Below are positions 1-64,000 of a DNA stretch of 64,000 nucleotides, in pieces. This stretch comes from Novosphingobium sp. GTDB lineage: Bacteria > Pseudomonadota > Alphaproteobacteria > Sphingomonadales > Sphingomonadaceae. Where the stretch lies: positions 93,393-157,392 of the forward strand of contig JADJYM010000010.1 of the NCBI GenBank assembly GCA_016719755.1, given 5' to 3'. The number at the start of each line of letters is the position of its first letter. The stretch's first letter is position 1. A program made the translations under genes and the position numbers. The notes below the pieces were generated by a model, which saw only the letters and a program-made list of their open reading frames with translations, made no database searches and was not told the origin of the DNA.

Positions 1-581
1 AGGCGCAGCGTTTCCAGTTCGTCGCCGAAGAAATCGAGCCGCAGGCCCGCATCGAGACCGGACGGGTAGATATCGAAGATCGACCCGCGCACCGCATATT
101 CGCCCGCATCGGCAACCGTGTCGGTGCGGCTGTAGCCCTGCCGCTGGAGCAGCGCGATCAGGCTTTCGCGGCCGATCTCCATCCCCGGCTTCAGCAGCCG
201 CACGTTCTCGCGGATGCGGAACGGCGTGAGGACGCGCTGGAGCAGGGCGTTGATCGTGGTCACCACCAGCTGCGGGGCGCTTGCCTTGCCCTGCAGGCGG
301 TGAAGCGTTGCCAGCCGCCGCGCGGAGATCGACAGGGCCGGGCTGGCGCGGTCATAGGGCAGGCAATCCCACGAAGGGAAAGTCAGCACTTCCAGTTCCG
401 GCGCGAAGAAGCCCGCGCTGTCGGCCACCGCCTGCATCGCCGCATCGTCCGCCGCGACGAACACCGCCCGCGATTTTACCGCGCGGGCGAGGTCCGCCAT
501 GACCAGCGGCTGCGCCCCGCGCGCGAGGCCGGCCAGCGTCAGCGGGGTCTTGGCGTTCAGGATTTTCGACAGGTCAGGCAT
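1..581 (-). CDS. mfd: Transcription-repair coupling factor Mfd, N-terminal part (truncated by window edge)
   Basis: Reading the minus strand from an ATG at 581 gives MPDLSKILNAKTPLTLAGLA and continues open to base 1, about 193 residues. The stretch GEYAVRGSIFDIYPSG near the end is the conserved N-terminal UvrB-homology module of Mfd, which recruits UvrA. Mfd is a DNA translocase that removes RNA polymerase stalled at lesions and starts transcription-coupled repair. The helicase and translocase domains lie outside the window. sdhE lies upstream on the same strand, and recG nearby faces the other way, an arrangement common in alphaproteobacteria. The family call is secure; the length of the gene cannot be judged here. 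Confidence 0.9.
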   Translation of the reverse strand, partial: MPDLSKILNAKTPLTLAGLARGAQPLVMADLARAVKSRAVFVAADDAAMQAVADSAGFFAPELEVLTFPSWDCLPYDRASPALSISARRLATLHRLQGKASAPQLVVTTINALLQRVLTPFRIRENVRLLKPGMEIGRESLIALLQRQGYSRTDTVADAGEYAVRGSIFDIYPSGLDAGLRLDFFGDELETLR

Positions 582-727
582 GGTTCGCGCAACAGCAATT
601 GCCCCGCGGGCCGTTTGGATGGCCAGCGGGGTGGGAATCGGGAGATTGCCTTAGGCGGGAACCGGCCCGCTACCAAGCCCTGCCTGCGCGACAGGGCGCT
701 CTCCTTGGGGAGGGGAAGGGAATCCCC

Positions 728-997
728 TCAGCGCGGGATTTCGACGAAGTCCAGCTTGCGGAAAGCTTCCATCTGCGCGCCCGCATATTCCGGCGGGATC
801 GCCAGCGTGCCCAGCGCCCAGCCCATGATGTCGACGTCTTCCTCGTCCAGCAGGCGCTCGAACCAGGCGAGTTCCGGCTCGTTCCAGCCCGCGCCATAGC
901 GGTCGAAGAAGCAGCCGATCATGTAGTCGGCCTCGCGCGTGCCGCGGTGCCAGGCGCGGAATTTCAGGCGGCGGAGGCGGTGTTCAGCGTCGCTCAT
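728..997 (-). CDS. sdhE: Succinate dehydrogenase assembly factor 2 / antitoxin CptB-like (SdhE)
   Basis: An 89-residue protein starting MSDAEHRLRRLKFRAWHRGTR. The RGxxE motif (RGTRE, near residue 19), needed for attaching FAD to the SdhA flavoprotein, is present and is followed by the expected helical bundle with GWNEPELAWFERLL-type residues. I chose the ATG at 997 because the family starts about 10 residues before RRLKFRAW; the upstream in-frame extension is Ala/Pro-rich and unlike the family. Known role: covalent flavinylation of succinate dehydrogenase. It lies between mfd and recG on the mfd strand, a conserved neighbourhood. The stretch 582-727 between it and mfd holds nothing I recognise. 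Confidence 0.9.
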   Translation of the reverse strand: MSDAEHRLRRLKFRAWHRGTREADYMIGCFFDRYGAGWNEPELAWFERLLDEEDVDIMGWALGTLAIPPEYAGAQMEAFRKLDFVEIPR

Positions 998-1091
998 GCG
1001 CGCTGCGGTAGGCGCTGGCGGGCCGCGAAACAACCCCCGCCGCGCGGTGGCGGCGGGGGTTGCCCCTGCGTGCGACCCGCAAGCGAAGGGA

Positions 1092-1496
1092 TCAGTTGTT
1101 CTCGCGCAGCGCGGCCAGGATTTCCGGCGGCTTGCGGCCGATCATGTCCTTGCCCACTTCCTTGAGCAGCGCCGCTTCGGTCTGCTTGTGATAGTGCCTG
1201 CGCAGTTCGCCCAGGGTGCGCGCGGGCGCAAAGACCACCAGCTTGTCGATCCGGTGGCCAAGCACTTCGCCGTTGAGCCAACTGACCGCGGCGGCGGCGT
1301 GGGCGTCTTCGTCGACCTGGCTGTTGGCATGGTTGCCGGGACTGGAATGATGGCCCGCGCCCGAATGGTTGTGGCTGTCGAGTCTGGGGCTATCCAGCGC
1401 GGTCAGCTGGGGCTCCGCTTCGTCGCCAGAGTTGCGGTAGAGTTCGAAATTGCGGCCATCGACGAGTGCGATGACAGTGCCATGTGGCAGCAGCAT
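1092..1496 (-). CDS. Host attachment protein family (baeRF-type RNase H-like fold)
   Basis: 134 residues from an ATG at 1496 with an AGGAG ribosome binding site about 6 nt upstream. MLLPHGTVIALVDGRNFELY at the N-terminus and KLVVFAPARTLGELR in the second half match the 'protein required for attachment to host cells' family known from Agrobacterium relatives. The middle (residues 35-65) is a low-complexity His/Ser/Asn/Gly-rich linker. The name is historical: a direct role in attachment is not general, and the fold resembles release-factor/RNase H-like domains. It is a stand-alone gene between sdhE and recG. The open frame continues antisense through recG, but that extension is a shadow of recG. 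Confidence 0.75.
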   Translation of the reverse strand: MLLPHGTVIALVDGRNFELYRNSGDEAEPQLTALDSPRLDSHNHSGAGHHSSPGNHANSQVDEDAHAAAAVSWLNGEVLGHRIDKLVVFAPARTLGELRRHYHKQTEAALLKEVGKDMIGRKPPEILAALRENN

Positions 1497-1637
1497 GGGG
1501 TTCTCCTGAATGGTTCCGGCCCTTGTCCTTGTGGACATGGGGCAATGGAGCGCCTTTCCCCCGCAAATGTCCATGCGCTGGGTCAAATCGTCCAGTTTCC
1601 CTCTCCCCGTTCCCGCCCGCGCCGCTATGACAGCGCG

Positions 1638-3713
1638 ATGCGTCCCGAGCGGCTCAATCCCCTGTTCATTCCTGCCGATGGCCTGAAGGGTGTCGGGCCG
1701 CAGCTGGCGCGCCCGCTGGAGCGGCTGGGGCTGACCCGGGTGCGCGATTTCGCCTATCACCTGCCCGACCGCTTCGTATCGCGCCGCGCCGTGGCGGACC
1801 TTGATGAGGCGAGCGTGGGCGAACAGATCGTCGTCGCGCTCATCCCGCTGGAATACCGCTCCAGCGCCGGGCGCGGGCCATTCCGCGTGCTGGCAAGCGA
1901 CGCGGCGGGCAATGTCTGCGCGCTCACCTGGTTCGGACGCAATGCGGGCTGGGCTAAAAAGCAGTTGCCCCTGGGGGAGCGGCGCTGGATCGCCGGGCGG
2001 CTCGACCAGTTCGGCCAGACGCTCCAGATCGTCCATCCCGACCATGTGGTGGAGGAAGGCGGCGAGGCGCTGGGCCAGCTGTGCGAGCCGGTCTACCCGC
2101 TGTCGGAAGGGCTGACGCAGGGACGCCTGGCTGCGCTGGTGCAGCAGGCCCTGGGCATGGCGCCAGACCTGCCCGAATGGATCGAGCCCGGCCTGCTGAC
2201 GCGCGAAGGCTGGCCCATCTGGCGCGAGGCCCTGACGCTTGCCCATCAGGGCGAACATCCCGCCGCGCGCGACCGGCTGGCCTATGACGAGCTGCTCGCC
2301 AACAGCCTGGCGCTGATGCTGGTGCGCAATGCCAACCGCGCGCGCAGCGGCACGCCGCTGACCGGCGACGGATCGCTGCGCACCCGGCTGGACCTGCCCT
2401 TCGCGCTGACCGGTGCCCAGCGCCGCTCGATTGCCGAGATCGAGGCGGACATGGCGCAGGCATCCCCCATGCTGCGCCTGCTGCAGGGCGATGTCGGATC
2501 GGGCAAGACGGTGGTCGCGCTCGAATCGATGCTGCTGGCGGTTGAGGCGGGCGCGCAGGCCGCGCTGCTTGCCCCCACCGAAATCCTCGCCCGCCAGCAC
2601 CACGCCACGCTGTGCCGGATGGCGGCGGGCACGGGGGTAACGATCGGCCTGCTGACCGGGCGCGACAAGGGCCGGGCGCGCGAATCGATCCTGATGGGGC
2701 TGATGGACGGTTCCATCCCGATTATCGTGGGCACCCATGCGATCTTTCAGGAGGCGGTGAGCTATCGCAATCTCGCGCTGGTGGTGATCGACGAGCAGCA
2801 CCGCTTCGGCGTCGGCCAGCGGCTGATGCTCACGCAGAAGGGCCAGACAACAAAAGAGGGGAGGCGCACGCCGCACTGCCTGGCGATGACCGCCACCCCG
2901 ATTCCGCGCACCCTGACGCTGGCCCAGTACGGCGAGATGGACGTCAGCAAGCTGGACGAGATGCCCCCCGGGCGCCAGCCGATCGACACCCGGGTGGTGG
3001 CGGTCGAGCGGATCGAGGATGTCGTCTCCGCCATCGCCCGCCATATCGCCACGGGCGAGCAGGCCTATTGGGTCTGCCCGATGGTCCGCGAACTGGAGAC
3101 TGAGGACCTCGCCGCCGCCGAGGCCCGCTTTGCCGCGCTTTCGGCGCGGTTCGGGGATCAGGTCGTGCTGGTCCACGGGCAGTTGAAGCCAGAGGTCAAG
3201 GATGCGGCGATGGACCGCTTCGCGCGCGGGGAGGCTGCCGTGCTGGTGGCGACCACGGTGATCGAGGTGGGAGTCGACGTGCCCAACGCCACGCTGATGG
3301 TGATCGAGCAGGCGGAACGCTTCGGCCTGGCCCAGCTCCACCAGCTGCGCGGGCGGGTGGGGCGCGGCACCGGCAAGAGCACCTGCCTGCTGCTGCGCGG
3401 CGAGGCCCTGTCCGAAACCGCGCGCCGCCGCCTGGCCCTGATGCGCGAAACGCAGGACGGCTTCCGCATCGCCGAGGAGGACCTTGAACTGCGCGGCGGG
3501 GGCGAACTGCTGGGCACCCGGCAATCGGGCGACACTCCGTTCCGCGTCGCCAGCCTGGAACAGATCCAGCGCCTGCTTCCGCTCGCCCACGACGACGCCC
3601 GACTGCTGATGGAACGCGACGGCGGCCTGACCGGCCCTCGCGGCGAGGCGGCGCGGTTGCTGCTCTACCTGTTCGAGCGGGATTACGGGGTGCAGTTGCT
3701 GCGGGGTGGGTAA
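1638..3713 (+). CDS. recG: ATP-dependent DNA helicase RecG
   Basis: 691 residues, the usual RecG length, from the ATG at 1638 (MRPERLNPLFIPADGLKGVG); the open frame extends upstream, but that part has no RecG character. Order of domains: helix-hairpin-helix/wedge OB domain (residues about 10-150), helicase motif I GDVGSGKT (about 284-291), motif II DEQH followed by RFGVGQR (about 385), motif III TATPIPRTL, and motif VI GRVGRGTG near residue 570. RecG regresses stalled replication forks and processes D-loops and R-loops. It converges on the next gene with only 3 bp between the stop codons. The direction opposite to mfd/sdhE suggests its own promoter within 1500-1637. Confidence 0.95.
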   Translation: MRPERLNPLFIPADGLKGVGPQLARPLERLGLTRVRDFAYHLPDRFVSRRAVADLDEASVGEQIVVALIPLEYRSSAGRGPFRVLASDAAGNVCALTWFGRNAGWAKKQLPLGERRWIAGRLDQFGQTLQIVHPDHVVEEGGEALGQLCEPVYPLSEGLTQGRLAALVQQALGMAPDLPEWIEPGLLTREGWPIWREALTLAHQGEHPAARDRLAYDELLANSLALMLVRNANRARSGTPLTGDGSLRTRLDLPFALTGAQRRSIAEIEADMAQASPMLRLLQGDVGSGKTVVALESMLLAVEAGAQAALLAPTEILARQHHATLCRMAAGTGVTIGLLTGRDKGRARESILMGLMDGSIPIIVGTHAIFQEAVSYRNLALVVIDEQHRFGVGQRLMLTQKGQTTKEGRRTPHCLAMTATPIPRTLTLAQYGEMDVSKLDEMPPGRQPIDTRVVAVERIEDVVSAIARHIATGEQAYWVCPMVRELETEDLAAAEARFAALSARFGDQVVLVHGQLKPEVKDAAMDRFARGEAAVLVATTVIEVGVDVPNATLMVIEQAERFGLAQLHQLRGRVGRGTGKSTCLLLRGEALSETARRRLALMRETQDGFRIAEEDLELRGGGELLGTRQSGDTPFRVASLEQIQRLLPLAHDDARLLMERDGGLTGPRGEAARLLLYLFERDYGVQLLRGG

Positions 3714-3716
3714 ACG

Positions 3717-4316
3717 CTACTTCGCCGCGAACAGCAGGCGGCCCTGGCCCAGCTTGTCGAGCAGTTCGCCGATGTCCGCCCGCGATACCGCGAAGCAGCC
3801 CTGGCTGCGGCCCACGCGGCCCTGGTTCTGGGCCATGGCCTGGCTGACGTAGTCCGCCCCGTGGATCACGATGGCGCGCGGTTCGGCAAGGCTGTTTTCG
3901 GGATCGAGCCCGATCAGCTTGCGCGATCGGCCGTGCTTGCCGACATAGGTCTGGCCGGTCAGGAAGGCGCCGGGGCTTGAAGCGTTCGAGCCGGGGCGGT
4001 TGGAGAAGCGTTGCACCCAGCCGCTGTTGCCCGGGTCCGATCCGTTGCCATGCGCTACCAGCATCGAAGCGACGGTGCGGCCCGCCGCGACATCGACGAT
4101 CTGCAGCCGTTCCAGCCGCGAATGGGCGGAGAAGTTGACGATCCCGATCAGGTCGCGGTGGGGGATCAGGCGGGAGTGACGGTCAAGTGCAGCCATGGCC
4201 TGGGGCAGCAGCGCGGGCGCCTCGCCGCACAGGGGTGCGGCAAACACGCGCGGCGCGGCCAGCGCGCCCGCGGTTCCAGCCATGACGCCAAGAAAGCGGC
4301 GCCGGTCGAAATTCAT
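3717..4316 (-). CDS. L,D-transpeptidase catalytic-domain family protein (YkuD_2 type), TAT-exported
   Basis: 199 residues. It starts MNFDRRRFLGVMAGTAGALA, a twin-arginine signal with RRxFLG followed by a hydrophobic stretch and an AxA-type cleavage site near residue 27. The catalytic motif GRSQGCFAVS, with Cys near residue 178 and His in VIHGADY, identifies the murein L,D-transpeptidase catalytic family. In this family the Cys makes 3-3 crosslinks or lipoprotein links in peptidoglycan, or cleaves amides. It should act in the periplasm. It is divergent from a second, unrelated L,D-transpeptidase with 71 bp between the starts. Confidence 0.85.
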   Translation of the reverse strand: MNFDRRRFLGVMAGTAGALAAPRVFAAPLCGEAPALLPQAMAALDRHSRLIPHRDLIGIVNFSAHSRLERLQIVDVAAGRTVASMLVAHGNGSDPGNSGWVQRFSNRPGSNASSPGAFLTGQTYVGKHGRSRKLIGLDPENSLAEPRAIVIHGADYVSQAMAQNQGRVGRSQGCFAVSRADIGELLDKLGQGRLLFAAK

Positions 4317-4387
4317 GCTATGCGATTCCCGAAGTTCTTTGGGTCAATCTGGGAACGGTTTTCCGGATTGCAAATTTATATGAGTAA

Positions 4388-5530
4388 ATGGCGATGAAAC
4401 GGGTTCTTTTTGCGCTGGCCGCCGGATTCATGAGCGTTTCCGGACCGGCGGCGGCGGCAAGCTGGGACGCGGCGGCCCTGACGGCGCTGCGCAGTGCCAT
4501 CGATTCGGCCCCGGGGGAAGCGCTGCCCCGGCCTGATCCGGCCGCGCTCGACCAGGCCGAGCGGCTCGGCGATCCGGTGGCGATCGATGGCGCTGCCAAC
4601 GCGCTGGCGCTGAAACTCGCCCGGATGCATCTGCATGGCGCGTCGGACGAGGCGCTGCTGCGGGGCTGGAAGATCGCCGACACGGGGGATTCCGACGGGC
4701 TTGAGGGGCGCCTTGCCGCCGCGCTTGCGGCCGGGCAGATCGGCCCGTTCCTGGCCAGCCTCGCCCCGCAGCATCCTGACTATGCCGGCCTGCGCGCCGC
4801 CTATGCGGTGGAAAAGGACCCGGCGCGGCGTGCCACACTGGCCCGCAACATGGAGCGCTGGCGCTGGATGCCCCACAGTCTTGGGAGCGACTACCTGCTG
4901 GTCAACGCTGCCAGCTATGAAGTGCGGCTGTGGCGCGGCGGCAGGCAGGCGGGGACCTGGCGGGTGATCGTCGGCAAGCCGAAGACGCCAACCCCGGTGT
5001 TCGGCGCGACGGTGACCGGGGTCACGCTCAACCCGTGGTGGGACGTGCCGGCCAGCATCGTGCGCGAAAGCGTGGGCAGCCTGGTGCGGCGCAGTCCGGC
5101 CACGGCGCGCGCGCGCGGCTATGTGTGGAGCGGCGGGCATATCCGCCAGCGCCCGGGGCCGGGCAATTCGCTGGGTGAAATGAAGCTGGCGATGGCCAAC
5201 CCGTGGAACGTCTACCTTCACGACACCCCCAGCAAGGCCCTGTTCGACAAGGAAGTGCGTGCCTTCAGCCATGGCTGCGTGCGGGTGGGCGATGCGCTGG
5301 GCTTTGCCCAGACCCTGCTGGACGGCACCCGTACCCGCGCCCAGATCGACGCGAAGGTGGCGACCCGGGTGACCGAGACGGTACCGCTGGCCCGGCCGAT
5401 CCCGGTCTACATCGCCTATTTCACCGCCGGGATGCGGGGCGATGGCACGTTTGGCTATTTTCCGGACATCTACGGGCGCGACAAGGGCGTGGCGCTGGCG
5501 CCGCAGGTCAACAAGGCCTGCGGCGTGTGA
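4388..5530 (+). CDS. L,D-transpeptidase family protein (YkuD domain, YcbB-like)
   Basis: 380 residues with a Sec signal peptide (MAMKRVLFALAAGFMSVSG, cleavage near PAAAA). The second ATG at 4394 gives a slightly shorter, equally plausible signal. An N-terminal scaffold region (about 30-150) is followed by the YkuD domain, which carries the signature SHGCVRVGDA near residue 296 with catalytic Cys and upstream His. The architecture resembles E. coli YcbB/LdtD without an obvious peptidoglycan-binding repeat. Expected to form meso-DAP 3-3 crosslinks in the periplasm. The stop is followed after 19 bp by the end of a convergent tRNA gene. The 4317-4387 gap is a short AT-richer divergent promoter region. 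Confidence 0.88.
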   Translation: MAMKRVLFALAAGFMSVSGPAAAASWDAAALTALRSAIDSAPGEALPRPDPAALDQAERLGDPVAIDGAANALALKLARMHLHGASDEALLRGWKIADTGDSDGLEGRLAAALAAGQIGPFLASLAPQHPDYAGLRAAYAVEKDPARRATLARNMERWRWMPHSLGSDYLLVNAASYEVRLWRGGRQAGTWRVIVGKPKTPTPVFGATVTGVTLNPWWDVPASIVRESVGSLVRRSPATARARGYVWSGGHIRQRPGPGNSLGEMKLAMANPWNVYLHDTPSKALFDKEVRAFSHGCVRVGDALGFAQTLLDGTRTRAQIDAKVATRVTETVPLARPIPVYIAYFTAGMRGDGTFGYFPDIYGRDKGVALAPQVNKACGV

Positions 5531-5549
5531 TCGCGCAAAATAAGTGAAG

Positions 5550-5626
5550 TGGTCGGGGAAAGAGGATTCGAACCTCCGGCCCCTGCCTCCCGAAGACAGT
5601 GCTCTACCAGGCTGAGCTATTCCCCG
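5550..5626 (-). tRNA. tRNA-Pro(CGG)
   Basis: Minus strand gives a full cloverleaf: acceptor CGGGGAA paired with TTCCCCG, D-arm GCTC/GAGC, anticodon stem CTGTC/GGCAG around loop TTCGGGA, T-arm GGAGG/CCTCT, discriminator A and an encoded CCA. Loop positions 34-36 read CGG, hence proline. Confidence 0.95.
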
Positions 5627-5738
5627 ACCGTTCAAGGGTGCCTTTCGAATTTCTTCGAGGGCGCCCGAGGCAGGAGCGGGCCTATAAGGGGCGATTGCCG
5701 GGGTGGCAAGCGGGCAATGTCGGGTTTAACGTCATTCC

Positions 5739-6698
5739 ATGCCCAGCCATGCGATTCCCTCCGTTTCCGTCCCCCCGCAGCACTGGGAATGGCAGTATCT
5801 CGACCTGATGCGCCGTATCTGGGCAGCGGGGGATGAACGGATCGACCGCACCGGAGTGGGCACCCGCTCCGTATTCGGGGCGCAGATTCGCTTTGATCTG
5901 GCGGACGGGGCGATGCCGCTGGTGACCACCAAGCGGGTCTACTGGAAGACCGCCACGCGCGAATTCCTGTGGTTCCTGACCGGCGATACCAACATCCGTG
6001 CGCTCTGCGCGCAGGGGGTGGAGATCTGGACCGACTGGCCGCTCGACCGCTATCGCAAGGCCACGGGCGAGGAGATTTCCCGCAGCGACTTCTCGGCGCG
6101 AATCGTCTCCGACGCCGCCTTTGCCGCGCAGTGGGGCGATCTTGGCCCGGTTTACGGCAAGCAATGGGTCGATTGGCCGGTTTACGAACCTGCGGGGGAG
6201 GGGCTGTTCCGCCTGGCGCCGCTGGGCATCAACCAGGTTGCCGAAGTGGTGGAAAGCCTGCGCAGCAACCCCGGCAGCCGCCGCCACATCGTCGAGGGGT
6301 GGAACGTGGCGGAGCTGGGGCGGATGGCCCTGCCGCCGTGCCACAAGACCTATCAGTTCCACGTCGCCGACGGGCGCCTGTCATGCCTGCTCTACCAAAG
6401 GAGCTGCGACGTTGCGCTGGGCCTGCCGTTCAACCTGTGGGGCGCGGCGCTGTTCACGCGGATGCTGGCGCAGCAGGCCGATCTGGAACCGGGCGAGCTG
6501 GTGTGGATGGGCGGCGATACGCACCTCTATCTCAACCACGCGGACCTCGTCGAAGCGCAGCTTGCCCGGCAGCCGCTGGGCACGCCCACGATGGCGATCG
6601 CGCGGCGGCCGGAGAGCATTTTCGATTACCGGATCGAGGACTTCGAAGTGCGCGATTATGCGCCGCAGGCACCGCTGTCTGCTCCGGTGGCCGTGTGA
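5739..6698 (+). CDS. thyA: Thymidylate synthase ThyA
   Basis: 319 residues. The N-terminal RTGVGTRSVFG loop binds dUMP phosphate and folate, Cys201 in MALPPCHKTYQFHV is the nucleophile, QRSCDVALGLPFN follows, and GDTHLYLNH precedes the C-terminus. The protein converts dUMP to dTMP with methylene-THF. It is longer than the E. coli enzyme (264) because of an insertion between about residues 90 and 150 and a C-terminal extension, both usual in this group. No dihydrofolate reductase gene follows; the next gene is bkd E1alpha 92 bp downstream. No good Shine-Dalgarno sequence precedes the ATG. Confidence 0.95.
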   Translation: MPSHAIPSVSVPPQHWEWQYLDLMRRIWAAGDERIDRTGVGTRSVFGAQIRFDLADGAMPLVTTKRVYWKTATREFLWFLTGDTNIRALCAQGVEIWTDWPLDRYRKATGEEISRSDFSARIVSDAAFAAQWGDLGPVYGKQWVDWPVYEPAGEGLFRLAPLGINQVAEVVESLRSNPGSRRHIVEGWNVAELGRMALPPCHKTYQFHVADGRLSCLLYQRSCDVALGLPFNLWGAALFTRMLAQQADLEPGELVWMGGDTHLYLNHADLVEAQLARQPLGTPTMAIARRPESIFDYRIEDFEVRDYAPQAPLSAPVAV

Positions 6699-6790
6699 TT
6701 GACTCGGAAAGGCGTTTGAAATAAAATAACGCACATCGATAATTTGCTTCCAGAGGTGCATGGTGCGCCGGGGAAGCGGGAGAGCGCACA

Positions 6791-8092
6791 ATGGCCGACC
6801 GGCCCGCCAGTTCCCACAGCAATCGCGGCAACCTGCCGCCGCTGTCGCTGCACGTTCCCGAGCCGCCCTATCGCCCCGGCGATCCGGTAGACTATTCCTG
6901 GCTCGACATTCCCCCGGCCGGCACCGCGCCGCGCCCGGACGAGGCCTGCGAAGCGGCGGAAACCCATCCCTTGTGCCACGGCCTGATCCGCGTGCTGGAC
7001 GAGGATCACCGCGCGGTCGGCGCCTGGGATCCCCGGCTCGATCCGGAAACGCTGCGGCGGATGCTGCGGGTCATGGCGATGACCCGCGCCTTCGATGACC
7101 GGATGTATCGCGGCCAGCGGCAGGGCAAGACCAGCTTCTACATGAAGTGCACCGGCGAGGAGGCGACCAGCGTCGCCTCCGCCTTTGCCCTGGCCGACGA
7201 TGACATGGTGTTCCCCAGTTATCGCCAGCAGGGCATCCTGATCGCGCGCGGCTATCCGATCGTGGAGATGATCAACCAGATCTATTCCAACCGGGCGGAC
7301 AAGCTGAAGGGCCGCCAGCTGCCGATCATGTATTCCAGCCGTGAACACAGTTTTTTCACGATCAGCGGCAACCTTGCCACGCAGTATCCGCAAGCCGTTG
7401 GCTGGGCGATGGCGAGCGCGATTCGGGGCGATACCCGCATCGCCGCCAGCTGGATCGGCGAGGGATCGAGCGCGGAGGGCGATGCCCATGCAGCGTTCAC
7501 TTTCGCCACCGTGTTCAACGCGCCGGTCGTGTTCAACGTGGTCAACAACCAGTGGGCGATCTCCAGCTTTTCAGGCTTTGCCGGGGGTGAGCGGGCAACT
7601 TTCGCGGCGCGCGCGGTGGGCTATGGCCTGGCGGGCCTGCGGGTCGATGGCAACGATGCGCTGGCGGTCTATGCCGCCGTTCGCTGGGCGGCCAACCGGG
7701 CGCGGGCCAACAAGGGGCCGACCCTGATCGAGCATTTCACCTACCGCGCCGAAGGCCACTCCACCTCCGACGATCCCAGCCAGTACCGCTCCGCGCAGGA
7801 GCGCGAGGAATGGCCGCTGGGCGATCCGGTGATGCGCCTGAAGCGGCACCTGATTTCACTGGGTGAATGGTCGGTCGAGGCGCACCAGGCAATGGACCGG
7901 GAACTGGTCGAACAGGTCAAGGCCGCGACCAAGGAGGCCGAGAAGAACGGCATCCTCGGTCACGGGCTGCATCACCCGTTCCACACCATGTTCGAGGACG
8001 TCTACGAGGAACTGCCCTGGCACCTCAAGGACCAGTCCGAACAGGCGATGCACGAACGCCGGGTCAAGTGGCCGGATTGGAAGGAAACATGA
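6791..8092 (+). CDS. bkdA: Branched-chain 2-oxoacid dehydrogenase E1 component, alpha subunit
   Basis: 433 residues, with GGGAG upstream of the ATG. The thiamine-diphosphate motif runs from GEGSSAEGDAHAAF to VVNNQWAIS (about 222-255), and TYRAEGHSTSDDPSQYR is the phosphorylation-loop-like segment of 2-oxoisovalerate dehydrogenase alpha subunits. The long N-terminal extension (about 90 residues) marks the branched-chain rather than the pyruvate enzyme. Together with E1beta it decarboxylates 2-oxo acids from Val, Leu and Ile and reductively acylates the E2 lipoyl group. Its stop overlaps the E1beta start (ATGA), indicating coupled translation. Confidence 0.93.
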   Translation: MADRPASSHSNRGNLPPLSLHVPEPPYRPGDPVDYSWLDIPPAGTAPRPDEACEAAETHPLCHGLIRVLDEDHRAVGAWDPRLDPETLRRMLRVMAMTRAFDDRMYRGQRQGKTSFYMKCTGEEATSVASAFALADDDMVFPSYRQQGILIARGYPIVEMINQIYSNRADKLKGRQLPIMYSSREHSFFTISGNLATQYPQAVGWAMASAIRGDTRIAASWIGEGSSAEGDAHAAFTFATVFNAPVVFNVVNNQWAISSFSGFAGGERATFAARAVGYGLAGLRVDGNDALAVYAAVRWAANRARANKGPTLIEHFTYRAEGHSTSDDPSQYRSAQEREEWPLGDPVMRLKRHLISLGEWSVEAHQAMDRELVEQVKAATKEAEKNGILGHGLHHPFHTMFEDVYEELPWHLKDQSEQAMHERRVKWPDWKET

Positions 8093-9198
8093 GCGCGCTG
8101 GAAGAAGGCCCGGTGACCCTGGCGGACGCCCCCGTTCGGCGCCTCAACATGATCGAGGCGATCAACGAGGCGCTGCACCTGATGATGGCGCGCGATGACA
8201 GCGTGGTCGTGTTCGGGGAGGACGTGGGCTATTTCGGCGGGGTGTTCCGCGCCACGGCGGGTCTGCAGAAGACCTTCGGCAAAAGCCGTGTGTTCGATAC
8301 CCCGATCAACGAATGCGGGATCATCGGCGCGGCGGTGGGCATGGCCGCCTATGGCCTGCGCCCCGTGCCGGAAATCCAGTTCGCGGACTATATCTATCCC
8401 GGCTACGACCAGCTCGTCTCCGAAGCGGCGCGGCTGCGCTACCGTTCCGCCGGAGAGTTCATCGCGCCGATCACCGTGCGCTCGCCGTTCGGCGGGGGCA
8501 TCTTCGGCGGCCAGACCCACAGCCAGAGCCCGGAGGCGCTGTTCACCCATGTCGCGGGGCTGAAAGTCGTCATCCCCAGCACCCCGCATGACGCCAAGGG
8601 CCTGCTGATCGCCGCGATCGAGGATAACGATCCGGTGATCTTCTTCGAACCGAAGCGGATCTACAACGGCCCGTTCAACGGCTATTACGACAAGCCGGTG
8701 GAGCCCTGGGCGCGGCACCCCGATTCCGAGGTGCCCGAAGGCTATTATTCCATACCGCTGGGCAAGGCGCGGATCGTGCGCGAGGGCGAGGCGCTGACCG
8801 TGCTGGCCTATGGCACGATGATCCACGTAGCCGAGGCGGTGCTGGCCGAAAAGGGCGTCGATGCGGAGATCATCGACCTGCGCACGCTGCTTCCGCTCGA
8901 TATCGAGACTGTGAAGAAGTCGGTGGAAAAGACCGGCAAATGCCTGATCGTCCACGAGGCGACCCGCACCGGCGGGTTCGGCGGGGAACTGTCCGCGCTG
9001 GTGCAGGAACACTGCTTCTACCATCTGGAGGCGCCGATCGAGCGCGTGACCGGGTTCGACACGCCGTACCCGCACAGCCTTGAATGGGCCTATTTCCCCG
9101 GTCCCGTCCGCATCGGCGAGGCGGTGGACCGGTTGCTTGCGTCCGGGGGCAGACGGGCAGCCCCCGGTGGCCGCAATGACGCGGTGAGGAACGGATAA
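8089..9198 (+). CDS. bkdB: Branched-chain 2-oxoacid dehydrogenase E1 component, beta subunit
   Basis: 369 residues starting MSALEEGPVTLADAPVRRLN at the ATG that overlaps the E1alpha stop. VFGEDVGYFGGVFRAT (about 42-57) and the C-terminal transketolase-type domain with VHEATRTGGFGGELSA are typical of E1beta. The open frame continues upstream inside E1alpha, but that is a shadow. It forms an alpha2beta2 heterotetramer with E1alpha. The stop overlaps the E2 start (TAATG), so E1alpha, E1beta and E2 form one translationally coupled operon. No E3 (lipoamide dehydrogenase) gene follows in the window. Confidence 0.94.
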   Translation: MSALEEGPVTLADAPVRRLNMIEAINEALHLMMARDDSVVVFGEDVGYFGGVFRATAGLQKTFGKSRVFDTPINECGIIGAAVGMAAYGLRPVPEIQFADYIYPGYDQLVSEAARLRYRSAGEFIAPITVRSPFGGGIFGGQTHSQSPEALFTHVAGLKVVIPSTPHDAKGLLIAAIEDNDPVIFFEPKRIYNGPFNGYYDKPVEPWARHPDSEVPEGYYSIPLGKARIVREGEALTVLAYGTMIHVAEAVLAEKGVDAEIIDLRTLLPLDIETVKKSVEKTGKCLIVHEATRTGGFGGELSALVQEHCFYHLEAPIERVTGFDTPYPHSLEWAYFPGPVRIGEAVDRLLASGGRRAAPGGRNDAVRNG

Positions 9199-10520
9199 TG
9201 GCCAAATATACCTTCAACCTCCCCGACATCGGCGAAGGCATCGCCGAGGCCGAAATCGTCGCCTGGCACGTCAAGGTGGGCGACCGGGTCGAGGAGGATG
9301 ACAAGCTGGCCGACGTCATGACCGACAAGGCCACGGTCGAAATGGAAAGCCCGGTGGCAGGCACGGTCGTGTCCGTTGCCGGGGCAGAGGGCGACATGCT
9401 CGCCATCGGCGCCCCGCTGGTGGTGATCGAAACCGACGGGGAAGGGGAGGTGGAAGAAGCCGCTGCACCGGCTCCGGCTCCGGCTCCGACTCCCGCTCCT
9501 GCACCCCAACCCCAGACCCAACCTCCGTTCGTGTCGAGCGAAGTCGAGACACCGCAAGCGGCGCCTGCCCCCGCCAAGGCCGAACCAGCGCCTGAACCCC
9601 GTGTCTCGACGAAGCTCGACACGAACGGGGAGGCCAAGGGCCATGCGGCCAAGGTGCTGGCCAGCCCTGCCGTGCGTGCCCGTGCGGCCGAGCTGGGAAT
9701 CGATCTTGGCGAGGTGAAGCCAGCCGAGGATGGCCGCGTGCGCCATGCCGATCTTGACGCGTTCCTGGCCTACAACGCGGGCGGCGGCTTCCGCGCCGCT
9801 GGCACGCGCCGCGCGGATCAGGAGGTGCGGGTGATCGGGCTGCGCCGCCGGATCGCGGAAAACATGGCGGCGTCCAAGCGCCACATCCCGCACTTCTCCT
9901 ATGTCGAGGAATGCGATGCGACCGCACTGGAGGCGATGCGCGCGCAATTGAACGCCGCGCGCGGCAGCCGCCCCAAGCTGACCATGTTGCCGCTGCTGAT
10001 CACCGCGATGTGCAAGGCGCTGGCCGATTTCCCGATGCTCAACGCCCGCTATGATGACGAGGCGGGAGTGGTCCACCGCTCGGGCGCGGTTCACCTTGGC
10101 ATGGCGACGCAGACGCCCGGCGGACTGATGGTGCCGGTGATCCGCAACGCGCAGGACCGCAACCTGTGGCAGCTCGCGGCGGAGATCGTCCGGCTGGCCG
10201 AAGCGGCCCGCACCGGCACGGCCAAGAGCGAGGAGCTGTCCGGCTCCACCATCACGCTCACTTCGCTGGGTGCGCTGGGCGGAGTGGCGCACACGCCGGT
10301 GATCAACCGCCCCGAAGTGGCGATCCTAGGCCCCAACCGGATCGTCGAACGGCCGATGTTCGTGCCCGATGGCATGGGGGGCGAGCGCATCGAAAAGCGC
10401 AAGCTGATGAACCTGTCGATCAGCTGTGATCACCGCGTGGTCGACGGGCACGACGCGGCCAGCTTCGTCCAGGCGGTGAAGCGGCTGATCGAAACGCCGG
10501 TGCTGCTGCTGGCTGACTGA
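9198..10520 (+). CDS. bkdC: Branched-chain 2-oxoacid dehydrogenase E2 (dihydrolipoamide acyltransferase)
   Basis: 440 residues. Lipoyl domain at 1-80 with lipoyl-Lys44 in MTDKATVEME; an Ala/Pro-rich linker at about 92-150; a peripheral-subunit-binding domain starting KVLASPAVRARAAELGIDL (about 153); and a catalytic domain ending with the active-site motif SCDHRVVDGHDAA (His near 412). The protein forms the core of the branched-chain dehydrogenase complex and transfers the acyl group to CoA. Odd feature: the linker contains two halves of an intergenic palindromic repeat read as protein (PFVSSEVETPQ and PRVSTKLDTNGE), see the repeat entry. Confidence 0.93.
   Translation: MAKYTFNLPDIGEGIAEAEIVAWHVKVGDRVEEDDKLADVMTDKATVEMESPVAGTVVSVAGAEGDMLAIGAPLVVIETDGEGEVEEAAAPAPAPAPTPAPAPQPQTQPPFVSSEVETPQAAPAPAKAEPAPEPRVSTKLDTNGEAKGHAAKVLASPAVRARAAELGIDLGEVKPAEDGRVRHADLDAFLAYNAGGGFRAAGTRRADQEVRVIGLRRRIAENMAASKRHIPHFSYVEECDATALEAMRAQLNAARGSRPKLTMLPLLITAMCKALADFPMLNARYDDEAGVVHRSGAVHLGMATQTPGGLMVPVIRNAQDRNLWQLAAEIVRLAEAARTGTAKSEELSGSTITLTSLGALGGVAHTPVINRPEVAILGPNRIVERPMFVPDGMGGERIEKRKLMNLSISCDHRVVDGHDAASFVQAVKRLIETPVLLLAD
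9526..9628. repeat. Palindromic intergenic-type repeat inserted in the E2 linker
   Basis: Left arm CGTTCGTGTCGAGCGAAGTC and onward to 9553, and right arm 9600-9626 (GTGTCTCGACGAAGCTCGAC then ACGAAC), are near-perfect inverted copies of each other. They differ mainly in the central GCGAAG versus GCTTCG. About 50 bp of Ala/Pro-coding sequence lies between. Such GTGTCGAGC...TCGAGACAC units are a widespread sphingomonad interspersed repeat (recognised from memory); here both arms are in frame. Confidence 0.75.
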
Positions 10521-10530
10521 GGGCTAGGGT

Positions 10531-10971
10531 TCAGCGCACGATCGCGCTGTAGGCGATGCGCCCCTGGCCCTGTGCGGCGGTGGCGGGGGCGACCCGCCAG
10601 CGGACGTGGGTGACGTCCTCGGGCGTGGCCATGCGGCTGCCGACACGCAGCGCTCCCAGCTTGCCCCAGGTCTTGCCGCCGTCGATCGAGACTTCCTCGT
10701 CGCCATTGGCGCTGCCCTGGTAATAGACGCTGCGGGGCAGGGGATTGGTGACGGTGAAACCGCCCTGTCCGCCCATCCGGTACCAGCTGACCACATAGAC
10801 CACCCGGTCCCCCCGGGCGAGCCGCGCGGCGGGTTCCAGCATCCGCCCGGCGCGCGGGCTGGTCTTCTCCACAAACACCGCGCTGTCGAGCGCAACGGCG
10901 GGAGAAGCCGGCGCGGCAATCGGCGCGGCAAAGGCAAGACAGCTGCCGAGAATCGCAGCGGCACGAAGCAT
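10531..10971 (-). CDS. Hypothetical secreted protein
   Basis: 146 residues from the ATG at 10971. MLRAAAILGSCLAFAAPIAA is a Sec signal peptide with cleavage near APASPA. The mature part contains GRMLEPAARLARGDRVVYVV, NPLPRSVYYQGSANGDEEVS and DVTHVRWRVAPATAAQGQGR, resembling the repeated beta-sandwich 'conserved repeat' type of exported proteins with a WRV strand near the end. I do not recognise a named family. It converges with bkdC (10 bp between stops). A longer in-frame extension upstream to 11148 exists, but it lacks a signal peptide and is unlikely. Confidence 0.65.
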   Translation of the reverse strand: MLRAAAILGSCLAFAAPIAAPASPAVALDSAVFVEKTSPRAGRMLEPAARLARGDRVVYVVSWYRMGGQGGFTVTNPLPRSVYYQGSANGDEEVSIDGGKTWGKLGALRVGSRMATPEDVTHVRWRVAPATAAQGQGRIAYSAIVR

Positions 10972-11080
10972 GGTCACGTGGTTAAGCCCCCGGTTCGTCC
11001 ATCGACGGACATCGAGGCGTCTTGTCGCAAACGGGGGCAAAGGAATGGTTAACGCCGGGTCTGCGGGCGGACGCGCGCCT

Positions 11081-11102
11081 CGTCCCGGACATGATCCGGG
11101 AG
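11081..11102. repeat. Short CCGGAC/GATCCGG palindromic repeat; only recognisable item in the 10972-11292 gap
   Basis: CGTCCCGGACATGATCCGGGAG is an imperfect palindrome of a type common between genes in this group. A related unit sits at 21137-21163. The rest of the 321-bp interval 10972-11292 between the secreted-protein gene and tRNA-Asp shows no gene; it must hold the promoters of both. Confidence 0.5.
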
Positions 11103-11292
11103 CGGTCGCGGCGAGGGGGCTTGCCATCGGGCGAGGCCCCCTGGGCACGTCCGCGACGACGCTGGGCCGGGGGCAGGATTTGCCTGCTTCCCAGCCCCCC
11201 GGCGCGATTTTTCACAGAGCCGCACAAAGGCGCTTTATGGCGGTTGACAGCCCCGTTTCGCTCGCCTAGTGGCGCGTCTCCCAAGTGGCTGC

Positions 11293-11369
11293 GCGGGTGT
11301 AGCTCAGTTGGTTAGAGTGCCGGCCTGTCACGCCGGAGGTCGCGGGTTCGAGCCCCGTCACTCGCGCCA
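11293..11369 (+). tRNA. tRNA-Asp(GTC)
   Basis: Acceptor GCGGGTG pairs with CACTCGC, D-arm GCTC/GAGT, anticodon stem GCCGG/CCGGA-type around loop CTGTCAC with anticodon GTC, T-arm GCGGG/CCCGT, discriminator G, encoded CCA at 11367-11369. Confidence 0.95.
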
Positions 11370-11384
11370 CTTGGGGATTTCCTT

Positions 11385-12467
11385 TCAGAACAGGTTGCTG
11401 ATTTTCACGTCCTGTCCCCCAGCGGGCAGGCTGATCATCATGCCGTCCTGCGCCAGGCGCAGCGTGCCGGAAAACTCCTGGCGCGCATCCCCCAGGAACA
11501 GCGGTTCGATCAGCCTGGCGGGCGGCGCCGGGACAAGGTGGTAGAGCACCAGCGCCCTGACCCCGGCCTCGCGGGCAGAGCGCGCCGCTTCTTCCGGACT
11601 GGCGTGATAGTCCTGGATGTCGTGCATGATCTTCGCCGCGTCCCCGCGCCCGCGCTTGCCCAGCTGCTCGCCCAGCGCGGCCACCATCTTGCGATTGAGC
11701 GCCTCGTGCAGCAGCAGGTCGCTGCCCTTGGCAGCCCGGACCAGCGCCGGGGAATAGGTGGTATCGCCCGAGATCGTGATCGAACGGCCCTTGTAGTCCA
11801 CGCGGTAGCCGAAGGCGGGCTTGACCGGATCGTGAATCACCCGGATCACGGTGATCTTCACGCCCTCCTTGTCGTAAACGACCTGGGTGTCGGTGCCATC
11901 CGGCAGGGCAATGACGCTGGCCGTTGCGCCAAAGCCGCCAGGCCGGGCCACCGCCTCGCCGTGGTGGGCGATGCGGAAGCCCTTGTCGATCTCGTAAAGC
12001 GCGGTCTCGGCGGCAATCACCTGGTCGGTGCCTTGCGGGCCATGGACCGGCAAGGGCACCCCGCGCGATCCGCCGATCCAGGCCTGGAGCAGCAGCTCGC
12101 CAAGGCCATCGATATGGTCGCTGTGGAGGTGAGTAAGGAAGCCCGCCTGGATCTTTTCCATCGGAAAGCCCATCCGCATCAGCTTGCGGATCGATCCGGA
12201 CCCGGCATCGAACACGAAGGCCTGCGATCCGGCCAGCACCCCGATGCAGGGGCCGGCGCGCGTGGCATCGGGCATCGGCGAGCCTGAGCCGCAGACATAG
12301 GCGTGGAGGCCGTCCGCCAGCGCCGCCGACTGGTCCACGCCCACCGTGCTGCCCAGCGCGCGGTCGAACGCGCGCTGCGCCAGCCAGGTGCTGCCTGAGT
12401 TGACGAACAGCACCGCGCCGATCGCGATTGCCGCCACGGCGAGGCCCAGCTTGCGGCGTCTGGTCAT
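11385..12467 (-). CDS. MBL-fold metallohydrolase, RNase Z/arylsulfatase-like, membrane-anchored or exported
   Basis: 360 residues. An N-terminal hydrophobic segment (about 7-24) is followed by the metallo-beta-lactamase motif THLHSDHIDG (His113, His115, Asp117, His118), and later ISGDTTYS supplies the metal-bridging Asp and LYHLVP the last His. The order and spacing resemble RNase Z (ElaC)-like and 'AtsA' type hydrolases. The signal/anchor argues against tRNA processing and for periplasmic phosphodiester or ester hydrolysis; the substrate is unknown. It ends 15 bp from tRNA-Asp on the opposite strand. Confidence 0.8.
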   Translation of the reverse strand: MTRRRKLGLAVAAIAIGAVLFVNSGSTWLAQRAFDRALGSTVGVDQSAALADGLHAYVCGSGSPMPDATRAGPCIGVLAGSQAFVFDAGSGSIRKLMRMGFPMEKIQAGFLTHLHSDHIDGLGELLLQAWIGGSRGVPLPVHGPQGTDQVIAAETALYEIDKGFRIAHHGEAVARPGGFGATASVIALPDGTDTQVVYDKEGVKITVIRVIHDPVKPAFGYRVDYKGRSITISGDTTYSPALVRAAKGSDLLLHEALNRKMVAALGEQLGKRGRGDAAKIMHDIQDYHASPEEAARSAREAGVRALVLYHLVPAPPARLIEPLFLGDARQEFSGTLRLAQDGMMISLPAGGQDVKISNLF

Positions 12468-12586
12468 GAAGTGTCTCCCAATTGGCGCCTTCTGCGTCGG
12501 CTGTGTGCGCGGCGCGATGGATGCTGAAACAAGTTCAGCATGACGTCAAATCGGAGAGAGGGTGTCAAACGGGAGAATGGGCCTCT

Positions 12587-12802
12587 TCACCCCCAGCGGC
12601 CGGTTTCCATCCAGATCAGGAACCGCCGCAGCGGCAGCAGCCAGATCACGCCCAGCACGACATAGACCGGCAGCTGCCCCAGTGCCGGCCAGCCCGCCAT
12701 CAGCGGCGCGACATAGCGTGCCACCAGACCGCCATAGACCAGCAGCACCGCCAGCAGGCCAAGAATGCCAAGGGGAATCCGCAAGGTGGGCTGTTCGCGC
12801 AT
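12587..12802 (-). CDS. DUF2842 family small membrane protein
   Basis: 71 residues with two hydrophobic segments (LGILGLLAVLLVYGGLVARY and GQLPVYVVLGVIWLLPLRR) and the C-terminal LIWMETGRWG signature of DUF2842. The function is unknown. It directly abuts the 5-formyl-THF cyclo-ligase gene (its start follows that stop without a gap), so it is probably cotranscribed with it. The family is largely alphaproteobacterial. Confidence 0.82.
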   Translation of the reverse strand: MREQPTLRIPLGILGLLAVLLVYGGLVARYVAPLMAGWPALGQLPVYVVLGVIWLLPLRRFLIWMETGRWG

Positions 12803-13393
12803 TCAGCAAGGTTCCTCGGGGCAAAAGGGTCCGTAGAGGCGGGTGGGAGTTACCACGGCACTCAGTGGCACGTCATGTGGCTCTGTGGGCAGGTCATCGA
12901 CCAGCTGGCAATCCCAGGCAAGCCCGATCGCAAGGCGCGGCGGATGGGCGGCGAGCCAGCGGTCGTAATGCCCCGCGCCATACCCGATCCGCGCGCCATT
13001 GGCGGTAAAGCCCAGCAGCGGGCAGAACACCACATCCGGAACCAGCAGCGGCGCATCGGCGGCGGGTTGCAGCGCCTTGTAGGGATCGGGCTCCAGCAGG
13101 TCCTCGACGAAGGGATTGGTCCATTCGCGGAATGCCATCGGCTCTCCGCGCGCGGCGAACCAGGGCAGGGCCACGCGGTGCCCGGCCTCGAAGAACCAGC
13201 GGGCATAGTTGGAAGCGGGCACTTCGCCCGGCATCTCGTGGAAGACCGAGATCACCGCGCCGCTGGGAATGAGGTCCAGTACCGCTGTGGGCGGGCGGCG
13301 CAGCATCAGGCCGCGCATGGCATCAGGAATGCCGGCAACGAAGTCCGCGCGGCGGCGCTTGAGCTCGGCGCGCAGGGCTTGCTTGTCGGTCAA
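12803..13393 (-). CDS. 5-formyltetrahydrofolate cyclo-ligase
   Basis: 196 residues from a TTG at 13393 (LTDKQALRAELKRRRADF); the N-terminus of the family begins just before the K-x-x-L-R-x-x-x-x-x-R-R pattern. The signature GYGAGHYDRW near residue 150 is the Gly-rich nucleotide/folate-binding motif. It converts 5-formyl-THF to 5,10-methenyl-THF using ATP. The upstream in-frame extension runs through the 6S RNA gene and is not coding. The order zapA-6S RNA-cyclo-ligase is conserved widely in proteobacteria and supports both calls. Confidence 0.88.
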   Translation of the reverse strand: MTDKQALRAELKRRRADFVAGIPDAMRGLMLRRPPTAVLDLIPSGAVISVFHEMPGEVPASNYARWFFEAGHRVALPWFAARGEPMAFREWTNPFVEDLLEPDPYKALQPAADAPLLVPDVVFCPLLGFTANGARIGYGAGHYDRWLAAHPPRLAIGLAWDCQLVDDLPTEPHDVPLSAVVTPTRLYGPFCPEEPC

Positions 13394-13432
13394 ACGGCTT
13401 GGCCTCCAGATTAGGCCCGTCCATGCGAGCGT

Positions 13433-13501
13433 AACAAAGCAATCCAGTGCCGTGCCGCGCCGCCCCGGATTGCTTGGGGCCTTGCCCCTCGCAAGGACGA
13501 A
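13433..13501. repeat. Interspersed palindromic repeat, GCAATCC/GGATTGC family, copy 1
   Basis: AAAGCAATCCAG at 13437-13448 and CCGGATTGCTTGGGG at 13465-13479 form inverted arms. The unit ends in TCGCAAGGACGAAAG, a degenerate form of the TCGCAATGACGAA end seen in copy 2 (55477-55561). It sits between 6S RNA and the cyclo-ligase gene and may act as a processing or termination structure. Confidence 0.65.
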
Positions 13502-13530
13502 AGCGTTGGACGCAGCCGCCTGTGCGGTGG

Positions 13531-13695
13531 GTGACGGGACCACCATGGGCCGTTGCCGGGGAAATCCTCTGACGCGTTTGACGTCAGGTGGGAACCATGT
13601 GCACCGCGCCAGGGCTCGGGCAGGGACAGCCCCCAATCGGATTGCTTATAGCCTCAGGGATGTTCTGTCGGTTCGTACCGGGCAGTACCCGTCAC
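13531..13695 (-). ncRNA. ssrS: 6S RNA
   Basis: This is the interval between zapA and 5-FCL, the canonical 6S locus. On the minus strand the 5' end GTGACGGG (13695-13688) pairs with CCCGTCAC (13538-13531), and the stem continues past a bulge. The result is a 165-nt hairpin-like RNA, the usual 6S size. Just inside lies CCCTGAGG, matching the conserved 5' strand of the E. coli 6S central bubble. A TATTTA box at 13711-13706 would place the start about 10 nt downstream, right at the 5' stem. 6S RNA mimics an open promoter and sequesters the housekeeping RNA polymerase holoenzyme. The pairing was done by hand, so the exact ends are approximate. Confidence 0.82.
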
Positions 13696-13718
13696 GTTCC
13701 TAAATAGGGCAGGTGGGC

Positions 13719-14003
13719 CTAGCCCTCAAGGGCCGAAGCGCAATTTTCCAGCCGCGCGGCCAGGGCTTCCAGCCGGGCCGGGTCGATTTCCGGGCGCGTT
13801 GCGACGCGCTGGCGCGCTTCATGCAGCTCGTCGGCCAGCAGCAGCGCGGCGAACAGCAGCTGGCGCGGCTCGCTGTGGGTGCCGCCCATCTCGTCCACCT
13901 TGTCCGCAATCAGGCGGCCCAGGCCCAGCACGTGTTGTTCCTCGCCCTCGGCGCAGGCGACGGTATAGGAGCGGCCGCCGATACGAAGGGTGACATTGCT
14001 CAT
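13719..14003 (-). CDS. zapA: Cell division protein ZapA
   Basis: 94 residues starting MSNVTLRIGGRSYTVACAEG, the typical ZapA N-terminus, followed by HVLGLGRLIADKVDEM and the helical dimerisation region ADELHEARQRV. ZapA bundles FtsZ protofilaments at the Z-ring. It is followed by 6S RNA and preceded by a small coiled-coil gene 7 bp upstream on the same strand. Confidence 0.9.
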   Translation of the reverse strand: MSNVTLRIGGRSYTVACAEGEEQHVLGLGRLIADKVDEMGGTHSEPRQLLFAALLLADELHEARQRVATRPEIDPARLEALAARLENCASALEG

Positions 14004-14010
14004 CGCGCGG

Positions 14011-14211
14011 TCATCCCTGGGCGCCTTCGATCAGGGCGTCGAGCTGGCCCAGCGAATCCTGCACCGCGGCGCGCAGCCGGTTGTGCCGGGCGCGCAGGCT
14101 GGCAAGCTCTGCCGCGCTGGCCGCCGCCGCCGGAGCGCGCGCCGCCGCCTCGATCCGGGCGAGTGCCGCCTCGATCCGGGATAGCGCTTTGGTGGTTGGA
14201 TCCCCGTCCAT
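14011..14211 (-). CDS. Small coiled-coil hypothetical protein upstream of zapA
   Basis: 66 residues (MDGDPTTKALSRIEAALARI at the N-terminus). The heptad-like RIEAALARIEAAARA and ELASLRARHNRLRAAV predict a continuous helix or coiled coil. It ends 7 bp before the zapA start, so it is cotranscribed and probably division-related by context; that role is inference. Divergent from tkt. Confidence 0.65.
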   Translation of the reverse strand: MDGDPTTKALSRIEAALARIEAAARAPAAAASAAELASLRARHNRLRAAVQDSLGQLDALIEGAQG

Positions 14212-14405
14212 AGCCGCTGGCTAGCGCATTTAGCCATGAAGGCAAAGCGTTGCACGGCAGTTTTGCCACAGTCTCGAACGACGGGGGCGATACCATGGCT
14301 TGACAGGCGCGCTTGACGGGGGGCGGTGGCTTCGCAAAGGAGACCCGGCATCGAATCGCCCGGATTCGCGCGTCTAATTTCCGCTCCTGCCCGGAGAAAT
14401 CGCCA

Positions 14406-16379
14406 ATGAGCCTCGATCCCGCCCGCCTCGCGCCCATGGCCAATGCCATTCGCGCGCTTTCGATGGATGCGGTCCAGGCGGCGAACAGCGGCCATCCGGG
14501 GATGCCGATGGGCATGGCCGACGTTGCGACCGTGCTGTTCAGCCAGTTCCTGAAGTTCGATCCCGCCGCGCCGAAGTGGCCGGACCGTGACCGCTTTGTG
14601 CTGTCGGCGGGCCACGGCTCGATGCTGATCTATTCGCTGCTGCACCTCACCGGTTATGCCGCGCCGACGATCGATGACATCCGCAATTTCCGCCAGCTGC
14701 ACAGCCCCTGCGCGGGGCACCCCGAAAACGCGGAGCTGCCGGGCGTGGAATGCACCACCGGCCCGCTGGGGCAGGGCCTGGCGATGGCGGTCGGCATGGC
14801 GATGGCCGAACGTCACCTCAACGCGGGCTTCGGCGACGCGCTGGTCGATCACAAGACCTGGGTGATCGCGGGCGACGGCTGCCTGATGGAAGGCGTCAAT
14901 CACGAAGCCATCGGTCTGGCCGGCAATCTCAAGCTTGGCCGGCTCAACGTGCTGTGGGACGATAACAACATCACCATCGACGGCGATACCTCGCTGTCGA
15001 CCTGCGAGGACATCGCCGCGCGCTTCGCCGCGACCGGCTGGCACGTCACCAGCTGCGACGGGCATGACTTTGCCGACATCGCCCGCGCTCTGGCCGAAGC
15101 AGAGGCCGATCCGCGCCCCTCGCTGGTCGCCTGCAAGACCGTGATCGGCAAGGGTGCGCCCAACAAGCAGGGCAGCCACAACGTCCACGGCAGCCCGCTG
15201 GGCGCCGACGAAGTGGCCGCCACCCGCGCCGCGCTCGGCTGGACGGCGGCTCCGTTCGAGGTTCCGGCGGAAATTCTGGCCGACTGGCGTTCGCTGGGCG
15301 CCAAGGGTGCCGCGGCCCGCGCCGAGTGGGAAGGGCGGCTTGCCGCCGCTCCGCAGCGCGCCGATTTCGAGGCGCGGATGGCGGGCGTCGTCGGCCTCGC
15401 CGGCCCGGCGCTGGAAGACTATATCGCCGGGCTGCTCGCCAGCCCGCAGAAGGTGGCAACCCGCAAGGCGTCGGAAATGGCGCTGGGCCCGCTGACCGAG
15501 CGTCTGCCGCAGCTGATCGGCGGCAGCGCCGACCTCACCGGATCGAACCTGACGAAGACCAAGGCGACCACACCGTTCGGCGCAAGCGACTATGCGGGCC
15601 GCCACGTCTATTACGGCATCCGCGAATTCGGCATGGCCGCAGCGATGAACGGCATGGCGCTGCATGGCGGTGTGGTTCCCTATGGCGGGACCTTCCTGGT
15701 CTTCTCCGACTACTGCCGCAACGCGATCCGCCTTTCCGCTCTCCAGCACGCGCAGGTCGTCTACGTGCTGACCCACGATTCGATCGGCCTTGGCGAGGAC
15801 GGCCCGACCCACCAGCCGGTCGAGCACGTCATGTCGCTGCGCATGATCCCCAACCTCAACGTCTATCGCCCCGCCGACGTGATCGAGACGGCGGAATGCT
15901 GGGCGCTGGCGCTGGAAAGCGCAGGCACGCCCTCGGTCCTCGCGCTGTCGCGCCAGAACCTGCCGCAGCTGCGCGCAGAGGGCGGGATGCTTTCGGCCAA
16001 GGGTGCCTATCGGCTCAAGGCCGCCGAAGCGGCGCGCGCAGTTGTGCTCGTCGCAACCGGCAGCGAGGTCGAGATCGCGATGGCCACCGCCGCCGCGCTG
16101 GAAGCGGACGGGATCGGCGCCGATGTCGTCTCGATGCCGTGCGCCGAACTGTTCGACGCGCAGGACGCCGCCTATCGCGCCGACGTTTTGCCCGCGGGTG
16201 TCCTCAAGGTCTCGGTCGAGGCGGGGGTGACGCTGGGCTGGCAGAAGTATGTCGGCGACGGCCTGACCATCGGCATCGACCGCTTCGGCGCCTCGGCCCC
16301 GGCGGATGAGCTCTACAAGTATTTCGGCCTCAGCGCCCAGGCGATTGTTCCGCAGATCAAGGCCCGTCTGGGCAGGTAA
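14406..16379 (+). CDS. tkt: Transketolase
   Basis: 657 residues from the ATG at 14406 ([20 protein letters not shown]). Thiamine-diphosphate motif [13 protein letters not shown] to DDNNITIDG (about 156-195), substrate-binding histidines in SGHPG and SAGHGSML, and the pyrimidine domain with [16 protein letters not shown] and [16 protein letters not shown]. Links the pentose phosphate pathway and glycolysis. First gene of a tkt-gap-pgk-fba run. An upstream in-frame extension to 14313 is not needed by the family. Confidence 0.96.
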
Positions 16380-16399
16380 GTTGGGGCTGCAGGCCCAAC
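16380..16399. other. Near-perfect palindrome directly after tkt
   Basis: The sequence TTGGGGCTGCAGGCCCAA starts 2 nt after the tkt stop. It can form a short hairpin, but no T-tract follows, so it is a weak terminator or processing signal at best. Confidence 0.4.
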
Positions 16400-16405
16400 C
16401 CGCCA

Positions 16406-16493
16406 AGGGGGGCGGGGAGAAAAAAAAGGAAGAAAGGGAAAACCCCCCGGGGGTGCCCCCCGGCCCCCCCAGGAAAAAAAGAAGAAAAAAGAC
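16406..16493 (+). promoter_or_regulatory. Homopurine / poly-C leader of gap
   Basis: Between tkt and gap lies an extreme sequence. A G6 tract (16407-16412) is followed by an A8-rich purine run to 16442, then C6G5TGC6GGC7 (16443-16470), then an A/G-only run up to the gap ATG. CCGGGGG (16447-16453) pairs with CCCCCGG (16457-16463), and the upstream G6 could alternatively pair with C7 (16464-16470), so two exclusive folds are possible. No classical Shine-Dalgarno sequence lies at normal spacing; the AGGA is about 20 nt upstream. A regulatory leader is inference. Confidence 0.5.
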
Positions 16494-17501
16494 ATGGCGA
16501 TCAAGGTTGCTATCAATGGCTTCGGCCGCATCGGCCGCAATGTGGCGCGCGCGATCCTCGAGCGCACCGATCATGACCTTGAACTGGTCTCGATCAACGA
16601 TCTCGCATCGGCCCAGGCCAACGCCATGCTGTTCCAGCGCGACAGCGTCCATGGTCCGTTCTCGGGCACGGTCGAAGTCGATGGCAACGACCTGATCGTC
16701 AACGGCAAGCGCATCCACGTGACCGCCGAACGCGATCCCGCCAACCTGCCGCACGCCGCCAACGGCGTCGACATCGCGCTGGAATGCACCGGCTTCTTCA
16801 CCGACCGCGCTTCGTGCGAAAAGCACCTGGCTGCCGGCGCCAAGCGCGTGCTGATCTCGGCTCCGGGCAAGAACGTCGACCTCACGGTCGTCTACGGCGT
16901 CAACCATGACAAGCTGAGCGCCGATCACGTGATCGTCTCCAACGCCTCGTGCACCACCAACTGCCTGGCGCCCTTCGCCAAGGTGCTGAACGATGCGATC
17001 GGGATCGAGCGCGGGCTGATGACCACGGTCCACGCCTATACCAACGATCAGAAGATCCTCGACCAGATCCACGAGGATCCGCGCCGCGCCCGTGCCGCCG
17101 CGATGAGCATGATCCCCACCACCACCGGCGCCGCCCGCGCCGTGGGCGAAGTGCTGCCCGAACTGAAGGGCAAGCTGGATGGCTCGGCGATCCGCGTGCC
17201 GACCCCCAACGTCTCGGTGGTCGACCTGACCTTCACGCCCGCGCGCGACACTACCAAGGACGAAGTCAACGCGCTGCTCAAGGCCGCCTCGGAAGGCGCG
17301 CTGAAGGGCGTGCTCGGCTATTCGGACGAGCCGCTGGTCTCGATCGACTACAACCACTGCCCGAACAGCAGCACCATCGACAGCCTCGAAACTTCGGTGA
17401 TCGACGGCAAGCTGGTGCGCGTGCTGAGCTGGTACGACAACGAATGGGGCTTCTCCAACCGCATGGTCGACACGGCCGGCGCGATGGGCAAGCTGATCTG
17501 A
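16494..17501 (+). CDS. gap: Glyceraldehyde-3-phosphate dehydrogenase (type I)
   Basis: 335 residues. NAD-binding [10 protein letters not shown]-type start ([14 protein letters not shown]), catalytic Cys153 in [13 protein letters not shown], His in [10 protein letters not shown], and the C-terminal [13 protein letters not shown]. Catalyses oxidation and phosphorylation of glyceraldehyde-3-phosphate. It lies between tkt and pgk and is preceded by an unusual homopurine/poly-C leader and followed by a strong hairpin terminator. Confidence 0.96.
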
Positions 17502-17506
17502 TAAAC

Positions 17507-17533
17507 GTGCGCCGCCCCTGACGGGCGGCGCAC
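17507..17533 (+). terminator. Hairpin terminator after gap
   Basis: GTGCGCCGCCC, loop CTGAC or so, GGGCGGCGCAC: an 11-bp GC-rich stem starting 5 nt after the gap stop, followed by TTCATTCTC. It should partly separate gap from pgk transcription. Confidence 0.8.
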
Positions 17534-17538
17534 TTCAT

Positions 17539-17641
17539 TCTCCCCTCCCGCTTGCGGGAGGGGCCGGGTGAGGGCCTGTTGACCCTCACCGCCCGGGATA
17601 AGATGCCCTTCCCTGGCCCCTCCTACAGGTGGGAGGGGAAT
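17539..17641. repeat. Interspersed repeat of the CTCCCCTCCCG/GGGAGGGG family
   Basis: TCTCCCCTCCCGCTTGCGGG, then GGGTGAGGG/CCCTCACC and CCCCTCC...GGGAGGGG arms form a nested imperfect palindrome of about 100 bp. It fills the gap-pgk interval and ends 12 bp before the pgk ATG. A second, related GGGGGAGGG-type copy lies at 19914-20012. Confidence 0.6.
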
Positions 17642-17653
17642 CTGGAGCAAACC

Positions 17654-18856
17654 ATGACTTCTTTCCGCACGCTCGACGATCTCGGCGATCTCACCGGCAA
17701 GGTGGCGCTGGTCCGGGTCGACCTCAACCTGCCGATGCAGGACGGGGCCGTGACCGACGATACGCGCGTGCGGGCCTCGGCCCCGACGATCCTCGAGCTC
17801 GCCGCCAAGGGCGCCAAGGTGCTGCTGCTGGCACACTTCGGCCGCCCCAAGGGTGAGCGGGTCTCGACCATGTCGGTCTCGATGACGCTGGACGCGGTCC
17901 AGGCGGTGCTGGGCAAGGAAGTGATGTTCGTCCCCGAAGTGGCCGGGCCGGTGGTCGCGCAGGCGATCGGCATCCTGCGCGCGGGCGACATCGCCATGCT
18001 GGAAAATACCCGCTTCTGGAAGGGCGAGGAAAAGAACGATCCGGAACTCGCCCGGGCGATTGCCGAAAATGGCGACATCTACGTCAACGACGCCTTCTCT
18101 GCCGCGCACCGCGCCCATGCCAGCACCGAGGGGCTGGCCCATCTCCTGCCCGCCTATGCCGGCCGCTCGATGGAAGCCGAACTGAAGGCGCTGGAAGCCG
18201 CGCTGGGCAAGCCGGTGCGGCCCGTGGCGGCAGTGGTCGGCGGGGCCAAGGTTTCGTCGAAGCTCGACGTGCTGACCCACCTTGTCACCCAGGTCGATCA
18301 CCTGATCATCGGTGGCGGCATGGCCAACACCTTTCTTGCCGCCAAGGGCGTCGATGTCGGCAAGTCGCTGTGCGAGCATGATCTGGCCGATACCGCGCGC
18401 GGCATCCTGGCGGCGGCTGAAAAGTCGGGCTGCACCGTCCACCTGCCCTATGACGTGGTGGTGGCGAAGGAATTCGCGGCCAATCCGCCGTCCCTGCGCA
18501 CCTGCAACGTCCATGAGGTCGCGGCGGACGAGATGATCCTCGATGTCGGCTCGCAGGCGGTCGAGGCCCTGGCCGATGTGCTCAAGACCTGCCGCACGCT
18601 GGTCTGGAACGGGCCGCTGGGCGCGTTCGAAACCCAGCCGTTCGATGCCGCCACCGTTGCGCTGGCCCGCAGCGCCGCTGCGCTGTCGAAGGAAGGCGCG
18701 CTGGTTTCGGTGGCGGGCGGGGGCGATACCGTCGCCGCGCTCAACCACGCCGGGGTGGCGGGCGATTTCTCCTATATCTCGACCGCTGGCGGCGCCTTCC
18801 TCGAATGGATGGAAGGCAAGGAACTGCCCGGCGTGAAAGCGCTCGAAACCGCCTGA
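17654..18856 (+). CDS. pgk: Phosphoglycerate kinase
   Basis: 400 residues from the ATG at 17654 ([20 protein letters not shown]). [19 protein letters not shown] is the substrate-binding signature, FGRPKGE follows, [14 protein letters not shown] and the C-terminal nucleotide loop [11 protein letters not shown] are present. Forms ATP from 1,3-bisphosphoglycerate. The reading frame is open upstream, but that part covers an intergenic repeat. Confidence 0.96.
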
Positions 18857-18944
18857 TTTTCTTCGCTTCCCCGGTTGCGGCGGGCTGGAACCGCCGCTAT
18901 CGGCGCTTTTACGCATACGTATGAACGACAGGGACAGCACCGCT

Positions 18945-19841
18945 ATGAACACCGCAGACATGACTGCCAAGATGGCCGCCGGCAACGGCTTTATCGCCGC
19001 GCTCGACCAGTCGGGCGGATCGACCCCCAAGGCGCTGGCCGGTTACGGCATCAGTGAAGATGCCTGGTCGGACGAAGCCGGAATGTTCGATCTGATCCAC
19101 GCCATGCGCGAACGCATCATCATGTCGCCCGCTTTCACTGGCGACAAGGTGATCGGCGCGATCCTGTTCGAGCGCACGATGGACGGCACCGCTGGCGGCA
19201 AGCCGGTTCCCGCTGCCCTGATCGACAAGGGCATCGTCCCCTTCATCAAGATCGACAAGGGCCTTGAGGACGAAGTCAACGGCGTCCAGCTGATGAAGCC
19301 GATGCCGGAACTGGATGCGCTGCTCACCAAGTCCAAGGCGCTTGGCGTCTATGGCACCAAGGAGCGTTCGGTGATCAATTCCGCCAATGCGGAAGGCATT
19401 GCGGCGATCGTCAAGCAGCAGTTTGAAGTCGGCCAGCAGGTGCTCGCCCACGGCATGATGCCGATGATCGAGCCGGAAGTGAACATCAAGAGCGAGACCC
19501 GCGCGGAGTGCGACGCGATCTTGCTCAAGGAAATCCTCAAGGCGCTCGACGCTTTGCCCGAAGGCCAGCAGGTGATGCTCAAGCTGTCGCTGCCGGTGGT
19601 TCCGGGCACGTTCGATCCGCTGGTTCAGCATCCCCGGGTGCTGCGCGTGGTGGCGCTTTCGGGCGGCTACAAGCGCCCCGAGGCCTGCGTTGAACTTGCC
19701 AAGAACAAGGGCATCATCGCCAGCTTCAGCCGGGCGCTGCTCGAAGACCTGCGCGCGCAGATGAGCGACGCGGAATTCGACGCCTCGCTGGGCGGCGCGA
19801 TCGACGAGATCTACAAGGGCTCGACCGTCAAGACCGCCTGA
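18945..19841 (+). CDS. fba: Class I fructose-bisphosphate aldolase
   Basis: 298 residues from the ATG at 18945, which has AGGGAC 9 nt upstream; an earlier ATG at 18921 lacks any ribosome binding site. FIAALDQSGGSTPKALAGYG is the class I aldolase N-terminus, and VMLKLSLPVVPG contains the Schiff-base Lys. Cleaves fructose-1,6-bisphosphate to DHAP and GAP without a metal. Having class I rather than class II after pgk is normal in sphingomonads. Followed by a clear terminator. Confidence 0.93.
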   Translation: MNTADMTAKMAAGNGFIAALDQSGGSTPKALAGYGISEDAWSDEAGMFDLIHAMRERIIMSPAFTGDKVIGAILFERTMDGTAGGKPVPAALIDKGIVPFIKIDKGLEDEVNGVQLMKPMPELDALLTKSKALGVYGTKERSVINSANAEGIAAIVKQQFEVGQQVLAHGMMPMIEPEVNIKSETRAECDAILLKEILKALDALPEGQQVMLKLSLPVVPGTFDPLVQHPRVLRVVALSGGYKRPEACVELAKNKGIIASFSRALLEDLRAQMSDAEFDASLGGAIDEIYKGSTVKTA

Positions 19842-19863
19842 GCGGATTGACCGGGTACAAACG

Positions 19864-19897
19864 GGGGCGGGGCGCAAGGTCGCTCCGCCCCTGTTTT
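19864..19897 (+). terminator. Rho-independent terminator after fba
   Basis: GGGGCGGGGCG, loop CAAGGT, CGCTCCGCCCC, then TGTTTTG. Eleven-base arms with one wobble pair and a short T-tract, 22 nt after the fba stop. Confidence 0.85.
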
Positions 19898-19913
19898 GCG
19901 TCTGCTAAGGAAA

Positions 19914-20012
19914 TCCCTCCCCTTGGGGGAGGGGTTGGGGTGGGGGAGTGGACGCCAGCGAGGTAAACCCCCACCCAACCCTCCCCCTTGAGGGGGAGGG
20001 CTTCCGGTGGAG
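19914..20012. repeat. Interspersed repeat of the CCCTCCCCTTGGGGGAGGG family
   Basis: CCCTCCCCTTGGGGGAGGGG at the left end and CCTCCCCCTTGAGGGGGAGG at the right, with TTGGGGTGGGGG / CCCCCACCCAA as inner arms: a nested palindrome of about 100 bp filling the space between fba and the convergent lipoprotein gene. Confidence 0.7.
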
Positions 20013-20017
20013 CGGCT

Positions 20018-20401
20018 TTATTGGGCTCGTTCGAACCGTAAGGTGAAGCGGTAGTCGCGCGGGGCGATCTTGCGCTGGACGCTGGTTGGCGGCATCACCC
20101 CGGCCAGTTCGAGATTGCCGCCAGCAAGGGCCAGCGGCTTGTTGCTGACCACCTCGTGCACCGCGCGGTGCCCGGCATGGACCACGCGCACTTGCAGCCG
20201 CACCTGCCCGGCCCACACGCAGCGCGCCTCCATCGGGCAGCGGCTGTCCTCCAGCACACGCAGCGGGGTGACGCGCAGCGGCCCGACCGAGGCGGTCTGG
20301 CCCAGCCGGACGCTCCCCGCTTCGGCGGGCACAGTGGCGCAGGCTCCCAGCAGGGGCAGGGCGGCGAGGGCGATCAGGGTGGGGCGCAGGTTCATGTTCA
20401 C
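20018..20401 (-). CDS. Hypothetical lipoprotein
   Basis: 127 residues. The signal peptide ends in the lipobox LLGAC (Cys about 21), so it is a probable outer-membrane or periplasmic lipoprotein. EDSRCPMEARCVWAGQVRLQ contains a conserved Cys pair that recurs in uncharacterised proteobacterial lipoproteins; the C-terminus YRFTLRF is a beta strand. A start two codons later (second Met) is equally possible. The function is unknown. Confidence 0.75.
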   Translation of the reverse strand: MNMNLRPTLIALAALPLLGACATVPAEAGSVRLGQTASVGPLRVTPLRVLEDSRCPMEARCVWAGQVRLQVRVVHAGHRAVHEVVSNKPLALAGGNLELAGVMPPTSVQRKIAPRDYRFTLRFERAQ

Positions 20402-20471
20402 AGTCTAGCCGGATTTCCTGAACGGGTGCCGAACACTTGGCCTTGTGGCGCAGTCGGGCTAGGGACGCGCG

Positions 20472-21095
20472 ATGTCTGACTGCCAGCTTTACCTCATCTC
20501 GCCGCTCGACGTTTCGGGCACCTTTCCTGACCGGCTCGCCCGCGCGCTCGATGCCGCGCCGGTTGCGGCGTTCCAGTTCCGGGTCAAGGACGTGGACGAA
20601 CACCAGGCGGCGCGGCTCGCCGAACCGTTGCAGGCGCTGTGCGCGGCGCGCGAGGTGGCGTTCATCGTCAACGATTCGATCGGTCTGGCCAAGCGGCTCG
20701 GGGCGGACGGGGTGCACCTCGGCCAGTCGGACGGCGAGGTGGAAGACGCGCGCAAGCGGCTGGGGCGCGAGGCGCAGATCGGTGTCACTTGCCACAACAG
20801 CCGTCATCTCGCGATGGAAGCGGGCGAGGCGGGGGCGGACTATGTCGCCTTCGGCGCCTTTTTCCCGACCGCGACCAAGGCGACCGAATACCGCGCCGAG
20901 CCGGATCTGCTGACCTGGTGGCAGGACCTGATGGAAATCCCCTGCGTCGCCATCGGCGGGATCACGCCGGAAAACTGCGCGCCGCTGGTGCGCGCCGGGG
21001 CGGACTTTCTCGCCGTGTCGGGCGCGGTCTGGAACGGGGACGAGGCGGCGGCGATCAAGGCGTTCCACGCCGCGATTGCCGGGGCGGCGGGGTAA
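20472..21095 (+). CDS. thiE: Thiamine-phosphate synthase
   Basis: 207 residues, a TIM-barrel. QFRVKDVDE corresponds to the QLR-K motif, FIVNDSIGLAKRLGADGVHLGQSD carries the pyrophosphate-binding Asp residues, GVTCHNSRHLAMEAGEAGADYV and AIGGITPEN complete the phosphate sites. Couples HMP-PP and HET-P to thiamine phosphate. It lies downstream of fba behind a terminator and a convergent lipoprotein gene, so it has its own promoter in about 20402-20471. Confidence 0.9.
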   Translation: MSDCQLYLISPLDVSGTFPDRLARALDAAPVAAFQFRVKDVDEHQAARLAEPLQALCAAREVAFIVNDSIGLAKRLGADGVHLGQSDGEVEDARKRLGREAQIGVTCHNSRHLAMEAGEAGADYVAFGAFFPTATKATEYRAEPDLLTWWQDLMEIPCVAIGGITPENCAPLVRAGADFLAVSGAVWNGDEAAAIKAFHAAIAGAAG

Positions 21096-21136
21096 ACGGG
21101 CGTCCCCCAGGTTCGATCCTCAACCTCCCTTCTTCC

Positions 21137-21163
21137 GTCACCCCGGACCGAGTCCGGGACGAC
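21137..21163. repeat. Short CCCCGGAC/GTCCGGG palindromic repeat
   Basis: GTCACCCCGGACCGAGTCCG continuing GGACGAC is an imperfect palindrome of the same family as 11081-11102. It lies in the 201-bp space between thiE and the OPT transporter. Confidence 0.5.
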
Positions 21164-21296
21164 GACAGCACGCCGGTTTCCTACCCTGCCAATCCGTGCC
21201 ATGTTCCCTGCCTGAAACGGGGCGCTGCGGGGGAAGGGTCTTTCCGCACAGGACACTGTCCAATGTGTCCACTGATTCAGCGGAAGGGCGACAAAG

Positions 21297-23249
21297 ATGA
21301 ACGGCAAGGCAGCGATTCCGCTTCGTGAACTGACCCTGCGCTCGATCCTGCTGGGCGGCGTGCTGACTTTCCTGTTCACCGCCGCCAACGTCTATTTCGG
21401 CCTGCGGGTCGGGCTGACTTTTTCCACCGCGATCCCCGCCGCGGTGATTTCGATGGCGCTGCTGCGCACGCTGGGCGGGGCAACGATCGTGGAAAACAAC
21501 ATCGTCCAGACCATCGGCAGCGCGGCCGGTGCGGTGGCGACGATGGTGTTCGTCCTGCCCGGGTTCGTGATTGTCGGCTGGTGGAGTTCGATCCCCTATT
21601 GGGAGACGATGCTGGTCTGCGCCACCGGCGGGGTGCTGGGGGTGATGCTGTCAGTGCCGATGCGCCGCGCGCTGGTGATCGATACCGACCTGCCCTATCC
21701 CGAAGGGGTCGCGGGCGCGGAAATCCTGCGGGTGGGAATGGGCGACGCGGCGGGTGAGCGCGAGAACCGGGCCGGGCTGGCAACGATCCTGCTGGGCGCT
21801 ATCGCCGGGGCCGGTTTCGGCCTGCTTACCATGCTGCGCCTTGCCGCCGGGGAAGTGAGCCGCGTGTTCAAGATCGGCGCGGGCTATGGCACCATCGGGG
21901 TAACGACCTCGCTCGGCCTCGTCGCGATCGGCCACCTGATCGGCCTGGCGACCGGCATGGCCATGCTGGCCGGGCTGGTGCTGGGCAAGTTCATCCTCCT
22001 CCCCATGCTGTCCGCCGGACTGCCGGGCGTTCCCGAAGAAGTCGCGGCCACGGTGTTCAGCCAGCAGGTGCGGATCGTCGGTGCGGGCGCGATGGCAGTC
22101 GCGGCGCTGTGGGCGCTGGTGCGGATTTCCGGCTCGATCCTGGGCGGGCTGTCCGGCCTTGTCGCCACGGCCCGGGCGCGCAAGGCGGGCGAGGAAATCC
22201 GCCAGACCGAGCGCGACCTGCCGGGCAACTGGGTGCTGGGGGTCGGCGCGGCGATGTTCGGGCCGATCCTCTATCTGGTCTGGAGCTTCGTCCAGGGCGG
22301 GCCGCTGGCGGATCACGCGGTGGCGGTGCTGGTGCTGGCGCTGATCTTCATTGTCGTGGTCGGCATCTTCACCGCCGTCATCACCGGCTACATGGCGGGG
22401 CTGGTCGGAACCTCGAACAGTCCGGTTTCCGGGGTCGGCATCCTGGCGATCCTGATCGCATCGGTGCTGGTGGGCGCGATGTTCGGCGGCAGCGTGACGC
22501 CGGACCTGCGCGCGCCGCTGATCGCCTTCGCGCTGTTCCTTGTCTCGTTCGTGTTCGGGATCGCGATTGTCGCCAATGACAACCTTCAGGACCTCAAGAC
22601 CGGGCAGCTGGTCGGCTCCACCCCGTGGAAGCAGCAGGTCGCGTTGATCATCGGGGTGATCGCCGGATCGCTGGTGCTGCCGCCGGTTCTGCAATTGCTG
22701 GCCACCAGCTTTGGCTTTGCCGGAGCGCCCGGGGCGGGGCCGAATGCCCTGGCCGCGCCGCAGGCATCGCTGTTCGCCACCATCGCGCAAGGGGTGCTGG
22801 GTGGTTCGATGCGCTGGGATCTGATCTGGCTGGGGGCGGCGATCGGCGCGGTGCTGATCGCGCTCGACGAAGGCCTGCGCAAGACCGGCAAGGGCAAGCT
22901 GCCGCCGCTGGCCGTGGCTATGGGAATCTACCTGCCGGTCACGCTGGTCCTGCCGGCGGTGATCGGCGCGGTGATCGGCCATGCCTGGAACCGGATGGCC
23001 GCGCGCACTGCCCGTCCCGAATTCGCCGAACGGCTGGGCGTCCTGCTGGCGACCGGACTGGTGGTCGGTGACAGCCTGCTGGGACTGGTCTTTGCCGGTG
23101 CGGTGGGGGTGGTCGGCGATCCCGCCAGACTGGGCATCGTTGGCGACGAATTTGCCGCCGCGTCCGAATGGATCGGCCTTGCGGCGATGGTCGCCTTGCT
23201 TGGCTGGTCCTATGCCCGGGTTCGCCAGCGGGCGATCGCGGCGGAATGA
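21297..23249 (+). CDS. OPT family oligopeptide transporter
   Basis: 650 residues with about 14-16 hydrophobic segments. It opens RELTLRSILLGGVLTFLFTA followed by NVYFGLRVGLTFSTAIPAAV, the OPT signature; NNIVQTIGSAAGA and NDNLQDLKTGQLVGSTPWKQQ are further OPT landmarks. Such proteins import small peptides or metal chelates across the inner membrane by proton symport; the substrate cannot be told. Starts MNGKAAIPLRELTL. No partner genes are needed. Confidence 0.92.
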   Translation: MNGKAAIPLRELTLRSILLGGVLTFLFTAANVYFGLRVGLTFSTAIPAAVISMALLRTLGGATIVENNIVQTIGSAAGAVATMVFVLPGFVIVGWWSSIPYWETMLVCATGGVLGVMLSVPMRRALVIDTDLPYPEGVAGAEILRVGMGDAAGERENRAGLATILLGAIAGAGFGLLTMLRLAAGEVSRVFKIGAGYGTIGVTTSLGLVAIGHLIGLATGMAMLAGLVLGKFILLPMLSAGLPGVPEEVAATVFSQQVRIVGAGAMAVAALWALVRISGSILGGLSGLVATARARKAGEEIRQTERDLPGNWVLGVGAAMFGPILYLVWSFVQGGPLADHAVAVLVLALIFIVVVGIFTAVITGYMAGLVGTSNSPVSGVGILAILIASVLVGAMFGGSVTPDLRAPLIAFALFLVSFVFGIAIVANDNLQDLKTGQLVGSTPWKQQVALIIGVIAGSLVLPPVLQLLATSFGFAGAPGAGPNALAAPQASLFATIAQGVLGGSMRWDLIWLGAAIGAVLIALDEGLRKTGKGKLPPLAVAMGIYLPVTLVLPAVIGAVIGHAWNRMAARTARPEFAERLGVLLATGLVVGDSLLGLVFAGAVGVVGDPARLGIVGDEFAAASEWIGLAAMVALLGWSYARVRQRAIAAE

Positions 23250-23254
23250 GGGCG

Positions 23255-23614
23255 TCAGCCCTGGCTGGAGCGTCCGCGTACGCAGCGCAGCACGGTGTCG
23301 GCTCCGTTCGCGTCGCGCTTGCGCAGGAAGTTGCCGGAAATGCGGTGGAAGCTCTGTCCGCGCTTCGGCCCGGCGGTCATCACCAGCACGTCGCCGGTCA
23401 GCAGGTAGGTCCCGCGTCCCTCGGCATTGCGATAGGTGGAGCCGTTGATGATGCTGAAAGCCTCGCCCGCCTGCGGATAGCCGGTCGGCCCGGAGGCATC
23501 GCCCGGCAGTTCGCAGGTGTATTCACCGGGAGGCAGCGAATCGATCTTGCCGCCCGGCGCGGCAGCAACGGCGCCGGTGGCGGCAAGAAGAAGGAGTGCG
23601 GCTATTTGCTTCAT
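23255..23614 (-). CDS. Hypothetical secreted protein
   Basis: 119 residues with a Sec signal (MKQIAALLLLAATGAVAAAP). The mature part includes SLPPGEYTCELPGDASGPTG, SIINGSTYRNAEGRGTYLLT and GPKRGQSFHRISGNFLRKRD, suggesting a small beta-barrel with two Cys residues (YTC and LRC) that could form a disulfide. I do not recognise a named family. Convergent with the OPT gene (5 bp apart) and divergent from efp. Confidence 0.7.
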   Translation of the reverse strand: MKQIAALLLLAATGAVAAAPGGKIDSLPPGEYTCELPGDASGPTGYPQAGEAFSIINGSTYRNAEGRGTYLLTGDVLVMTAGPKRGQSFHRISGNFLRKRDANGADTVLRCVRGRSSQG

Positions 23615-23764
23615 GGCGGTTCCCTGCGGATGCGCGGATTAGCAGGAACTGAACGCGCCCGCTACCTGCGGCGGACAGGCGGCCTTGCTCCTTGCGCCAG
23701 CAGGCGCTAAGGGCGCGGCCTTCCGGGCAGTGTCCGGGTTCTTTCTCAACTTGAAGGCAGCACC

Positions 23765-24331
23765 ATGGCCAAGATCAGCGGCGTGGACATCCGTCCCGGC
23801 AATATCCTCGAATACGAAAAGGGCATCTGGAAGGTCGCGAAGACCCAGCATACCCAGCCGGGCAAGGGCGGCGCCTTCATGCAGGTCGAGATGAAGAACC
23901 TGATCGACGGCCGCAAGACCAACGTCCGCTTCCGCAGCGCCGACACGGTCGAAAAGGTCCGGCTCGACACCAAGGACTTCCAGTTCCTCTATGTCGAGGG
24001 CGATGACTTGGTGTTCATGGACGTGGAAACCTACGAACAGATCACCCTGCCCAAGGACCTGCTGGGCGGCGCCGACGCCTTCCTGCAGGATGGCATGACC
24101 GTGCTGCTCGAAATGTACGACGAACGCCCGATCTCGGTGCAGCTGCCCGAACAGGTCGAGGCGACCATCGTCGAGGCCGACGCCGTGGTGAAGGGGCAGA
24201 CCGCCTCGTCCAGCTACAAGCCCGCGATCCTCGACAACGGCGTGCGCGTGATGGTGCCGCCGCATATCGCCAGCGGCACCCGGATCATCGTCGACGTGTA
24301 CGAACGTACCTACGTCGGCAAGGCGGACTGA
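23765..24331 (+). CDS. efp: Elongation factor P
   Basis: 188 residues, full length. [20 protein letters not shown] starts the KOW-like domain; the tip loop QPGKGGAF has Lys34 as the residue to be modified, which points to the beta-lysylation (EpmA/EpmB) rather than the Arg-rhamnose type. The two OB domains end with [18 protein letters not shown]. Relieves ribosome stalling at polyproline. The suhB-like gene follows 7 bp downstream and is likely cotranscribed. Confidence 0.95.
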
Positions 24332-24338
24332 ACCGGCC

Positions 24339-25160
24339 ATGTCAGTCATTTCCGGCCTGATGCGCGTGATGGAGAAGGCGGCCCGCAAGGCCGGCCAGCG
24401 CCTGCGCCGCGACTTCGGCGAGGTTGAACACCTCCAGGTCAGCCGCAAGGGGCCGGCCGACTTTGTCTCCAAGGCCGACCAGCGCGCCGAGCGGACCCTC
24501 TACGACGAACTGAAGGCCGCGCGGCCCGACTGGGGCTTCGTGCTGGAGGAAGCCGGCACGATCGAGGGCGATCCCTCCAAGCCGCGCTGGATCATCGATC
24601 CGCTCGACGGGACCAGCAACTTCCTTCACGGCATCCCGCATTTCGCGATCTCGATCGCGGTGCAGGAGCCACGGCTTGACGGCAAGGGCTGGGGCGAGGT
24701 GACTGCGGGGCTGGTCTACCAGCCGGTCACGGACGAAAGCTTCTGGGCGGAAAAGACGCGCGGTGCCTGGCTGCACGACCGGCGCCTGCGTGTGTCCGGG
24801 CGGCGGCATCTGGATGAAAGCCTGATCGCCACCGGCATTCCCTTCTCCGGGCGCGGCGATGCGGTGGAATGGCAGCGGATTTACGCGGCGCTGGGGCCGC
24901 AGGTGGCGGGAATCCGCCGTTTCGGCGCGGCTTCGCTCGATCTCGCCTGGGTTGCCGCAGGTCGCTACGAAGGCTTCTGGGAAAGCAGCCTGGCGCCGTG
25001 GGACACTGCTGCCGGATGCCTGCTGGTGCGCGAGGCGGGGGGGTTCGTGACCGACTGGCGCGGCATTTCGCAGCCGATCTGCGATGCCCAGGTGCTGGCC
25101 GGCAACGACGCGCTGCACTCGCGGCTCCACAAGCTGCTTGTCGGAGCGCTCAAGGGTTAG
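24339..25160 (+). CDS. suhB: Inositol monophosphatase family protein (SuhB-like)
   Basis: 273 residues. Metal-binding motif 1 around EEAG...WIIDPLDGTSNFLHG (Glu about 70, DPLDGTSN 87-94) and motif 2 WDTAAGCLLVREAGG near residue 222. Members dephosphorylate inositol-1-phosphate or related sugar phosphates; SuhB also joins rRNA antitermination complexes. Paired with efp (7 bp gap), a frequent alphaproteobacterial arrangement. Confidence 0.9.
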   Translation: MSVISGLMRVMEKAARKAGQRLRRDFGEVEHLQVSRKGPADFVSKADQRAERTLYDELKAARPDWGFVLEEAGTIEGDPSKPRWIIDPLDGTSNFLHGIPHFAISIAVQEPRLDGKGWGEVTAGLVYQPVTDESFWAEKTRGAWLHDRRLRVSGRRHLDESLIATGIPFSGRGDAVEWQRIYAALGPQVAGIRRFGAASLDLAWVAAGRYEGFWESSLAPWDTAAGCLLVREAGGFVTDWRGISQPICDAQVLAGNDALHSRLHKLLVGALKG

Positions 25161-25220
25161 GCAAATCCTAACCATGCCGCGTGCATAACCGGTTCGATTA
25201 CGAAACCGGGAGTGCGCACT

Positions 25221-25553
25221 ATGGCGGTATGGTTGCTGGGAGAAAGCCTTGCCCTCGTGCTGTTGGGGGTGCCTGCCCCGGTGCCGGATCTGGCCGCGCC
25301 GCCGCCGCTCGCCTCGGCATTCGATCTTGGCGCGAAGCCCGCTGCATCGGCCACTCTGCTGCCCGACCAGGCCGCCGATGCGCGCGAAGCACAGCTTCAG
25401 CCCGTACGGCCGGACGACGGCTGGTCGCCGCCGGTGCGGACCTGGGGCCGTGCCGGTTCCGGCCCGGTGGTCGAACTCGGAGCGCTCGGCGCCTCGAAGA
25501 TTCGCAAGCGGCGGGCGGACCTTGTCCACCTTTCGCTCGACTGGGGCTTCTGA
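25221..25553 (+). CDS. Hypothetical exported protein
   Basis: 110 residues from the ATG at 25221, which has GGGAG 8 nt upstream; a GTG three codons earlier overlaps that site. MAVWLLGESLALVLLGVPAP looks like a signal or single membrane segment, followed by an Ala/Pro-rich stretch and a C-terminal basic motif ASKIRKRRADLVHLSLDWGF. I do not recognise the family. It stands alone between suhB and tRNA-Leu. Confidence 0.6.
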   Translation: MAVWLLGESLALVLLGVPAPVPDLAAPPPLASAFDLGAKPAASATLLPDQAADAREAQLQPVRPDDGWSPPVRTWGRAGSGPVVELGALGASKIRKRRADLVHLSLDWGF

Positions 25554-25604
25554 CCGCGCTTGAATACGGCGCCCGCCCCGGCTAAGCGCGCGGCACGGCG
25601 CAGT

Positions 25605-25688
25605 GCCCCTGTGGCGGAATGGTAGACGCGAACGACTCAAAATCGTTTGCCGCAAGGCGTGCCCGTTCGAGTCGGGCCAGGGGCACCA
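25605..25688 (+). tRNA. tRNA-Leu(CAA)
   Basis: Acceptor GCCCCTG pairs with CAGGGGC, the anticodon stem is ACGA/TCGT around loop CTCAAAA with anticodon CAA, a long class II variable arm (TTTGCCGCAAGGCG) follows, T-arm CCCGT/GTCGGG-type, discriminator A and encoded CCA at 25686-25688. Confidence 0.93.
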
Positions 25689-25711
25689 CGATCGCATTGC
25701 CGAAGATTGGT

Positions 25712-25729
25712 CCCCAGCCTATCCTGGGG
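25712..25729. other. Hairpin just upstream of the M20 amidohydrolase start
   Basis: CCCCAGCCTATCCTGGGG is a 7-bp perfect stem with a 4-nt loop ending 2 nt before the ATG at 25732. It could end tRNA-Leu transcription or mask translation initiation. No T-tract follows. Confidence 0.45.
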
Positions 25730-25731
25730 CC

Positions 25732-27066
25732 ATGATCGCCAGACCCATCCTGTTCGCCTCGGCTGCGCTTGCTACTGCCGCACCCGCCCATGCCGACAGC
25801 CTTTCGGCTCAGGTTGCCGCCGAAATGCCCGGCCTGATGGCTATCTACCGCGACCTGCACGAGCATCCCGAACTCAGCTTCCAGGAAGTCCGCTCCGCAA
25901 AGGTCATGGCCGATGCCGCGCGTGCCGCCGGGTTCGAAGTGACGGAGGGCGTCGGCAGGACCGGCGTGGTTGCGGTGATGCGCAATGGCAAGGGACCGAC
26001 AGTGCTGATCCGCGCCGACATGGATGGCCTGCCCGTGCCCGAGCAGACCGGGCTTGCCTATGCCAGCAAGGCGCGCGGCACCTCTACCGCCGGGGTGGAG
26101 AGCGGGATCATGCACGCCTGCGGGCATGATACCCACATGGCGGGCTGGATCGGCGCAGCAAGGGTGCTGGCGGCTCACCGCGACAAGTGGTCGGGCACGC
26201 TGGTGATGATCGGCCAGCCAGCGGAAGAGATCAACGCGGGCGCCGCCGCGATGCTGGCGGATGGCCTGTTCGCCCGGTTCCCGAAGCCGGACTATGCCCT
26301 GGCCTTCCACGATACGGCGGATCTGCCCTCTGGCGTGATCGGCGTGAAGCCGGGCTTCGCGCTGGCCAACGTCGACAGCGTCGACATCACGGTGAAAGGT
26401 CTTGGCGGGCACGGCGCATATCCTCATACCACCAAGGACCCGATCGTCCTGGCCAGTTCGATCGTCATGCGGCTCCAGACCCTGGTCAGCCGCGAGGCCA
26501 ATCCGCTTGAGCCTTCGGTGGTGACGGTCGGCAGCTTTCACGGCGGGGCAAAGCACAACATCATCCCGGATGAAGTGAAGATGCAACTGACCGTGCGCAG
26601 CTATTCCGATGCTTCGCGCAAGACCCTGCTCGACGGGATCCGCCGGATCGTGGCGGGGGAGGCGATGACTGCCGGGATTCCTGCTGACCGCCAGCCGGTG
26701 GTGACCATGGACCCGAACTTCGCCCGCGCGACCTGGAATACCCCGGCGTTCGCGACCCGCATGGCAGACCATTTTCGCAGCCACTTCGGGGCGGCGCGCG
26801 TGGCTGAGGTGCCTCCGTCGATGGCGGGGGAGGATTTTGGAGAGTTCGCTCGCGCTGACGCGAATCGCATCCAATCGCTGATCTTCTGGGTTGGCGGACG
26901 GCCGCAGGCGGTGCTGGATCAGGCCGCACGGGACGGGACCACGCTCCACGGTTTGCACAGTCCGTTCTGGGCGCCCGAGGCTGACAAGGTGGTCGCCGCC
27001 GGAGCCGAGGCGCTCGCCAGTGCGGCAATCGAACTGATGCCGAAATCAAGCGCACGGTCGAATTGA
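25732..27066 (+). CDS. M20 family metallo-amidohydrolase, exported
   Basis: 444 residues from the ATG at 25732. MIARPILFASAALATAAPAH is a signal peptide. Metal ligands: HACGHDTHMAG (128-138), PAEEINAGAAAML with the general-base Glu, and a His in the C-terminal MAGEDFGEFA region. LGGHGAYPHTTKDPIVLAS is the dimerisation/lid motif of the amidohydrolase (hippurate hydrolase / IAA-amino acid hydrolase) subgroup. The periplasmic location suggests cleavage of N-acyl amino acids; the substrate is unknown. An apparent upstream extension runs through tRNA-Leu and is not coding. Confidence 0.88.
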   Translation: MIARPILFASAALATAAPAHADSLSAQVAAEMPGLMAIYRDLHEHPELSFQEVRSAKVMADAARAAGFEVTEGVGRTGVVAVMRNGKGPTVLIRADMDGLPVPEQTGLAYASKARGTSTAGVESGIMHACGHDTHMAGWIGAARVLAAHRDKWSGTLVMIGQPAEEINAGAAAMLADGLFARFPKPDYALAFHDTADLPSGVIGVKPGFALANVDSVDITVKGLGGHGAYPHTTKDPIVLASSIVMRLQTLVSREANPLEPSVVTVGSFHGGAKHNIIPDEVKMQLTVRSYSDASRKTLLDGIRRIVAGEAMTAGIPADRQPVVTMDPNFARATWNTPAFATRMADHFRSHFGAARVAEVPPSMAGEDFGEFARADANRIQSLIFWVGGRPQAVLDQAARDGTTLHGLHSPFWAPEADKVVAAGAEALASAAIELMPKSSARSN

Positions 27067-27071
27067 GGGTT

Positions 27072-27133
27072 TTGCGATCCATTCGCAATAGTTTGATCGG
27101 AAAAGGCGATTAGCGATCGCGGAAATTCGCGAT
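27072..27133. promoter_or_regulatory. Two similar dyads upstream of rubrerythrin (possible Fur-family operators)
   Basis: TTGCGATCCATTCGCAA (27072-27088) is a 6-5-6 inverted repeat and ATCGCGGAAATTCGCGAT (27116-27133) a 6-6-6 inverted repeat. Both share a GCG...ATTCGC core and are spaced about four helical turns apart centre to centre. They lie 60-120 bp before the rubrerythrin start. A TTGCGA-type dyad fits Fur-like regulators of iron/peroxide genes in alphaproteobacteria, but the regulator is inferred. Confidence 0.5.
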
Positions 27134-27195
27134 GGCCTTTGAGCGCTGGCGGTCGCAATCAAGCGTGGTCAGATTCCAACCCAAGGAGAGAAATC

Positions 27196-27621
27196 ATGGG
27201 ACTCAAGGGCTCCAAGACCGAAGAAAACCTCAAGGCCGCGTTCGCCGGTGAAAGCCAGGCCAACCGCCGTTACCTGTACTTCGCACAGAAGGCGGACGTT
27301 GAAGGCTACAACGACGTTGCCGCAGTGTTCCGCTCGACCGCCGAAGGTGAAACCGGCCACGCCCACGGCCACCTCGAATACCTTGAGGAATGCGGCGATC
27401 CCGCCACCGGCGAACCGATCGGCGATACCGTTGCCAACCTGAAGGCCTCGATTGCCGGCGAAACCCATGAGTACACCGACATGTACCCGGGCATGGCCAA
27501 GACCGCGCGCGAGGAAGGCTTCGACGAAATTGCCGACTGGTTCGAAACGCTCGCCAAGGCGGAAAAGAGCCACGCCGGCAAGTTCCAGAAGACCCTCGAC
27601 AGCGTTCTCGCCGAGGCTTGA
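27196..27621 (+). CDS. Rubrerythrin family protein
   Basis: 141 residues from the ATG at 27196 with a strong AAGGAGAG site. Four-helix diiron protein: [20 protein letters not shown] and [10 protein letters not shown] carry the first ExxH set, [13 protein letters not shown] and [10 protein letters not shown] the second. The C-terminal rubredoxin FeS4 domain of classical rubrerythrins is absent. Likely reduces hydrogen peroxide in the cytoplasm, with an external electron donor. The donor could be the Fe-S protein encoded next; that is inference. Confidence 0.92.
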
Positions 27622-27753
27622 TGACAGGCTCGTCCCGGGTGTGATCCGGCGGCTCTGGCAAGCGGGTGCGCAATCGCCCGTTTCTGGCCAGTTGCTCTCG
27701 GGTCCTCCCGGGCGAGGCATTCCAGACTTTCAGCAGGATTGGGGGGAGCGGCC

Positions 27754-29079
27754 ATGGAAGGCAGCCTCGAAGCACCGACGCGCCACACGATCCCGTGGCA
27801 GGACGAAGCCTGGTATGACGAAGCCGCGCTCGAAGCCGAGTTGCGGCGTGTTTATGACATCTGTCACGGCTGCCGCCGCTGCTTCAACCTGTGCGACAGC
27901 TTCCCGATCCTGTTCGACGCGATTGACGAGAGCCCGAACGAGGAGGTCGATGACCTGACCCCGGTTCAACTCAAGGCGGTCGTCGATGCCTGTACGCTGT
28001 GCGACATGTGCTTCATGACGAAGTGCCCCTATGTGCCGCCGCACAGCTTCGATCTCGATTTCCCCCACCTGATGCTGCGTCACCGCGCGGTCGAGCACCG
28101 CAAGGGCCAGACTTCATTCGCGGACCGGCAATTGTCCGAAATGGACCGCAATGGCCGTCTTGGCTCCATGGTTGCGGGCTTCGCCAACTGGGCGACCAAG
28201 CCGGACAACACCCTGACCCGCCCGCTGATGGAGCAGGTCGCCGGGATCGACCGGCGCGCGCACCTGCCGCCGTTCCTTGACGTGCCGCTGGTCAACAAGG
28301 CCGCCGGGATCATTCCCGCGCCCAACCCCGATGGTCCCGCTTTTGGCAAAAAGGCGGTGATCTATGCGGGGTGCCATGACAATTTCAACGATGACACCCC
28401 CGGCCTCGCGCTGGTCAAGGTGCTCGCCCACAACGGGGTGCAGGTGCGGATCGAGCATCCTGACTGCTGCGCTATGCCCAAGTTCGAGAACGGCGACCTG
28501 CCGGCTGTTTCCAGCGCGGCGCAGCGTATTTCGTCCTTCTTCGCGCCCATGGTGGAAGATGGCTGGGACGTGGTTCCGCTAACCACCAGCTGCGCGCTGA
28601 TGCTGAAGTTCGAATGGCCGCTGATCGAACCCGGCAACGAGACGGTGAAGCTGCTCAGCCAGCACACTTTCGATGTTTCGGAATATGTCGTCGCGCTCGC
28701 CAAGGACACCGGCCTTGCGCCGATCGAGCCGATGGGCAAGTCGATTGCGGTCCACTTTGCCTGTCATGCCCGCGCCCAGAACATGGGGCCCAAGGCGATG
28801 GAAATGCTCCGTCTCATCCCCGAGGCCAAGCCTGCGCTGACCGAGCGTTGTTCCGGCCACGGAGGCAAGTGGGGGATTTTCAAGGAGAACTTCGACCGTG
28901 CGGTCAAGGTTGGCAAGCCGGCCGCGCGCAACCTGATCAAGGGCGAATCCGACCTGATCGTTTCCGAGTGCCCGCTTGCCGGGCCGCATCTCCAGCAAGT
29001 GATCGCCAGCACCGGAGCCGAACCGCCCGCGCGGATCGGGCACCCGATCGAAGTGCTGGCCCTGGCCTACGGCCTGTAA
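27754..29079 (+). CDS. GlpC/HdrD-like (Fe-S)-binding protein with two CCG domains
   Basis: 441 residues from the ATG at 27754 behind GGGGGGAG. Two 4Fe-4S ferredoxin-type clusters ([11 protein letters not shown] near residue 42; [13 protein letters not shown] near 85) are followed by two cysteine-rich CCG domains (GCHDNF...DCCAMPK and ACHARA...RCSGHGG...SECPLAG). The architecture is that of GlpC and heterodisulfide reductase subunit D, which move electrons to or from quinones or thiols. No flavoprotein GlpA partner is nearby. The rubrerythrin / CCG protein / DUF3501 triplet is a conserved cluster, suggesting an electron path to rubrerythrin. Confidence 0.88.
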
Positions 29080-29116
29080 TCCCTACGGCCTGTAACCCTT
29101 ACGGAATCCAAGAACC

Positions 29117-29713
29117 ATGCCCCGCGACACCCGGACCATTACTCCCGCTGACATCCTGCCGCTCGATCAGTACGAACTGATCCGAGCGGATAAGAAGGCC
29201 GAGGCGATCGAACGCAAGAAGCTCACCCGCCTCGCGGTCGGGCCTTATGCCACGGCGCTGTTCGAGAACTGGGATTCGATGTGGCTCCAGATCCAGGAAA
29301 TGCTCCGGATCGAAAAGGGCGGGGACGAGCAACTGGTCGACGAGCTTGCGGCCTATGACCCGATGGTCCCCAAGGGCCGCGAACTGACCATGACGATGTT
29401 CTTCGAGATCGGCGATCCTGTTCGCCGCGATGCCTTCCTGCGAACTATCGGCGGGGTTGAAAACCACATTGCGATCCAGGTGGGCGAGCACGCCATCCGC
29501 GCCCGGCCCGAGGGTGACACCGAACGGACCCGGACAAGCGACAACAAGGCAAGCGCGGTCCATTTCTTCCACTTCGACTTTCCGGCCGAGGCTGTGGCGG
29601 CGTGGAAATCGGGGGAGGGCACCGCACTGTTGGTGATCGACCATCCGAATTATGGCCATGCTGCGGTGATCGGTGCCGATACCCGTAGCTTCCTCGCCCG
29701 CGAGTGCTTCTGA
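29117..29713 (+). CDS. DUF3501 family protein
   Basis: 198 residues. RTITPADILPLDQYELIRAD at the N-terminus, VGPYATALFENWDSMWLQIQEMLRIEKGG in the middle and VHFFHFDFPAEAV plus DHPNYGHAAVI at the end identify DUF3501. No catalytic function is known. The His-rich HFFHFDF and DHPNYGH could bind metal (inference). It starts 37 bp after the Fe-S protein gene in the same operon and is the third member of the rubrerythrin cluster. Confidence 0.88.
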   Translation: MPRDTRTITPADILPLDQYELIRADKKAEAIERKKLTRLAVGPYATALFENWDSMWLQIQEMLRIEKGGDEQLVDELAAYDPMVPKGRELTMTMFFEIGDPVRRDAFLRTIGGVENHIAIQVGEHAIRARPEGDTERTRTSDNKASAVHFFHFDFPAEAVAAWKSGEGTALLVIDHPNYGHAAVIGADTRSFLARECF

Positions 29714-29737
29714 AGGCAGGCAGGGTTTAGGGCAAAC

Positions 29738-30319
29738 TCAGTCGCCCGCAGCGCTGCCGGTCCGTTCGTGTGCGAGTTCCTTGATTCGGGCTTTCTGATC
29801 GGCCGAAGGGCGGATTGATGCCGAGCGCTTGCTCGTGTTTCCGCTGGTTACGCGTGGCCCTGAAACGCCGTCATCCGGGACGCCGCGCAAGGTTACCGAG
29901 GCCCCCGGGGTGGCGGGCAGGATCGGAATGGGCACGCGGGATTGCTGTGTGCCGGTACCACGCGCCTGTCTGCTGCCAAACCGGGGAGCAGATGGAAGTT
30001 GTCGGCCGACCCCTCCTTCTCCGACTGTGACGTCTCCCGCGGTAACGTCGATCATCCCGCCATCGTCGGAAAAACCGGCAGACGAAGGGTTCTTGTCCTT
30101 CGCCGCAAGGTTGCTCTTCAGCTTTCGGGTGCCAAGCTTCTGGGCTTCGGTTTCAAGCAGCTGATTGCGGGCGGCACGCATGTCCACCTGTTCCTGGATT
30201 GCCTCGCGGCTCTCGCCGTCAGCGAACATCGCGATGCAAGCCGTCAAAACGACAGTTACCGCTGCGAAGTGCTTCAGCAGCTTTGGTGAAATCGGCAGGG
30301 GCGGTGCAGCGCGGCGCAT
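29738..30319 (-). CDS. Hypothetical membrane-anchored protein
   Basis: 193 residues from the ATG at 30319. A hydrophobic segment at about 13-32 (LLKHFAAVTVVLTACIAMFA) is followed by a helical charged region EAIQEQVDMRAARNQLLETE and a long, low-complexity Gly/Ser/Pro-rich tail ending KARIKELAHERTGSAAGD. It is probably a periplasmic protein held by one N-terminal anchor. No family recognised. It converges with the DUF3501 gene. Confidence 0.6.
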   Translation of the reverse strand: MRRAAPPLPISPKLLKHFAAVTVVLTACIAMFADGESREAIQEQVDMRAARNQLLETEAQKLGTRKLKSNLAAKDKNPSSAGFSDDGGMIDVTAGDVTVGEGGVGRQLPSAPRFGSRQARGTGTQQSRVPIPILPATPGASVTLRGVPDDGVSGPRVTSGNTSKRSASIRPSADQKARIKELAHERTGSAAGD

Positions 30320-30381
30320 GGCCTGCTTCCTAGCCGCAGAAGGTTAACCGGCGGCTTTCGTGCCATGGTTTACAACAGGTT

Positions 30382-30420
30382 GACGGCCGCCGGGGTGAAA
30401 GGGGCACCCCGACGGCCGTC
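30382..30420 (-). terminator. Long hairpin terminator downstream of isocitrate lyase
   Basis: GACGGCCG-cc-GGGGT ... ACCCC-ga-CGGCCGTC gives a 13-bp interrupted GC stem about 60 nt after the aceA stop on the minus strand. No clear T-tract follows on that strand; on the plus strand CGTTTCTCC follows. It may be bidirectional. Confidence 0.6.
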
Positions 30421-30482
30421 GTTTCTCCTCCCCAGGAGGTGGTGGCGGCGTTTGCTGCCGCGAACTGGTTCCCGTCGCGGCG

Positions 30483-32075
30483 TCAGGCCGCGAACTGGTT
30501 CATCGTGTTGTGCTCGCCGCCCGCCTTGAGGGCAGCTTCTCCGGCGAAGTATTCCTTGTGGTCGTCGCCAATGTCGCTGCCAGACATGTTCTGGTGCTTG
30601 ACGCAGGCGATGCCCTGGCGGATTTCCTGGCGCTGCACGCCCTTGACGTAGCCGAGCATGCCCTGCTCGCCGAAGTATTCCCTCGCGAGGTTGTCGGTGC
30701 TCAGCGCCGCCGTGTGATAGGTCGGCAGGGTGATCAGGTGGTGGAAGATGCCAGCCTGGGCAGCCGCATCGCGCTGGAAGGTGCGGATGCGCTCGTCAGC
30801 TTCGGCGGCCAGCTCGGTCGTGTCGTAATCGACACTCATCAGCTTGGCGCGGTCATAGGCCGAAACGTCCTTGCCTTCGGCGTTCCAGGCATCGAACACC
30901 TGCTGGCGGAAGTTCAGCGTCCAGTTGAAGCTGGGCGAGTTGTTGTAGACCAGCTTGGCATTGGGGATCACTTCGCGGATGCGGCTGACCATGCCGCCGA
31001 TCTGGCCGATGTGCGGCTTTTCGGTTTCGATCCACAGCAGGTCCGCACCGTTCTGGAGCGAAGTGATGCAGTCGAGCACGCAGCGGTCCTCGCCGGTTCC
31101 GGTCCGGAACTGGTAGAGGTTCGACGGCAACCGCTTGGGCCGCAGCAGCTTGCCATTGCGGGTGATCAGCACGTCGCCGTGGCCTATGGCGCCAGAATCG
31201 ACTTCGTCGCAATCAAGGAAGCTGTTGTACTGATCGCCGATGTCACCCGCCTCGCGGGTATAGGCGATCTGCTTGGTCAGTCCGGCGCCCAGCGAGTCGG
31301 TGCGGGCTACGATGACGCCGTCCTCGACGCCCAGTTCCATGAAGGCGTAACGGATTGCGCGGATCTTCGCGAGGAAGTCCTCGTGCGGCACGGTAACCTT
31401 GCCGTCCTGGTGGCCGCACTGCTTTTCGTCGGACACCTGGTTTTCGATCTGCAGGGCACAGGCGCCCGCCTCGATCATCTTCTTGGCGAGCAGATAGGTC
31501 GCCTCGGCATTGCCGAACCCGGCGTCGATATCGGCAATGATCGGCACGACGTGGGTTTCGTGGTTGTCGATCTGCTGCTGGACCGCCTTGGCCTTGACCT
31601 CGTCTCCCGCGGCGCGCGCCGCGTCGAGATCGCGGAACAGCATACCCAGTTCACGCGCGTCAGCCTGACGGAGGAAGGTGTAAAGTTCCTCGATCAGCGC
31701 GGGAACGCTGGTCTTCTCGTGCATCGACTGGTCGGGCAGGGGGCCAAACTCGCTGCGCAGGGCGGCGATCATCCAGCCCGAGAGATACAGGTAGCGGCCC
31801 TTGGTGGTGCCGAAGTGCTTCTTGATGGAAATCAGCTTCTGCTGGCCGATGAAGCCGTGCCAGCAGCCCAGCGACTGGGTGTAGGCAGCCGGGTCCGCAT
31901 CATAGGCGGCCATGTCACGGCGCATGATGCCGGCGGTATACTTCGCGATGTCCAGTCCGGTGCGGAAGCGGTTCTGGGCGCGCATCCGGGCAACGGATTC
32001 GGCATTGATGCCATCCCAGTTGGCGTTCTGGCCGATGATCTGCTGCGCTTGTGCGATGGTATCCGTAAGGGTCAC
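30483..32075 (-). CDS. aceA: Isocitrate lyase
   Basis: 530 residues from a GTG at 32075, chosen because GGAGG lies 5 nt upstream; an ATG 10 codons earlier lacks a site. The active-site motif is KQCGHQDGK (Cys about 220) in place of the KKCGH of E. coli. This and the length place it in the longer Pseudomonas-like subgroup. ADIDAGFGNAEA binds metal, and NNSPSFNW is the substrate loop. Cleaves isocitrate to glyoxylate and succinate (glyoxylate shunt), needed on acetate or fatty acids. It is divergent from an XRE/ScfR-type regulator. No malate synthase gene is adjacent. Confidence 0.94.
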   Translation of the reverse strand: MTLTDTIAQAQQIIGQNANWDGINAESVARMRAQNRFRTGLDIAKYTAGIMRRDMAAYDADPAAYTQSLGCWHGFIGQQKLISIKKHFGTTKGRYLYLSGWMIAALRSEFGPLPDQSMHEKTSVPALIEELYTFLRQADARELGMLFRDLDAARAAGDEVKAKAVQQQIDNHETHVVPIIADIDAGFGNAEATYLLAKKMIEAGACALQIENQVSDEKQCGHQDGKVTVPHEDFLAKIRAIRYAFMELGVEDGVIVARTDSLGAGLTKQIAYTREAGDIGDQYNSFLDCDEVDSGAIGHGDVLITRNGKLLRPKRLPSNLYQFRTGTGEDRCVLDCITSLQNGADLLWIETEKPHIGQIGGMVSRIREVIPNAKLVYNNSPSFNWTLNFRQQVFDAWNAEGKDVSAYDRAKLMSVDYDTTELAAEADERIRTFQRDAAAQAGIFHHLITLPTYHTAALSTDNLAREYFGEQGMLGYVKGVQRQEIRQGIACVKHQNMSGSDIGDDHKEYFAGEAALKAGGEHNTMNQFAA

Positions 32076-32191
32076 TGTAGCCTCCAGCGGGGAGAGTTGA
32101 TGCACCCTGTTACCGCGATCCGCCGCAGCTTGATCGGGAAAATTACAGACTTTCTTGTCTTAATGCGCTCGAAAGTCGATTAATCCTTGTC

Positions 32192-32205
32192 GATTTGTAA
32201 AAATC
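32192..32205. promoter_or_regulatory. Dyad between aceA and its divergent regulator
   Basis: GATTTGTAAAAATC is a perfect 5-4-5 inverted repeat ending 17 bp before the regulator ATG. A second, looser pair GACTTTC...GAAAGTC lies at about 32150-32177. They lie in the 147-bp divergent promoter region, the expected place for a RamB/ScfR-type operator. Confidence 0.45.
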
Positions 32206-32222
32206 ATGACAAGGAAAGGCCC

Positions 32223-33611
32223 ATGGCCGATAACGCACTTCTTGCCGGAACCGCGATCCGCCGCCTGCGTCGGCGCGAAGGGCTTACCCAGGTGGCCATG
32301 GCTGCGCGACTGGCGATATCACCAAGCTATCTCAACCTGCTGGAACGCAACCAGCGGCCGCTTTCAGCGCGCCTGGTGGTGCAACTGGCAGAACAGTTCG
32401 ACTTTGATCCGCGCAGCCTGCGCCAGGACGAGGCTGTGGGCGGGATCGACGGCCTGCGCCGCCGCCTGGCCGACGAGCGCTTTGCCGACCTGGCGATCGA
32501 CCGGGACGAGATCGCCGAATGGCTGGCCTCCGCCCCGCAAGCCGCGCTTGCATTTGCCCGGCTCTACGATGCGGCTGGCAAGACCGGGACAGACCAAGCG
32601 CCTGACCCAATGGAACTGGTTCGGCGCGAGATCGAACGCTGGCGCAACCATTTCGCTGATCTCGATACGGCGGCGGAAGCGCTCGCGGACGAACTGCGGC
32701 TGTCGAATGCGGATGTCGGGGCGGCGCTGGCCGAGCGGCTGCGCCAGAAGCACCAGATTTCCGTGCGGATCCTGCCTGCGGACGTAATGCCCGATGCGCT
32801 GCGGCGGCTGGATCTGCACGCGCGGCAGCTCCAGCTTTCGGAACTGCTCGACCAGTCCTCGCGCAATTTCCAGGTCGCGATGCAGCTTGCCGCGCTTGAG
32901 CAGCGCGACGAGATCGCGGCCATTGCCAACGGGGCGAAGTTCGAGGACCGGGGTGCCTGGCGGCTGTTCCGCCGACACCTGACCGGTTACTTCGCGGCAG
33001 CCGTGCTGATGCCCTATGGCCGGTTCATGCGCGCCTGCGAGGGAACGGGTTATGATCTGGGGATTCTCCAGCGGCGCTTTGGCGTGGGCTTTGAACAGCT
33101 CGCCCACCGGCTGACGACCTTGCAGCGCGTCGGCCAGCGCGGCCTGCCGTTCTTCATGGCCCGGGTCGACCGTGCGGGGCAGTACTCCAAGCGCTATGCC
33201 GGGGCGAGCGGGGCGTTGCTGCTGGAAAGCGATGTCACCTGTCCGCGCTGGGTGGCGCATCAGGCGTTCGAGCGCGCGGGCCGGATTTGCGCTCAGCTGG
33301 TCGAATTCGCCTATGAAGGCGGCCAGCCTGGCCAGTGGCTTACCCTGGCGCGCACGGTTGAGGGCAGCGGCGCGTTCGGCGCGGATGCCGCGCAATTCGC
33401 GGTGATCCTGGGCATCGAGGCGCACCTTGCGGGCGAACTGGCCCAGGCACGCGGACTCGCGCTGACCCCGGCCAGTGCAGTACCAATCGGGCCGGGCTGC
33501 GCGCGCTGCCACCGGGCCGATTGCCAGCAGCGCTCGCTCCCACCGCGCGGCGCGGCGCTGCAATTCGACGAACGGCGCCGAGGGCTGACCCCGTTCGAAT
33601 TCGGCGGATAG
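32223..33611 (+). CDS. XRE-family regulator with ImmA/IrrE and DUF2083 (ScfR/RamB-like)
   Basis: 462 residues from the ATG at 32223 behind AAGGAAAGG. HTH: GTAIRRLRRREGLTQVAMAA...ISPSYLNLLERNQRPLS (about 8-55). The central part resembles the IrrE N-terminal-like domain but without an HEXXH zinc motif. The C-terminal DUF2083 is Cys-rich (GPGCARCHRADCQQRSLPPR). Relatives (ScfR, RamB, PrpC regulators) control acetate, propionate and glyoxylate-cycle genes. Divergence from aceA argues that it controls aceA and itself; this is inferred from synteny. Confidence 0.85.
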   Translation: MADNALLAGTAIRRLRRREGLTQVAMAARLAISPSYLNLLERNQRPLSARLVVQLAEQFDFDPRSLRQDEAVGGIDGLRRRLADERFADLAIDRDEIAEWLASAPQAALAFARLYDAAGKTGTDQAPDPMELVRREIERWRNHFADLDTAAEALADELRLSNADVGAALAERLRQKHQISVRILPADVMPDALRRLDLHARQLQLSELLDQSSRNFQVAMQLAALEQRDEIAAIANGAKFEDRGAWRLFRRHLTGYFAAAVLMPYGRFMRACEGTGYDLGILQRRFGVGFEQLAHRLTTLQRVGQRGLPFFMARVDRAGQYSKRYAGASGALLLESDVTCPRWVAHQAFERAGRICAQLVEFAYEGGQPGQWLTLARTVEGSGAFGADAAQFAVILGIEAHLAGELAQARGLALTPASAVPIGPGCARCHRADCQQRSLPPRGAALQFDERRRGLTPFEFGG

Positions 33612-33717
33612 CGGGACTGTCGCCAGCCTTTGCGGCTTTGTGTAAAGTTTACCGACATTTCACCAGTCCCCATTAGGCAGGTTGCATACGTGCCATGCCC
33701 AAGGTGCCGGGGACCCG

Positions 33718-35103
33718 ATGATCCGCCTGTTCAAACACTATATTCCGCATGCTGTGGTGCTGCTGGCAACGATCGACGTGCTGTTGCTGTTGGCCGCAGC
33801 AGAGGCAGGCTGGCAACTGCGCGCCGGGCAGATCGCCATGCACCTGGGGGGCGCGGGAGAGCGGTTGGGCCAGCTTGCCGGCTTTTCGGCGATGATGTTC
33901 GCCGCGATGATCGCGGTGGGCGTCTATGGTCCGGATGCCCTGCGCTCGATGCGCTTCGCCACAGCGCGCCTGCTGGTAGCCGCCTCGCTCGGAATCATCG
34001 GCCTGACCTTTTTCGATTTCCTGCTTGGCGGACAGAACCTGTGGCGCTCGACCCTGGCCTACGCGATGGCCTTTGCGATCGTCCTGCTCGTGATCAACCG
34101 CTTCGTGGTTGGCCGGATCGTCGGCACGGATGCTTTCCGCCGCCGCGTACTGGTGCTGGGCGCAGGCCTTCGGGCTGAGCGGCTGCTCAAGCTTTCGCAG
34201 CGGCCCGAGAGCGGCTTCACCATCGTCGGCTATGTCGCGATGACCCCCAGTCAGCCAGTCGTTCCGGGCGCGGTCAGCCGCGACGCGATCGAGAACCTGA
34301 CAGCCTACGTGGATAGCCTGAAGGCATCGGAAGTCGTGCTCGCGCTCGAGGAGCGCCGCAACGCGCTGCCGCTTGCGGATCTGTTGCGGATCAAGACCAC
34401 CGGGGTGCACGTCAACGACTTCTCGACCTTCATCGAGCGCGAGACGGGGCGGGTCGATCTCGATACGGTCAATCCCTCGTGGCTGATCTTTTCCGATGGG
34501 TTTTCATCGGGCCGGGCAGTTTCCAGCTTTGCCAAGCGCGTGTTTGATCTGGCCGCCAGCGGCCTGCTGCTGCTGATCAGTGCCCCGGTGATCGCGCTGT
34601 TCGCCCTGCTGGTAAAGCTCGACAGCAAGGGCCCGGCGTTCTTCCGCCAGACCCGCGTCGGGCTGTTCGGACAGAACTTCGATGTCATCAAGCTCCGCTC
34701 GATGCGCACCGATGCGGAGGCCAATGGCGCGCAGTGGGCGCAAAAGGACGATCCCCGCGTGACCCGCCTGGGCAAGTTCATCCGCATGACCCGGATCGAC
34801 GAGCTGCCCCAGACCTGGAGCGTGCTGAAAGGCGAGATGTCGTTCGTCGGCCCGCGCCCCGAACGGCCCGAATTCGTCGCCGATCTTGAGGAAAAGCTGC
34901 CCTATTACGCGGAGCGCCACATGGTGAAGCCGGGAATCACAGGGTGGGCGCAGATCAATTATCCCTATGGCGCCTCGATCGAGGATTCGCGCCACAAGCT
35001 TGAATACGACCTTTATTACGCCAAGAACTACACCCCGTTCCTCGATCTCCTGATCCTGCTCCAGACCCTGCGGGTCGTGCTGTGGCACGAGGGGGCGCGT
35101 TGA
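33718..35103 (+). CDS. Polyprenyl glycosylphosphotransferase (EpsB/TIGR03013-like sugar transferase)
   Basis: 461 residues from the ATG at 33718. Four or five N-terminal membrane segments, a Rossmann-like middle domain (RRRVLVLGAGLRAERLL), one more membrane segment, and the catalytic C-terminal domain KRVFDLAASGLLLLISAPVI ... FRQTRVGLFGQNFDVIKLRSM ... TRIDELPQ ... VKPGITGWAQINY of bacterial sugar transferases. It attaches the first sugar-1-phosphate to undecaprenyl phosphate for exopolysaccharide. Placed in front of prsK-prsR, it is the EPS arm of the PEP-CTERM system. prsK follows 1 bp after its stop. Confidence 0.9.
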   Translation: MIRLFKHYIPHAVVLLATIDVLLLLAAAEAGWQLRAGQIAMHLGGAGERLGQLAGFSAMMFAAMIAVGVYGPDALRSMRFATARLLVAASLGIIGLTFFDFLLGGQNLWRSTLAYAMAFAIVLLVINRFVVGRIVGTDAFRRRVLVLGAGLRAERLLKLSQRPESGFTIVGYVAMTPSQPVVPGAVSRDAIENLTAYVDSLKASEVVLALEERRNALPLADLLRIKTTGVHVNDFSTFIERETGRVDLDTVNPSWLIFSDGFSSGRAVSSFAKRVFDLAASGLLLLISAPVIALFALLVKLDSKGPAFFRQTRVGLFGQNFDVIKLRSMRTDAEANGAQWAQKDDPRVTRLGKFIRMTRIDELPQTWSVLKGEMSFVGPRPERPEFVADLEEKLPYYAERHMVKPGITGWAQINYPYGASIEDSRHKLEYDLYYAKNYTPFLDLLILLQTLRVVLWHEGAR

Positions 35104-35104
35104 G

Positions 35105-37222
35105 GTGACGGGGATCGCCGCAGCCTCTAGCGGACTCGCCCTGATCGCCTGGAGCGGCGGGGCGCTGGCTTGTGCGCTGTCGGCCGTGGGCCTTACCTAT
35201 CGCCCCAATCGTTTCGGCACGGCTCACCGGGCCTTGGTCCTGGCCCTGATGCTGACCGCGCTGTGGGCGCTGACGGGCGCGCTGTGGGGGCTGGAATCAT
35301 CGGGCGAGGCGATCGCGGAAGCCGCCCGCAACCTTGGCTGGCTGTTCGCGCTTTACCGGCTGTTCGCGGTTGATGGGCGCCATGCCTCGATGCGGCCGGT
35401 GCGGCCGCTTCTGGCTGCTCTCGCCTTCGCGGAACTGGTGCAGGCAACGGCGGTGCTGCTGATTGCGGGAACTGCGACCCACCTTGCGGCAGGGTCATTG
35501 GGCCTGCGCAGCGTCGCGGTGTTCCATCTGCTGGTTTCGACCGGCGGACTGGTGCTGGTGCACAACCTCTATGGCGGCGCCTCCAGCCAGGCGCGGCTGC
35601 TGCTGCGCTGGCCCGCCCTGGCGCTTGCCGTGCTGTGGATTTACGATCTCAACCTTTACACCATCGGCTATCTGAGCGGCGGGACTCCCGACATTCTGGG
35701 CGCGCTGCGCGGAGCCGTGGGCATGGCCGCCGCCGGGTTGGTGGCGCTGGGAACCGGAGCAGGCAGCGAGGCGTTGCGGTTTCGCCCCTCGCGCGCGGTC
35801 GCTTTCCAGTCGGCTTCGCTGCTGCTGATCGGCGTCTATCTGATTGCCATGGTTGCGGTCGCCCAGTCGCTGGCCTTTGCGGGCGGAGATTTCGCGCAGT
35901 GGACGCAGCTGGCCTTCGTCGCCGCCTGTTCGATCGGTGCCATGGTGGTGCTGCCTTCGCCGCGCATCCGGGGCTGGCTGCGCGTGACCCTGGTCAAGCA
36001 CCTGTTCCAGCACCGCTATGATTATCGCGCCGAGTGGCTGCGCTTTACCCGCACGATCGGACAGGGCGAACGCGGTGAGGCCCCGCTTGAGGAACGCGCG
36101 ATCCGCGCGGTGGCCGATATCGCTGACAGTCCTGCCGGAATGCTTTTCACTCCCGGTGATTCCGGCCGCCTCGAACTGGCTGCCCGCTGGCAATGGCCCA
36201 CGGCGGACGTACCCGCAGAGGCGTTCGACGCGGTGACTGCGCGGGGCTTTGAGCGCAGCGGCTACATCGCCGATCTCGATCAGTGGCGGGAAGGCCGTCG
36301 CGGCCGGGGCTTCAGCTTCGATCCACCCGCCTGGCTGCTGGCTGATCCGCGCGCCTGGGCCATCGTTCCGCTGCTCCACTTTGATCGGCAGGTCGGGATC
36401 GTCGTGCTGGCACGGCCGGCACAGCCGCGCCGGCTCGACTGGGAGGACTTCGATCTGCTGCGCGTCGCGGGCCGCCAGCTGGCAAGCTATCTGGCCGAGC
36501 ATAATGGCCAGCAGGCCCTGGCCGAAGCGGCGCGATTTGATGATTTCAACCGCCGCATCGCTTTCGTGATGCACGATATCAAGAACCTGGCCAGCCAGCT
36601 CAGCCTGCTGGCGCGCAATGCCGAACTGCACGCCGACAATCCGGCGTTCCGTGCCGATATGCTGGTGACGTTGCGCAATTCGGCGGACAAGCTGAACGCG
36701 ATGCTGGCCCGGCTGTCGCGCTATGGAGCAAGCGCGATCGAGGGGCTGGAGCCGGTCCGGGCCGATCATGTCGCCCAGGCGGTGGTTGCCCAGTTCGCGC
36801 TGCGCCATCCGGTCAGCCTGGTCGAAAGCGCGCCCTGCGAGGTGGCCGCCCAGCGCGAACCGCTTGAGCAGGTGCTGCTCCATCTCGTCCAGAACGCGGT
36901 CGATGCCAGCCCCGGGGGGGCGCCGGTGTTCGTGCGGGTCAGCGTCGACGGGCTCAATGGTTGCATCGAGGTGGTGGATTCGGGCGAGGGCATGAGCCCA
37001 GAATTCGTCCGCAGCCGCCTGTTCAAACCCTTCGTCTCCACCAAGCAGGGCGGCTTTGGCATCGGCGCCTACGAAGCGCGCGAACTGGTGCGCGCAATGC
37101 AGGGACGGCTTGATGTGGAAAGCCGCGAAGGGCTGGGTTCACGCTTCGAAGTTCGTCTGCCGCTGGCCGAAGCCGCGCACTTGCTCAAGACCTTTTCCGA
37201 CAAAGACAAGAAAGTCGCATGA
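35105..37222 (+). CDS. prsK: PEP-CTERM system histidine kinase PrsK
   Basis: 705 residues from a GTG at 35105. Seven to ten N-terminal membrane helices (about 1-280), a GAF-like domain (about 330-460), then HisKA-like helix with the phospho-acceptor His490 in FVMHDIKNLASQLSLL, and an HATPase with VDSGEGMS, KPFVSTKQGGFGIG. The H-D-I-K-N-L form and the multi-helix sensor are diagnostic of PrsK. It should phosphorylate PrsR. The stop overlaps prsR by 4 nt. Confidence 0.92.
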   Translation: MTGIAAASSGLALIAWSGGALACALSAVGLTYRPNRFGTAHRALVLALMLTALWALTGALWGLESSGEAIAEAARNLGWLFALYRLFAVDGRHASMRPVRPLLAALAFAELVQATAVLLIAGTATHLAAGSLGLRSVAVFHLLVSTGGLVLVHNLYGGASSQARLLLRWPALALAVLWIYDLNLYTIGYLSGGTPDILGALRGAVGMAAAGLVALGTGAGSEALRFRPSRAVAFQSASLLLIGVYLIAMVAVAQSLAFAGGDFAQWTQLAFVAACSIGAMVVLPSPRIRGWLRVTLVKHLFQHRYDYRAEWLRFTRTIGQGERGEAPLEERAIRAVADIADSPAGMLFTPGDSGRLELAARWQWPTADVPAEAFDAVTARGFERSGYIADLDQWREGRRGRGFSFDPPAWLLADPRAWAIVPLLHFDRQVGIVVLARPAQPRRLDWEDFDLLRVAGRQLASYLAEHNGQQALAEAARFDDFNRRIAFVMHDIKNLASQLSLLARNAELHADNPAFRADMLVTLRNSADKLNAMLARLSRYGASAIEGLEPVRADHVAQAVVAQFALRHPVSLVESAPCEVAAQREPLEQVLLHLVQNAVDASPGGAPVFVRVSVDGLNGCIEVVDSGEGMSPEFVRSRLFKPFVSTKQGGFGIGAYEARELVRAMQGRLDVESREGLGSRFEVRLPLAEAAHLLKTFSDKDKKVA

Positions 37223-38586
37223 TGTCCGATATTCGACCCAAGCTGCTGATCGTCGAGGACGACGCCGGACTGCAGGCGCAGTTCAAATGGGCCTGGCCTG
37301 ACTTCGACGTCACCGTGGTCGGGGACCGCGCTGCCGCGATTGCGGCACTGCGGGCCGAGGAACCGGACGTGGTGACGCTCGATCTCGGCCTGCCGCCCGA
37401 TCCCGACGGAGTGACCGAAGGCTTCGCCGTGCTTGACGAGATCATGGCGCTCAAGCCCGCGACCAAGGTGATCGTCGCTTCGGGCCACGGCGCACGCGAG
37501 AGCGCACTTCAGGCGATCGCCAAGGGAGCCTACGACTTTTACCAGAAGCCGGTCGATATCGAGGCGCTGGGGCTGATCGTGCGGCGCGCGCTGCACGTCC
37601 AGCGGATCGAGAACGAGAACCGCAACCTTGCCGCCCGCGCCGGTGAAGACAACCGCGTGCTTGGCCGGATGATCACCGCTGCCCCCGAAATGCTGAAAGT
37701 CGCCCGGACCATCGAGCGCGTGGCCAACGCCAATGTCTCGGTCATGCTGCTGGGGGCGAGCGGTACGGGCAAGGAACTGCTGGCGCGCGGGCTCCACGAA
37801 TCAAGCAATCGCCGGGACGGGCCGTTCGTGGCCATCAACTGCGCGGCGATTCCGGAAAACCTGCTCGAAAGCGAACTGTTCGGTCACGAGAAGGGGGCCT
37901 TCACCGGCGCGATCAAGACCACCGAGGGCAAGATCGAGCAAGCCAGCGGCGGGACCCTGTTCCTTGACGAGGTTGGCGACATACCCTTTCCGCTGCAGGT
38001 CAAACTGCTGCGCTTTCTGCAGGAGCGGGTGATCGAGCGGATCGGCTCGCGCAAGTCCATCCACGTCGATACGCGCATTGTCTGCGCCACGCACCAGGAC
38101 CTTGAGGCGATGATCACCGATGGCCGGTTCCGCGAGGACCTGTTCTATCGCCTTGCCGAGATCGTGGTGAAGATCCCCAGCCTCGCCGAGCGGCCGGGCG
38201 ATGCGACCTTGCTGGCCAAGGCCTTCCTTGCTCGCTTCGCGCGCGAGATGAATCCGCAGGTCAAGGGCTTCTCGGCCGATGCCCTGGCGGCGATCGACAG
38301 CTGGGGCTGGCCAGGCAATGTGCGTGAGCTGGAAAACCGCGTGAAGCGCGCGGTGATCATGGCCGATGGCAAGCTGGTCGGCGCGGCGGACCTCGACCTT
38401 GCGGAGCCGGAAGAGGACGCTGCCCAGGTGCTCAACCTCAAATGCGCGCGCGAAAGCGCCGACCGCCGTGTGATCCGTCACGCTCTGGCGCGCAGCGAAG
38501 GCAATATCTCGAACACGGCCAAGCTGCTCGGGATCAGCCGGCCGACGCTCTACGACCTGCTCAAGCAATACGACATGCATGCCTGA
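37219..38586 (+). CDS. prsR: PEP-CTERM-box response regulator PrsR (sigma-54 activator)
   Basis: 455 residues. Receiver domain with the phosphoryl Asp near 55 (VVTLDLGLP), sigma-54 AAA+ domain with Walker A GASGTGKE and the sigma-54 contact loop GAFTGA, and a Fis-type HTH at the end (NISNTAKLLGISRPTLYDLL). Family members activate sigma-54 promoters bearing a PEP-CTERM box. It overlaps both prsK (4 nt) and the TPR gene (8 nt), so the three are translationally coupled. Confidence 0.93.
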   Translation: MMSDIRPKLLIVEDDAGLQAQFKWAWPDFDVTVVGDRAAAIAALRAEEPDVVTLDLGLPPDPDGVTEGFAVLDEIMALKPATKVIVASGHGARESALQAIAKGAYDFYQKPVDIEALGLIVRRALHVQRIENENRNLAARAGEDNRVLGRMITAAPEMLKVARTIERVANANVSVMLLGASGTGKELLARGLHESSNRRDGPFVAINCAAIPENLLESELFGHEKGAFTGAIKTTEGKIEQASGGTLFLDEVGDIPFPLQVKLLRFLQERVIERIGSRKSIHVDTRIVCATHQDLEAMITDGRFREDLFYRLAEIVVKIPSLAERPGDATLLAKAFLARFAREMNPQVKGFSADALAAIDSWGWPGNVRELENRVKRAVIMADGKLVGAADLDLAEPEEDAAQVLNLKCARESADRRVIRHALARSEGNISNTAKLLGISRPTLYDLLKQYDMHA

Positions 38587-40375
38587 CAGGCGCCGCCTTG
38601 CCCCCCGGCTGCTCGCCGTGCTGGCGGGAGGGCTGCTGCTGGCCGCGCCGCTTGGAGCGCTGCCGGGCGATGCGGAAGTGCGGATCAAGGCGGCGGCAAC
38701 CGCCCTCGCAAAGGGCGACGGAATCGCTGCCGAGGCGGAGCTGGACCGGGCGCTGGAAGCTGGTGCGGCAAAGCCCGATGTCGCGGCGTCAATGGGCGAA
38801 GCATTGATCGTTCAGGGCCAGTTGGTCCGTGCCCGCGAATGGCTGGAGCCGGCGCAGTTCTCGCCGGTGAGCGCGGCCTATGGCTGGCGGATGAAGGGCT
38901 TGCTGGAGCGGCGCGAGGGTAACCTTGCGGCTGCCGGAAGCGCTTATGATCGCGCTCTCGCGCTGACGCCGGAGGACCCGCAACTGTGGGTCGATATCGG
39001 GCGGATGCGCTATGCCGGGGGGGAGCACATCCCTGCGATTCAGGCTGCCGACCGGGCGTTGTCGCTTGATCCCGATCACCCGCGCGCGCTTGAATTCCGT
39101 GCCCAGTTACTGCGCGATGCGGGCGATCCGGACAGTGCGCTCGGGTTGTTCGAGCGGGCACTGGAAGTGGCGCCGGGCGATCTGGACCTGCTGGCCGGAC
39201 AGGCCGAAACCCTGGGCGAAACAGGCCGGGCCAGTGAAATGCTCGCTGTTGTGCGGCGGATGACGGAGATCGATCCCCGCCATCCCTGGGCGATCTATCT
39301 CCAGGCGGTTCTGGCTGCGCGGGCGGGCAACACCGACCTTGCGCGATCGATCCTAAACCGGTTGGGCGACCGACTGGATAACGTGCCGTCAGCCATGCTG
39401 CTTGCTGGCCTGCTCGAACTGGAAGCCGGTAACGCCAATGTCGCGGTCGGCCAGTTGGAGGAATTGTCCCGCCGTCAGCCGGGCAACCTGCGCGTCCAGC
39501 TGCTGCTGGCCCGCGCGTTATACGATGCGGGCGAGCATGGGCGCTTGTTCGCCCGGTTCGGCCCGCTTGCCGCCCGTCCCGATGCGCCGGTTTACCTGCT
39601 GGAACTGCTGGGCCGAGCCCATGAGGAGAAGGGGGACCGTGCCGCCGCCGCGCCGCTGCTCGACCGTGCGGCTTCCGCTGCGTCGCGGCCGTTGATGCCG
39701 ACTGACGGGGAGTGGGGAGGAACCGCTCAGGCGGTCCAGGTGCGGGGTCTGCTGGCGAGCGGGAACGCCGCGCAGGCCCGTCAGACAGCGCAGCGGTTTC
39801 TCGCCGCGCGGCCCGGCTCCTACGAAGCGCTCTACCTGGCGGGCGATACCGATCTGGCCGCCGGGCAGGCCGCGCAGGCCCTGTCGCGCTATCAGGCCGC
39901 ATCGCTGGTGCGCTTTCCGGATTCGCTGCTGCTGCGGATCAGCCTCGCCTACGAACGGATGGGGCAGGCGGGGAACTCGCGGCTGCTGGTAACGCGCTAT
40001 CTTGCGGCGATGCCGCAAAGTCCGCTGGCGGCAAGAATCGCCGCCGGGCAAAGTGCTTTCGCCCACGAATGGGAATCGGCGCGCGCGCTGCTGGAGAACC
40101 TGCGCCGCCGGGGCGGAAACCGAGATGCGCGGTTGCTGTCAGACCTCTCGTTCGCGCAGTTGCGCGCGGGCGATGGGGATGCCGCGAGCAGGAGTGCGGC
40201 CAGGGCCTGGTCCTTGCAGCCAGCTAGTCCGGTTACCGCGCAGGCCTATGCCATGGCGCTGGCGGCCACGGGCAGGGATGCCGTTCTGGCGCGGCAATTG
40301 CTGGATCAGGCGCGAAGCGGGGGCGGGAACAATCCGCTGCTGGACGAGACGGCGAACAAGCTGGGCGAACGATAA
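38579..40375 (+). CDS. TPR-repeat protein of the PEP-CTERM/EPS locus (PrsT-like)
   Basis: 598 residues with an N-terminal signal-like segment (LLAVLAGGLLLAAPLGALPG) and at least ten degenerate TPRs from about residue 35 (for example YDRALALTPEDPQLWVDIGR, ALEVAPGDLDLLAGQAETLG). Classical PrsT is a lipoprotein of 800-900 residues; this one is shorter and has no obvious lipobox Cys, so PrsT-like is a positional assignment. Probably periplasmic scaffold for polysaccharide or sorting machinery. Confidence 0.78.
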   Translation: MPDRRRLAPRLLAVLAGGLLLAAPLGALPGDAEVRIKAAATALAKGDGIAAEAELDRALEAGAAKPDVAASMGEALIVQGQLVRAREWLEPAQFSPVSAAYGWRMKGLLERREGNLAAAGSAYDRALALTPEDPQLWVDIGRMRYAGGEHIPAIQAADRALSLDPDHPRALEFRAQLLRDAGDPDSALGLFERALEVAPGDLDLLAGQAETLGETGRASEMLAVVRRMTEIDPRHPWAIYLQAVLAARAGNTDLARSILNRLGDRLDNVPSAMLLAGLLELEAGNANVAVGQLEELSRRQPGNLRVQLLLARALYDAGEHGRLFARFGPLAARPDAPVYLLELLGRAHEEKGDRAAAAPLLDRAASAASRPLMPTDGEWGGTAQAVQVRGLLASGNAAQARQTAQRFLAARPGSYEALYLAGDTDLAAGQAAQALSRYQAASLVRFPDSLLLRISLAYERMGQAGNSRLLVTRYLAAMPQSPLAARIAAGQSAFAHEWESARALLENLRRRGGNRDARLLSDLSFAQLRAGDGDAASRSAARAWSLQPASPVTAQAYAMALAATGRDAVLARQLLDQARSGGGNNPLLDETANKLGER

Positions 40376-40448
40376 AACCCCCTCGACAAGCGTTTCGTCT
40401 GACGCCAAGGCTGACAATTCAATCGCGCGATTAAATTGGAGACGGATC

Positions 40449-41507
40449 ATGGGCGGCGTGCTGCAAGGGGTGACGGTTATCGAACTGGCGGGCATCGGCC
40501 CCGGTCCGTTTGCGGGCATGATGCTGGCCGACCATGGCGCACGGGTGATCCGGGTCGAACGCCCCGGTCACAAGGGCCGCTTCGGCGATACCGGCAACCG
40601 CGACATCCTCAACCGCAACCGCGAAGTGATCGAGCTCGACCTTAAGGATCCGGCAGCGATCGCCGAGCTCAAGGATCTGGCAAAGACGGCCGATGCGTTG
40701 ATCGAGGGCTATCGTCCCGGCGTGATCGAGCGGCTTGGTCTGGGGCCGGACGTGCTACTGGCAATCAATCCCAAGCTGGTGATCGGCCGGATGACCGGCT
40801 GGGGCCAGGAAGGCCCGATGGCCCCGCTCGCGGGGCATGACATCAATTACATTGCCCTCACCGGCGCGCTCCATTCCTATGGCCGCAAGGGGGAAAAGCC
40901 GACTTTCCCGGTCAATGCCGTGGGCGACTTCGGCGGCGGCGGCATGATGCTGGCCTTCGGCGTGGTTGCAGCGATCCTTCACGCCCGCAGCGGCGGCCCG
41001 GGCCAGGTGGTCGACTGCGCGATGGTCGATGGGGCGGCGGTGCTTTCGGCGATGACTTACACGTTCCTCGCCAATGGCCAGTGGAGGGACGAGCGCGGGG
41101 TCAACCTGCTCGATTCCGGCACCCATTTCTACGACACCTACGAGACGAAGGACGGCAAGTGGATCTCGCTCGGATCGATCGAGCCGCAGTTCTACGCGAT
41201 CCTGCTCGAGAAGACCGGGCTGGCAGGCGATCCCGATTTCGCCCAGCAGATGAACCCCGCCAAGTGGGACGAACTGAAGCAGCGGATGACCGCGCTGATC
41301 CTGACCAAGACCCGCGATGAATGGTGCGCGATCATGGACGGGACCGACATCTGCTTTGCTCCGGTGCTCAGCCTGACCGAAGCGCCCAGGCATCCGCACA
41401 ACGTGCACCGTGGCACTTTCGTGGAAGACGGCGGGATCGTGCAGCCCGCGCCGGCGCCGCGTTTCTCGGCCACTCCCGCGCCGCCGGTCTCGCTCAAGGG
41501 GCGTTGA
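40449..41507 (+). CDS. CaiB/BaiF CoA-transferase family protein (alpha-methylacyl-CoA racemase-like)
   Basis: 352 residues from the ATG at 40449. VIELAGIGPGPFAGMMLADH is the class III CoA-transferase start, followed by DRGFGDTGNRD-like RFGDTGNRDILNRNREVIEL and GHDINYIALTGAL. The last features (the Asp in GHDINY and the His residue of the racemase pair) match alpha-methylacyl-CoA racemase (AMACR) more than CoA-transferase proper, whose catalytic Asp lies elsewhere. A role in side-chain beta-oxidation of methyl-branched acyl-CoAs is plausible. The open frame upstream overlaps the TPR gene in another frame and is not coding. Confidence 0.82.
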   Translation: MGGVLQGVTVIELAGIGPGPFAGMMLADHGARVIRVERPGHKGRFGDTGNRDILNRNREVIELDLKDPAAIAELKDLAKTADALIEGYRPGVIERLGLGPDVLLAINPKLVIGRMTGWGQEGPMAPLAGHDINYIALTGALHSYGRKGEKPTFPVNAVGDFGGGGMMLAFGVVAAILHARSGGPGQVVDCAMVDGAAVLSAMTYTFLANGQWRDERGVNLLDSGTHFYDTYETKDGKWISLGSIEPQFYAILLEKTGLAGDPDFAQQMNPAKWDELKQRMTALILTKTRDEWCAIMDGTDICFAPVLSLTEAPRHPHNVHRGTFVEDGGIVQPAPAPRFSATPAPPVSLKGR

Positions 41508-41582
41508 TTTCGGCCGTCTCCTTTGTCTTTGCGGGCGCAGCGCGCTAAGCCGCGCCCTGCATCGGCAAGGACAGGGGCTTTA

Positions 41583-42536
41583 GTGGGCATTCTTTCACGT
41601 CTTGATCCGATGGTCCGCCTGCTGATGGCGGCCATTGCCCTCGCCATTGTCCTGCCGGTGAGCGGCACGGCACGCGATGCCGCGCAGTTCGTCTCGAACG
41701 CGGCGGTGTTCCTGCTGTTCTTCCTCAACGGCCTGCGCCTGCCCCGGCACGAAGTGATGGCGGGACTGGGCAATCACCGCCTGCTCTGGCCGCTGGTGCT
41801 ATGGTGCTTCGGCGCGATGGCGCTGGCGGGCTGGGCGCTATGGCAGGCGGGGCAGGGGTGGATGCCGCCCTTGCTGGCACTGGGTTTTCTTTATCTCGGC
41901 TGCCTGCCCTCGACGGTTCAGTCGGCTACAGCCTATTCCTCGCTCGCGGGGGGCAATGTGGCTGGCTCGGTGGTGGCTGCGGCGCTGCTCAACCTGCTGG
42001 GAGTCTTTGTCACCGCGCCGTTGTTTTCGCTGCTCGCGGGCGGCGGCGCGGCTGAATTCCACGCCGATGGACTGCTCAAGGTCGTGGGCATCCTGCTGGT
42101 GCCCTTCATCCTTGGCCAGATCGCCCAGCAATGGCTCGGCGGCTGGGTGCGGGACCATCGTCCGCTCGTCACCTGGATGGACCGCAGCTCGATCGCGATC
42201 GCGGTCTATGTCGCCTTTTCGGGAGCGGTTGCGCAGCAGTTCTGGACCCTGATCGACCTGGCAGGCTGGTTCTGGCTGGCAGGCGGGACTGTGCTGATGC
42301 TGGCGGCGGCGCACTGGGGGGCCTGGGTGCTGGGCGGAGCGTTACGGCTGGATCGCCCCAGCCGTATCACCATGCTGTTCGCTGGCGCGCAGAAAAGCAT
42401 TGCGATGGGGGCGCCGCTCGCGACCGTATTGTTCGCGCCCGAGGCGGCAGGGATCGTACTGCTGCCGATCCTGCTCTACCACCTCGTCCAGCTGGTGCTG
42501 GCCGCGCCGCTTGCCGCGCGGCTCAATCCGACCTGA
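41583..42536 (+). CDS. Bile acid:sodium symporter family protein (SBF-like)
   Basis: 317 residues from a GTG at 41583 with AAGGACAGGGG upstream; the upstream in-frame Arg/Pro-rich segment is not family-like. Ten hydrophobic segments; FLNGLRLPRHEV and LGCLPSTVQSATAYSSLAGGN and FAGAQKSIAMGAPLA are the SBF-like (PF13593) landmarks of the crossing helices. Related proteins include YfeH and plant BASS-like transporters. The substrate is unknown. It overlaps the convergent DUF475 gene by 14 bp at the 3' ends. Confidence 0.85.
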   Translation: MGILSRLDPMVRLLMAAIALAIVLPVSGTARDAAQFVSNAAVFLLFFLNGLRLPRHEVMAGLGNHRLLWPLVLWCFGAMALAGWALWQAGQGWMPPLLALGFLYLGCLPSTVQSATAYSSLAGGNVAGSVVAAALLNLLGVFVTAPLFSLLAGGGAAEFHADGLLKVVGILLVPFILGQIAQQWLGGWVRDHRPLVTWMDRSSIAIAVYVAFSGAVAQQFWTLIDLAGWFWLAGGTVLMLAAAHWGAWVLGGALRLDRPSRITMLFAGAQKSIAMGAPLATVLFAPEAAGIVLLPILLYHLVQLVLAAPLAARLNPT

Positions 42537-43590
42537 CGGCCGCGTCCAGTTCGCTGTCCGGGAACTTGCGGTTGTGGCGGATCGACCACCACAGCGAAGC
42601 CCCGATCAGCACCGCGCCAATCAGGCCGGTGATGGTTTCGGGAATGTGGAATTTCGCCGAAAGCAGCATGATCGCGCCCAATGCGATGATCGCCCAGAAG
42701 GCCCCGTGCTCAAGATAGCGGTATTCGGCCAGAGTGCCCTTGCGCACCAGGTGAATGGTCATCGATCGCACGAACATCGCACCGATCGACAGGCCCAGCG
42801 CGATGACCACCATGTTGTTGGACAGCGCGAAGGCGCCGATCACCCCGTCGAAGCTGAACGAGGCATCGAGGATGTTGAGGTAAAGAAATCCGCCAAGCCC
42901 CGAGCGCACCACCGCGCCCTGCGCCGCGAGGGCCTGTTCGCGCATTTCCAGGATCGTCCCCAGCGCCTCGACCGCTATGAAAGTCACCAGCCCAAGGCTG
43001 CCAGCGACCATGAAGGTCAGGGCATCGGCCGGATCGAGCATCAGCGAAATGAGGTAGAGGCCGACCAGCAGCAGCGCGATTTCAGCGGCCTTGATGCTGG
43101 AGAACTTGCTCAGCCAGCGCTCCACGCTGACGATCCAGTGCACTTCCTTTTCGCCATCGAAGAAGAACGACAGGCCGACCATGGCCAGGAACGCCCCGCC
43201 GAACCCGGCGATGCCGATATGGGCGCTGCTGACGATTTCCTCGTAGCGTTTCGGGTCATTGAGTGACAGTTCCAGCGCCTCGCGCGGGCCAAGCCCGGCG
43301 GCGATGGCCACGATCGCCAGTGGAAACACGATCCGCATCCCGAACACTGCGATAAGCATGCCCCAGGTCAGGAAGCGCCGCTGCCAGACCTCGTCCATGT
43401 CTTCCAGCACGGCGGCGTTGACCACCGCGTTGTCGAACGACAGCGACACTTCCAGCACCGAAAGGACCACGACGATCCACAACAGGGCGAGCGTCCCGGA
43501 GGCGGTGCCGGTCTGCATCCAGCCATACCAGACCGCAAGCGCCAGGCAGATGAGCGTGAAAAGGATCGAACCCTTGTAATGACGTAGCAA
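42523..43590 (-). CDS. DUF475 / TerC-superfamily membrane protein
   Basis: 355 residues, about eight or nine membrane segments. VLEVSLSFDNAVVNAAVLEDM and NILDASFSFDGVIGAFALSNN carry the paired S-x-D-N/G-type acidic motifs of the TerC/DUF475 superfamily, thought to handle Mn2+ or other metals co-translationally. MRHYKG-like start at the ATG 43590. Upstream on the same strand is panB (23 bp away), so they may be cotranscribed. Confidence 0.87.
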   Translation of the reverse strand: MLRHYKGSILFTLICLALAVWYGWMQTGTASGTLALLWIVVVLSVLEVSLSFDNAVVNAAVLEDMDEVWQRRFLTWGMLIAVFGMRIVFPLAIVAIAAGLGPREALELSLNDPKRYEEIVSSAHIGIAGFGGAFLAMVGLSFFFDGEKEVHWIVSVERWLSKFSSIKAAEIALLLVGLYLISLMLDPADALTFMVAGSLGLVTFIAVEALGTILEMREQALAAQGAVVRSGLGGFLYLNILDASFSFDGVIGAFALSNNMVVIALGLSIGAMFVRSMTIHLVRKGTLAEYRYLEHGAFWAIIALGAIMLLSAKFHIPETITGLIGAVLIGASLWWSIRHNRKFPDSELDAAVRSD

Positions 43591-43613
43591 TTGAAACTCC
43601 TCGGGTCCGCTGA

Positions 43614-44489
43614 TCAGGACTTCCTGGGCTGGTAGGTCTGCTCGATACCCGGAAAGGTCCGGGCGCGCACTTCAGCGGCATAGCTGGCCGCGGTGGACGA
43701 TATCAGCTGCGCGATCTCGGCGTAGCGCTTCACGAAACGGGGCACCCGCTCGAACATGCCGAGCATGTCTTCGGTCACCAGCACCTGCCCGTCGCACTGG
43801 GCGGAGGCGCCGATGCCGATGGTCGGGCAGGAGACTGCACGGGTCGCCTCGATCGCGATCGGTTCGACCACGCCCTCGATGACGATGGCGAAAGCCCCGG
43901 CCTGATCGAGCGCCTGGGCATCCGAAACGATCTTCTGCGCCTCGGCGTCGCTGCGCCCACGCGCATTATAGCCGCCCAGCACGTTGACCGCCTGCGGGGT
44001 CAGGCCGACATGGCCCATCACCGGGATGCCGCGCGCGGTCAGGAAGGCCACGGTTTCGGCCATCGCCGCGCCGCCTTCCAGCTTGATCGCCGCGCAACCG
44101 GTTTCCTTCAGCAGGCGCGAGGCGCTGGCAAAGGCCTGCTGCGGCGAAGCCTCGTAAGTTCCGAACGGCATGTCGACCACCACCGCAGCGTGATAGGACC
44201 CGCGCACCACTGCCGCGCCGTGAGCGGCCATCATGTCGAGCGTGACCGGTACGCTGGACGGCAGGCCATAGATCACCTGGCCCAGCGAATCCCCCACCAG
44301 CAGCAGGTCGCAATGCTCGTCAAGCAACTGGGCCTGGCGTGCGGTATAGGCGGTCAGCATCACCACAGGTTCTGCGGTGGCGCCATCCACTTTGCGCTGG
44401 CGGATCGCGGGGATCGTCAGCCGCCGCAGCGGCGAGGGCGTGGGATGCGCGCGGCTGGTGGCCGTATCGAGCTGGAAGGTCGTGGACAT
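43614..44489 (-). CDS. panB: 3-methyl-2-oxobutanoate hydroxymethyltransferase
   Basis: 291 residues. [20 protein letters not shown] and [14 protein letters not shown] (Mg-binding Asp), [26 protein letters not shown] (substrate Lys/Glu) and [16 protein letters not shown] are the PanB blocks. Transfers a hydroxymethyl group from methylene-THF to 2-ketoisovalerate, first step of pantothenate synthesis. panC is not adjacent. The divergent APC permease starts 155 bp away. Confidence 0.93.
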
Positions 44490-44644
44490 GGGGCGGGGCT
44501 TTAGCCGCTTGCGGACAACTGGGGAAGGGCAAGCCGTAAACCCTTGCCATCGCGCCGCGCTCCGCTAGCTTCCGCGCCAGGTAAGGATTGGTGGCCGCGC
44601 CCGGCAGGAAAGGGCGGCGGACCGCCGGAATTTAGGGGAACCGC

Positions 44645-46252
44645 ATGTTCGGTCGGGTCAAACCATTGGACGCCATTCTGGCGACCGCTGAAAAGAAATC
44701 GTTGCACCGTTCGCTCGGGGCCTTCCAACTGACGATGCTGGGGGTCGGCGCGATCATCGGCACGGGCATCTTTGTGCTGACCGCCGAAGCAGCGCAGAAG
44801 GCCGGCCCGGGGATGCTGGTCAGCTTCATCATTGCCGGCTTTGTCTGCGCCGTCGCGGCGCTGTGCTATGCGGAAATGGCCTCGATGGTCCCGGTCTCGG
44901 GCTCGGCTTATACTTATAGCTATGCGGTCATGGGCGAGTTGCTGGCCTGGATGGTCGGCTGGGCGCTGGTGCTGGAATATGCGGTGGCGGCTGGCGCGGT
45001 CGCGGTCGGGTGGTCGGGCTATTTCGTCGGCTTGCTCAGAGAGTATCTGGGCATTTCGCTGCCGACATCGCTGGTCAATGCCGATGCCCTGATCGCCCAG
45101 ATCAAACTGGTGTTCGGTGCGGCCAATAGCGAGGCGATTCAGACCGCGATCGCCACGGGCGGTTACATCAACCTGCCGGCCTTCATCATTTCGCTGCTGG
45201 TGACCTGGCTGCTGGTGATCGGCACCAAGGAAAGCGCCTATGTCAACGCGGTGCTGGTGATGGTCAAGATCACCGCGCTGACGCTGTTCGTGGTGCTGGC
45301 CGTGCCGGTGATGAACAGCGCCAATTTCGAACCCTTCGCTCCGCTGGGCTTCGGGGGTATCTCGGCGGCGGCGGCCTCGATTTTCTTCGCTTATGTCGGG
45401 TTTGACGCGGTTTCGACTGCGGCCGAGGAAACCAAGAACCCGCAGCGCAACATGCCGATCGGCCTGATTGGCAGCCTGGCAATCTGCACCGTCTTCTATC
45501 TGCTGGTGGCTTCGGGCGTGATCGGCAGCGTGGGTGCGCAGCCGCTGTTCGACGCGGCGGGCAATGCGCTTGCTCCGGGAAGCACCGAACTTGCCGCGGC
45601 CTGCGCCACCAGTGGCGCCGATGCGGTGGTCTGCTCGAAGGAGGCGCTGGCCTGGACGCTGCGCGAAATCGGCTGGCAGCAGGTCGGCAACCTTGTCGGC
45701 CTGGCGGCCGGCCTGGCGCTGCCTTCGGTCATCCTGATGATGATGTTCGGCCAGACCCGCATCTTCTTCGTGATGAGCCGCGACGGCCTGCTGCCGGAAC
45801 GGCTGAGCCGCATCCATCCCAAGTATCACACCCCGCACGTGGTCACGATCATCACCGGTATCGTGGTGGCAGTCTTTGCTGCACTGTTCCCGGTGGGTGC
45901 ACTGGCGGACATTTCCAATTCCGGCACGCTGTTCGCCTTTGCGATGGTCGCCGTCGCGGTGCTGATCCTGCGCAAGCGCGATCCGGGCCGGGCGCGTCCG
46001 TTCCGCACCCCGGCGGTGTACCTGGTGGCTCCGCTGGCGGCGCTGGGCTGCATCTACCTGTTCTGGAGCCTGTCGGGCTATACCAAGCTGCTGTTCGTCG
46101 GCTGGGCGGCGATCGGGCTGGTGGTCTATTACACCTACAGTCGCAGCCGCAGCCATGTCGGTCGCGGGATCGTCGACGTGCACGAGGACGATACCGACAT
46201 TCCGCCGCAACCGGTGCCGCCGCTGCCCGGCGGGATCGACATCAACGACTGA
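44645..46252 (+). CDS. APC family amino acid permease (CAT-like)
   Basis: 535 residues, 12-14 hydrophobic segments. LGAFQLTMLGVGAIIGTGIF is the classic TM1 with the unwound Gly-rich site, YAEMASMVPVSGSAYTYSYA and FFAYVGFDAVSTAAEETKNPQRNMP are CAT (cationic amino acid transporter) landmarks. The cytoplasmic C-terminal tail (YTYSRSRSHVGRGIVDVHED onward) is acidic. Probably imports amino acids by proton symport. Followed by a strong terminator. Confidence 0.9.
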   Translation: MFGRVKPLDAILATAEKKSLHRSLGAFQLTMLGVGAIIGTGIFVLTAEAAQKAGPGMLVSFIIAGFVCAVAALCYAEMASMVPVSGSAYTYSYAVMGELLAWMVGWALVLEYAVAAGAVAVGWSGYFVGLLREYLGISLPTSLVNADALIAQIKLVFGAANSEAIQTAIATGGYINLPAFIISLLVTWLLVIGTKESAYVNAVLVMVKITALTLFVVLAVPVMNSANFEPFAPLGFGGISAAAASIFFAYVGFDAVSTAAEETKNPQRNMPIGLIGSLAICTVFYLLVASGVIGSVGAQPLFDAAGNALAPGSTELAAACATSGADAVVCSKEALAWTLREIGWQQVGNLVGLAAGLALPSVILMMMFGQTRIFFVMSRDGLLPERLSRIHPKYHTPHVVTIITGIVVAVFAALFPVGALADISNSGTLFAFAMVAVAVLILRKRDPGRARPFRTPAVYLVAPLAALGCIYLFWSLSGYTKLLFVGWAAIGLVVYYTYSRSRSHVGRGIVDVHEDDTDIPPQPVPPLPGGIDIND

Positions 46253-46268
46253 TCCGGTTCACCGGGGG

Positions 46269-46306
46269 AAAGGGGCTGCGTCGATGGGCGCGGCCCCTTT
46301 CTTTTG
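46269..46306 (+). terminator. Rho-independent terminator after the APC permease
   Basis: AAAGGGGCTGCG, loop TCGATGGG, CGCGGCCCCTTT, then CTTTTG. Twelve-base arms with one T-G wobble and a short T-tract; starts 17 nt after the stop codon. Confidence 0.85.
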
Positions 46307-46344
46307 TCCGCTTCAGAAGGGCAATTGCGAATCGCTCCAAATAA

Positions 46345-46359
46345 GAACATACATGGAAC
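46345..46359. promoter_or_regulatory. LexA (SOS) box upstream of imuA
   Basis: GAAC ATACATG GAAC is an exact copy of the alphaproteobacterial LexA operator GAAC-N7-GAAC. It ends 15 bp before the imuA ATG. Confidence 0.9.
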
Positions 46360-46374
46360 ATAAGGGCGATTTCG

Positions 46375-47136
46375 ATGACTGTTCCAACCCCTCTTTCCGC
46401 CTTCGCGCGCCGTCCTTCCCTGCCGCAGCGGCGCGGGCTGCCTTCCGCTGTGGAGGCTGCGCGCTGGCGTCCCGGGCTACCGGACGGCGCCCTGCATGGC
46501 GAGGTGTTCGCACCGGGCGGAGAAGCCAGCGGCGCCGCCATGGCGCTGGCTCTCGCGCTTGATCGCCTGCGCTCCGCCGCACCCGATCCCGCCGCCGACG
46601 TACCGGACGAGCGTCCGTGGCTGTGGATCCAGGATGCCCAGGCCCGGCGGCTTGGAGGGCGGCCCTATCGCCCCGGCCTGCCGCGCGCCTTGCGTCACCG
46701 CCTGATCCACGTTGCCGCCACCAGCCCGGAAGAGGCGCTGTTCGCCATGGAAGAAGGGCTGCGCTGCCGCGACCTTGCCTTCGTCATCGGCGAAATGGCG
46801 GGCAATCCGCGCGCGCTCGATTTCACCGCGACGCGGCGTCTGTCGCTGATGGCCGGGCAGCACGGCGTGCCCCTGTGGCTGGTGCGGATCGATGCCCGGC
46901 CCGGCCTGTCCTCGGCGCGGCTGCGCTGGCAGGCCCGCGCCGCGCCCTCGCTGCCTGGGCACTGGAATCCGCAGGCTCCCGGTCATCCGGCCTGGCGGGG
47001 CGAACTGTTCCGCGCCCGGGCGCATCCTCCCGGAGAATGGACCCTGCGCGATGATGGACACGTCCTCGCCGCCGACCCGGCGCATCCTCGCGATCTGGTG
47101 TCGCCAGCTGGCGATCGACCGCTGGCGGCTGGCTGA
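46375..47136 (+). CDS. imuA: ImuA, SOS mutasome accessory protein (RecA-like fold)
   Basis: 253 residues. GALHGEVFAPGGEASGAAMA and DERPWLWIQDAQARRLGGRPY with GLRCRDLAFVIGEMAGNPRALDFTATRRLSL match alphaproteobacterial ImuA, a degenerate RecA-like protein without a full Walker motif. It partners ImuB and DnaE2 in error-prone lesion bypass. The gene lies directly behind a LexA box, and imuB overlaps its last 86 nt in another frame. Confidence 0.85.
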   Translation: MTVPTPLSAFARRPSLPQRRGLPSAVEAARWRPGLPDGALHGEVFAPGGEASGAAMALALALDRLRSAAPDPAADVPDERPWLWIQDAQARRLGGRPYRPGLPRALRHRLIHVAATSPEEALFAMEEGLRCRDLAFVIGEMAGNPRALDFTATRRLSLMAGQHGVPLWLVRIDARPGLSSARLRWQARAAPSLPGHWNPQAPGHPAWRGELFRARAHPPGEWTLRDDGHVLAADPAHPRDLVSPAGDRPLAAG

Positions 47137-48610
47137 AGGGCTGCGCGCGGGCGAGGGGGAGGACGCCCTGCCGTTCGCCCTGATCGCCGAGACCGCCCAC
47201 GGCCCGCGCCTCGCCGCCGTCAACGCCGCCGCTTTCGAGGCGGGAGCACGCCCTGGCGCGCTGCTCGCCGATGCCCGTGCGCTGTGCCCTGAGCTGGCGG
47301 TGCGGCCGCACGATCCGGCGGGCGACCTTGCCTTCCTTGAACGCCTTGCGCTGTGGGCGCAGCGGTGGGGGCCGTGGTCCGCGCTTGATCCGCCCGATGG
47401 GCTGCTGGTCGATGTCACCGGCGCCGCCCACCTGTTCGGCGGGGAAGAGGCGCTGCTGGCCGATGCCCTGCGCCGTCTCGCGCTGCGCGGGCTGGCGGCG
47501 CGCGCCGCGCTCGCTCCCACTGCCGGGGCGGCCTGGGCGCTGGCGCATTACGGGCCGGAGCGCGCGATCCTGCATTCCGGCCACTATCTCGACCAGCTTC
47601 CCGTTGCCGCGCTGCGGCTCGATCCCGCGACCGCGCTGGTGCTGCAGCGCCTGGGGCTCAAGCGGATCGCGGACCTGTCCGGCGTGGCCCGCCCGGCGCT
47701 GGCGCGGCGCTTCCGCTCGACCCGCGCGCCGGCCGCCAATCCGCTGGTCCGGCTCGACCAGTTGCTGGGCCGCGTCCCCGAACCGGCGCTTCCGGTGCGC
47801 GGCGTGGAAGTGCCGCTGGTCCAGCGCCGGTTGATGGAGCCGATCCGTCATCGTCCCCTGCTTGACCGCGTGCTGGCGGACCTCTGCGCCGATATGGCGC
47901 GCCTGCTCGAAGGACAGGGGCGGGGTGGGCGGCGCTTTGAACTGGCGCTGTGGAAGATCGATGGCGAAGTGCTTCAGCGCCGCCTCGAACTTGCCGCCGC
48001 CAGCCGCGATGCGGGCCATGTCGCGGGGCTGTTCGCGCAGCGGCTCGATGATCTCGACGCCGGGTTCGGGATCGAGCTTGCCCGCCTGTCTGTCCCCTGG
48101 AGCCAGCCGCTGCCGCTATCCCAGGCCGATTTCGAAGCGGGGGCAGCAGCGCGTGGCACCAGCCTCGCCGCCTGTATCGACCGCTTGTCGGTGCGGCTCG
48201 GCCCGCAGGCGGTGCGCCGCCCGGTGCCGCGCGCCAGCCATGTTCCCGAGCGCGCCCAGCACTGGGTTCCCCCGCTCGATCCGCCCACCGCCGGGCAGGA
48301 GGAACTGGCCTTCCACGCGCGGCCCCTGAAGCTGCTCGATCGCGCGGAGCCGATCGCGGTGCTTTATGCCAGTCCAGATGGCCTGCCGCGCCGGTTCCGC
48401 TGGCGCGGCGCGGTGCACGAGGTGGCGCGCGCCGAAGGGCCGGAGCGGATCGCGCCCGAATGGTGGCGCGAACGCTCGACCGCACGGCTGCGCGACTATT
48501 ACCGGATCGAGGATGGTGAGGGTCGGCGCTACTGGATCTATCGCAGCGGGATCGCCGGGGACGGGCGCGGCGGCACGCCCGAATGGTTCCTCCATGGGCT
48601 GTGCGCCTGA
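47051..48610 (+). CDS. imuB: ImuB, inactive Y-family polymerase-like SOS protein
   Basis: 519 residues from the ATG at 47051, inside imuA (a second ATG follows at once). RRILAIWCRQLAIDRWRLAE starts the DinB-like palm, but the catalytic DE of Y-family polymerases is absent, as in all ImuB. GLLVDVTGAAHLFGGEEALL and the little-finger region follow. A short QPLPLS at 352-357 resembles the QLPLW-type beta-clamp motif reported for ImuB, though it is placed more centrally (inference). The C-terminus RFRWRGAVHEVARAEGPERI and YYRIEDGEGRRYWIYR is characteristic. It acts as the hub that links ImuA, DnaE2 and the sliding clamp. Confidence 0.92.
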   Translation: MMDTSSPPTRRILAIWCRQLAIDRWRLAEGLRAGEGEDALPFALIAETAHGPRLAAVNAAAFEAGARPGALLADARALCPELAVRPHDPAGDLAFLERLALWAQRWGPWSALDPPDGLLVDVTGAAHLFGGEEALLADALRRLALRGLAARAALAPTAGAAWALAHYGPERAILHSGHYLDQLPVAALRLDPATALVLQRLGLKRIADLSGVARPALARRFRSTRAPAANPLVRLDQLLGRVPEPALPVRGVEVPLVQRRLMEPIRHRPLLDRVLADLCADMARLLEGQGRGGRRFELALWKIDGEVLQRRLELAAASRDAGHVAGLFAQRLDDLDAGFGIELARLSVPWSQPLPLSQADFEAGAAARGTSLAACIDRLSVRLGPQAVRRPVPRASHVPERAQHWVPPLDPPTAGQEELAFHARPLKLLDRAEPIAVLYASPDGLPRRFRWRGAVHEVARAEGPERIAPEWWRERSTARLRDYYRIEDGEGRRYWIYRSGIAGDGRGGTPEWFLHGLCA

Positions 48611-48634
48611 AAGGTCTGGACCCTCCGTGCAATG

Positions 48635-48649
48635 GAACATATATAGAAC
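48635..48649. promoter_or_regulatory. LexA (SOS) box at the start of the radical SAM gene
   Basis: GAAC ATATATA GAAC fits GAAC-N7-GAAC exactly. It ends only 2 nt before the ATG at 48652, so the promoter and operator abut or overlap the coding start. Marks an independent SOS-controlled unit for the rSAM-udgX-dnaE2 genes. Confidence 0.88.
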
Positions 48650-48651
48650 AT

Positions 48652-49902
48652 ATGTCCCAGCAGAGCCTGCGCGAACGACTCGCCATTCTTGCCGATGCCG
48701 CCAAGTACGACGCCTCCTGCGCCTCATCCGGCACGGCGCGGCGCACCAGCCGGGGCGGCAAGGGGATTGGTTCGACCGAGGGCATGGGGATCTGCCATGC
48801 CTATGCCCCGGACGGGCGCTGCATCTCGCTGCTCAAAATCCTGCTGACCAATCACTGCATCTTCGATTGCCATTATTGCATCAACCGCAAGAGCTCGAAC
48901 GTGGCGCGGGCGCGCTTCACTCCGCAGGAGGTGGTGGACCTGACGCTGACCTTCTACCGCCGCAACTATATCGAGGGGCTGTTCCTCTCCTCGGGGATCG
49001 TCAAAAGCTCCAGCCACACCATGGAGCAACTGATCGAGGTCGCGCGAATCCTGCGCGAGGAGCACGATTTTCGCGGCTACATCCACCTCAAGACCATTCC
49101 CGAGGCCGATCCCGAACTGGTGCGCCGGGCAGGTCTTCATGCCGACCGGGTCTCGATCAACGTCGAGCTGCCGACGCTCGCCGGGCTGACCCGGCTGGCG
49201 CCGGACAAGAACGCTGCGGTGATCGAGGGGGCGATGGGCGATCTCAAGGGCGCAATCGTCGAGGCGAAGGATGCGCGGCGGCGCTTCCGCTCGGCCCCAC
49301 GCTTCGCCCCGGCAGGACAATCGACCCAGATGATCGTCGGCGCGGACGGCGCCAGCGATGCCGATATCGTCACCCGCGCCAGCACGCTTTATGATCGCTT
49401 CGCCCTGCGCCGGGTCTACTATTCCGCCTTCAGCCCGATCCCCGATGCCAGCGCGGTGCTGCCGCTGCAACGCCCGCCGCTGATTCGCGAGCATCGGCTC
49501 TACCAGTCGGACTGGCTGATGCGGTTCTACGGCTACCGCCCGGACGAGGTGCGCGCCGCCGCCGGCCTGGATGGAATGCTCCCGCTCGACATCGATCCCA
49601 AGCTGGCCTGGGCGCTGAAGTTCCGCGAGGGCTTTCCGGTCGATATCAACCGCGCCCCGCGCGAGCTGCTGCTGCGCGTGCCGGGGCTGGGCACCCGCGC
49701 GGTAGGGGCAATCCTCGCCGCCCGGCGCGAGCGGCGGCTGCGGCTGGAGGACGTGGGCCGGCTTACCGTGTCGCTGGCCAAGGTGCGGCCCTTTATCGTC
49801 GCGGAGGACTGGCGCCCGGTCCTGCTGACCGACCGGGCCGATCTGCGCGCGCTCATCGCTCCGCGCCGCGGTGCGCAGCAGCTTGAACTGTTCGCGGCAT
49901 GA
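48652..49902 (+). CDS. Putative DNA modification/repair radical SAM protein (UdgX-linked, TIGR03916-like)
   Basis: 416 residues from the ATG at 48652. ILADAAKYDASCASSGTARR is the family's N-terminus, the radical SAM cluster is CIFDCHYC (Cys69, Cys73, Cys76, spacing C-x3-C-x2-C), and the C-terminus has a helix-hairpin-helix (VDINRAPRELLLRVPGLGTR). These proteins are always coded beside a uracil-DNA-glycosylase-like protein, but their reaction is unknown; DNA base repair or modification is presumed. The gene overlaps the UdgX start by 4 nt (ATGA). No ribosome binding site is visible, and the start is next to a LexA box. Confidence 0.88.
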   Translation: MSQQSLRERLAILADAAKYDASCASSGTARRTSRGGKGIGSTEGMGICHAYAPDGRCISLLKILLTNHCIFDCHYCINRKSSNVARARFTPQEVVDLTLTFYRRNYIEGLFLSSGIVKSSSHTMEQLIEVARILREEHDFRGYIHLKTIPEADPELVRRAGLHADRVSINVELPTLAGLTRLAPDKNAAVIEGAMGDLKGAIVEAKDARRRFRSAPRFAPAGQSTQMIVGADGASDADIVTRASTLYDRFALRRVYYSAFSPIPDASAVLPLQRPPLIREHRLYQSDWLMRFYGYRPDEVRAAAGLDGMLPLDIDPKLAWALKFREGFPVDINRAPRELLLRVPGLGTRAVGAILAARRERRLRLEDVGRLTVSLAKVRPFIVAEDWRPVLLTDRADLRALIAPRRGAQQLELFAA

Positions 49903-51347
49903 ACGCGCAGCCTGCCCCGGACCTTGCGGAGGCCTGCGCCGTCACTCTCGATGCGCCGGACGATTTTGCCGGCTGGCGCGAGACTGCGCGGCGCCTGCTG
50001 CAACTGCGGGTTCCGCCTGACCGGGTGGTCTGGAGCGTGGCCGGGGAAGAGGCGGGCGATCTCTTCGCCGCCTCCGCATTCGTGCCGGATGCACCCACCG
50101 ATGCCGCTCCGCCCCGGGTGCCGCGCCGGTTCCTGGACCTTGCGGGGAAGGGCCTGCTCCATTCCTGTCCGGATCGCTTCGCGCTGCTCTACCGCCTGCT
50201 GTGGCGTTTGCAGGACCGCCCCGGCCTGCTCGAGGATGCGGCTGACCGGGATGTGCGGAGCCTTGACGAACTGGTCCGCACGGTCCGCCGCGACATCCAC
50301 AAGATGCGGGCCTTCCTGCGCTTCCGCGCGGTGTCTGAGGAAGATGGAGCCGAGCACTACGTCGCCTGGTTCGAACCGCAGCACCATATCCTGCGGGCCA
50401 GTGCGGCTTTCTTCGTCAATCGCTTCACGACGATGCGCTGGGCCATCCTGACCCCGCAAGGTTCGCTCCACTGGGACGGGGAGGTGCTGCGCGAAGGCCC
50501 GCCCGCCCGCCGCGAACAGGCCGCTGGGGGTGATCCGGCCGAAGCGTTGTGGAAGGAGTACTACGCCGCGATCTTCAATCCGGCGCGGCTCAAGGTTGGC
50601 GCCATGCTGAAGGAAATGCCCCGCCGCTACTGGAAGAACATGCCCGAGGCGGAACTGATCCCAGCGCTGATCGCGGGTGCTCAGGCGCGCGAAAGCGCGA
50701 TGGTTGAACGCGGCGCGGCGCTGTTCGTAGGGCCACGTCCGGCCTCGCTTGCTGCCGTTGCCGAAGGAATCGCCACGTGCCGCCGCTGCGCCATCGGCTG
50801 CAATGGCACTCGCGCCGTGGCGGGCGAGGGGAGTGCCCGCGCCGAGCTGATGATCGTCGGTGAACAGCCCGGTGACACCGAGGAGCCGCGCGGGCGGCCC
50901 TTCATCGGCCCCGCCGGACAGGTACTGCGCACCCGCCTCAAGGCAGCGGGAATCGATCCCGAGCGGGCCTGGCTGACCAATGCGGTCAAGCATTTCAAGT
51001 TCGAGGACCGGGGCACGGGCAAGCGGCGGCTGCACCAGAACCCCACCGCGCGTGAGATCGACGTCTGCCGCTGGTGGGTCGAAAGCGAGCGCCTGCTGGT
51101 CCGCCCCCGCCTGATCCTCGCGCTGGGGGCCAGTGCGGCGCGCAGTGTGCTGGGCCGGACGGTCAGCGTCCAGAGCCTGCGCGGTAAGGCCATGGTGCTG
51201 GAGGATGGGGCGGAGCTGTGGATCACCATTCACCCGTCCTACCTCCTGCGGCTTGGCGAGGATGCGCGCGAGACGGAGGAGCAGCGCTTCGCCGCTGATC
51301 TTGGCCGGGCCGCGGCGCGCCTGCGGGAACTCGCACCCGGGGTCTGA
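49899..51347 (+). CDS. Fusion of DUF4130-like (SAM-linked repair) domain and UdgX uracil-DNA binding protein
   Basis: 482 residues. The N-terminal half contains DIHKMRAFLRFRAVSEEDGA and WFEPQHHILRASAAFFVNRF, the DUF4130/TIGR03915 signature. The C-terminal half is a family 4-like uracil-DNA glycosylase: Fe-S Cys at 294, 297 and 301 with another further on, water-activating motif GEQPGD (321-326), RPFIGPAGQVL, and the UdgX-specific basic loop, here GKRRLHQNP (KRRLH 375-379, with His379 as the residue that crosslinks to uracil-DNA in UdgX), then TIHPSYLLR. UdgX binds uracil in DNA irreversibly instead of turning over. It sits 4 nt before dnaE2 in one operon with the radical SAM gene. Confidence 0.88.
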   Translation: MNAQPAPDLAEACAVTLDAPDDFAGWRETARRLLQLRVPPDRVVWSVAGEEAGDLFAASAFVPDAPTDAAPPRVPRRFLDLAGKGLLHSCPDRFALLYRLLWRLQDRPGLLEDAADRDVRSLDELVRTVRRDIHKMRAFLRFRAVSEEDGAEHYVAWFEPQHHILRASAAFFVNRFTTMRWAILTPQGSLHWDGEVLREGPPARREQAAGGDPAEALWKEYYAAIFNPARLKVGAMLKEMPRRYWKNMPEAELIPALIAGAQARESAMVERGAALFVGPRPASLAAVAEGIATCRRCAIGCNGTRAVAGEGSARAELMIVGEQPGDTEEPRGRPFIGPAGQVLRTRLKAAGIDPERAWLTNAVKHFKFEDRGTGKRRLHQNPTAREIDVCRWWVESERLLVRPRLILALGASAARSVLGRTVSVQSLRGKAMVLEDGAELWITIHPSYLLRLGEDARETEEQRFAADLGRAAARLRELAPGV

Positions 51348-51351
51348 TGCC

Positions 51352-54300
51352 ATGCCCGAGGCTCCGCTTACCCCGCCGCGCCGCCATGCCGGTGAGGCCG
51401 GCCTGCCGCCGCCCCTTCGTGCGCCCTTCGTCGAACTGGGGCTGGCAACGTGCTTTTCGTTTCTACGCGGTGCTTCGGACGCGGTGGATCTTGCCACCAC
51501 CGCCCGGGCGCTTGGCTACGACGCACTGGGGATCGCGGACGCCAATACCATGGCCGGGGTGGTGCGCTTTCACACCGAAGCCAAGGCGTTGGGCCTGCGC
51601 CCGGTGATCGGTTGCCGGATCGAGACGGTCGAGGGGCTGCATTTCCTTGCCTTTCCGGCTGACCGCGCGGCCTATGGGCGCCTCTGCCGCCTGATCTCGA
51701 CGGGGCGCATGGCCCGGCTCGACGGCGAATGGCAGGACAAGGGCGCCTGCGACATCTCGCTCACCATGCTGGCCGCGCACAGCGCGGGCGTGCATCTGGT
51801 TCTGCTGCCGCCGGATGACCTGTCATTCAACTTCACTATTGAGGCTCAAAGCAATGTAGTTGAACTGAAATCTGAATCATTGGCACCGCAGGCAACCATG
51901 CTCACGGCGCCCTTTCCAGACCTTCTCCCGCATCTTTCCACAAAGTTGTCCACACTGCGCCACCTTGCCGCCAGTTACCTCTACACCGGCGACGACATTG
52001 CCCGGATCAACGCGCTCGACGCCATGGCGCGCGGTGCGGGGTTGTCGATCCTTGCCACCAACCAGGTGCTTTATCACGCGGCGCAGCGGCGGCCGCTGCA
52101 CGACGTGATGACCGCGATCCGCCACAAGACCACCGTTGCCGCCGCCGGCCACCTGCTGCGCCCCAATGCCGAGCGGCACCTGAAATCGCCCGGCGAGATG
52201 GCTCGCCTGTTCGCCGCCTGGCCCCATGCCCTGGCCGCCGCGCGCGATCTGGCCGATGTCTGCACGTTCAGCCTGGACGAATTGTGTTACGAGTATCCGG
52301 AAGAAACCTGCCCCAAGGGCCTGGAGCCGCAGGATTATCTTGAAGAGCTGACCTGGCGGGGCGCGGCGCGGCGCTATCCCGAAGGCCTGCCCGAAGCCGT
52401 GCGCGATACGCTGGAGCGGGAACTCGCCCTGATCGGCAAGCTGGACCTTGCCCGCTATTTTCTGACCATCAAGGACATCGTCGATTTCGCCCGCGCGCAG
52501 GATCCGCCGATCCTGTGTCAGGGGCGCGGCAGCGCGGCCAATTCGGCGGTGTGCTATTGCCTGGAGATCACCGCGGTCGATCCTGCGCGCCATGCCCTGC
52601 TGTTCGACCGCTTCATTTCCGAGGAACGCAAGGAGCCGCCCGACATCGATGTCGACTTTGAGCATGAGCGGCGTGAGGAGGTAATTCAGTATATCTATCA
52701 ACGCTATGGTCGCCAGCGCGCGGGGCTTTGCGCGACAGTGATCCACTACCGCCCGCGCATGGCGATCCGCGAGGTGGGCAAGGCCATGGGCCTGTCGGAA
52801 GACATCACCGCAGCGCTCGCCAAGACTGTCTGGGGCAGCCACGGTCGGTCGATCAAGGAGGCTCACATCGCCACCGAAACGGGGCTTAACCTCACCGACC
52901 CGCATCTCAGGCGCGTTCTGGCGCTCACCGAACAGATGATCGGCATGCCCCGCCACCTTTCGCAGCACGTCGGCGGTTTCATCCTCACCCAGGGCCTGCT
53001 GACCGAGACCGTTCCGATCGGCAACGGCGCCATGGCGGAGCGATCCTTCATCGAATGGGACAAGGATGACATCGACGCGCTCGGTATCCTCAAGGTCGAT
53101 GTCCTGGCGCTGGGTATGCTGACCTGCATCAGGAAGGCGCTGGACCTGGTGCGTGGTCATCACGGCAAGGCTCTGACCCTTGCCAGCGTCCCGCGTGAGG
53201 ATCCGGCGGTCTACGACATGCTGTGCCGGGGGGATTCGCTGGGCGTGTTCCAGGTCGAGAGCCGGGCGCAGATGAACATGCTGCCGCGCCTGCGGCCGCG
53301 CTGCTTTTACGATCTGGTGATCGAGGTGGCGATCGTGCGCCCCGGGCCGATCCAGGGCGACATGGTGCATCCCTATCTCAAGCGGCGGCGCGGGGCGGAA
53401 AGGGTTGAGATTCCCGCCCCCGCGCCGGAGCACGGCCCGCCGGACGAACTGACCAGCATCCTTGGGCGCACCCTTGGCGTGCCGATCTTCCAGGAACAGG
53501 CGATGAAGATCGCGCTGGATGCCGCGCAGTTTTCCAGCGCCGAGGCGAACCGCCTGCGCAAGGCGATGGCGACCTTCCGTTCGCGGGGGATGGTCCACGA
53601 ACTGGAAGAGATGATGGTCGGGCGGATGATCGCGCGGGGCTATGACGCCGAATTCGCGGCGCGCTGCTTCAACCAGATCAAGGGTTTCGGCGAATACGGC
53701 TTTCCCGAAAGCCATGCCGCCAGCTTCGCGCTGCTGGTCTATGTCTCGTCCTGGCTGAAGTGCCACTACCCGGCGGCGTTTGCCTGCGCCCTGCTCAATT
53801 CCCAGCCGATGGGCTTCTACGCCCCCGCCCAGATCGTCCGCGATGCGCGCGAGCATGGGGTGGAGGTGCTGGCGGTGGATGTGAACTTTTCGGATTGGGA
53901 CAATGGGCTGGAAAGAACGGGTTCGCGCGAACCCGGAATCGCGCTGCGCCTCGGCCTGCGTCAGGTCGATGGCTTTCCGGAAGCCGCCGCCGCACGGATC
54001 GTCGCGGCGCGTGTTGAGGGCGGGCCGTTCCGCGACGTGCGCGAATTGAAGGAGCGGGCCGGCCTGTCCCCGGCGCTGGTCGAGCGGCTGGCGAACGCCG
54101 ATTGCCTTGGCTCGCTGGGGCTTACCCGGCGGCAGGCGCTGTGGGACGCGCGCAGCCTGATCGCCGCGCCCGACCTGCCGCTGTTCGCCGCCATGACGTC
54201 ACGCGATGAGGGGGAGGAACGGCAGAAAACCGTGCTTCCCGCAATGCCCCTGTCCGAGGAGGTGGTGGCCGACTACCAGACCCAGCGCTTGTCCTTGAAA

Positions 54301-54762
54301 GCCCACCCGCTCGCCTTCCTGCGCGCGGGGCTGGCCGAACGGGGGTTCATCCGCGCCGCCGACCTGCGCCAGCGCAAGTACCGCTCCGCCGTGCAGGTGG
54401 CGGGCGTGGTGCTGATCCGCCAGCGCCCGGGCAGCGCCAAAGGGGTGTGCTTCATCACCCTGGAGGACGAGAGCGGGGTGGTGAACCTCGTCATCTGGCC
54501 CGACCTGATGGAAAAGCAGCGCAAGGTGATCATGGGCGCGCGGCTGATGGAAGTGCGCGGCCGGGTGGAATACGACGACGAGGTAATCCACGTGATCGCG
54601 ACGCACCTGACCGACGCAACGCCGGCGCTGCACGCCCTGTCGGACGATCTGCTGCCGCAGACGCTGGACCGCGCCGATGAAGTGCGCCGCTCCATGCCGG
54701 AAAGCCGGGGCGGGCACCCGCGCGACGCGCGGGTGATCCCCAAATCACGCGATTTTCATTGA
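51352..54762 (+). CDS. dnaE2: Error-prone DNA polymerase DnaE2
   Basis: 1136 residues from the ATG at 51352. PHP domain (ELGLATCFSFLRGASDAVDL), polymerase palm with QGRGSAANSAVCYCLEIT and DIDVDFEHERREEVIQYIYQ (catalytic Asp residues), GDSLGVFQVESRAQMNMLPR, FNQIKGFGEYGFPESHA, and a C-terminal OB domain. DnaE2 inserts opposite lesions with ImuA/ImuB. The region around residues 156-200 is unusual: an AT-richer stretch in an otherwise GC-rich gene. The open frame upstream overlaps udgX and is not coding. Confidence 0.95.
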   Translation: MPEAPLTPPRRHAGEAGLPPPLRAPFVELGLATCFSFLRGASDAVDLATTARALGYDALGIADANTMAGVVRFHTEAKALGLRPVIGCRIETVEGLHFLAFPADRAAYGRLCRLISTGRMARLDGEWQDKGACDISLTMLAAHSAGVHLVLLPPDDLSFNFTIEAQSNVVELKSESLAPQATMLTAPFPDLLPHLSTKLSTLRHLAASYLYTGDDIARINALDAMARGAGLSILATNQVLYHAAQRRPLHDVMTAIRHKTTVAAAGHLLRPNAERHLKSPGEMARLFAAWPHALAAARDLADVCTFSLDELCYEYPEETCPKGLEPQDYLEELTWRGAARRYPEGLPEAVRDTLERELALIGKLDLARYFLTIKDIVDFARAQDPPILCQGRGSAANSAVCYCLEITAVDPARHALLFDRFISEERKEPPDIDVDFEHERREEVIQYIYQRYGRQRAGLCATVIHYRPRMAIREVGKAMGLSEDITAALAKTVWGSHGRSIKEAHIATETGLNLTDPHLRRVLALTEQMIGMPRHLSQHVGGFILTQGLLTETVPIGNGAMAERSFIEWDKDDIDALGILKVDVLALGMLTCIRKALDLVRGHHGKALTLASVPREDPAVYDMLCRGDSLGVFQVESRAQMNMLPRLRPRCFYDLVIEVAIVRPGPIQGDMVHPYLKRRRGAERVEIPAPAPEHGPPDELTSILGRTLGVPIFQEQAMKIALDAAQFSSAEANRLRKAMATFRSRGMVHELEEMMVGRMIARGYDAEFAARCFNQIKGFGEYGFPESHAASFALLVYVSSWLKCHYPAAFACALLNSQPMGFYAPAQIVRDAREHGVEVLAVDVNFSDWDNGLERTGSREPGIALRLGLRQVDGFPEAAAARIVAARVEGGPFRDVRELKERAGLSPALVERLANADCLGSLGLTRRQALWDARSLIAAPDLPLFAAMTSRDEGEERQKTVLPAMPLSEEVVADYQTQRLSLKAHPLAFLRAGLAERGFIRAADLRQRKYRSAVQVAGVVLIRQRPGSAKGVCFITLEDESGVVNLVIWPDLMEKQRKVIMGARLMEVRGRVEYDDEVIHVIATHLTDATPALHALSDDLLPQTLDRADEVRRSMPESRGGHPRDARVIPKSRDFH

Positions 54763-54766
54763 ACCG

Positions 54767-55456
54767 TCAGACCGCTTCCAGCGCGTATCCCGCCGAGCGC
54801 ACCGTACGGACCGGATCGGGCGCGTCGGGGCGGGCGATGCCCTTGCGCAGGCGCCGGATATGAACGTCCACGGTGCGCAGTTCGATCTCGCTTTCGGTGC
54901 CCCAGACCGCGTCGAGCAACTGGCCCCGGCTGAACACGCGGCCGGGGTGCTCCATGAAGAAGCGCAGCAGGCGAAACTCGGTGGGGCCGAGCGAGAGCAC
55001 TTCCCCGCCGCGCGTCACCTTGTGGGCCACGGCATCGAGCGACAGGTCGCCCACGGTCAGAACCTCGCCCGCCAGCGCGGGGCGGATGCGGCGCATGATC
55101 GCGCCAACCCGGGCGATCAACTCGCGCGGGGAGAAGGGCTTGGTGACGTAATCATCAGCCCCGGTATCGAGCCCCCGGATCCGGTCATCCTCGGCCCCGC
55201 GCGCGGTGAGCATCACGATCGGCACGTGGGCGGTGGCCTTGTCGCGGCGCAAGCGGCGGCAGACCTCGATCCCGCTGGTCCCTTCGACCATCCAGTCGAG
55301 CAGCACCAGATCGGGCACTTCCTCTTGCGCCAGCAGCAGGGCTTCGTCGCCATCGGGAGTTACGGTTACGGCGTAACCTTCTGCCTTGAAACGGAATTCG
55401 AGAAGTTCAGCGAGCGCCGGGTCGTCTTCGACCAGCAGCAGACGGGGGGCGGTCAT
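54767..55456 (-). CDS. phoB: Phosphate regulon response regulator PhoB
   Basis: 229 residues from the ATG at 55456, which has GGAG 8 nt upstream; a GTG three codons earlier would overlap that site. Receiver domain with Asp54 (LVLLDWM), Lys in YVTKPFSP, and an OmpR-type winged helix (LLRFFMEHPGRVFSRGQLLD ... TVDVHIRRLRK). Binds Pho boxes when phosphorylated by PhoR. It is the last gene of the cluster, separated from phoU by a 154-bp interval with a palindromic repeat. Confidence 0.93.
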   Translation of the reverse strand: MTAPRLLLVEDDPALAELLEFRFKAEGYAVTVTPDGDEALLLAQEEVPDLVLLDWMVEGTSGIEVCRRLRRDKATAHVPIVMLTARGAEDDRIRGLDTGADDYVTKPFSPRELIARVGAIMRRIRPALAGEVLTVGDLSLDAVAHKVTRGGEVLSLGPTEFRLLRFFMEHPGRVFSRGQLLDAVWGTESEIELRTVDVHIRRLRKGIARPDAPDPVRTVRSAGYALEAV

Positions 55457-55476
55457 CGGTGGCACTCCAAAGGGAG

Positions 55477-55561
55477 TTCGTCATTGCGAGCGGCGCCGAG
55501 CGCCAATCCGCGAGGCAGCACGAGCTGCTCTGGATTGCTTCGCTCCGCTCGCAATGACGAA
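55477..55561. repeat. Interspersed palindromic repeat TTCGTCATTGCGAG family, copy 2
   Basis: TTCGTCATTGCGAGCGG (55477-55493) and CCGCTCGCAATGACGAA (55545-55561) are perfect inverted copies; inner arms include CCAATCC and GGATTGC. An 85-bp hairpin between phoU and phoB in the phosphate operon. Same family as the degenerate copy at 13433-13501. Confidence 0.8.
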
Positions 55562-55610
55562 AGAGGAGAGAAGCCCGCAAACCCCAAGGTGGGCCGGGCT
55601 GTCATCGGGC

Positions 55611-56288
55611 TCAGCCCTTGTCTTCCTTGTCGGTCAGGTAATTCCCGGTCGCGGCGTAGTAGACCATTTCCGCGACGTTGGTGGCGTGATCCCCGATGCG
55701 TTCGATGTTGCGGGCCACAAACAGCAGCTGCGCGGCACTCGAAATGGTCGAAGGATTTTCCATCATATGGCTGACAAGGTTACGGAAGATGCTTTCGTAA
55801 AAGGCATCGACCTTGTCATCGCGGGCCACGATCTCGGCGGCCAGATCGGCATCGCGCGCGGCATAGGCGGTCAGCACGTCGTGGACCATCTCGCTGGCGA
55901 GTTCCGACATCGCCGGGATCAGGGTGATCGGTTCGAATTGGCGGCGGTTCTGGATCTTGCTGGTGCTCTTGGCGATGTTCTTGGCATAGTCGCCGATCCG
56001 CTCGATCACCCCGGCGATCTTGAGCGCGGCAATCACTTCGCGCAGATCGTCGGCCATCGGCGCGCGCAGGGCGATGATCCGCACCGCCAGCCGGTCAACC
56101 TCGGCCTCGATCGAATCGATCCGGCGGTCGCGTTCGACCACGCCAGAGGCCAGTTCGCGGTTGCCCTTGACCAGCGCGTCCATCGCCTCGTTGATCGAGA
56201 CTTCGGCCAGGCCGCCCATTTCCGCGATCAGCCCGCGCAGGCGGGTGATGTCTTCGTCGAAGGCCTTGACGGTGTGTTCAGCTGCCAT
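55611..56288 (-). CDS. phoU: Phosphate signalling regulator PhoU
   Basis: 225 residues, two repeated three-helix bundles. MAAEHTVKAFDEDITRLRGL at the start; IERIGDYAKNIAKSTSKIQN and NIERIGDHATNVAEMVYYAA are the two copies of the metal-binding E-R-I-G-D-H/Y motif. Keeps PhoR in its inhibitory state when phosphate is plentiful. It follows pstB by 8 bp. Confidence 0.95.
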   Translation of the reverse strand: MAAEHTVKAFDEDITRLRGLIAEMGGLAEVSINEAMDALVKGNRELASGVVERDRRIDSIEAEVDRLAVRIIALRAPMADDLREVIAALKIAGVIERIGDYAKNIAKSTSKIQNRRQFEPITLIPAMSELASEMVHDVLTAYAARDADLAAEIVARDDKVDAFYESIFRNLVSHMMENPSTISSAAQLLFVARNIERIGDHATNVAEMVYYAATGNYLTDKEDKG

Positions 56289-56296
56289 GTCAAATC

Positions 56297-57082
56297 CTAG
56301 CCGTAACGTCCGGTGATATAGTCTTTTGTCCGTTCCTCACGCGGGTTGGTGAAGATGTCGGAGGTCTTGCCGTATTCCACGATCTTGCCGAGGTGGAAAA
56401 ATGCCGTGCGCTGCGAAACGCGCGCCGCCTGCTGCATCGAATGGGTGACGATGACGATCGCGTAGTTGCCGCGCAGTTCGTCGATCAGTTCCTCGATGCG
56501 AGCCGTGGCGATCGGATCGAGCGCGGAACACGGCTCGTCCATCAGGATCACTTCGGGCTCCACCGCGATCGCGCGGGCGATGCACAGGCGCTGCTGCTGC
56601 CCGCCGGACAGGGCGGTACCGCTGTCGGTCAGGCGGTCCTTGACCTCGTCCCACAGGCCGGCGCGCTTGAGCGAGCGTTCGACGATCTCGTCCAGTTCGG
56701 TCTTGCTGGCGGCCAGACCGTGGATGCGCGGGCCATAGGCAACGTTTTCGAAGATCGATTTCGGGAACGGGTTGGGCTTCTGGAACACCATGCCGACGCG
56801 GGCGCGCAGTTGCACCACGTCCATCCCGGAGGTGTAGATGTCCTTGCCGTCGATCGAAATCTCGCCTTCCACCCGGGCTCCCGGGATGGTGTCGTTCATC
56901 CGGTTGAGGGTGCGCAGGAAGGTCGACTTGCCGCAGCCCGACGGGCCGATGAAGGCCGTGACATATTGCTGCCCGATGTCGATCGAGACATCGTCGATCG
57001 CGCGCTTGTCGCCATAGAACACCGACACGTTGCGTGCCGCGATCTTGGCTTCGATGGGGTCAAGGTTGTGGAGCGTGGTCAC
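56297..57082 (-). CDS. pstB: Phosphate ABC transporter ATP-binding protein PstB
   Basis: 261 residues from a GTG at 57082 ([20 protein letters not shown]) that overlaps the pstA stop (GTGA). Walker [10 protein letters not shown], signature [14 protein letters not shown], Walker [14 protein letters not shown], switch His in [11 protein letters not shown]. Powers phosphate import through PstCA. The in-frame extension beyond 57082 covers pstA in another frame. Confidence 0.95.
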
Positions 57083-58305
57083 CAGCGTTTCTCGAAGCGG
57101 TTGCGAAGATAGATGGCGAGGCCGTTCATAACCAGCAGGAAGGCCAGCAGGACGATGATCGCGGCGGAAGTGCGCTCGACGAAGCCGCGGTCGATCTCGT
57201 CCGACCACAGGAAGATCTGGACGGGCAGGACTGTGGCGGGCGAGGTGAAGTCTTCGGGCGGGGTGGCGACGAAGGCGCGCATCCCGATCATCAGCAGCGG
57301 CGCGGTTTCACCCAGCGCGCGGGCCATGCCGATGATTGTCCCGGTAAGGATGCCTGGCAGCGCGAGCGGCAGGACATGGTGGAACACGGTCTGGACCCGG
57401 CTGGCGCCGACGGCCAGGGCGGCGTCGCGGATCGAGGGCGGTACCGCCTTGATCGCGTTGCGGCCGGAAATCACGATCACCGGCATGGTCATCAGCGCCA
57501 GGGTCATGCCGCCGATCAGCGGGGCGGAGCGGAAATTGGGAAAGATCGTCAGGAACACGGCCAGCCCCAGCAGGCCGAAAATGATCGACGGCACCGCCGC
57601 AAGGTTGTTGATCGACACCTCGATCAGTTCGGTCCAGCGGTTGCGCGGGGCATATTCCTCAAGGTAGACCGCCGCCAGAACGCCGATCGGGAAGGCGAGG
57701 GCGAGAGTGACCAGCATGGTCAGCATCGATCCCTTGAGCGCGCCCCAGATGCCGACGTCCTGCGGGCCGGTGGCATCGGCGCGGGCCATGAAGCCCCAGT
57801 CAAACGCGCGGACCAGCTTGCCTTCCGCCTTCAGGCTGGCGGCGAGGTCCTGCATCGGCTGCGGTCCATCCCCGCGCGCGGCACCGGCCAGATCGTCGCT
57901 GACTGGAAGCGAAACGGTGACCTGGCTCTGCAACAGCGTGGGATCGGCGATCAGCTGGTCCGCGAGTTCGCGCCAGGCGCGCTCGTTCAGTTCGGCGGCG
58001 GCCTTATCGCCGACGTGCCGGGCGGCGGCGAAGGCCACCACGTCGGCCAGGCCCGCGCCCTGCAGCGCCTGCACCGCGTCCGGCCCCTGGAGCTGCGCGG
58101 GATCGACAGTCAGCGCGCCGCTTTTGAAATCGACCGGGAAGACCAGTTCGGTGCGCTTGAACCCACCGATGGCATTGGCGGTCATGGTCACCAGCAGGAA
58201 GGCCAGGACCAGGCCGGAAAACACCACGGCGGCAAGTCCCAGCGCCTTGAAGCGGCGCTCGGCGGCGTAGCGGCGCCGGAGGCGGGTGGAGGCGATGTCA
58301 CTCAT
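57079..58305 (-). CDS. pstA: Phosphate ABC transporter permease PstA (with DUF3333 N-terminal extension)
   Basis: 408 residues. A long N-terminal region (about 20-180, one membrane helix and a periplasmic DUF3333 domain: [20 protein letters not shown]) precedes the permease domain with six helices. The EAA loop is [21 protein letters not shown]. The extension is common in alphaproteobacteria. The start overlaps the pstC stop by 8 nt. Confidence 0.94.
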
Positions 58306-59689
58306 AAGCTTCGCGGAACCGTTTCACGACGCGCAGGGCAATGTAGTTGAGCGTCAGGGTAACCAGGAACAGCACCATGCCCAGCGCGAAGGCGGACAGC
58401 GTGGCGGGGTGATCGAAACTGCCTTCACCGGTCAGCATCGCGACGATCTGGAAGGTGACCGTGGTCATGCTTTCGAACGGGTTGGCGGTAAGGCGCGCGG
58501 TGGCGCCCGCGGCCATGACGACGATCATCGTTTCGCCGATGGCGCGGCTCACGGCCAGCATCACGCCGGCGACGATACCGGGCAGCGCGGCGGGGATCAG
58601 CACCTTGCGGATTGTTTCCGATGTGGTCGCGCCCATCGCCAGGCTGCCATCGCGCATGGCCTGCGGCACGGCGGCGATGCTGTCGTCGGCCATCGAGGAG
58701 ACGAAGGGAATGATCATGATGCCCATCACCACGCCGGCGGCAAGCGCGCTCTCACTCGACGCGCTGGCGATGCCGATTGCGTGGCCGACATCGCGGATCA
58801 GCGGGGCGACGGTCAGCGCGGCGAAATAGCCGTAGACCACGGTCGGCACACCGGCGAGAATCTCCAGCATCGGCTTCATCCAGCGGCGGAAGCCCGGCGA
58901 GGCATATTGCGTGAGGTAGATCGCGCTCATCAGGCCAAGCGGAATGGCGACGATCATCGCGATCACCGCGCCGATGAAGATCGTGCCCCAGAACAGCGGG
59001 ATCGCGCCATAGCGGTCGCCGCTGACGCCGGTCGGGCTGGCCATCGGGTCCGGACCCCAATGGGTCCCCAGCAGGAAGTCGACCGGGCTGACAAAGCCGA
59101 AGAAGCGGGCGGTTTCGAATACCAGAGAGGCGACGATGCCGAAAGTGGTGAAGATTGCCACCAGCGAGGCGAGCAGCAGGCCGAACAGGACGGCGCGCTC
59201 AACCCGGGTGCGGGCGGTGAAACCGGGCGCCAGCCGCGTGTAGGCAAAGCCGCCCCCGGCAATTCCCAGCAGCAGCGTGACGACGATGCCGATCGTGGAA
59301 AAATGCGCCTGCGCGGCGCGGAACGGTTCGACCAGCGCGGCGGCTTCCGGGCGGAATGCCGCCCCCAGCTGCCCCGAGGCAATCGCCTGCGCCTCGGACA
59401 GGATCGCGTCGCGCTGAATGCCGAAGGCGGGCAGGGAGGACGCGGCGGGATCGGCCAGCACCTGCGCCAGCACCAGCCCGGGGCTCAGCGAGCTCCAGGC
59501 GAAAGCAAAAGCGACGGCGGGGATCAGCGCCCACAGCGCCACGTACCAGCCGTGGTAGCCGGGCAGCGAGTGAAGTTCGCCCCCGGCGGCACGCGCGGTC
59601 TTGCGGAAGGCCCAGGCCCGCGAACGAGCCGCCAGCCAGCCGATCAGCCCCAGCGCCAGGGCGAGGAGGATAGGAATGGCTGGCGACAT
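58298..59689 (-). CDS. pstC: Phosphate ABC transporter permease PstC
   Basis: 463 residues. An extra N-terminal region with two or three helices (about 1-150) precedes the core permease domain with EAA loop SLAMGATTSETIRKVLIPAA. This enlarged form is usual for alphaproteobacterial PstC. Cooperates with PstA to form the channel. 22 bp separate it from pstS. Confidence 0.94.
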   Translation of the reverse strand: MSPAIPILLALALGLIGWLAARSRAWAFRKTARAAGGELHSLPGYHGWYVALWALIPAVAFAFAWSSLSPGLVLAQVLADPAASSLPAFGIQRDAILSEAQAIASGQLGAAFRPEAAALVEPFRAAQAHFSTIGIVVTLLLGIAGGGFAYTRLAPGFTARTRVERAVLFGLLLASLVAIFTTFGIVASLVFETARFFGFVSPVDFLLGTHWGPDPMASPTGVSGDRYGAIPLFWGTIFIGAVIAMIVAIPLGLMSAIYLTQYASPGFRRWMKPMLEILAGVPTVVYGYFAALTVAPLIRDVGHAIGIASASSESALAAGVVMGIMIIPFVSSMADDSIAAVPQAMRDGSLAMGATTSETIRKVLIPAALPGIVAGVMLAVSRAIGETMIVVMAAGATARLTANPFESMTTVTFQIVAMLTGEGSFDHPATLSAFALGMVLFLVTLTLNYIALRVVKRFREAYE

Positions 59690-59711
59690 CGCTGCGGCGG
59701 TCCTTTCGCGC

Positions 59712-60755
59712 TTACTTCAGCTGGGTGGGATCAAGCAGGGTGAAGCTCGACACGATGGCCGCGTTCTTCGCCTGCACGTCATCCGGGGAAACGACCATGC
59801 CCTGCTTGGCGAGCAAGCCGTCCTTGCCCCAGTGCTTGGCCCATTCCGCGACGAATTCCTTCAGCCCCTTGATGGCATCGAGGTGCGCCGCCTTGACGTA
59901 GATGTAAAGCGGGCGGGCGCCGGGATAGCTGAAGTCCGAAATCGAGGCATAGGTCGGCTCCACCCCGTTCATGGTCAGGCCGATCAGCTTGTCGGCATTT
60001 TCTTCAAGGTAGGAGAAACCGAAGATGCCGATCGCCTTGGGATTGGCTTCCAGCTTCTGGACGATCAGGTTGTCGTTCTCGCCCGAATCGACATAGGCGC
60101 CGTCGCTGCGCACTTCGGTGCAGACCTTGTCGTGCTGATCCTTGTCGCTTTCCTTCAGCGCCTTCATTTCCGGATTGGCATCGCAGCCCTTGGCCAGGAT
60201 CAGTTCCTTGAGCGCGTCGCGGGTGCCCGAAGTGCTGGGCGGGCCGTAGACCAGGATCGGTTCGGCCGGAAGGGCGGGGTTCACGTCCTTCCAGGTCTTG
60301 GCGGTGTTCGGCTTGCCATAGGGATTGGCAGCAATCGCCTTGTAAACGTCTTCCGGCGTCAGCTTGAGGCCGAGGCCCCCGCGCGCTTCGGCAAAGGCCA
60401 CGCCGTCGAGCCCGACCTGGACTTCGACGATCTTGTCGACGCCGTTCTTGACGCAATCCTCGTACTCGGACTTCTTCATCCGGCGCGAGGCGTTCTCGAT
60501 GTCAGGGTGCTGCACGCCGACCCCGGCGCAGAACAGCTTCATGCCGGCACCCGTTCCGGTCGATTCGATGATCGGCGACTTGATCGAGGCGCCTGACTTG
60601 GCCAGCGAATCGGCCACGGCCTTGGCGAAGGGATAGACGGTCGACGAGCCGACGGCGCGGATCTGGTCGCGCGAGGCGGTCTGGGCGCCGCCGCAGCCGG
60701 CCAGCAGCAGCGCGGCGCCAGCGGCGGTTGCGAGATAAAGGGCGGACTTGGTCAT
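59712..60755 (-). CDS. pstS: Phosphate-binding protein PstS (lipoprotein)
   Basis: 347 residues from the ATG at 60755. Lipobox LLLAGCGG gives a lipidated Cys near 21. IRAVGSSTVYPFAKAVADSL is the phosphate-binding SSTV motif, and GPPSTSGTRDALKELIL holds the second phosphate loop. Captures phosphate in the periplasm. The Pho box lies 50 bp upstream. The in-frame extension to 60833 would cover the promoter and is not used. Confidence 0.94.
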   Translation of the reverse strand: MTKSALYLATAAGAALLLAGCGGAQTASRDQIRAVGSSTVYPFAKAVADSLAKSGASIKSPIIESTGTGAGMKLFCAGVGVQHPDIENASRRMKKSEYEDCVKNGVDKIVEVQVGLDGVAFAEARGGLGLKLTPEDVYKAIAANPYGKPNTAKTWKDVNPALPAEPILVYGPPSTSGTRDALKELILAKGCDANPEMKALKESDKDQHDKVCTEVRSDGAYVDSGENDNLIVQKLEANPKAIGIFGFSYLEENADKLIGLTMNGVEPTYASISDFSYPGARPLYIYVKAAHLDAIKGLKEFVAEWAKHWGKDGLLAKQGMVVSPDDVQAKNAAIVSSFTLLDPTQLK

Positions 60756-60804
60756 CGCTTGATTCTCCGTGGGGATTGTCCCGGGCCCGCTCTGGCCATG
60801 TTCC

Positions 60805-60822
60805 ATGACAGCTTTGTGACAA
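60805..60822 (-). promoter_or_regulatory. Pho box upstream of pstS
   Basis: Minus strand TTGTCACAAAGCTGTCAT matches the Pho-box consensus of two CTGTCAT-like repeats separated by four bases. It lies between the end of phoR (60823) and pstS, so PhoB should drive pstSCAB-phoU-phoB from here. Confidence 0.85.
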
Positions 60823-62043
60823 TCAAGCAGCATCGGCAGGAACTGCCGGAAAAGCGATGCTTACCGTGGTGCCTTCGCCCAGGGTGCTGGCGATATCGAG
60901 CTGCGCGCGGTGGCGCTCGACGATGTGCTTGACGATGGCGAGGCCCAGGCCCGTCCCGCCAGAGGCGCGGCTGCGGCCCGGGTCGGTGCGGTAAAACCGG
61001 CGGGTGAGGTGGGGCAAATGCTCCGGCGCGATGCCGGGGCCGCGATCGGCAACGCGCAGCATCGGCCCGCCGCGTCCCTGCGGCGCGGCAACGCTGACCT
61101 GCACCGGCTGGTCGGGCGCGCCGTATTTCAGGGCATTGTCGATCAGGTTGCGCAGCAATTGTTCAAGCTGGGTGGGATCGCCCAGCACCTGCGCATCGGG
61201 GGCGGCGCGTTCCAGCACGACCCGTTCCTTGCCCCGCAGGCTGGCGACCTCACCCACGACCCGCGCCGCCAGCTGGCCAAGGTCCAGCGATTCGCCGGGG
61301 CGGTCATGCTTTTCCGCCTCGACATGGCTCAGCGTCATCAGGTCCTCGACCAGCGAAAGCATCCGCCTGGCCTCGCGTTCGATGATTCCCAGGAACCGGC
61401 GGGAGGTTTCGGCATCGGCCAGGGCCGCGGGATCGCCCAGCGTTTCGGCATAGCCGATGATCGCGGCGAGCGGGGTGCGCAGCTCGTGACTGGCATTGGC
61501 GACGAAATCGGTGTGGGCACGGCTGACGTCGGCCTCGGCAGTGCGGTCGGCCAGTTCGATCAGCCACTGGCGCTGGTCGATCTGCCGCCGGGTCAGCTGC
61601 CACAGGCTGCGGGCGCCGGTGAAGCCGGAAATGGTGACGCTGGCATCGTTGTCCATGTCCAGCAGTCGCATCGCGTCAGGATGGCGCAGCGCGATCCGGG
61701 CGTCCTGGCCCAGCACGTGGGCTCCCAGCGCGGCGCGCGCGGCGGCATTGGCGGTGACGATCCGGGTGCCTTCCAGAACCAGCAGCGGCATGCCCAGCGG
61801 CTCGATCGCTTCACGCACGGCATCGCGTGAAACTTCGCCGGCATCGGGGCGGGCAACGGCGATTTCGGGTTCGGGAGCAGCCAGCCACAGCGACCCCAGC
61901 CACAGCAATACCGTGGCCAGCACGGCCCAGGCTTCGACGCCAACCAGCAGCAGCGCGCCGCCGCAGGCCAGGGCAAGCAGCATGCCGGAAATCGAGAAGC
62001 TGCGCCGGGACGTCATCGGACCGCCGATAGAGGGAAGTGCCAT
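60823..62043 (-). CDS. phoR: Phosphate regulon sensor histidine kinase PhoR
   Basis: 406 residues from the ATG at 62043 (a TTG three codons earlier is the alternative). Two N-terminal membrane segments (about 17-54), a PAS-like domain (about 75-165), HisKA with phospho-His186 in FVANASHELRTPLAAIIGYA, and an HATPase with NLIDNALKYG, RVADRGPGIAPEHL and GGTGLGLAIVKHI. Senses phosphate status through PstSCAB-PhoU and phosphorylates PhoB. The first gene of the cluster. Confidence 0.94.
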   Translation of the reverse strand: MALPSIGGPMTSRRSFSISGMLLALACGGALLLVGVEAWAVLATVLLWLGSLWLAAPEPEIAVARPDAGEVSRDAVREAIEPLGMPLLVLEGTRIVTANAAARAALGAHVLGQDARIALRHPDAMRLLDMDNDASVTISGFTGARSLWQLTRRQIDQRQWLIELADRTAEADVSRAHTDFVANASHELRTPLAAIIGYAETLGDPAALADAETSRRFLGIIEREARRMLSLVEDLMTLSHVEAEKHDRPGESLDLGQLAARVVGEVASLRGKERVVLERAAPDAQVLGDPTQLEQLLRNLIDNALKYGAPDQPVQVSVAAPQGRGGPMLRVADRGPGIAPEHLPHLTRRFYRTDPGRSRASGGTGLGLAIVKHIVERHRAQLDIASTLGEGTTVSIAFPAVPADAA

Positions 62044-62121
62044 GCCCGGCAACTGGCGCGCGAATGTTACGGTTTGGAGATAGGAGGAATGGTTCGTTAC
62101 GGCAAGAAGCGCTGAAAAGTC

Positions 62122-62165
62122 TGGTGACCCCTACGGGAATCGAACCCGTGTTTCAGCCGTGAGAG
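62122..62165 (-). mobile_element. Integration site: 3' fragment of tRNA-Glu(CTC) (att)
   Basis: Minus strand gives CTCTCAC (anticodon loop, anticodon CTC), GGCTG, then AAAC, T-arm ACGGG/CCCGT, acceptor AGGGGTC, discriminator A and CCA: exactly the 3' 44 nt of a tRNA-Glu. The expected anticodon-stem 5' strand and the rest of the tRNA are missing; unrelated AT-richer sequence follows. This is what remains at one end when an element inserts into a tRNA 3' end. The complete tRNA should be at the far end, beyond base 64000. Confidence 0.85.
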
Positions 62166-62322
62166 AGTGACAAAAACGGACTTTTTTGACTCTCTATCCG
62201 TCCGCGTGCTTCCAAAAACATCCATATTTATCATTCACTTGCATTTGGTGGCGTCCGCATTTATCCTCTAGGCCACGCACAGGCTTATTTGACGTATATT
62301 TGACGGTTTTGCGGAATCAACC
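62166..62322. other. Element end next to att, with inverted and direct repeats
   Basis: No gene. Minus strand holds GAGAGTC-AAAAA ... TTTTT-GTC-ACTCTC (about 62164-62196), an interrupted inverted repeat next to the crossover. Two direct copies of TTTGACG (62288-62294 and 62299-62305) lie 11 bp apart just before the integrase start. Such repeats are typical of integrase core or arm sites or of a promoter. Composition is visibly more AT-rich than the neighbouring chromosome. Confidence 0.5.
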
Positions 62323-63650
62323 ATGTCGCGAACGATCAACGATGCACCATTGACCACCCGCGAAGCGCGCCGCCGCTTGGACATTGGGCTCCATTGGCGC
62401 AGCCTCGATGCCGACATTCATGTGGGCTACCGAAAGGCAAGCGCGGTGGTGTCTGGCTCGTTCGCTGGAGGAACGGTCGGGGATATCGTCAGTCCTCGAT
62501 CGGAACTGCCGATGACGCGATCGATATCGGCACGCTGGACTATCGATCGGCAGTCAAAGCAGCTCTTGCGCATGTCGAGGAAGCCCGGACCGAGGCTAAG
62601 GCTGCGGCTGATGGGCCTCCTCTCACCGTTCGCTCTGCGGTTGAGACCTACATTGAGGCACGCGATGCGCGCGAGAAGCGTCGGACTGGTCGAGACATTC
62701 GATCGGATGCATCGCGTCGACTGGAGAAGTTCGTTATCGGGCGCCCGGCCCGCGGCAAGCGGGCGGGGGTGGATGCGGCCGACTTGGCTGAGATACCGCT
62801 TCACAAGCTGACTGAAGACGATCTCCGGTCGTGGCGATCGAACTTGCCATCCGGCTTCAAACCGGCGGGGATCCAGCGACTGGTCAACTACCTCAAAGCG
62901 GCCCTTAACAGCTGCGCGGAGCGTTACTTCTCACGGCTACCGGCGGGGCTCTTGAGCACGATCAAACGGGGATTGCGTGCGGTCGGACATGAACATGACG
63001 ATGATGACGATGTTGCCGTAGCGCGCGAAAACCAGATCCTTTCCGACGACCAGGTCGCCAGCTTGATGGCTGCAACGCTCGAAGTCGATCGAGAACAAGG
63101 CTGGGAAGGTGACCTATACCGCCTCATTCTGGTCATGGCAGCGACAGGCGCTCGCTTTTCACAGGTCACACGCCTGAGAGTCATGGACGTGCAGACGGTT
63201 GCCGGTCGTCTAATGATGCCACCCAGCCGGAAGGGGCGAGGAGGCAAGGTGAGCCTTATTTCCGTGCCGGTTGGACGCGACGTTCTCGATGTTTTGACGC
63301 CGATCGTGCTCGGCCGGGGCAAAGGCGCGCCCCTGTTCGAGCGCTGGCGTTACACGCAACAACCGGGCACTATTCGATGGGAAAGGTCGTCCAGAGGGCC
63401 GTGGCAGACACCGAGCGAGATCGTTCGACCGTGGGGGGATATCCGCGCAAAGGCGGCCCTACCCGATGTGATCCCGTATGCGCTTCGGCATTCGTCCATC
63501 GTCAGGGGTATCCGTGCGAACCTTCCGACACGCTTGGTTGCCGCAATCCATGACACGAGTATCGCGATGATCGAACGTCACTATGCACGATACATAGCCG
63601 ACGGTTTGGACACCCTTGCGGCGCAGGCGATTATTCCGCTCGCGGCTTGA
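62323..63650 (+). pseudogene. Tyrosine-type integrase, frameshifted near the N-terminus
   Basis: The N-terminal 38 residues (MSRTINDAPLTTREARRRLD ... HVGYRK) are in one frame. The rest (from KGKRGGVWLVRWRNG to the end at 63650) is in the next frame, as if one G were lost in the AAAGGC at 62433-62438 (AAAGGGC would restore it). The restored protein would have about 442 residues. Catalytic residues are present: Arg in ATGARFSQVTRLRV, Lys in KGRGGKVSL, His/Arg in ALRHSSIVRG, and the nucleophile Tyr in MIERHYARYIAD. It could be a true pseudogene, a sequencing error, or expressed by slippage. An intact open frame of 418 codons runs from 62394. Confidence 0.8.
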
Positions 63651-63676
63651 AGCGGCCTTCGCTCATCAGAAGTCGC

Positions 63677-63886
63677 TCAAGTGCCAGTGCTGGAAACGCC
63701 GATCCAGTCGGCCTTGAGCCTATCAAGTCCGACTACCGTCCCGTCGACGATGACATCCATACCCATCAAACCGTCGACTAACTCCTCGCTCTCGATGATC
63801 CAGACCTCATCATCGTTTGTGGTCAGGATCATTCCGCGTCGTCCGCGGCTCAGCATTCCTGACACGCGTATTCGACCGGAACTCAC
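63677..63886 (-). CDS. DUF5818 domain-containing small protein
   Basis: 69 residues from a GTG at 63886 with AGGGGG 5 nt upstream; an in-frame ATG at 63997 would run through the neighbouring gene and is less likely. RIRVSGMLSRGRRGMILTTN, EVWIIESEELVDGLMGMDVI and LDRLKADWIG are the pattern of DUF5818, a small predicted OB-like beta protein common in sphingomonads and often on mobile elements. The function is unknown. Confidence 0.65.
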   Translation of the reverse strand: MSSGRIRVSGMLSRGRRGMILTTNDDEVWIIESEELVDGLMGMDVIVDGTVVGLDRLKADWIGVSSTGT

Positions 63887-63899
63887 AACTACCCCCTGC

Positions 63900-64000
63900 T
63901 CAAAAGCGCCAATGACGCAGCACGTCGCGCACATAGGCCGGTGTCTCGCCATTGCGTGGGATACCGCCGGCTCGCTCGACGGCGCCAGGGCCTGCATTGT
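63900..64000 (-). CDS. Lytic transglycosylase, C-terminal end (truncated by window edge)
   Basis: Minus strand from base 64000 reads NAGPGAVERAGGIPRNGETP then AYVRDVLRHWRF and a stop at 63900-63902. NAGPGAV...GIPxxxET..YV is the closing motif of SLT-type (goose lysozyme-like) lytic transglycosylases, including conjugation-associated VirB1 proteins. The catalytic Glu lies outside the window. It is followed 13 bp later by the DUF5818 gene on the same strand. Confidence 0.75.
   Translation of the reverse strand, partial: NAGPGAVERAGGIPRNGETPAYVRDVLRHWRF

Follow-up and report, generated by a model that had tools for sequence, protein, structure and literature searches.

A predicted SOS-controlled radical-SAM, DUF4130 and UdgX module joined to an imuA-imuB-dnaE2 mutasome operon in Novosphingobium

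The ImuA-ImuB-DnaE2 mutasome of Caulobacter and mycobacteria combines imuA, imuB and dnaE2 with LexA boxes and a clamp-type motif in ImuB, and mycobacterial ImuB relies on its own clamp motif (PMC10421592). There is also an SOS-regulated two-gene operon, COG1573-COG4277, in Bacteroidetes and, by citation, in Verrucomicrobia and Alphaproteobacteria, in which a UDG gene and its partner are under LexA control; it was interpreted as base excision repair, in a main text that names neither UdgX nor DUF4130 (PMC8565304). An association of DUF4130 with a SplB-like radical-SAM protein and a UDG has likewise been described (PMC3765255). UdgX is represented by the Mycobacterium smegmatis protein (PDB 6ajr and relatives), and its precise role has been described as largely unknown (PMC10359453). 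A radical SAM gene bearing the TIGR03916 family name is up on desiccation in Acinetobacter (PMC13130816).

We analyzed a 64,000-nucleotide stretch of Novosphingobium DNA (the window) in which imuA-imuB is led by one LexA box and a radical-SAM gene (rSAM), a DUF4130-UdgX fusion gene and dnaE2 are led by a second. Unlike in the known mutasome loci, a LexA-box-led rSAM-udgX unit here parts imuB from dnaE2. We take COG4277 to be the TIGR03916 radical SAM family, and we know of no reaction for rSAM or DUF4130. SOS control of the UDG-COG4277 operon is already published and not new here; the described operon has two genes, whereas here the unit is united with a mutasome operon (PMC8565304). The DUF4130/rSAM/UDG linkage itself also agrees with its published description, but the embedding between imuB and dnaE2 and the clamp-type peptide seen here are absent from that account where it treats the linkage (PMC3765255). 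Our best explanation, which we consider probable, is that the locus consists of a mutasome operon and a separate, more widespread SOS module for clamp-docked radical-SAM base processing, with UdgX as an optional trap.

Locus layout and family assignments

LexA box 1 (GTTCCATGTATGTTC; 46345..46359, minus strand), an exact GTTCN7GTTC, lies ahead of imuA (46375..47136, 253 aa; this and all following genes on the plus strand). Homologues take the same place in other embedded loci, where the pair of rSAM and DUF4130-UdgX lies between imuB and dnaE2, at 52-66% identity, and the gene is named by position and conservation only because it scores 24 bits against NF033429 (cut-off 150). The Y-family-like imuB (47054..48610) matches PF00817 (IMS) and PF20114 (DUF6504), with IMS_C marginally under its Pfam cut-off (20.5 versus 20.7), and encodes an internal clamp-type hexapeptide, QEELAF, at residues 415-420. 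LexA box 2 (GTTCTATATATGTTC; 48635..48649, minus strand), again an exact GTTCN7GTTC, ends 2 nt ahead of the start codon of rSAM (48652..49902, 416 aa), which is followed by the DUF4130-UdgX fusion (49899..51347, 482 aa) and dnaE2 (51352..54762, 1136 aa). An earlier note on this DNA had described these two box-led units with junctions of at most 4 nt in the second, and the arrangement was borne out: the last 4 nt of rSAM (ATGA) are also the first of udgX, and 4 nt separate the dnaE2 ATG from the udgX stop. The starts of imuB (ATG at 47054) and dnaE2 are choices within longer ORFs. A promoter scan gave one match against 0.7 expected and terminator-like sites numbered seven against 4.2 expected; we gave these no weight.

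DnaE2 scored 1392 bits against NF004225 (cut-off 939) and contains PDIDVDF; among the mutasome markers the DnaE2 score, the ImuB domains and the leading LexA box are all present and the ImuA score falls short. The rSAM protein, at 556 bits against TIGR03916 (cut-off 343.5), belongs to this radical SAM DNA modification/repair family. It has the CX3CX2C cluster motif at residues 69-76, found in 140 of 141 rSAM loci, and a helix-hairpin-helix near residue 344, where the HHH_3 match of 21.5 bits is under the Pfam cut-off of 27. In the fusion, the DUF4130 domain (TIGR03915/PF13566; 49953..50651, with TIGR03915 matching residues 19-251) scored 215 bits against a cut-off of 112, and the UdgX domain (50655..51305, with TIGR03914 matching residues 253-469) scored 282 against 190. 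The UdgX part carries GEQPG, TNAVKHF, KRRLH (residues 375-379, whose His, in the R-loop, is the cross-linking residue) and HPS; it shares GEQPG, KRR(I/L)H, HPS and about 42% identity with M. smegmatis UdgX, but is fused downstream of DUF4130 and lies with rSAM behind a LexA box. An R.H that contains the cross-linking His recurs in 107 of 108 UdgX loci, all four strict UdgX patterns matched in just 75 of 103, and one locus (L023) has Asn replacing His.

A structure model of the fusion (pLDDT 86.6) matched 6ajr in Foldseek at E 2.7e-19; its best 50 of 567 matches were entries of the UDG superfamily, UdgX among them, except for two chains, and none of those 50 matched DUF4130. The rSAM model was poor (pLDDT 65.4; best Foldseek E 2.6e-3; the 50 matches listed mixed radical-SAM and other barrels with unrelated proteins), and we set it aside as evidence. 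One alternative is that rSAM and DUF4130 perform direct reversal in the manner of spore photoproduct lyase, for example of pyrimidine dimers, while UdgX handles uracil from deaminated dimerized cytosine. A SplB-like reading and a suggested thymine modification are in print (PMC3765255), and the radical-SAM motif, the weak helix-hairpin-helix match and predicted SOS control are consistent with it. However, rSAM matched TIGR03916 alone in NCBIfam at E 0.001, with no match to a spore photoproduct lyase model, and the 50 Foldseek matches listed for the poor rSAM model did not include that enzyme. Some members are also plasmid-borne in gut bacteria (Parabacteroides and Pusillibacter, for example), for which UV exposure is not obvious, and we consider such photolesion reversal unlikely.

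Predicted SOS control and the rSAM-DUF4130 unit

The palindrome GAACN7GTTC, our first candidate for the LexA box, is absent from the locus; the direct repeat GTTCN7GTTC is present, with five exact matches in the window against 1.16 expected, three of them outside the locus (19599, 19692 and 20420). Genome-wide, GTTCN6TGTTC has 21 sites compared to six for the reversed pattern, and family searches at a few of the 21 sites placed three of them at gene starts, those of uvrA, recN and a uvrD/pcrA-type helicase. Of 80 related loci, 78 have a LexA box no more than 100 nt ahead of rSAM, against 0 or 1 for the control patterns, and the box also precedes rSAM in 23/23 and 5/6 loci of the other alphaproteobacterial sets. 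Embedded loci have a box ahead of imuA in 22/22 cases and between udgX and dnaE2 in 0/22; the window has no exact box at the latter position. Outside the Alphaproteobacteria, an exact E. coli-type CTGTN8ACAG precedes rSAM in four of six loci (at -24, -21, -21 and -47), with one further copy in the 94,788 bases of these loci. Because alphaproteobacterial and E. coli-type boxes both precede rSAM, its link to the SOS response has outlived a change of LexA motif. The box stays on the pair whether the mutasome adjoins or not, making predicted SOS control a constant feature of the rSAM module.

TIGR03916 and TIGR03915 were above cut-off in the identical 28 of 150 genomes; by this measure rSAM and DUF4130 are an obligate unit. 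Both families also match in the Caulobacter vibrioides control genome. UdgX is optional: it is near rSAM in all 45 pair-bearing Sphingomonadales (divided over two frames in G024), but 10 of 29 loci have rSAM and DUF4130 with no adjacent UdgX, as do records from Parabacteroides, Spirosoma and Pusillibacter. Two genomes (G045 and G079) have UdgX without rSAM, in short frames (229 and 253 aa) into which DUF4130 would not fit. Neither component therefore requires the other as a neighbor, which argues against the pair chiefly guarding uracil or abasic sites in single-stranded DNA at forks, with UdgX as the active part and rSAM resolving or preparing the covalent adduct. Even with the conserved UdgX residues and a protective role proposed for UdgX (PMC10359453), we find this explanation quite improbable. 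The earlier note had placed handling of uracil or another base lesion within the SOS response: base handling gains from the predicted SOS control that pair and mutasome share and that is widely conserved, but the shared chemistry is not necessarily uracil handling, since UdgX is missing from those ten loci.

A clamp-type peptide at the rSAM C-terminus

The rSAM protein carries QLELF near its end (residues 410-414; 49879..49893, plus strand), a peptide conserved across the family that fits, as a sequence criterion, the QL(S/D)LF consensus at the C-termini of beta-clamp binders (PMC9690074; PMC3716654). Of 104 rSAM representatives, 87 have strict Q[LM].LF among their final 14 residues, compared to a mean of 0.048 in shuffles; it occurs at the C-termini of 0/37 ImuA, 0/35 ImuB, 0/111 UdgX and 0/31 DnaE2 proteins. 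A relaxed form, defined post hoc, is found in 104/104 representatives, and in all six distant members, drawn from four phyla, a QL-type peptide lies no more than 26 residues from the C-terminus (strict in two). The looser ImuB pattern Q..L.[FL] is present in 25 of 35 ImuB proteins and also in 3/37 ImuA, 14/111 UdgX and 6/31 DnaE2; the DnaE2 and UdgX of the window have no clamp-type pattern.

Because rSAM has this peptide, we propose that it docks on the sliding clamp after damage, the same hub that recruits ImuB and, via ImuB, DnaE2. At stalled or gapped sites the docked enzyme, acting jointly with DUF4130 on DNA bases, would process a damaged or unwanted base. UdgX would meanwhile serve as a trap, excising uracil and covalently covering the resulting abasic site, which would protect such positions against breakage, and DnaE2 would afterwards fill or bypass. 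The sequences themselves show the order of the genes, their LexA boxes, the partnership of rSAM with DUF4130, the conserved motifs, the clamp-type peptide and the two unions with the mutasome, whereas we infer the clamp binding, the DNA substrate and the joint action; the peptide is clamp-type by sequence, and real binding does not follow from a peptide alone. It supports a workplace common to rSAM and ImuB/DnaE2, not a sequence of events. Together with the LexA boxes, which extend across the class and beyond, and the rSAM-DUF4130 partnership, it points to clamp-associated DNA during SOS. If the peptide is functional, a radical-SAM enzyme would join the clamp tool-belt, and many alphaproteobacteria would have an unstudied base-processing step in SOS mutagenesis that possibly shapes the mutation spectrum. 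That the radical enzyme, placed in a mutagenesis operon beside a protein that traps uracil, looks suited to clamp docking makes a poorly understood repair pathway testable.

Separability of the modules and two unions

A survey of gene order, suggested in the earlier note, found the embedded order conserved in 18 of 118 Sphingomonadales genomes (the present one counted), which rules out a union unique to this Novosphingobium genome, the outcome that the note had named as refuting its interpretation. It accounts for 22 of 80 named loci, all in one rSAM clade, and may reflect a single event passed down within that clade. In a second union, found in three genomes of another genus, pair and mutasome diverge from a single LexA box.

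The modules also occur apart. Of the 45 Sphingomonadales that have the pair, 25 keep it away from the mutasome, mutasome genes lack the pair in 41/118, and no mutasome gene was matched near the pair in 20 of 23 other alphaproteobacterial genomes, within a stretch of about 15-17 kb each. Six genomes (G099, G162, G344, G370, G377 and G441) have the pair with no DnaE2 over cut-off. This separability rules out the pair as an obligatory mutasome subunit. The earlier suggestion that bases are protected or modified by the pair ahead of copying by DnaE2 is unsupported as stated, as the box is kept without the mutasome and the pair is found without DnaE2.

These distributions would also suit two functionally independent SOS units that have a promoter in common for regulatory convenience, their linkage a by-product of easily shared LexA boxes. 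The rSAM box is there whatever the neighbors, and all states occur beside the same flanks (an APC transporter and/or phoB; not both at every locus): mutasome alone (L168-L170, L173), pair alone (L003, L016, L021, L037, L174), both units, and dnaE2 behind a LexA box in the absence of the pair (L171, L172). Weighing against independence are the two unions of differing geometry, with a rough chance of 6e-4 (assuming a 20-kb target, 5 Mb and nine families), the clamp-type peptide, and the tight udgX-dnaE2 junction, -1 to +14 nt in 19 of 22 embedded loci despite imuB-rSAM spacers of 42 to 2820 nt; we regard independence as somewhat unlikely. A broader form of the clamp-docking model falls a little short of an even chance in our judgment: TIGR03916 and DUF4130 would form a widespread SOS-induced radical-SAM repair enzyme on the clamp, the first there in the literature searched, and in the two mutasome-joined lineages they would contribute to a repair-and-bypass complex on one clamp.

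DnaE2 co-occurs with the pair (23/28 genomes versus 36/122 without it; strong by Fisher test), an association to which we gave no weight because phylogeny and genome size confound it. Where the pair is lost, imuB-dnaE2 remains intact.

Distribution of the embedded order

The earlier note described five genes with short junctions behind two LexA boxes at 46345-54762, all of which were confirmed by ORFs, a box search and family profiles: imuA and imuB follow the first box, and a radical SAM gene (rSAM, TIGR03916), udgX (a fusion of DUF4130, TIGR03915, to UdgX, TIGR03914) and dnaE2 follow the second. All five ORFs are intact. ImuA is the least secure of the gene names, with 24 bits against an NCBIfam cut-off of 150, though its position is conserved across related loci.

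We scanned species-representative genomes for rSAM and kept the best 80 of at least 594 relatives, nearly all titled Sphingomonadales and a few only Alphaproteobacteria or Pseudomonadota. The pair of rSAM and DUF4130-UdgX is embedded in the ImuA-ImuB-DnaE2 mutasome, with imuA-imuB upstream and dnaE2 downstream, at 22 of these loci; 4 have the same flanking genes and no mutasome there, 3 show the order in part, contig ends interrupt 12, and 39 lie elsewhere. We also drew 118 Sphingomonadales genomes evenly, counting the window's among them. rSAM exceeded the cut-off in 45, and in every one of these UdgX follows on the same strand, no more than 4 kb downstream. The 45 comprise 18 embedded cases, 1 partial, 25 with pair and mutasome apart, and one that has the pair but lacks both ImuB and DnaE2. 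Mutasome genes without rSAM were found in 41 genomes, and the remaining 32 had neither. The order imuB-rSAM-udgX-dnaE2 to which the earlier note drew attention recurs in both samples; it is a genuine, conserved variant form of a known SOS module. The 23 embedded rows of the rSAM tree, the window's own among them, all group within one 38-row clade, with support of 100/100, alongside non-embedded rows. A single origin with later losses is the simplest reading of this tree, which needs 11 label changes and is no proof.

We compared sites flanked by an APC-type transporter, by phoB or by both; some loci show one of the two. Some hold both pair and mutasome, some the mutasome alone with imuB adjoining dnaE2 (L168-L170, L173) and some the pair alone (L003, L016, L021, L037, L174). 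Loci L171 and L172 have imuAB and dnaE2, no pair, and a LexA box directly before dnaE2 that looks like the relic of a lost rSAM-udgX. Among eight genomes whose pair has no adjoining mutasome, seven carry a DnaE2-like gene elsewhere (54-75% identity); a search for DnaE2 in the eighth (L036) gave a DnaE1-like match alone, at 32% identity. Two matches are broken, dnaE2 into two adjacent pieces (genome G352, contig C28) and UdgX over two frames (G024, contig C2, one of the 45 above), and are possibly frameshifted genes. Mutasomes close to the window's type occur on plasmids as well: hits in Roseobacter litoralis, Pontibrevibacter and Paracoccus (H71-H77, H79-H85) have a DnaE2 61-64% identical to the window's and an ImuA match about 1.5 kb from it, leaving insufficient room for the pair.

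A second union occurs in another alphaproteobacterial genus, g208, where in three genomes of 7-8 Mb (L137-L139) rSAM-DUF4130-UdgX diverges from imuA-imuB-dnaE2 with one LexA box between the units. Because this geometry differs from the window's, the union most likely arose separately. The probability that two or more unions arise by chance, assuming a 20-kb target in 5 Mb and nine families holding both genes, is roughly 6e-4.

Predicted SOS control

We take COG4277 to be the TIGR03916 rSAM family. A LexA-controlled COG1573-COG4277 operon is already reported in Bacteroidetes and, by citation, in Verrucomicrobia and Alphaproteobacteria, in passages of PMC8565304 that also name GTTCN7GTTC as the alphaproteobacterial direct-repeat type of LexA box. 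In the source genome, GTTCN6TGTTC occurs in 21 copies versus 6 for the backwards pattern, and an NCBIfam search with the starts of four genes at such sites gave uvrA, recN, a uvrD/pcrA-type helicase and one weak match; the motif therefore marks SOS genes in this genome. Three more GTTCN7GTTC matches in the window lie within 0.9 kb, at 19599-19613, 19692-19706 and 20420-20434.

GTTCN7GTTC precedes the rSAM start by at most 100 nt at 78 of the 80 best relatives' loci (the two misses, by eye, are one base off) and in 23/23 rSAM-bearing genomes of other alphaproteobacterial orders, which are all such genomes in our class and phylum draws. It does so at five of six alphaproteobacterial plasmid loci, the sixth having it at -108, and no locus set had more than one match to any of four control patterns. 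At the six non-alphaproteobacterial loci GTTCN7GTTC was absent before rSAM; exact CTGTN8ACAG precedes the gene in four (at -24, -21, -21 and -47), with one additional copy in 94,788 bases, and two have neither pattern upstream of rSAM. A box of the CTGTN8ACAG type was seen by eye in the upstream stretch of Caballeronia. Predicted SOS control is, on these patterns, the constant feature of rSAM loci. At L098 (genome G250), a truncated rSAM (profile positions 270-399 only) adjoins UdgX with a GTTCN7GTTC box nearby.

The rSAM-DUF4130 partnership

TIGR03916 and TIGR03915 exceeded their cut-offs in the identical 28 genomes of an even draw of 150 across the phylum. At 29 loci outside Sphingomonadales, DUF4130 continues into a UdgX domain in 19; in the other 10 it is stand-alone (277-325 aa) and the surrounding stretch gave no UdgX match. 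The latter comprise 6 of 23 alphaproteobacterial loci (L140, L144-L147, L159; 277-324 aa), all still with a LexA box before rSAM, and 4 of 6 others (L160, L161, L163, L164). In records from Parabacteroides, Spirosoma and Pusillibacter, the TIGR03915 protein after rSAM is likewise stand-alone, and genomes G045 and G079 hold UdgX in short frames without rSAM. Since the two families co-occur in the same genomes and UdgX is more loosely attached, rSAM and DUF4130 are the constant enzyme and UdgX an add-on.

Many of 40 rows sampled from 438 plasmid records match the C-terminal UdgX part of the fusion alone, on Rhizobium and Sinorhizobium plasmids (H44-H66), and stand-alone UdgX seems common in rhizobia. 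A motif scan placed a hemerythrin-domain gene (PF01814) between rSAM and udgX at 17 of 75 loci (e.g. L034, where it scores 59 bits, L035, L047, L057, L058), in Sphingomonas, Novosphingobium, Stakelama, Sphingobium and unplaced loci; its product would be an iron/oxygen protein encoded alongside the radical SAM enzyme in one LexA-box operon.

The clamp-type peptide and the active-site motifs

The window's rSAM ends in RRGAQQLELFAA. The bacterial clamp consensus is given as QL(S/D)LF, usually C-terminal, in PMC9690074 and PMC3716654, and mycobacterial ImuB uses QLPLWG, whose mutant phenocopies imuB deletion (PMC10421592). We found Q..[LMI]F in the last 40 residues at 119 of 141 rSAM loci, a set that counts some genomes, and the window, more than once and includes L098, truncated at its front; the remaining 22 tails are close variants, for example QLSLL, QLSLAF, QLGFGF and QMALW. 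After thinning to 104 representatives, strict Q[LM].LF fell within 14 residues of the end in 87 (shuffled tails: mean 0.048, maximum 2), and a relaxed form, set after the data were seen, fitted 104/104 versus 0.84 in shuffles. Six distant members (35-61% identity; Betaproteobacteria, Bacteroidota, Bacillota, Gemmatimonadota) have QLSLI, QLILPF, QLSLF, QLSLF, QLSIF and QLSLW at most 26 residues from the end, two of them strict. The clamp-type form was absent from the last 14 residues of ImuA (37), ImuB (35), UdgX (111) and DnaE2 (31), one UdgX having the strict form elsewhere. Loose Q..L.[FL] anywhere in the protein matched 25/35 ImuB, the window's containing QEELAF, 3/37 ImuA, 14/111 UdgX and 6/31 DnaE2. 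Among the papers listed in a search of openly licensed PMC literature, none was seen to report a TIGR03916 radical SAM protein with a clamp peptide.

The rSAM CX3CX2C motif is present at 140 of the 141 loci. The window's UdgX has intact GEQPG, TNAVKHF, KRRLH and HPS patterns; all four strict patterns occur at 75 of 103 loci, and R.H with the cross-linking His at 107 of 108, where the match for L162 is doubtful and L023 carries Asn instead of the His. At all 22 embedded loci the udgX-dnaE2 interval is free of LexA boxes, and the junction measures -1 to +14 nt in 19, so in embedded lineages dnaE2 probably comes from the same transcript as rSAM-udgX. At the level of sequence, the shown part of the mechanism is regulation as read from context, the rSAM-DUF4130 partnership and the motifs. 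We propose that rSAM would dock on the clamp and act on DNA together with DUF4130, while UdgX may cover uracil or abasic sites; the reaction may be the reversal of a photolesion. An entry for a phage family-A DNA polymerase, PDB 9qhs, also matches the UdgX domain, by Foldseek at E 2.6e-7 and by phmmer at E 2e-4, which suggests that a phage has a polymerase joined to a UDG-type domain.
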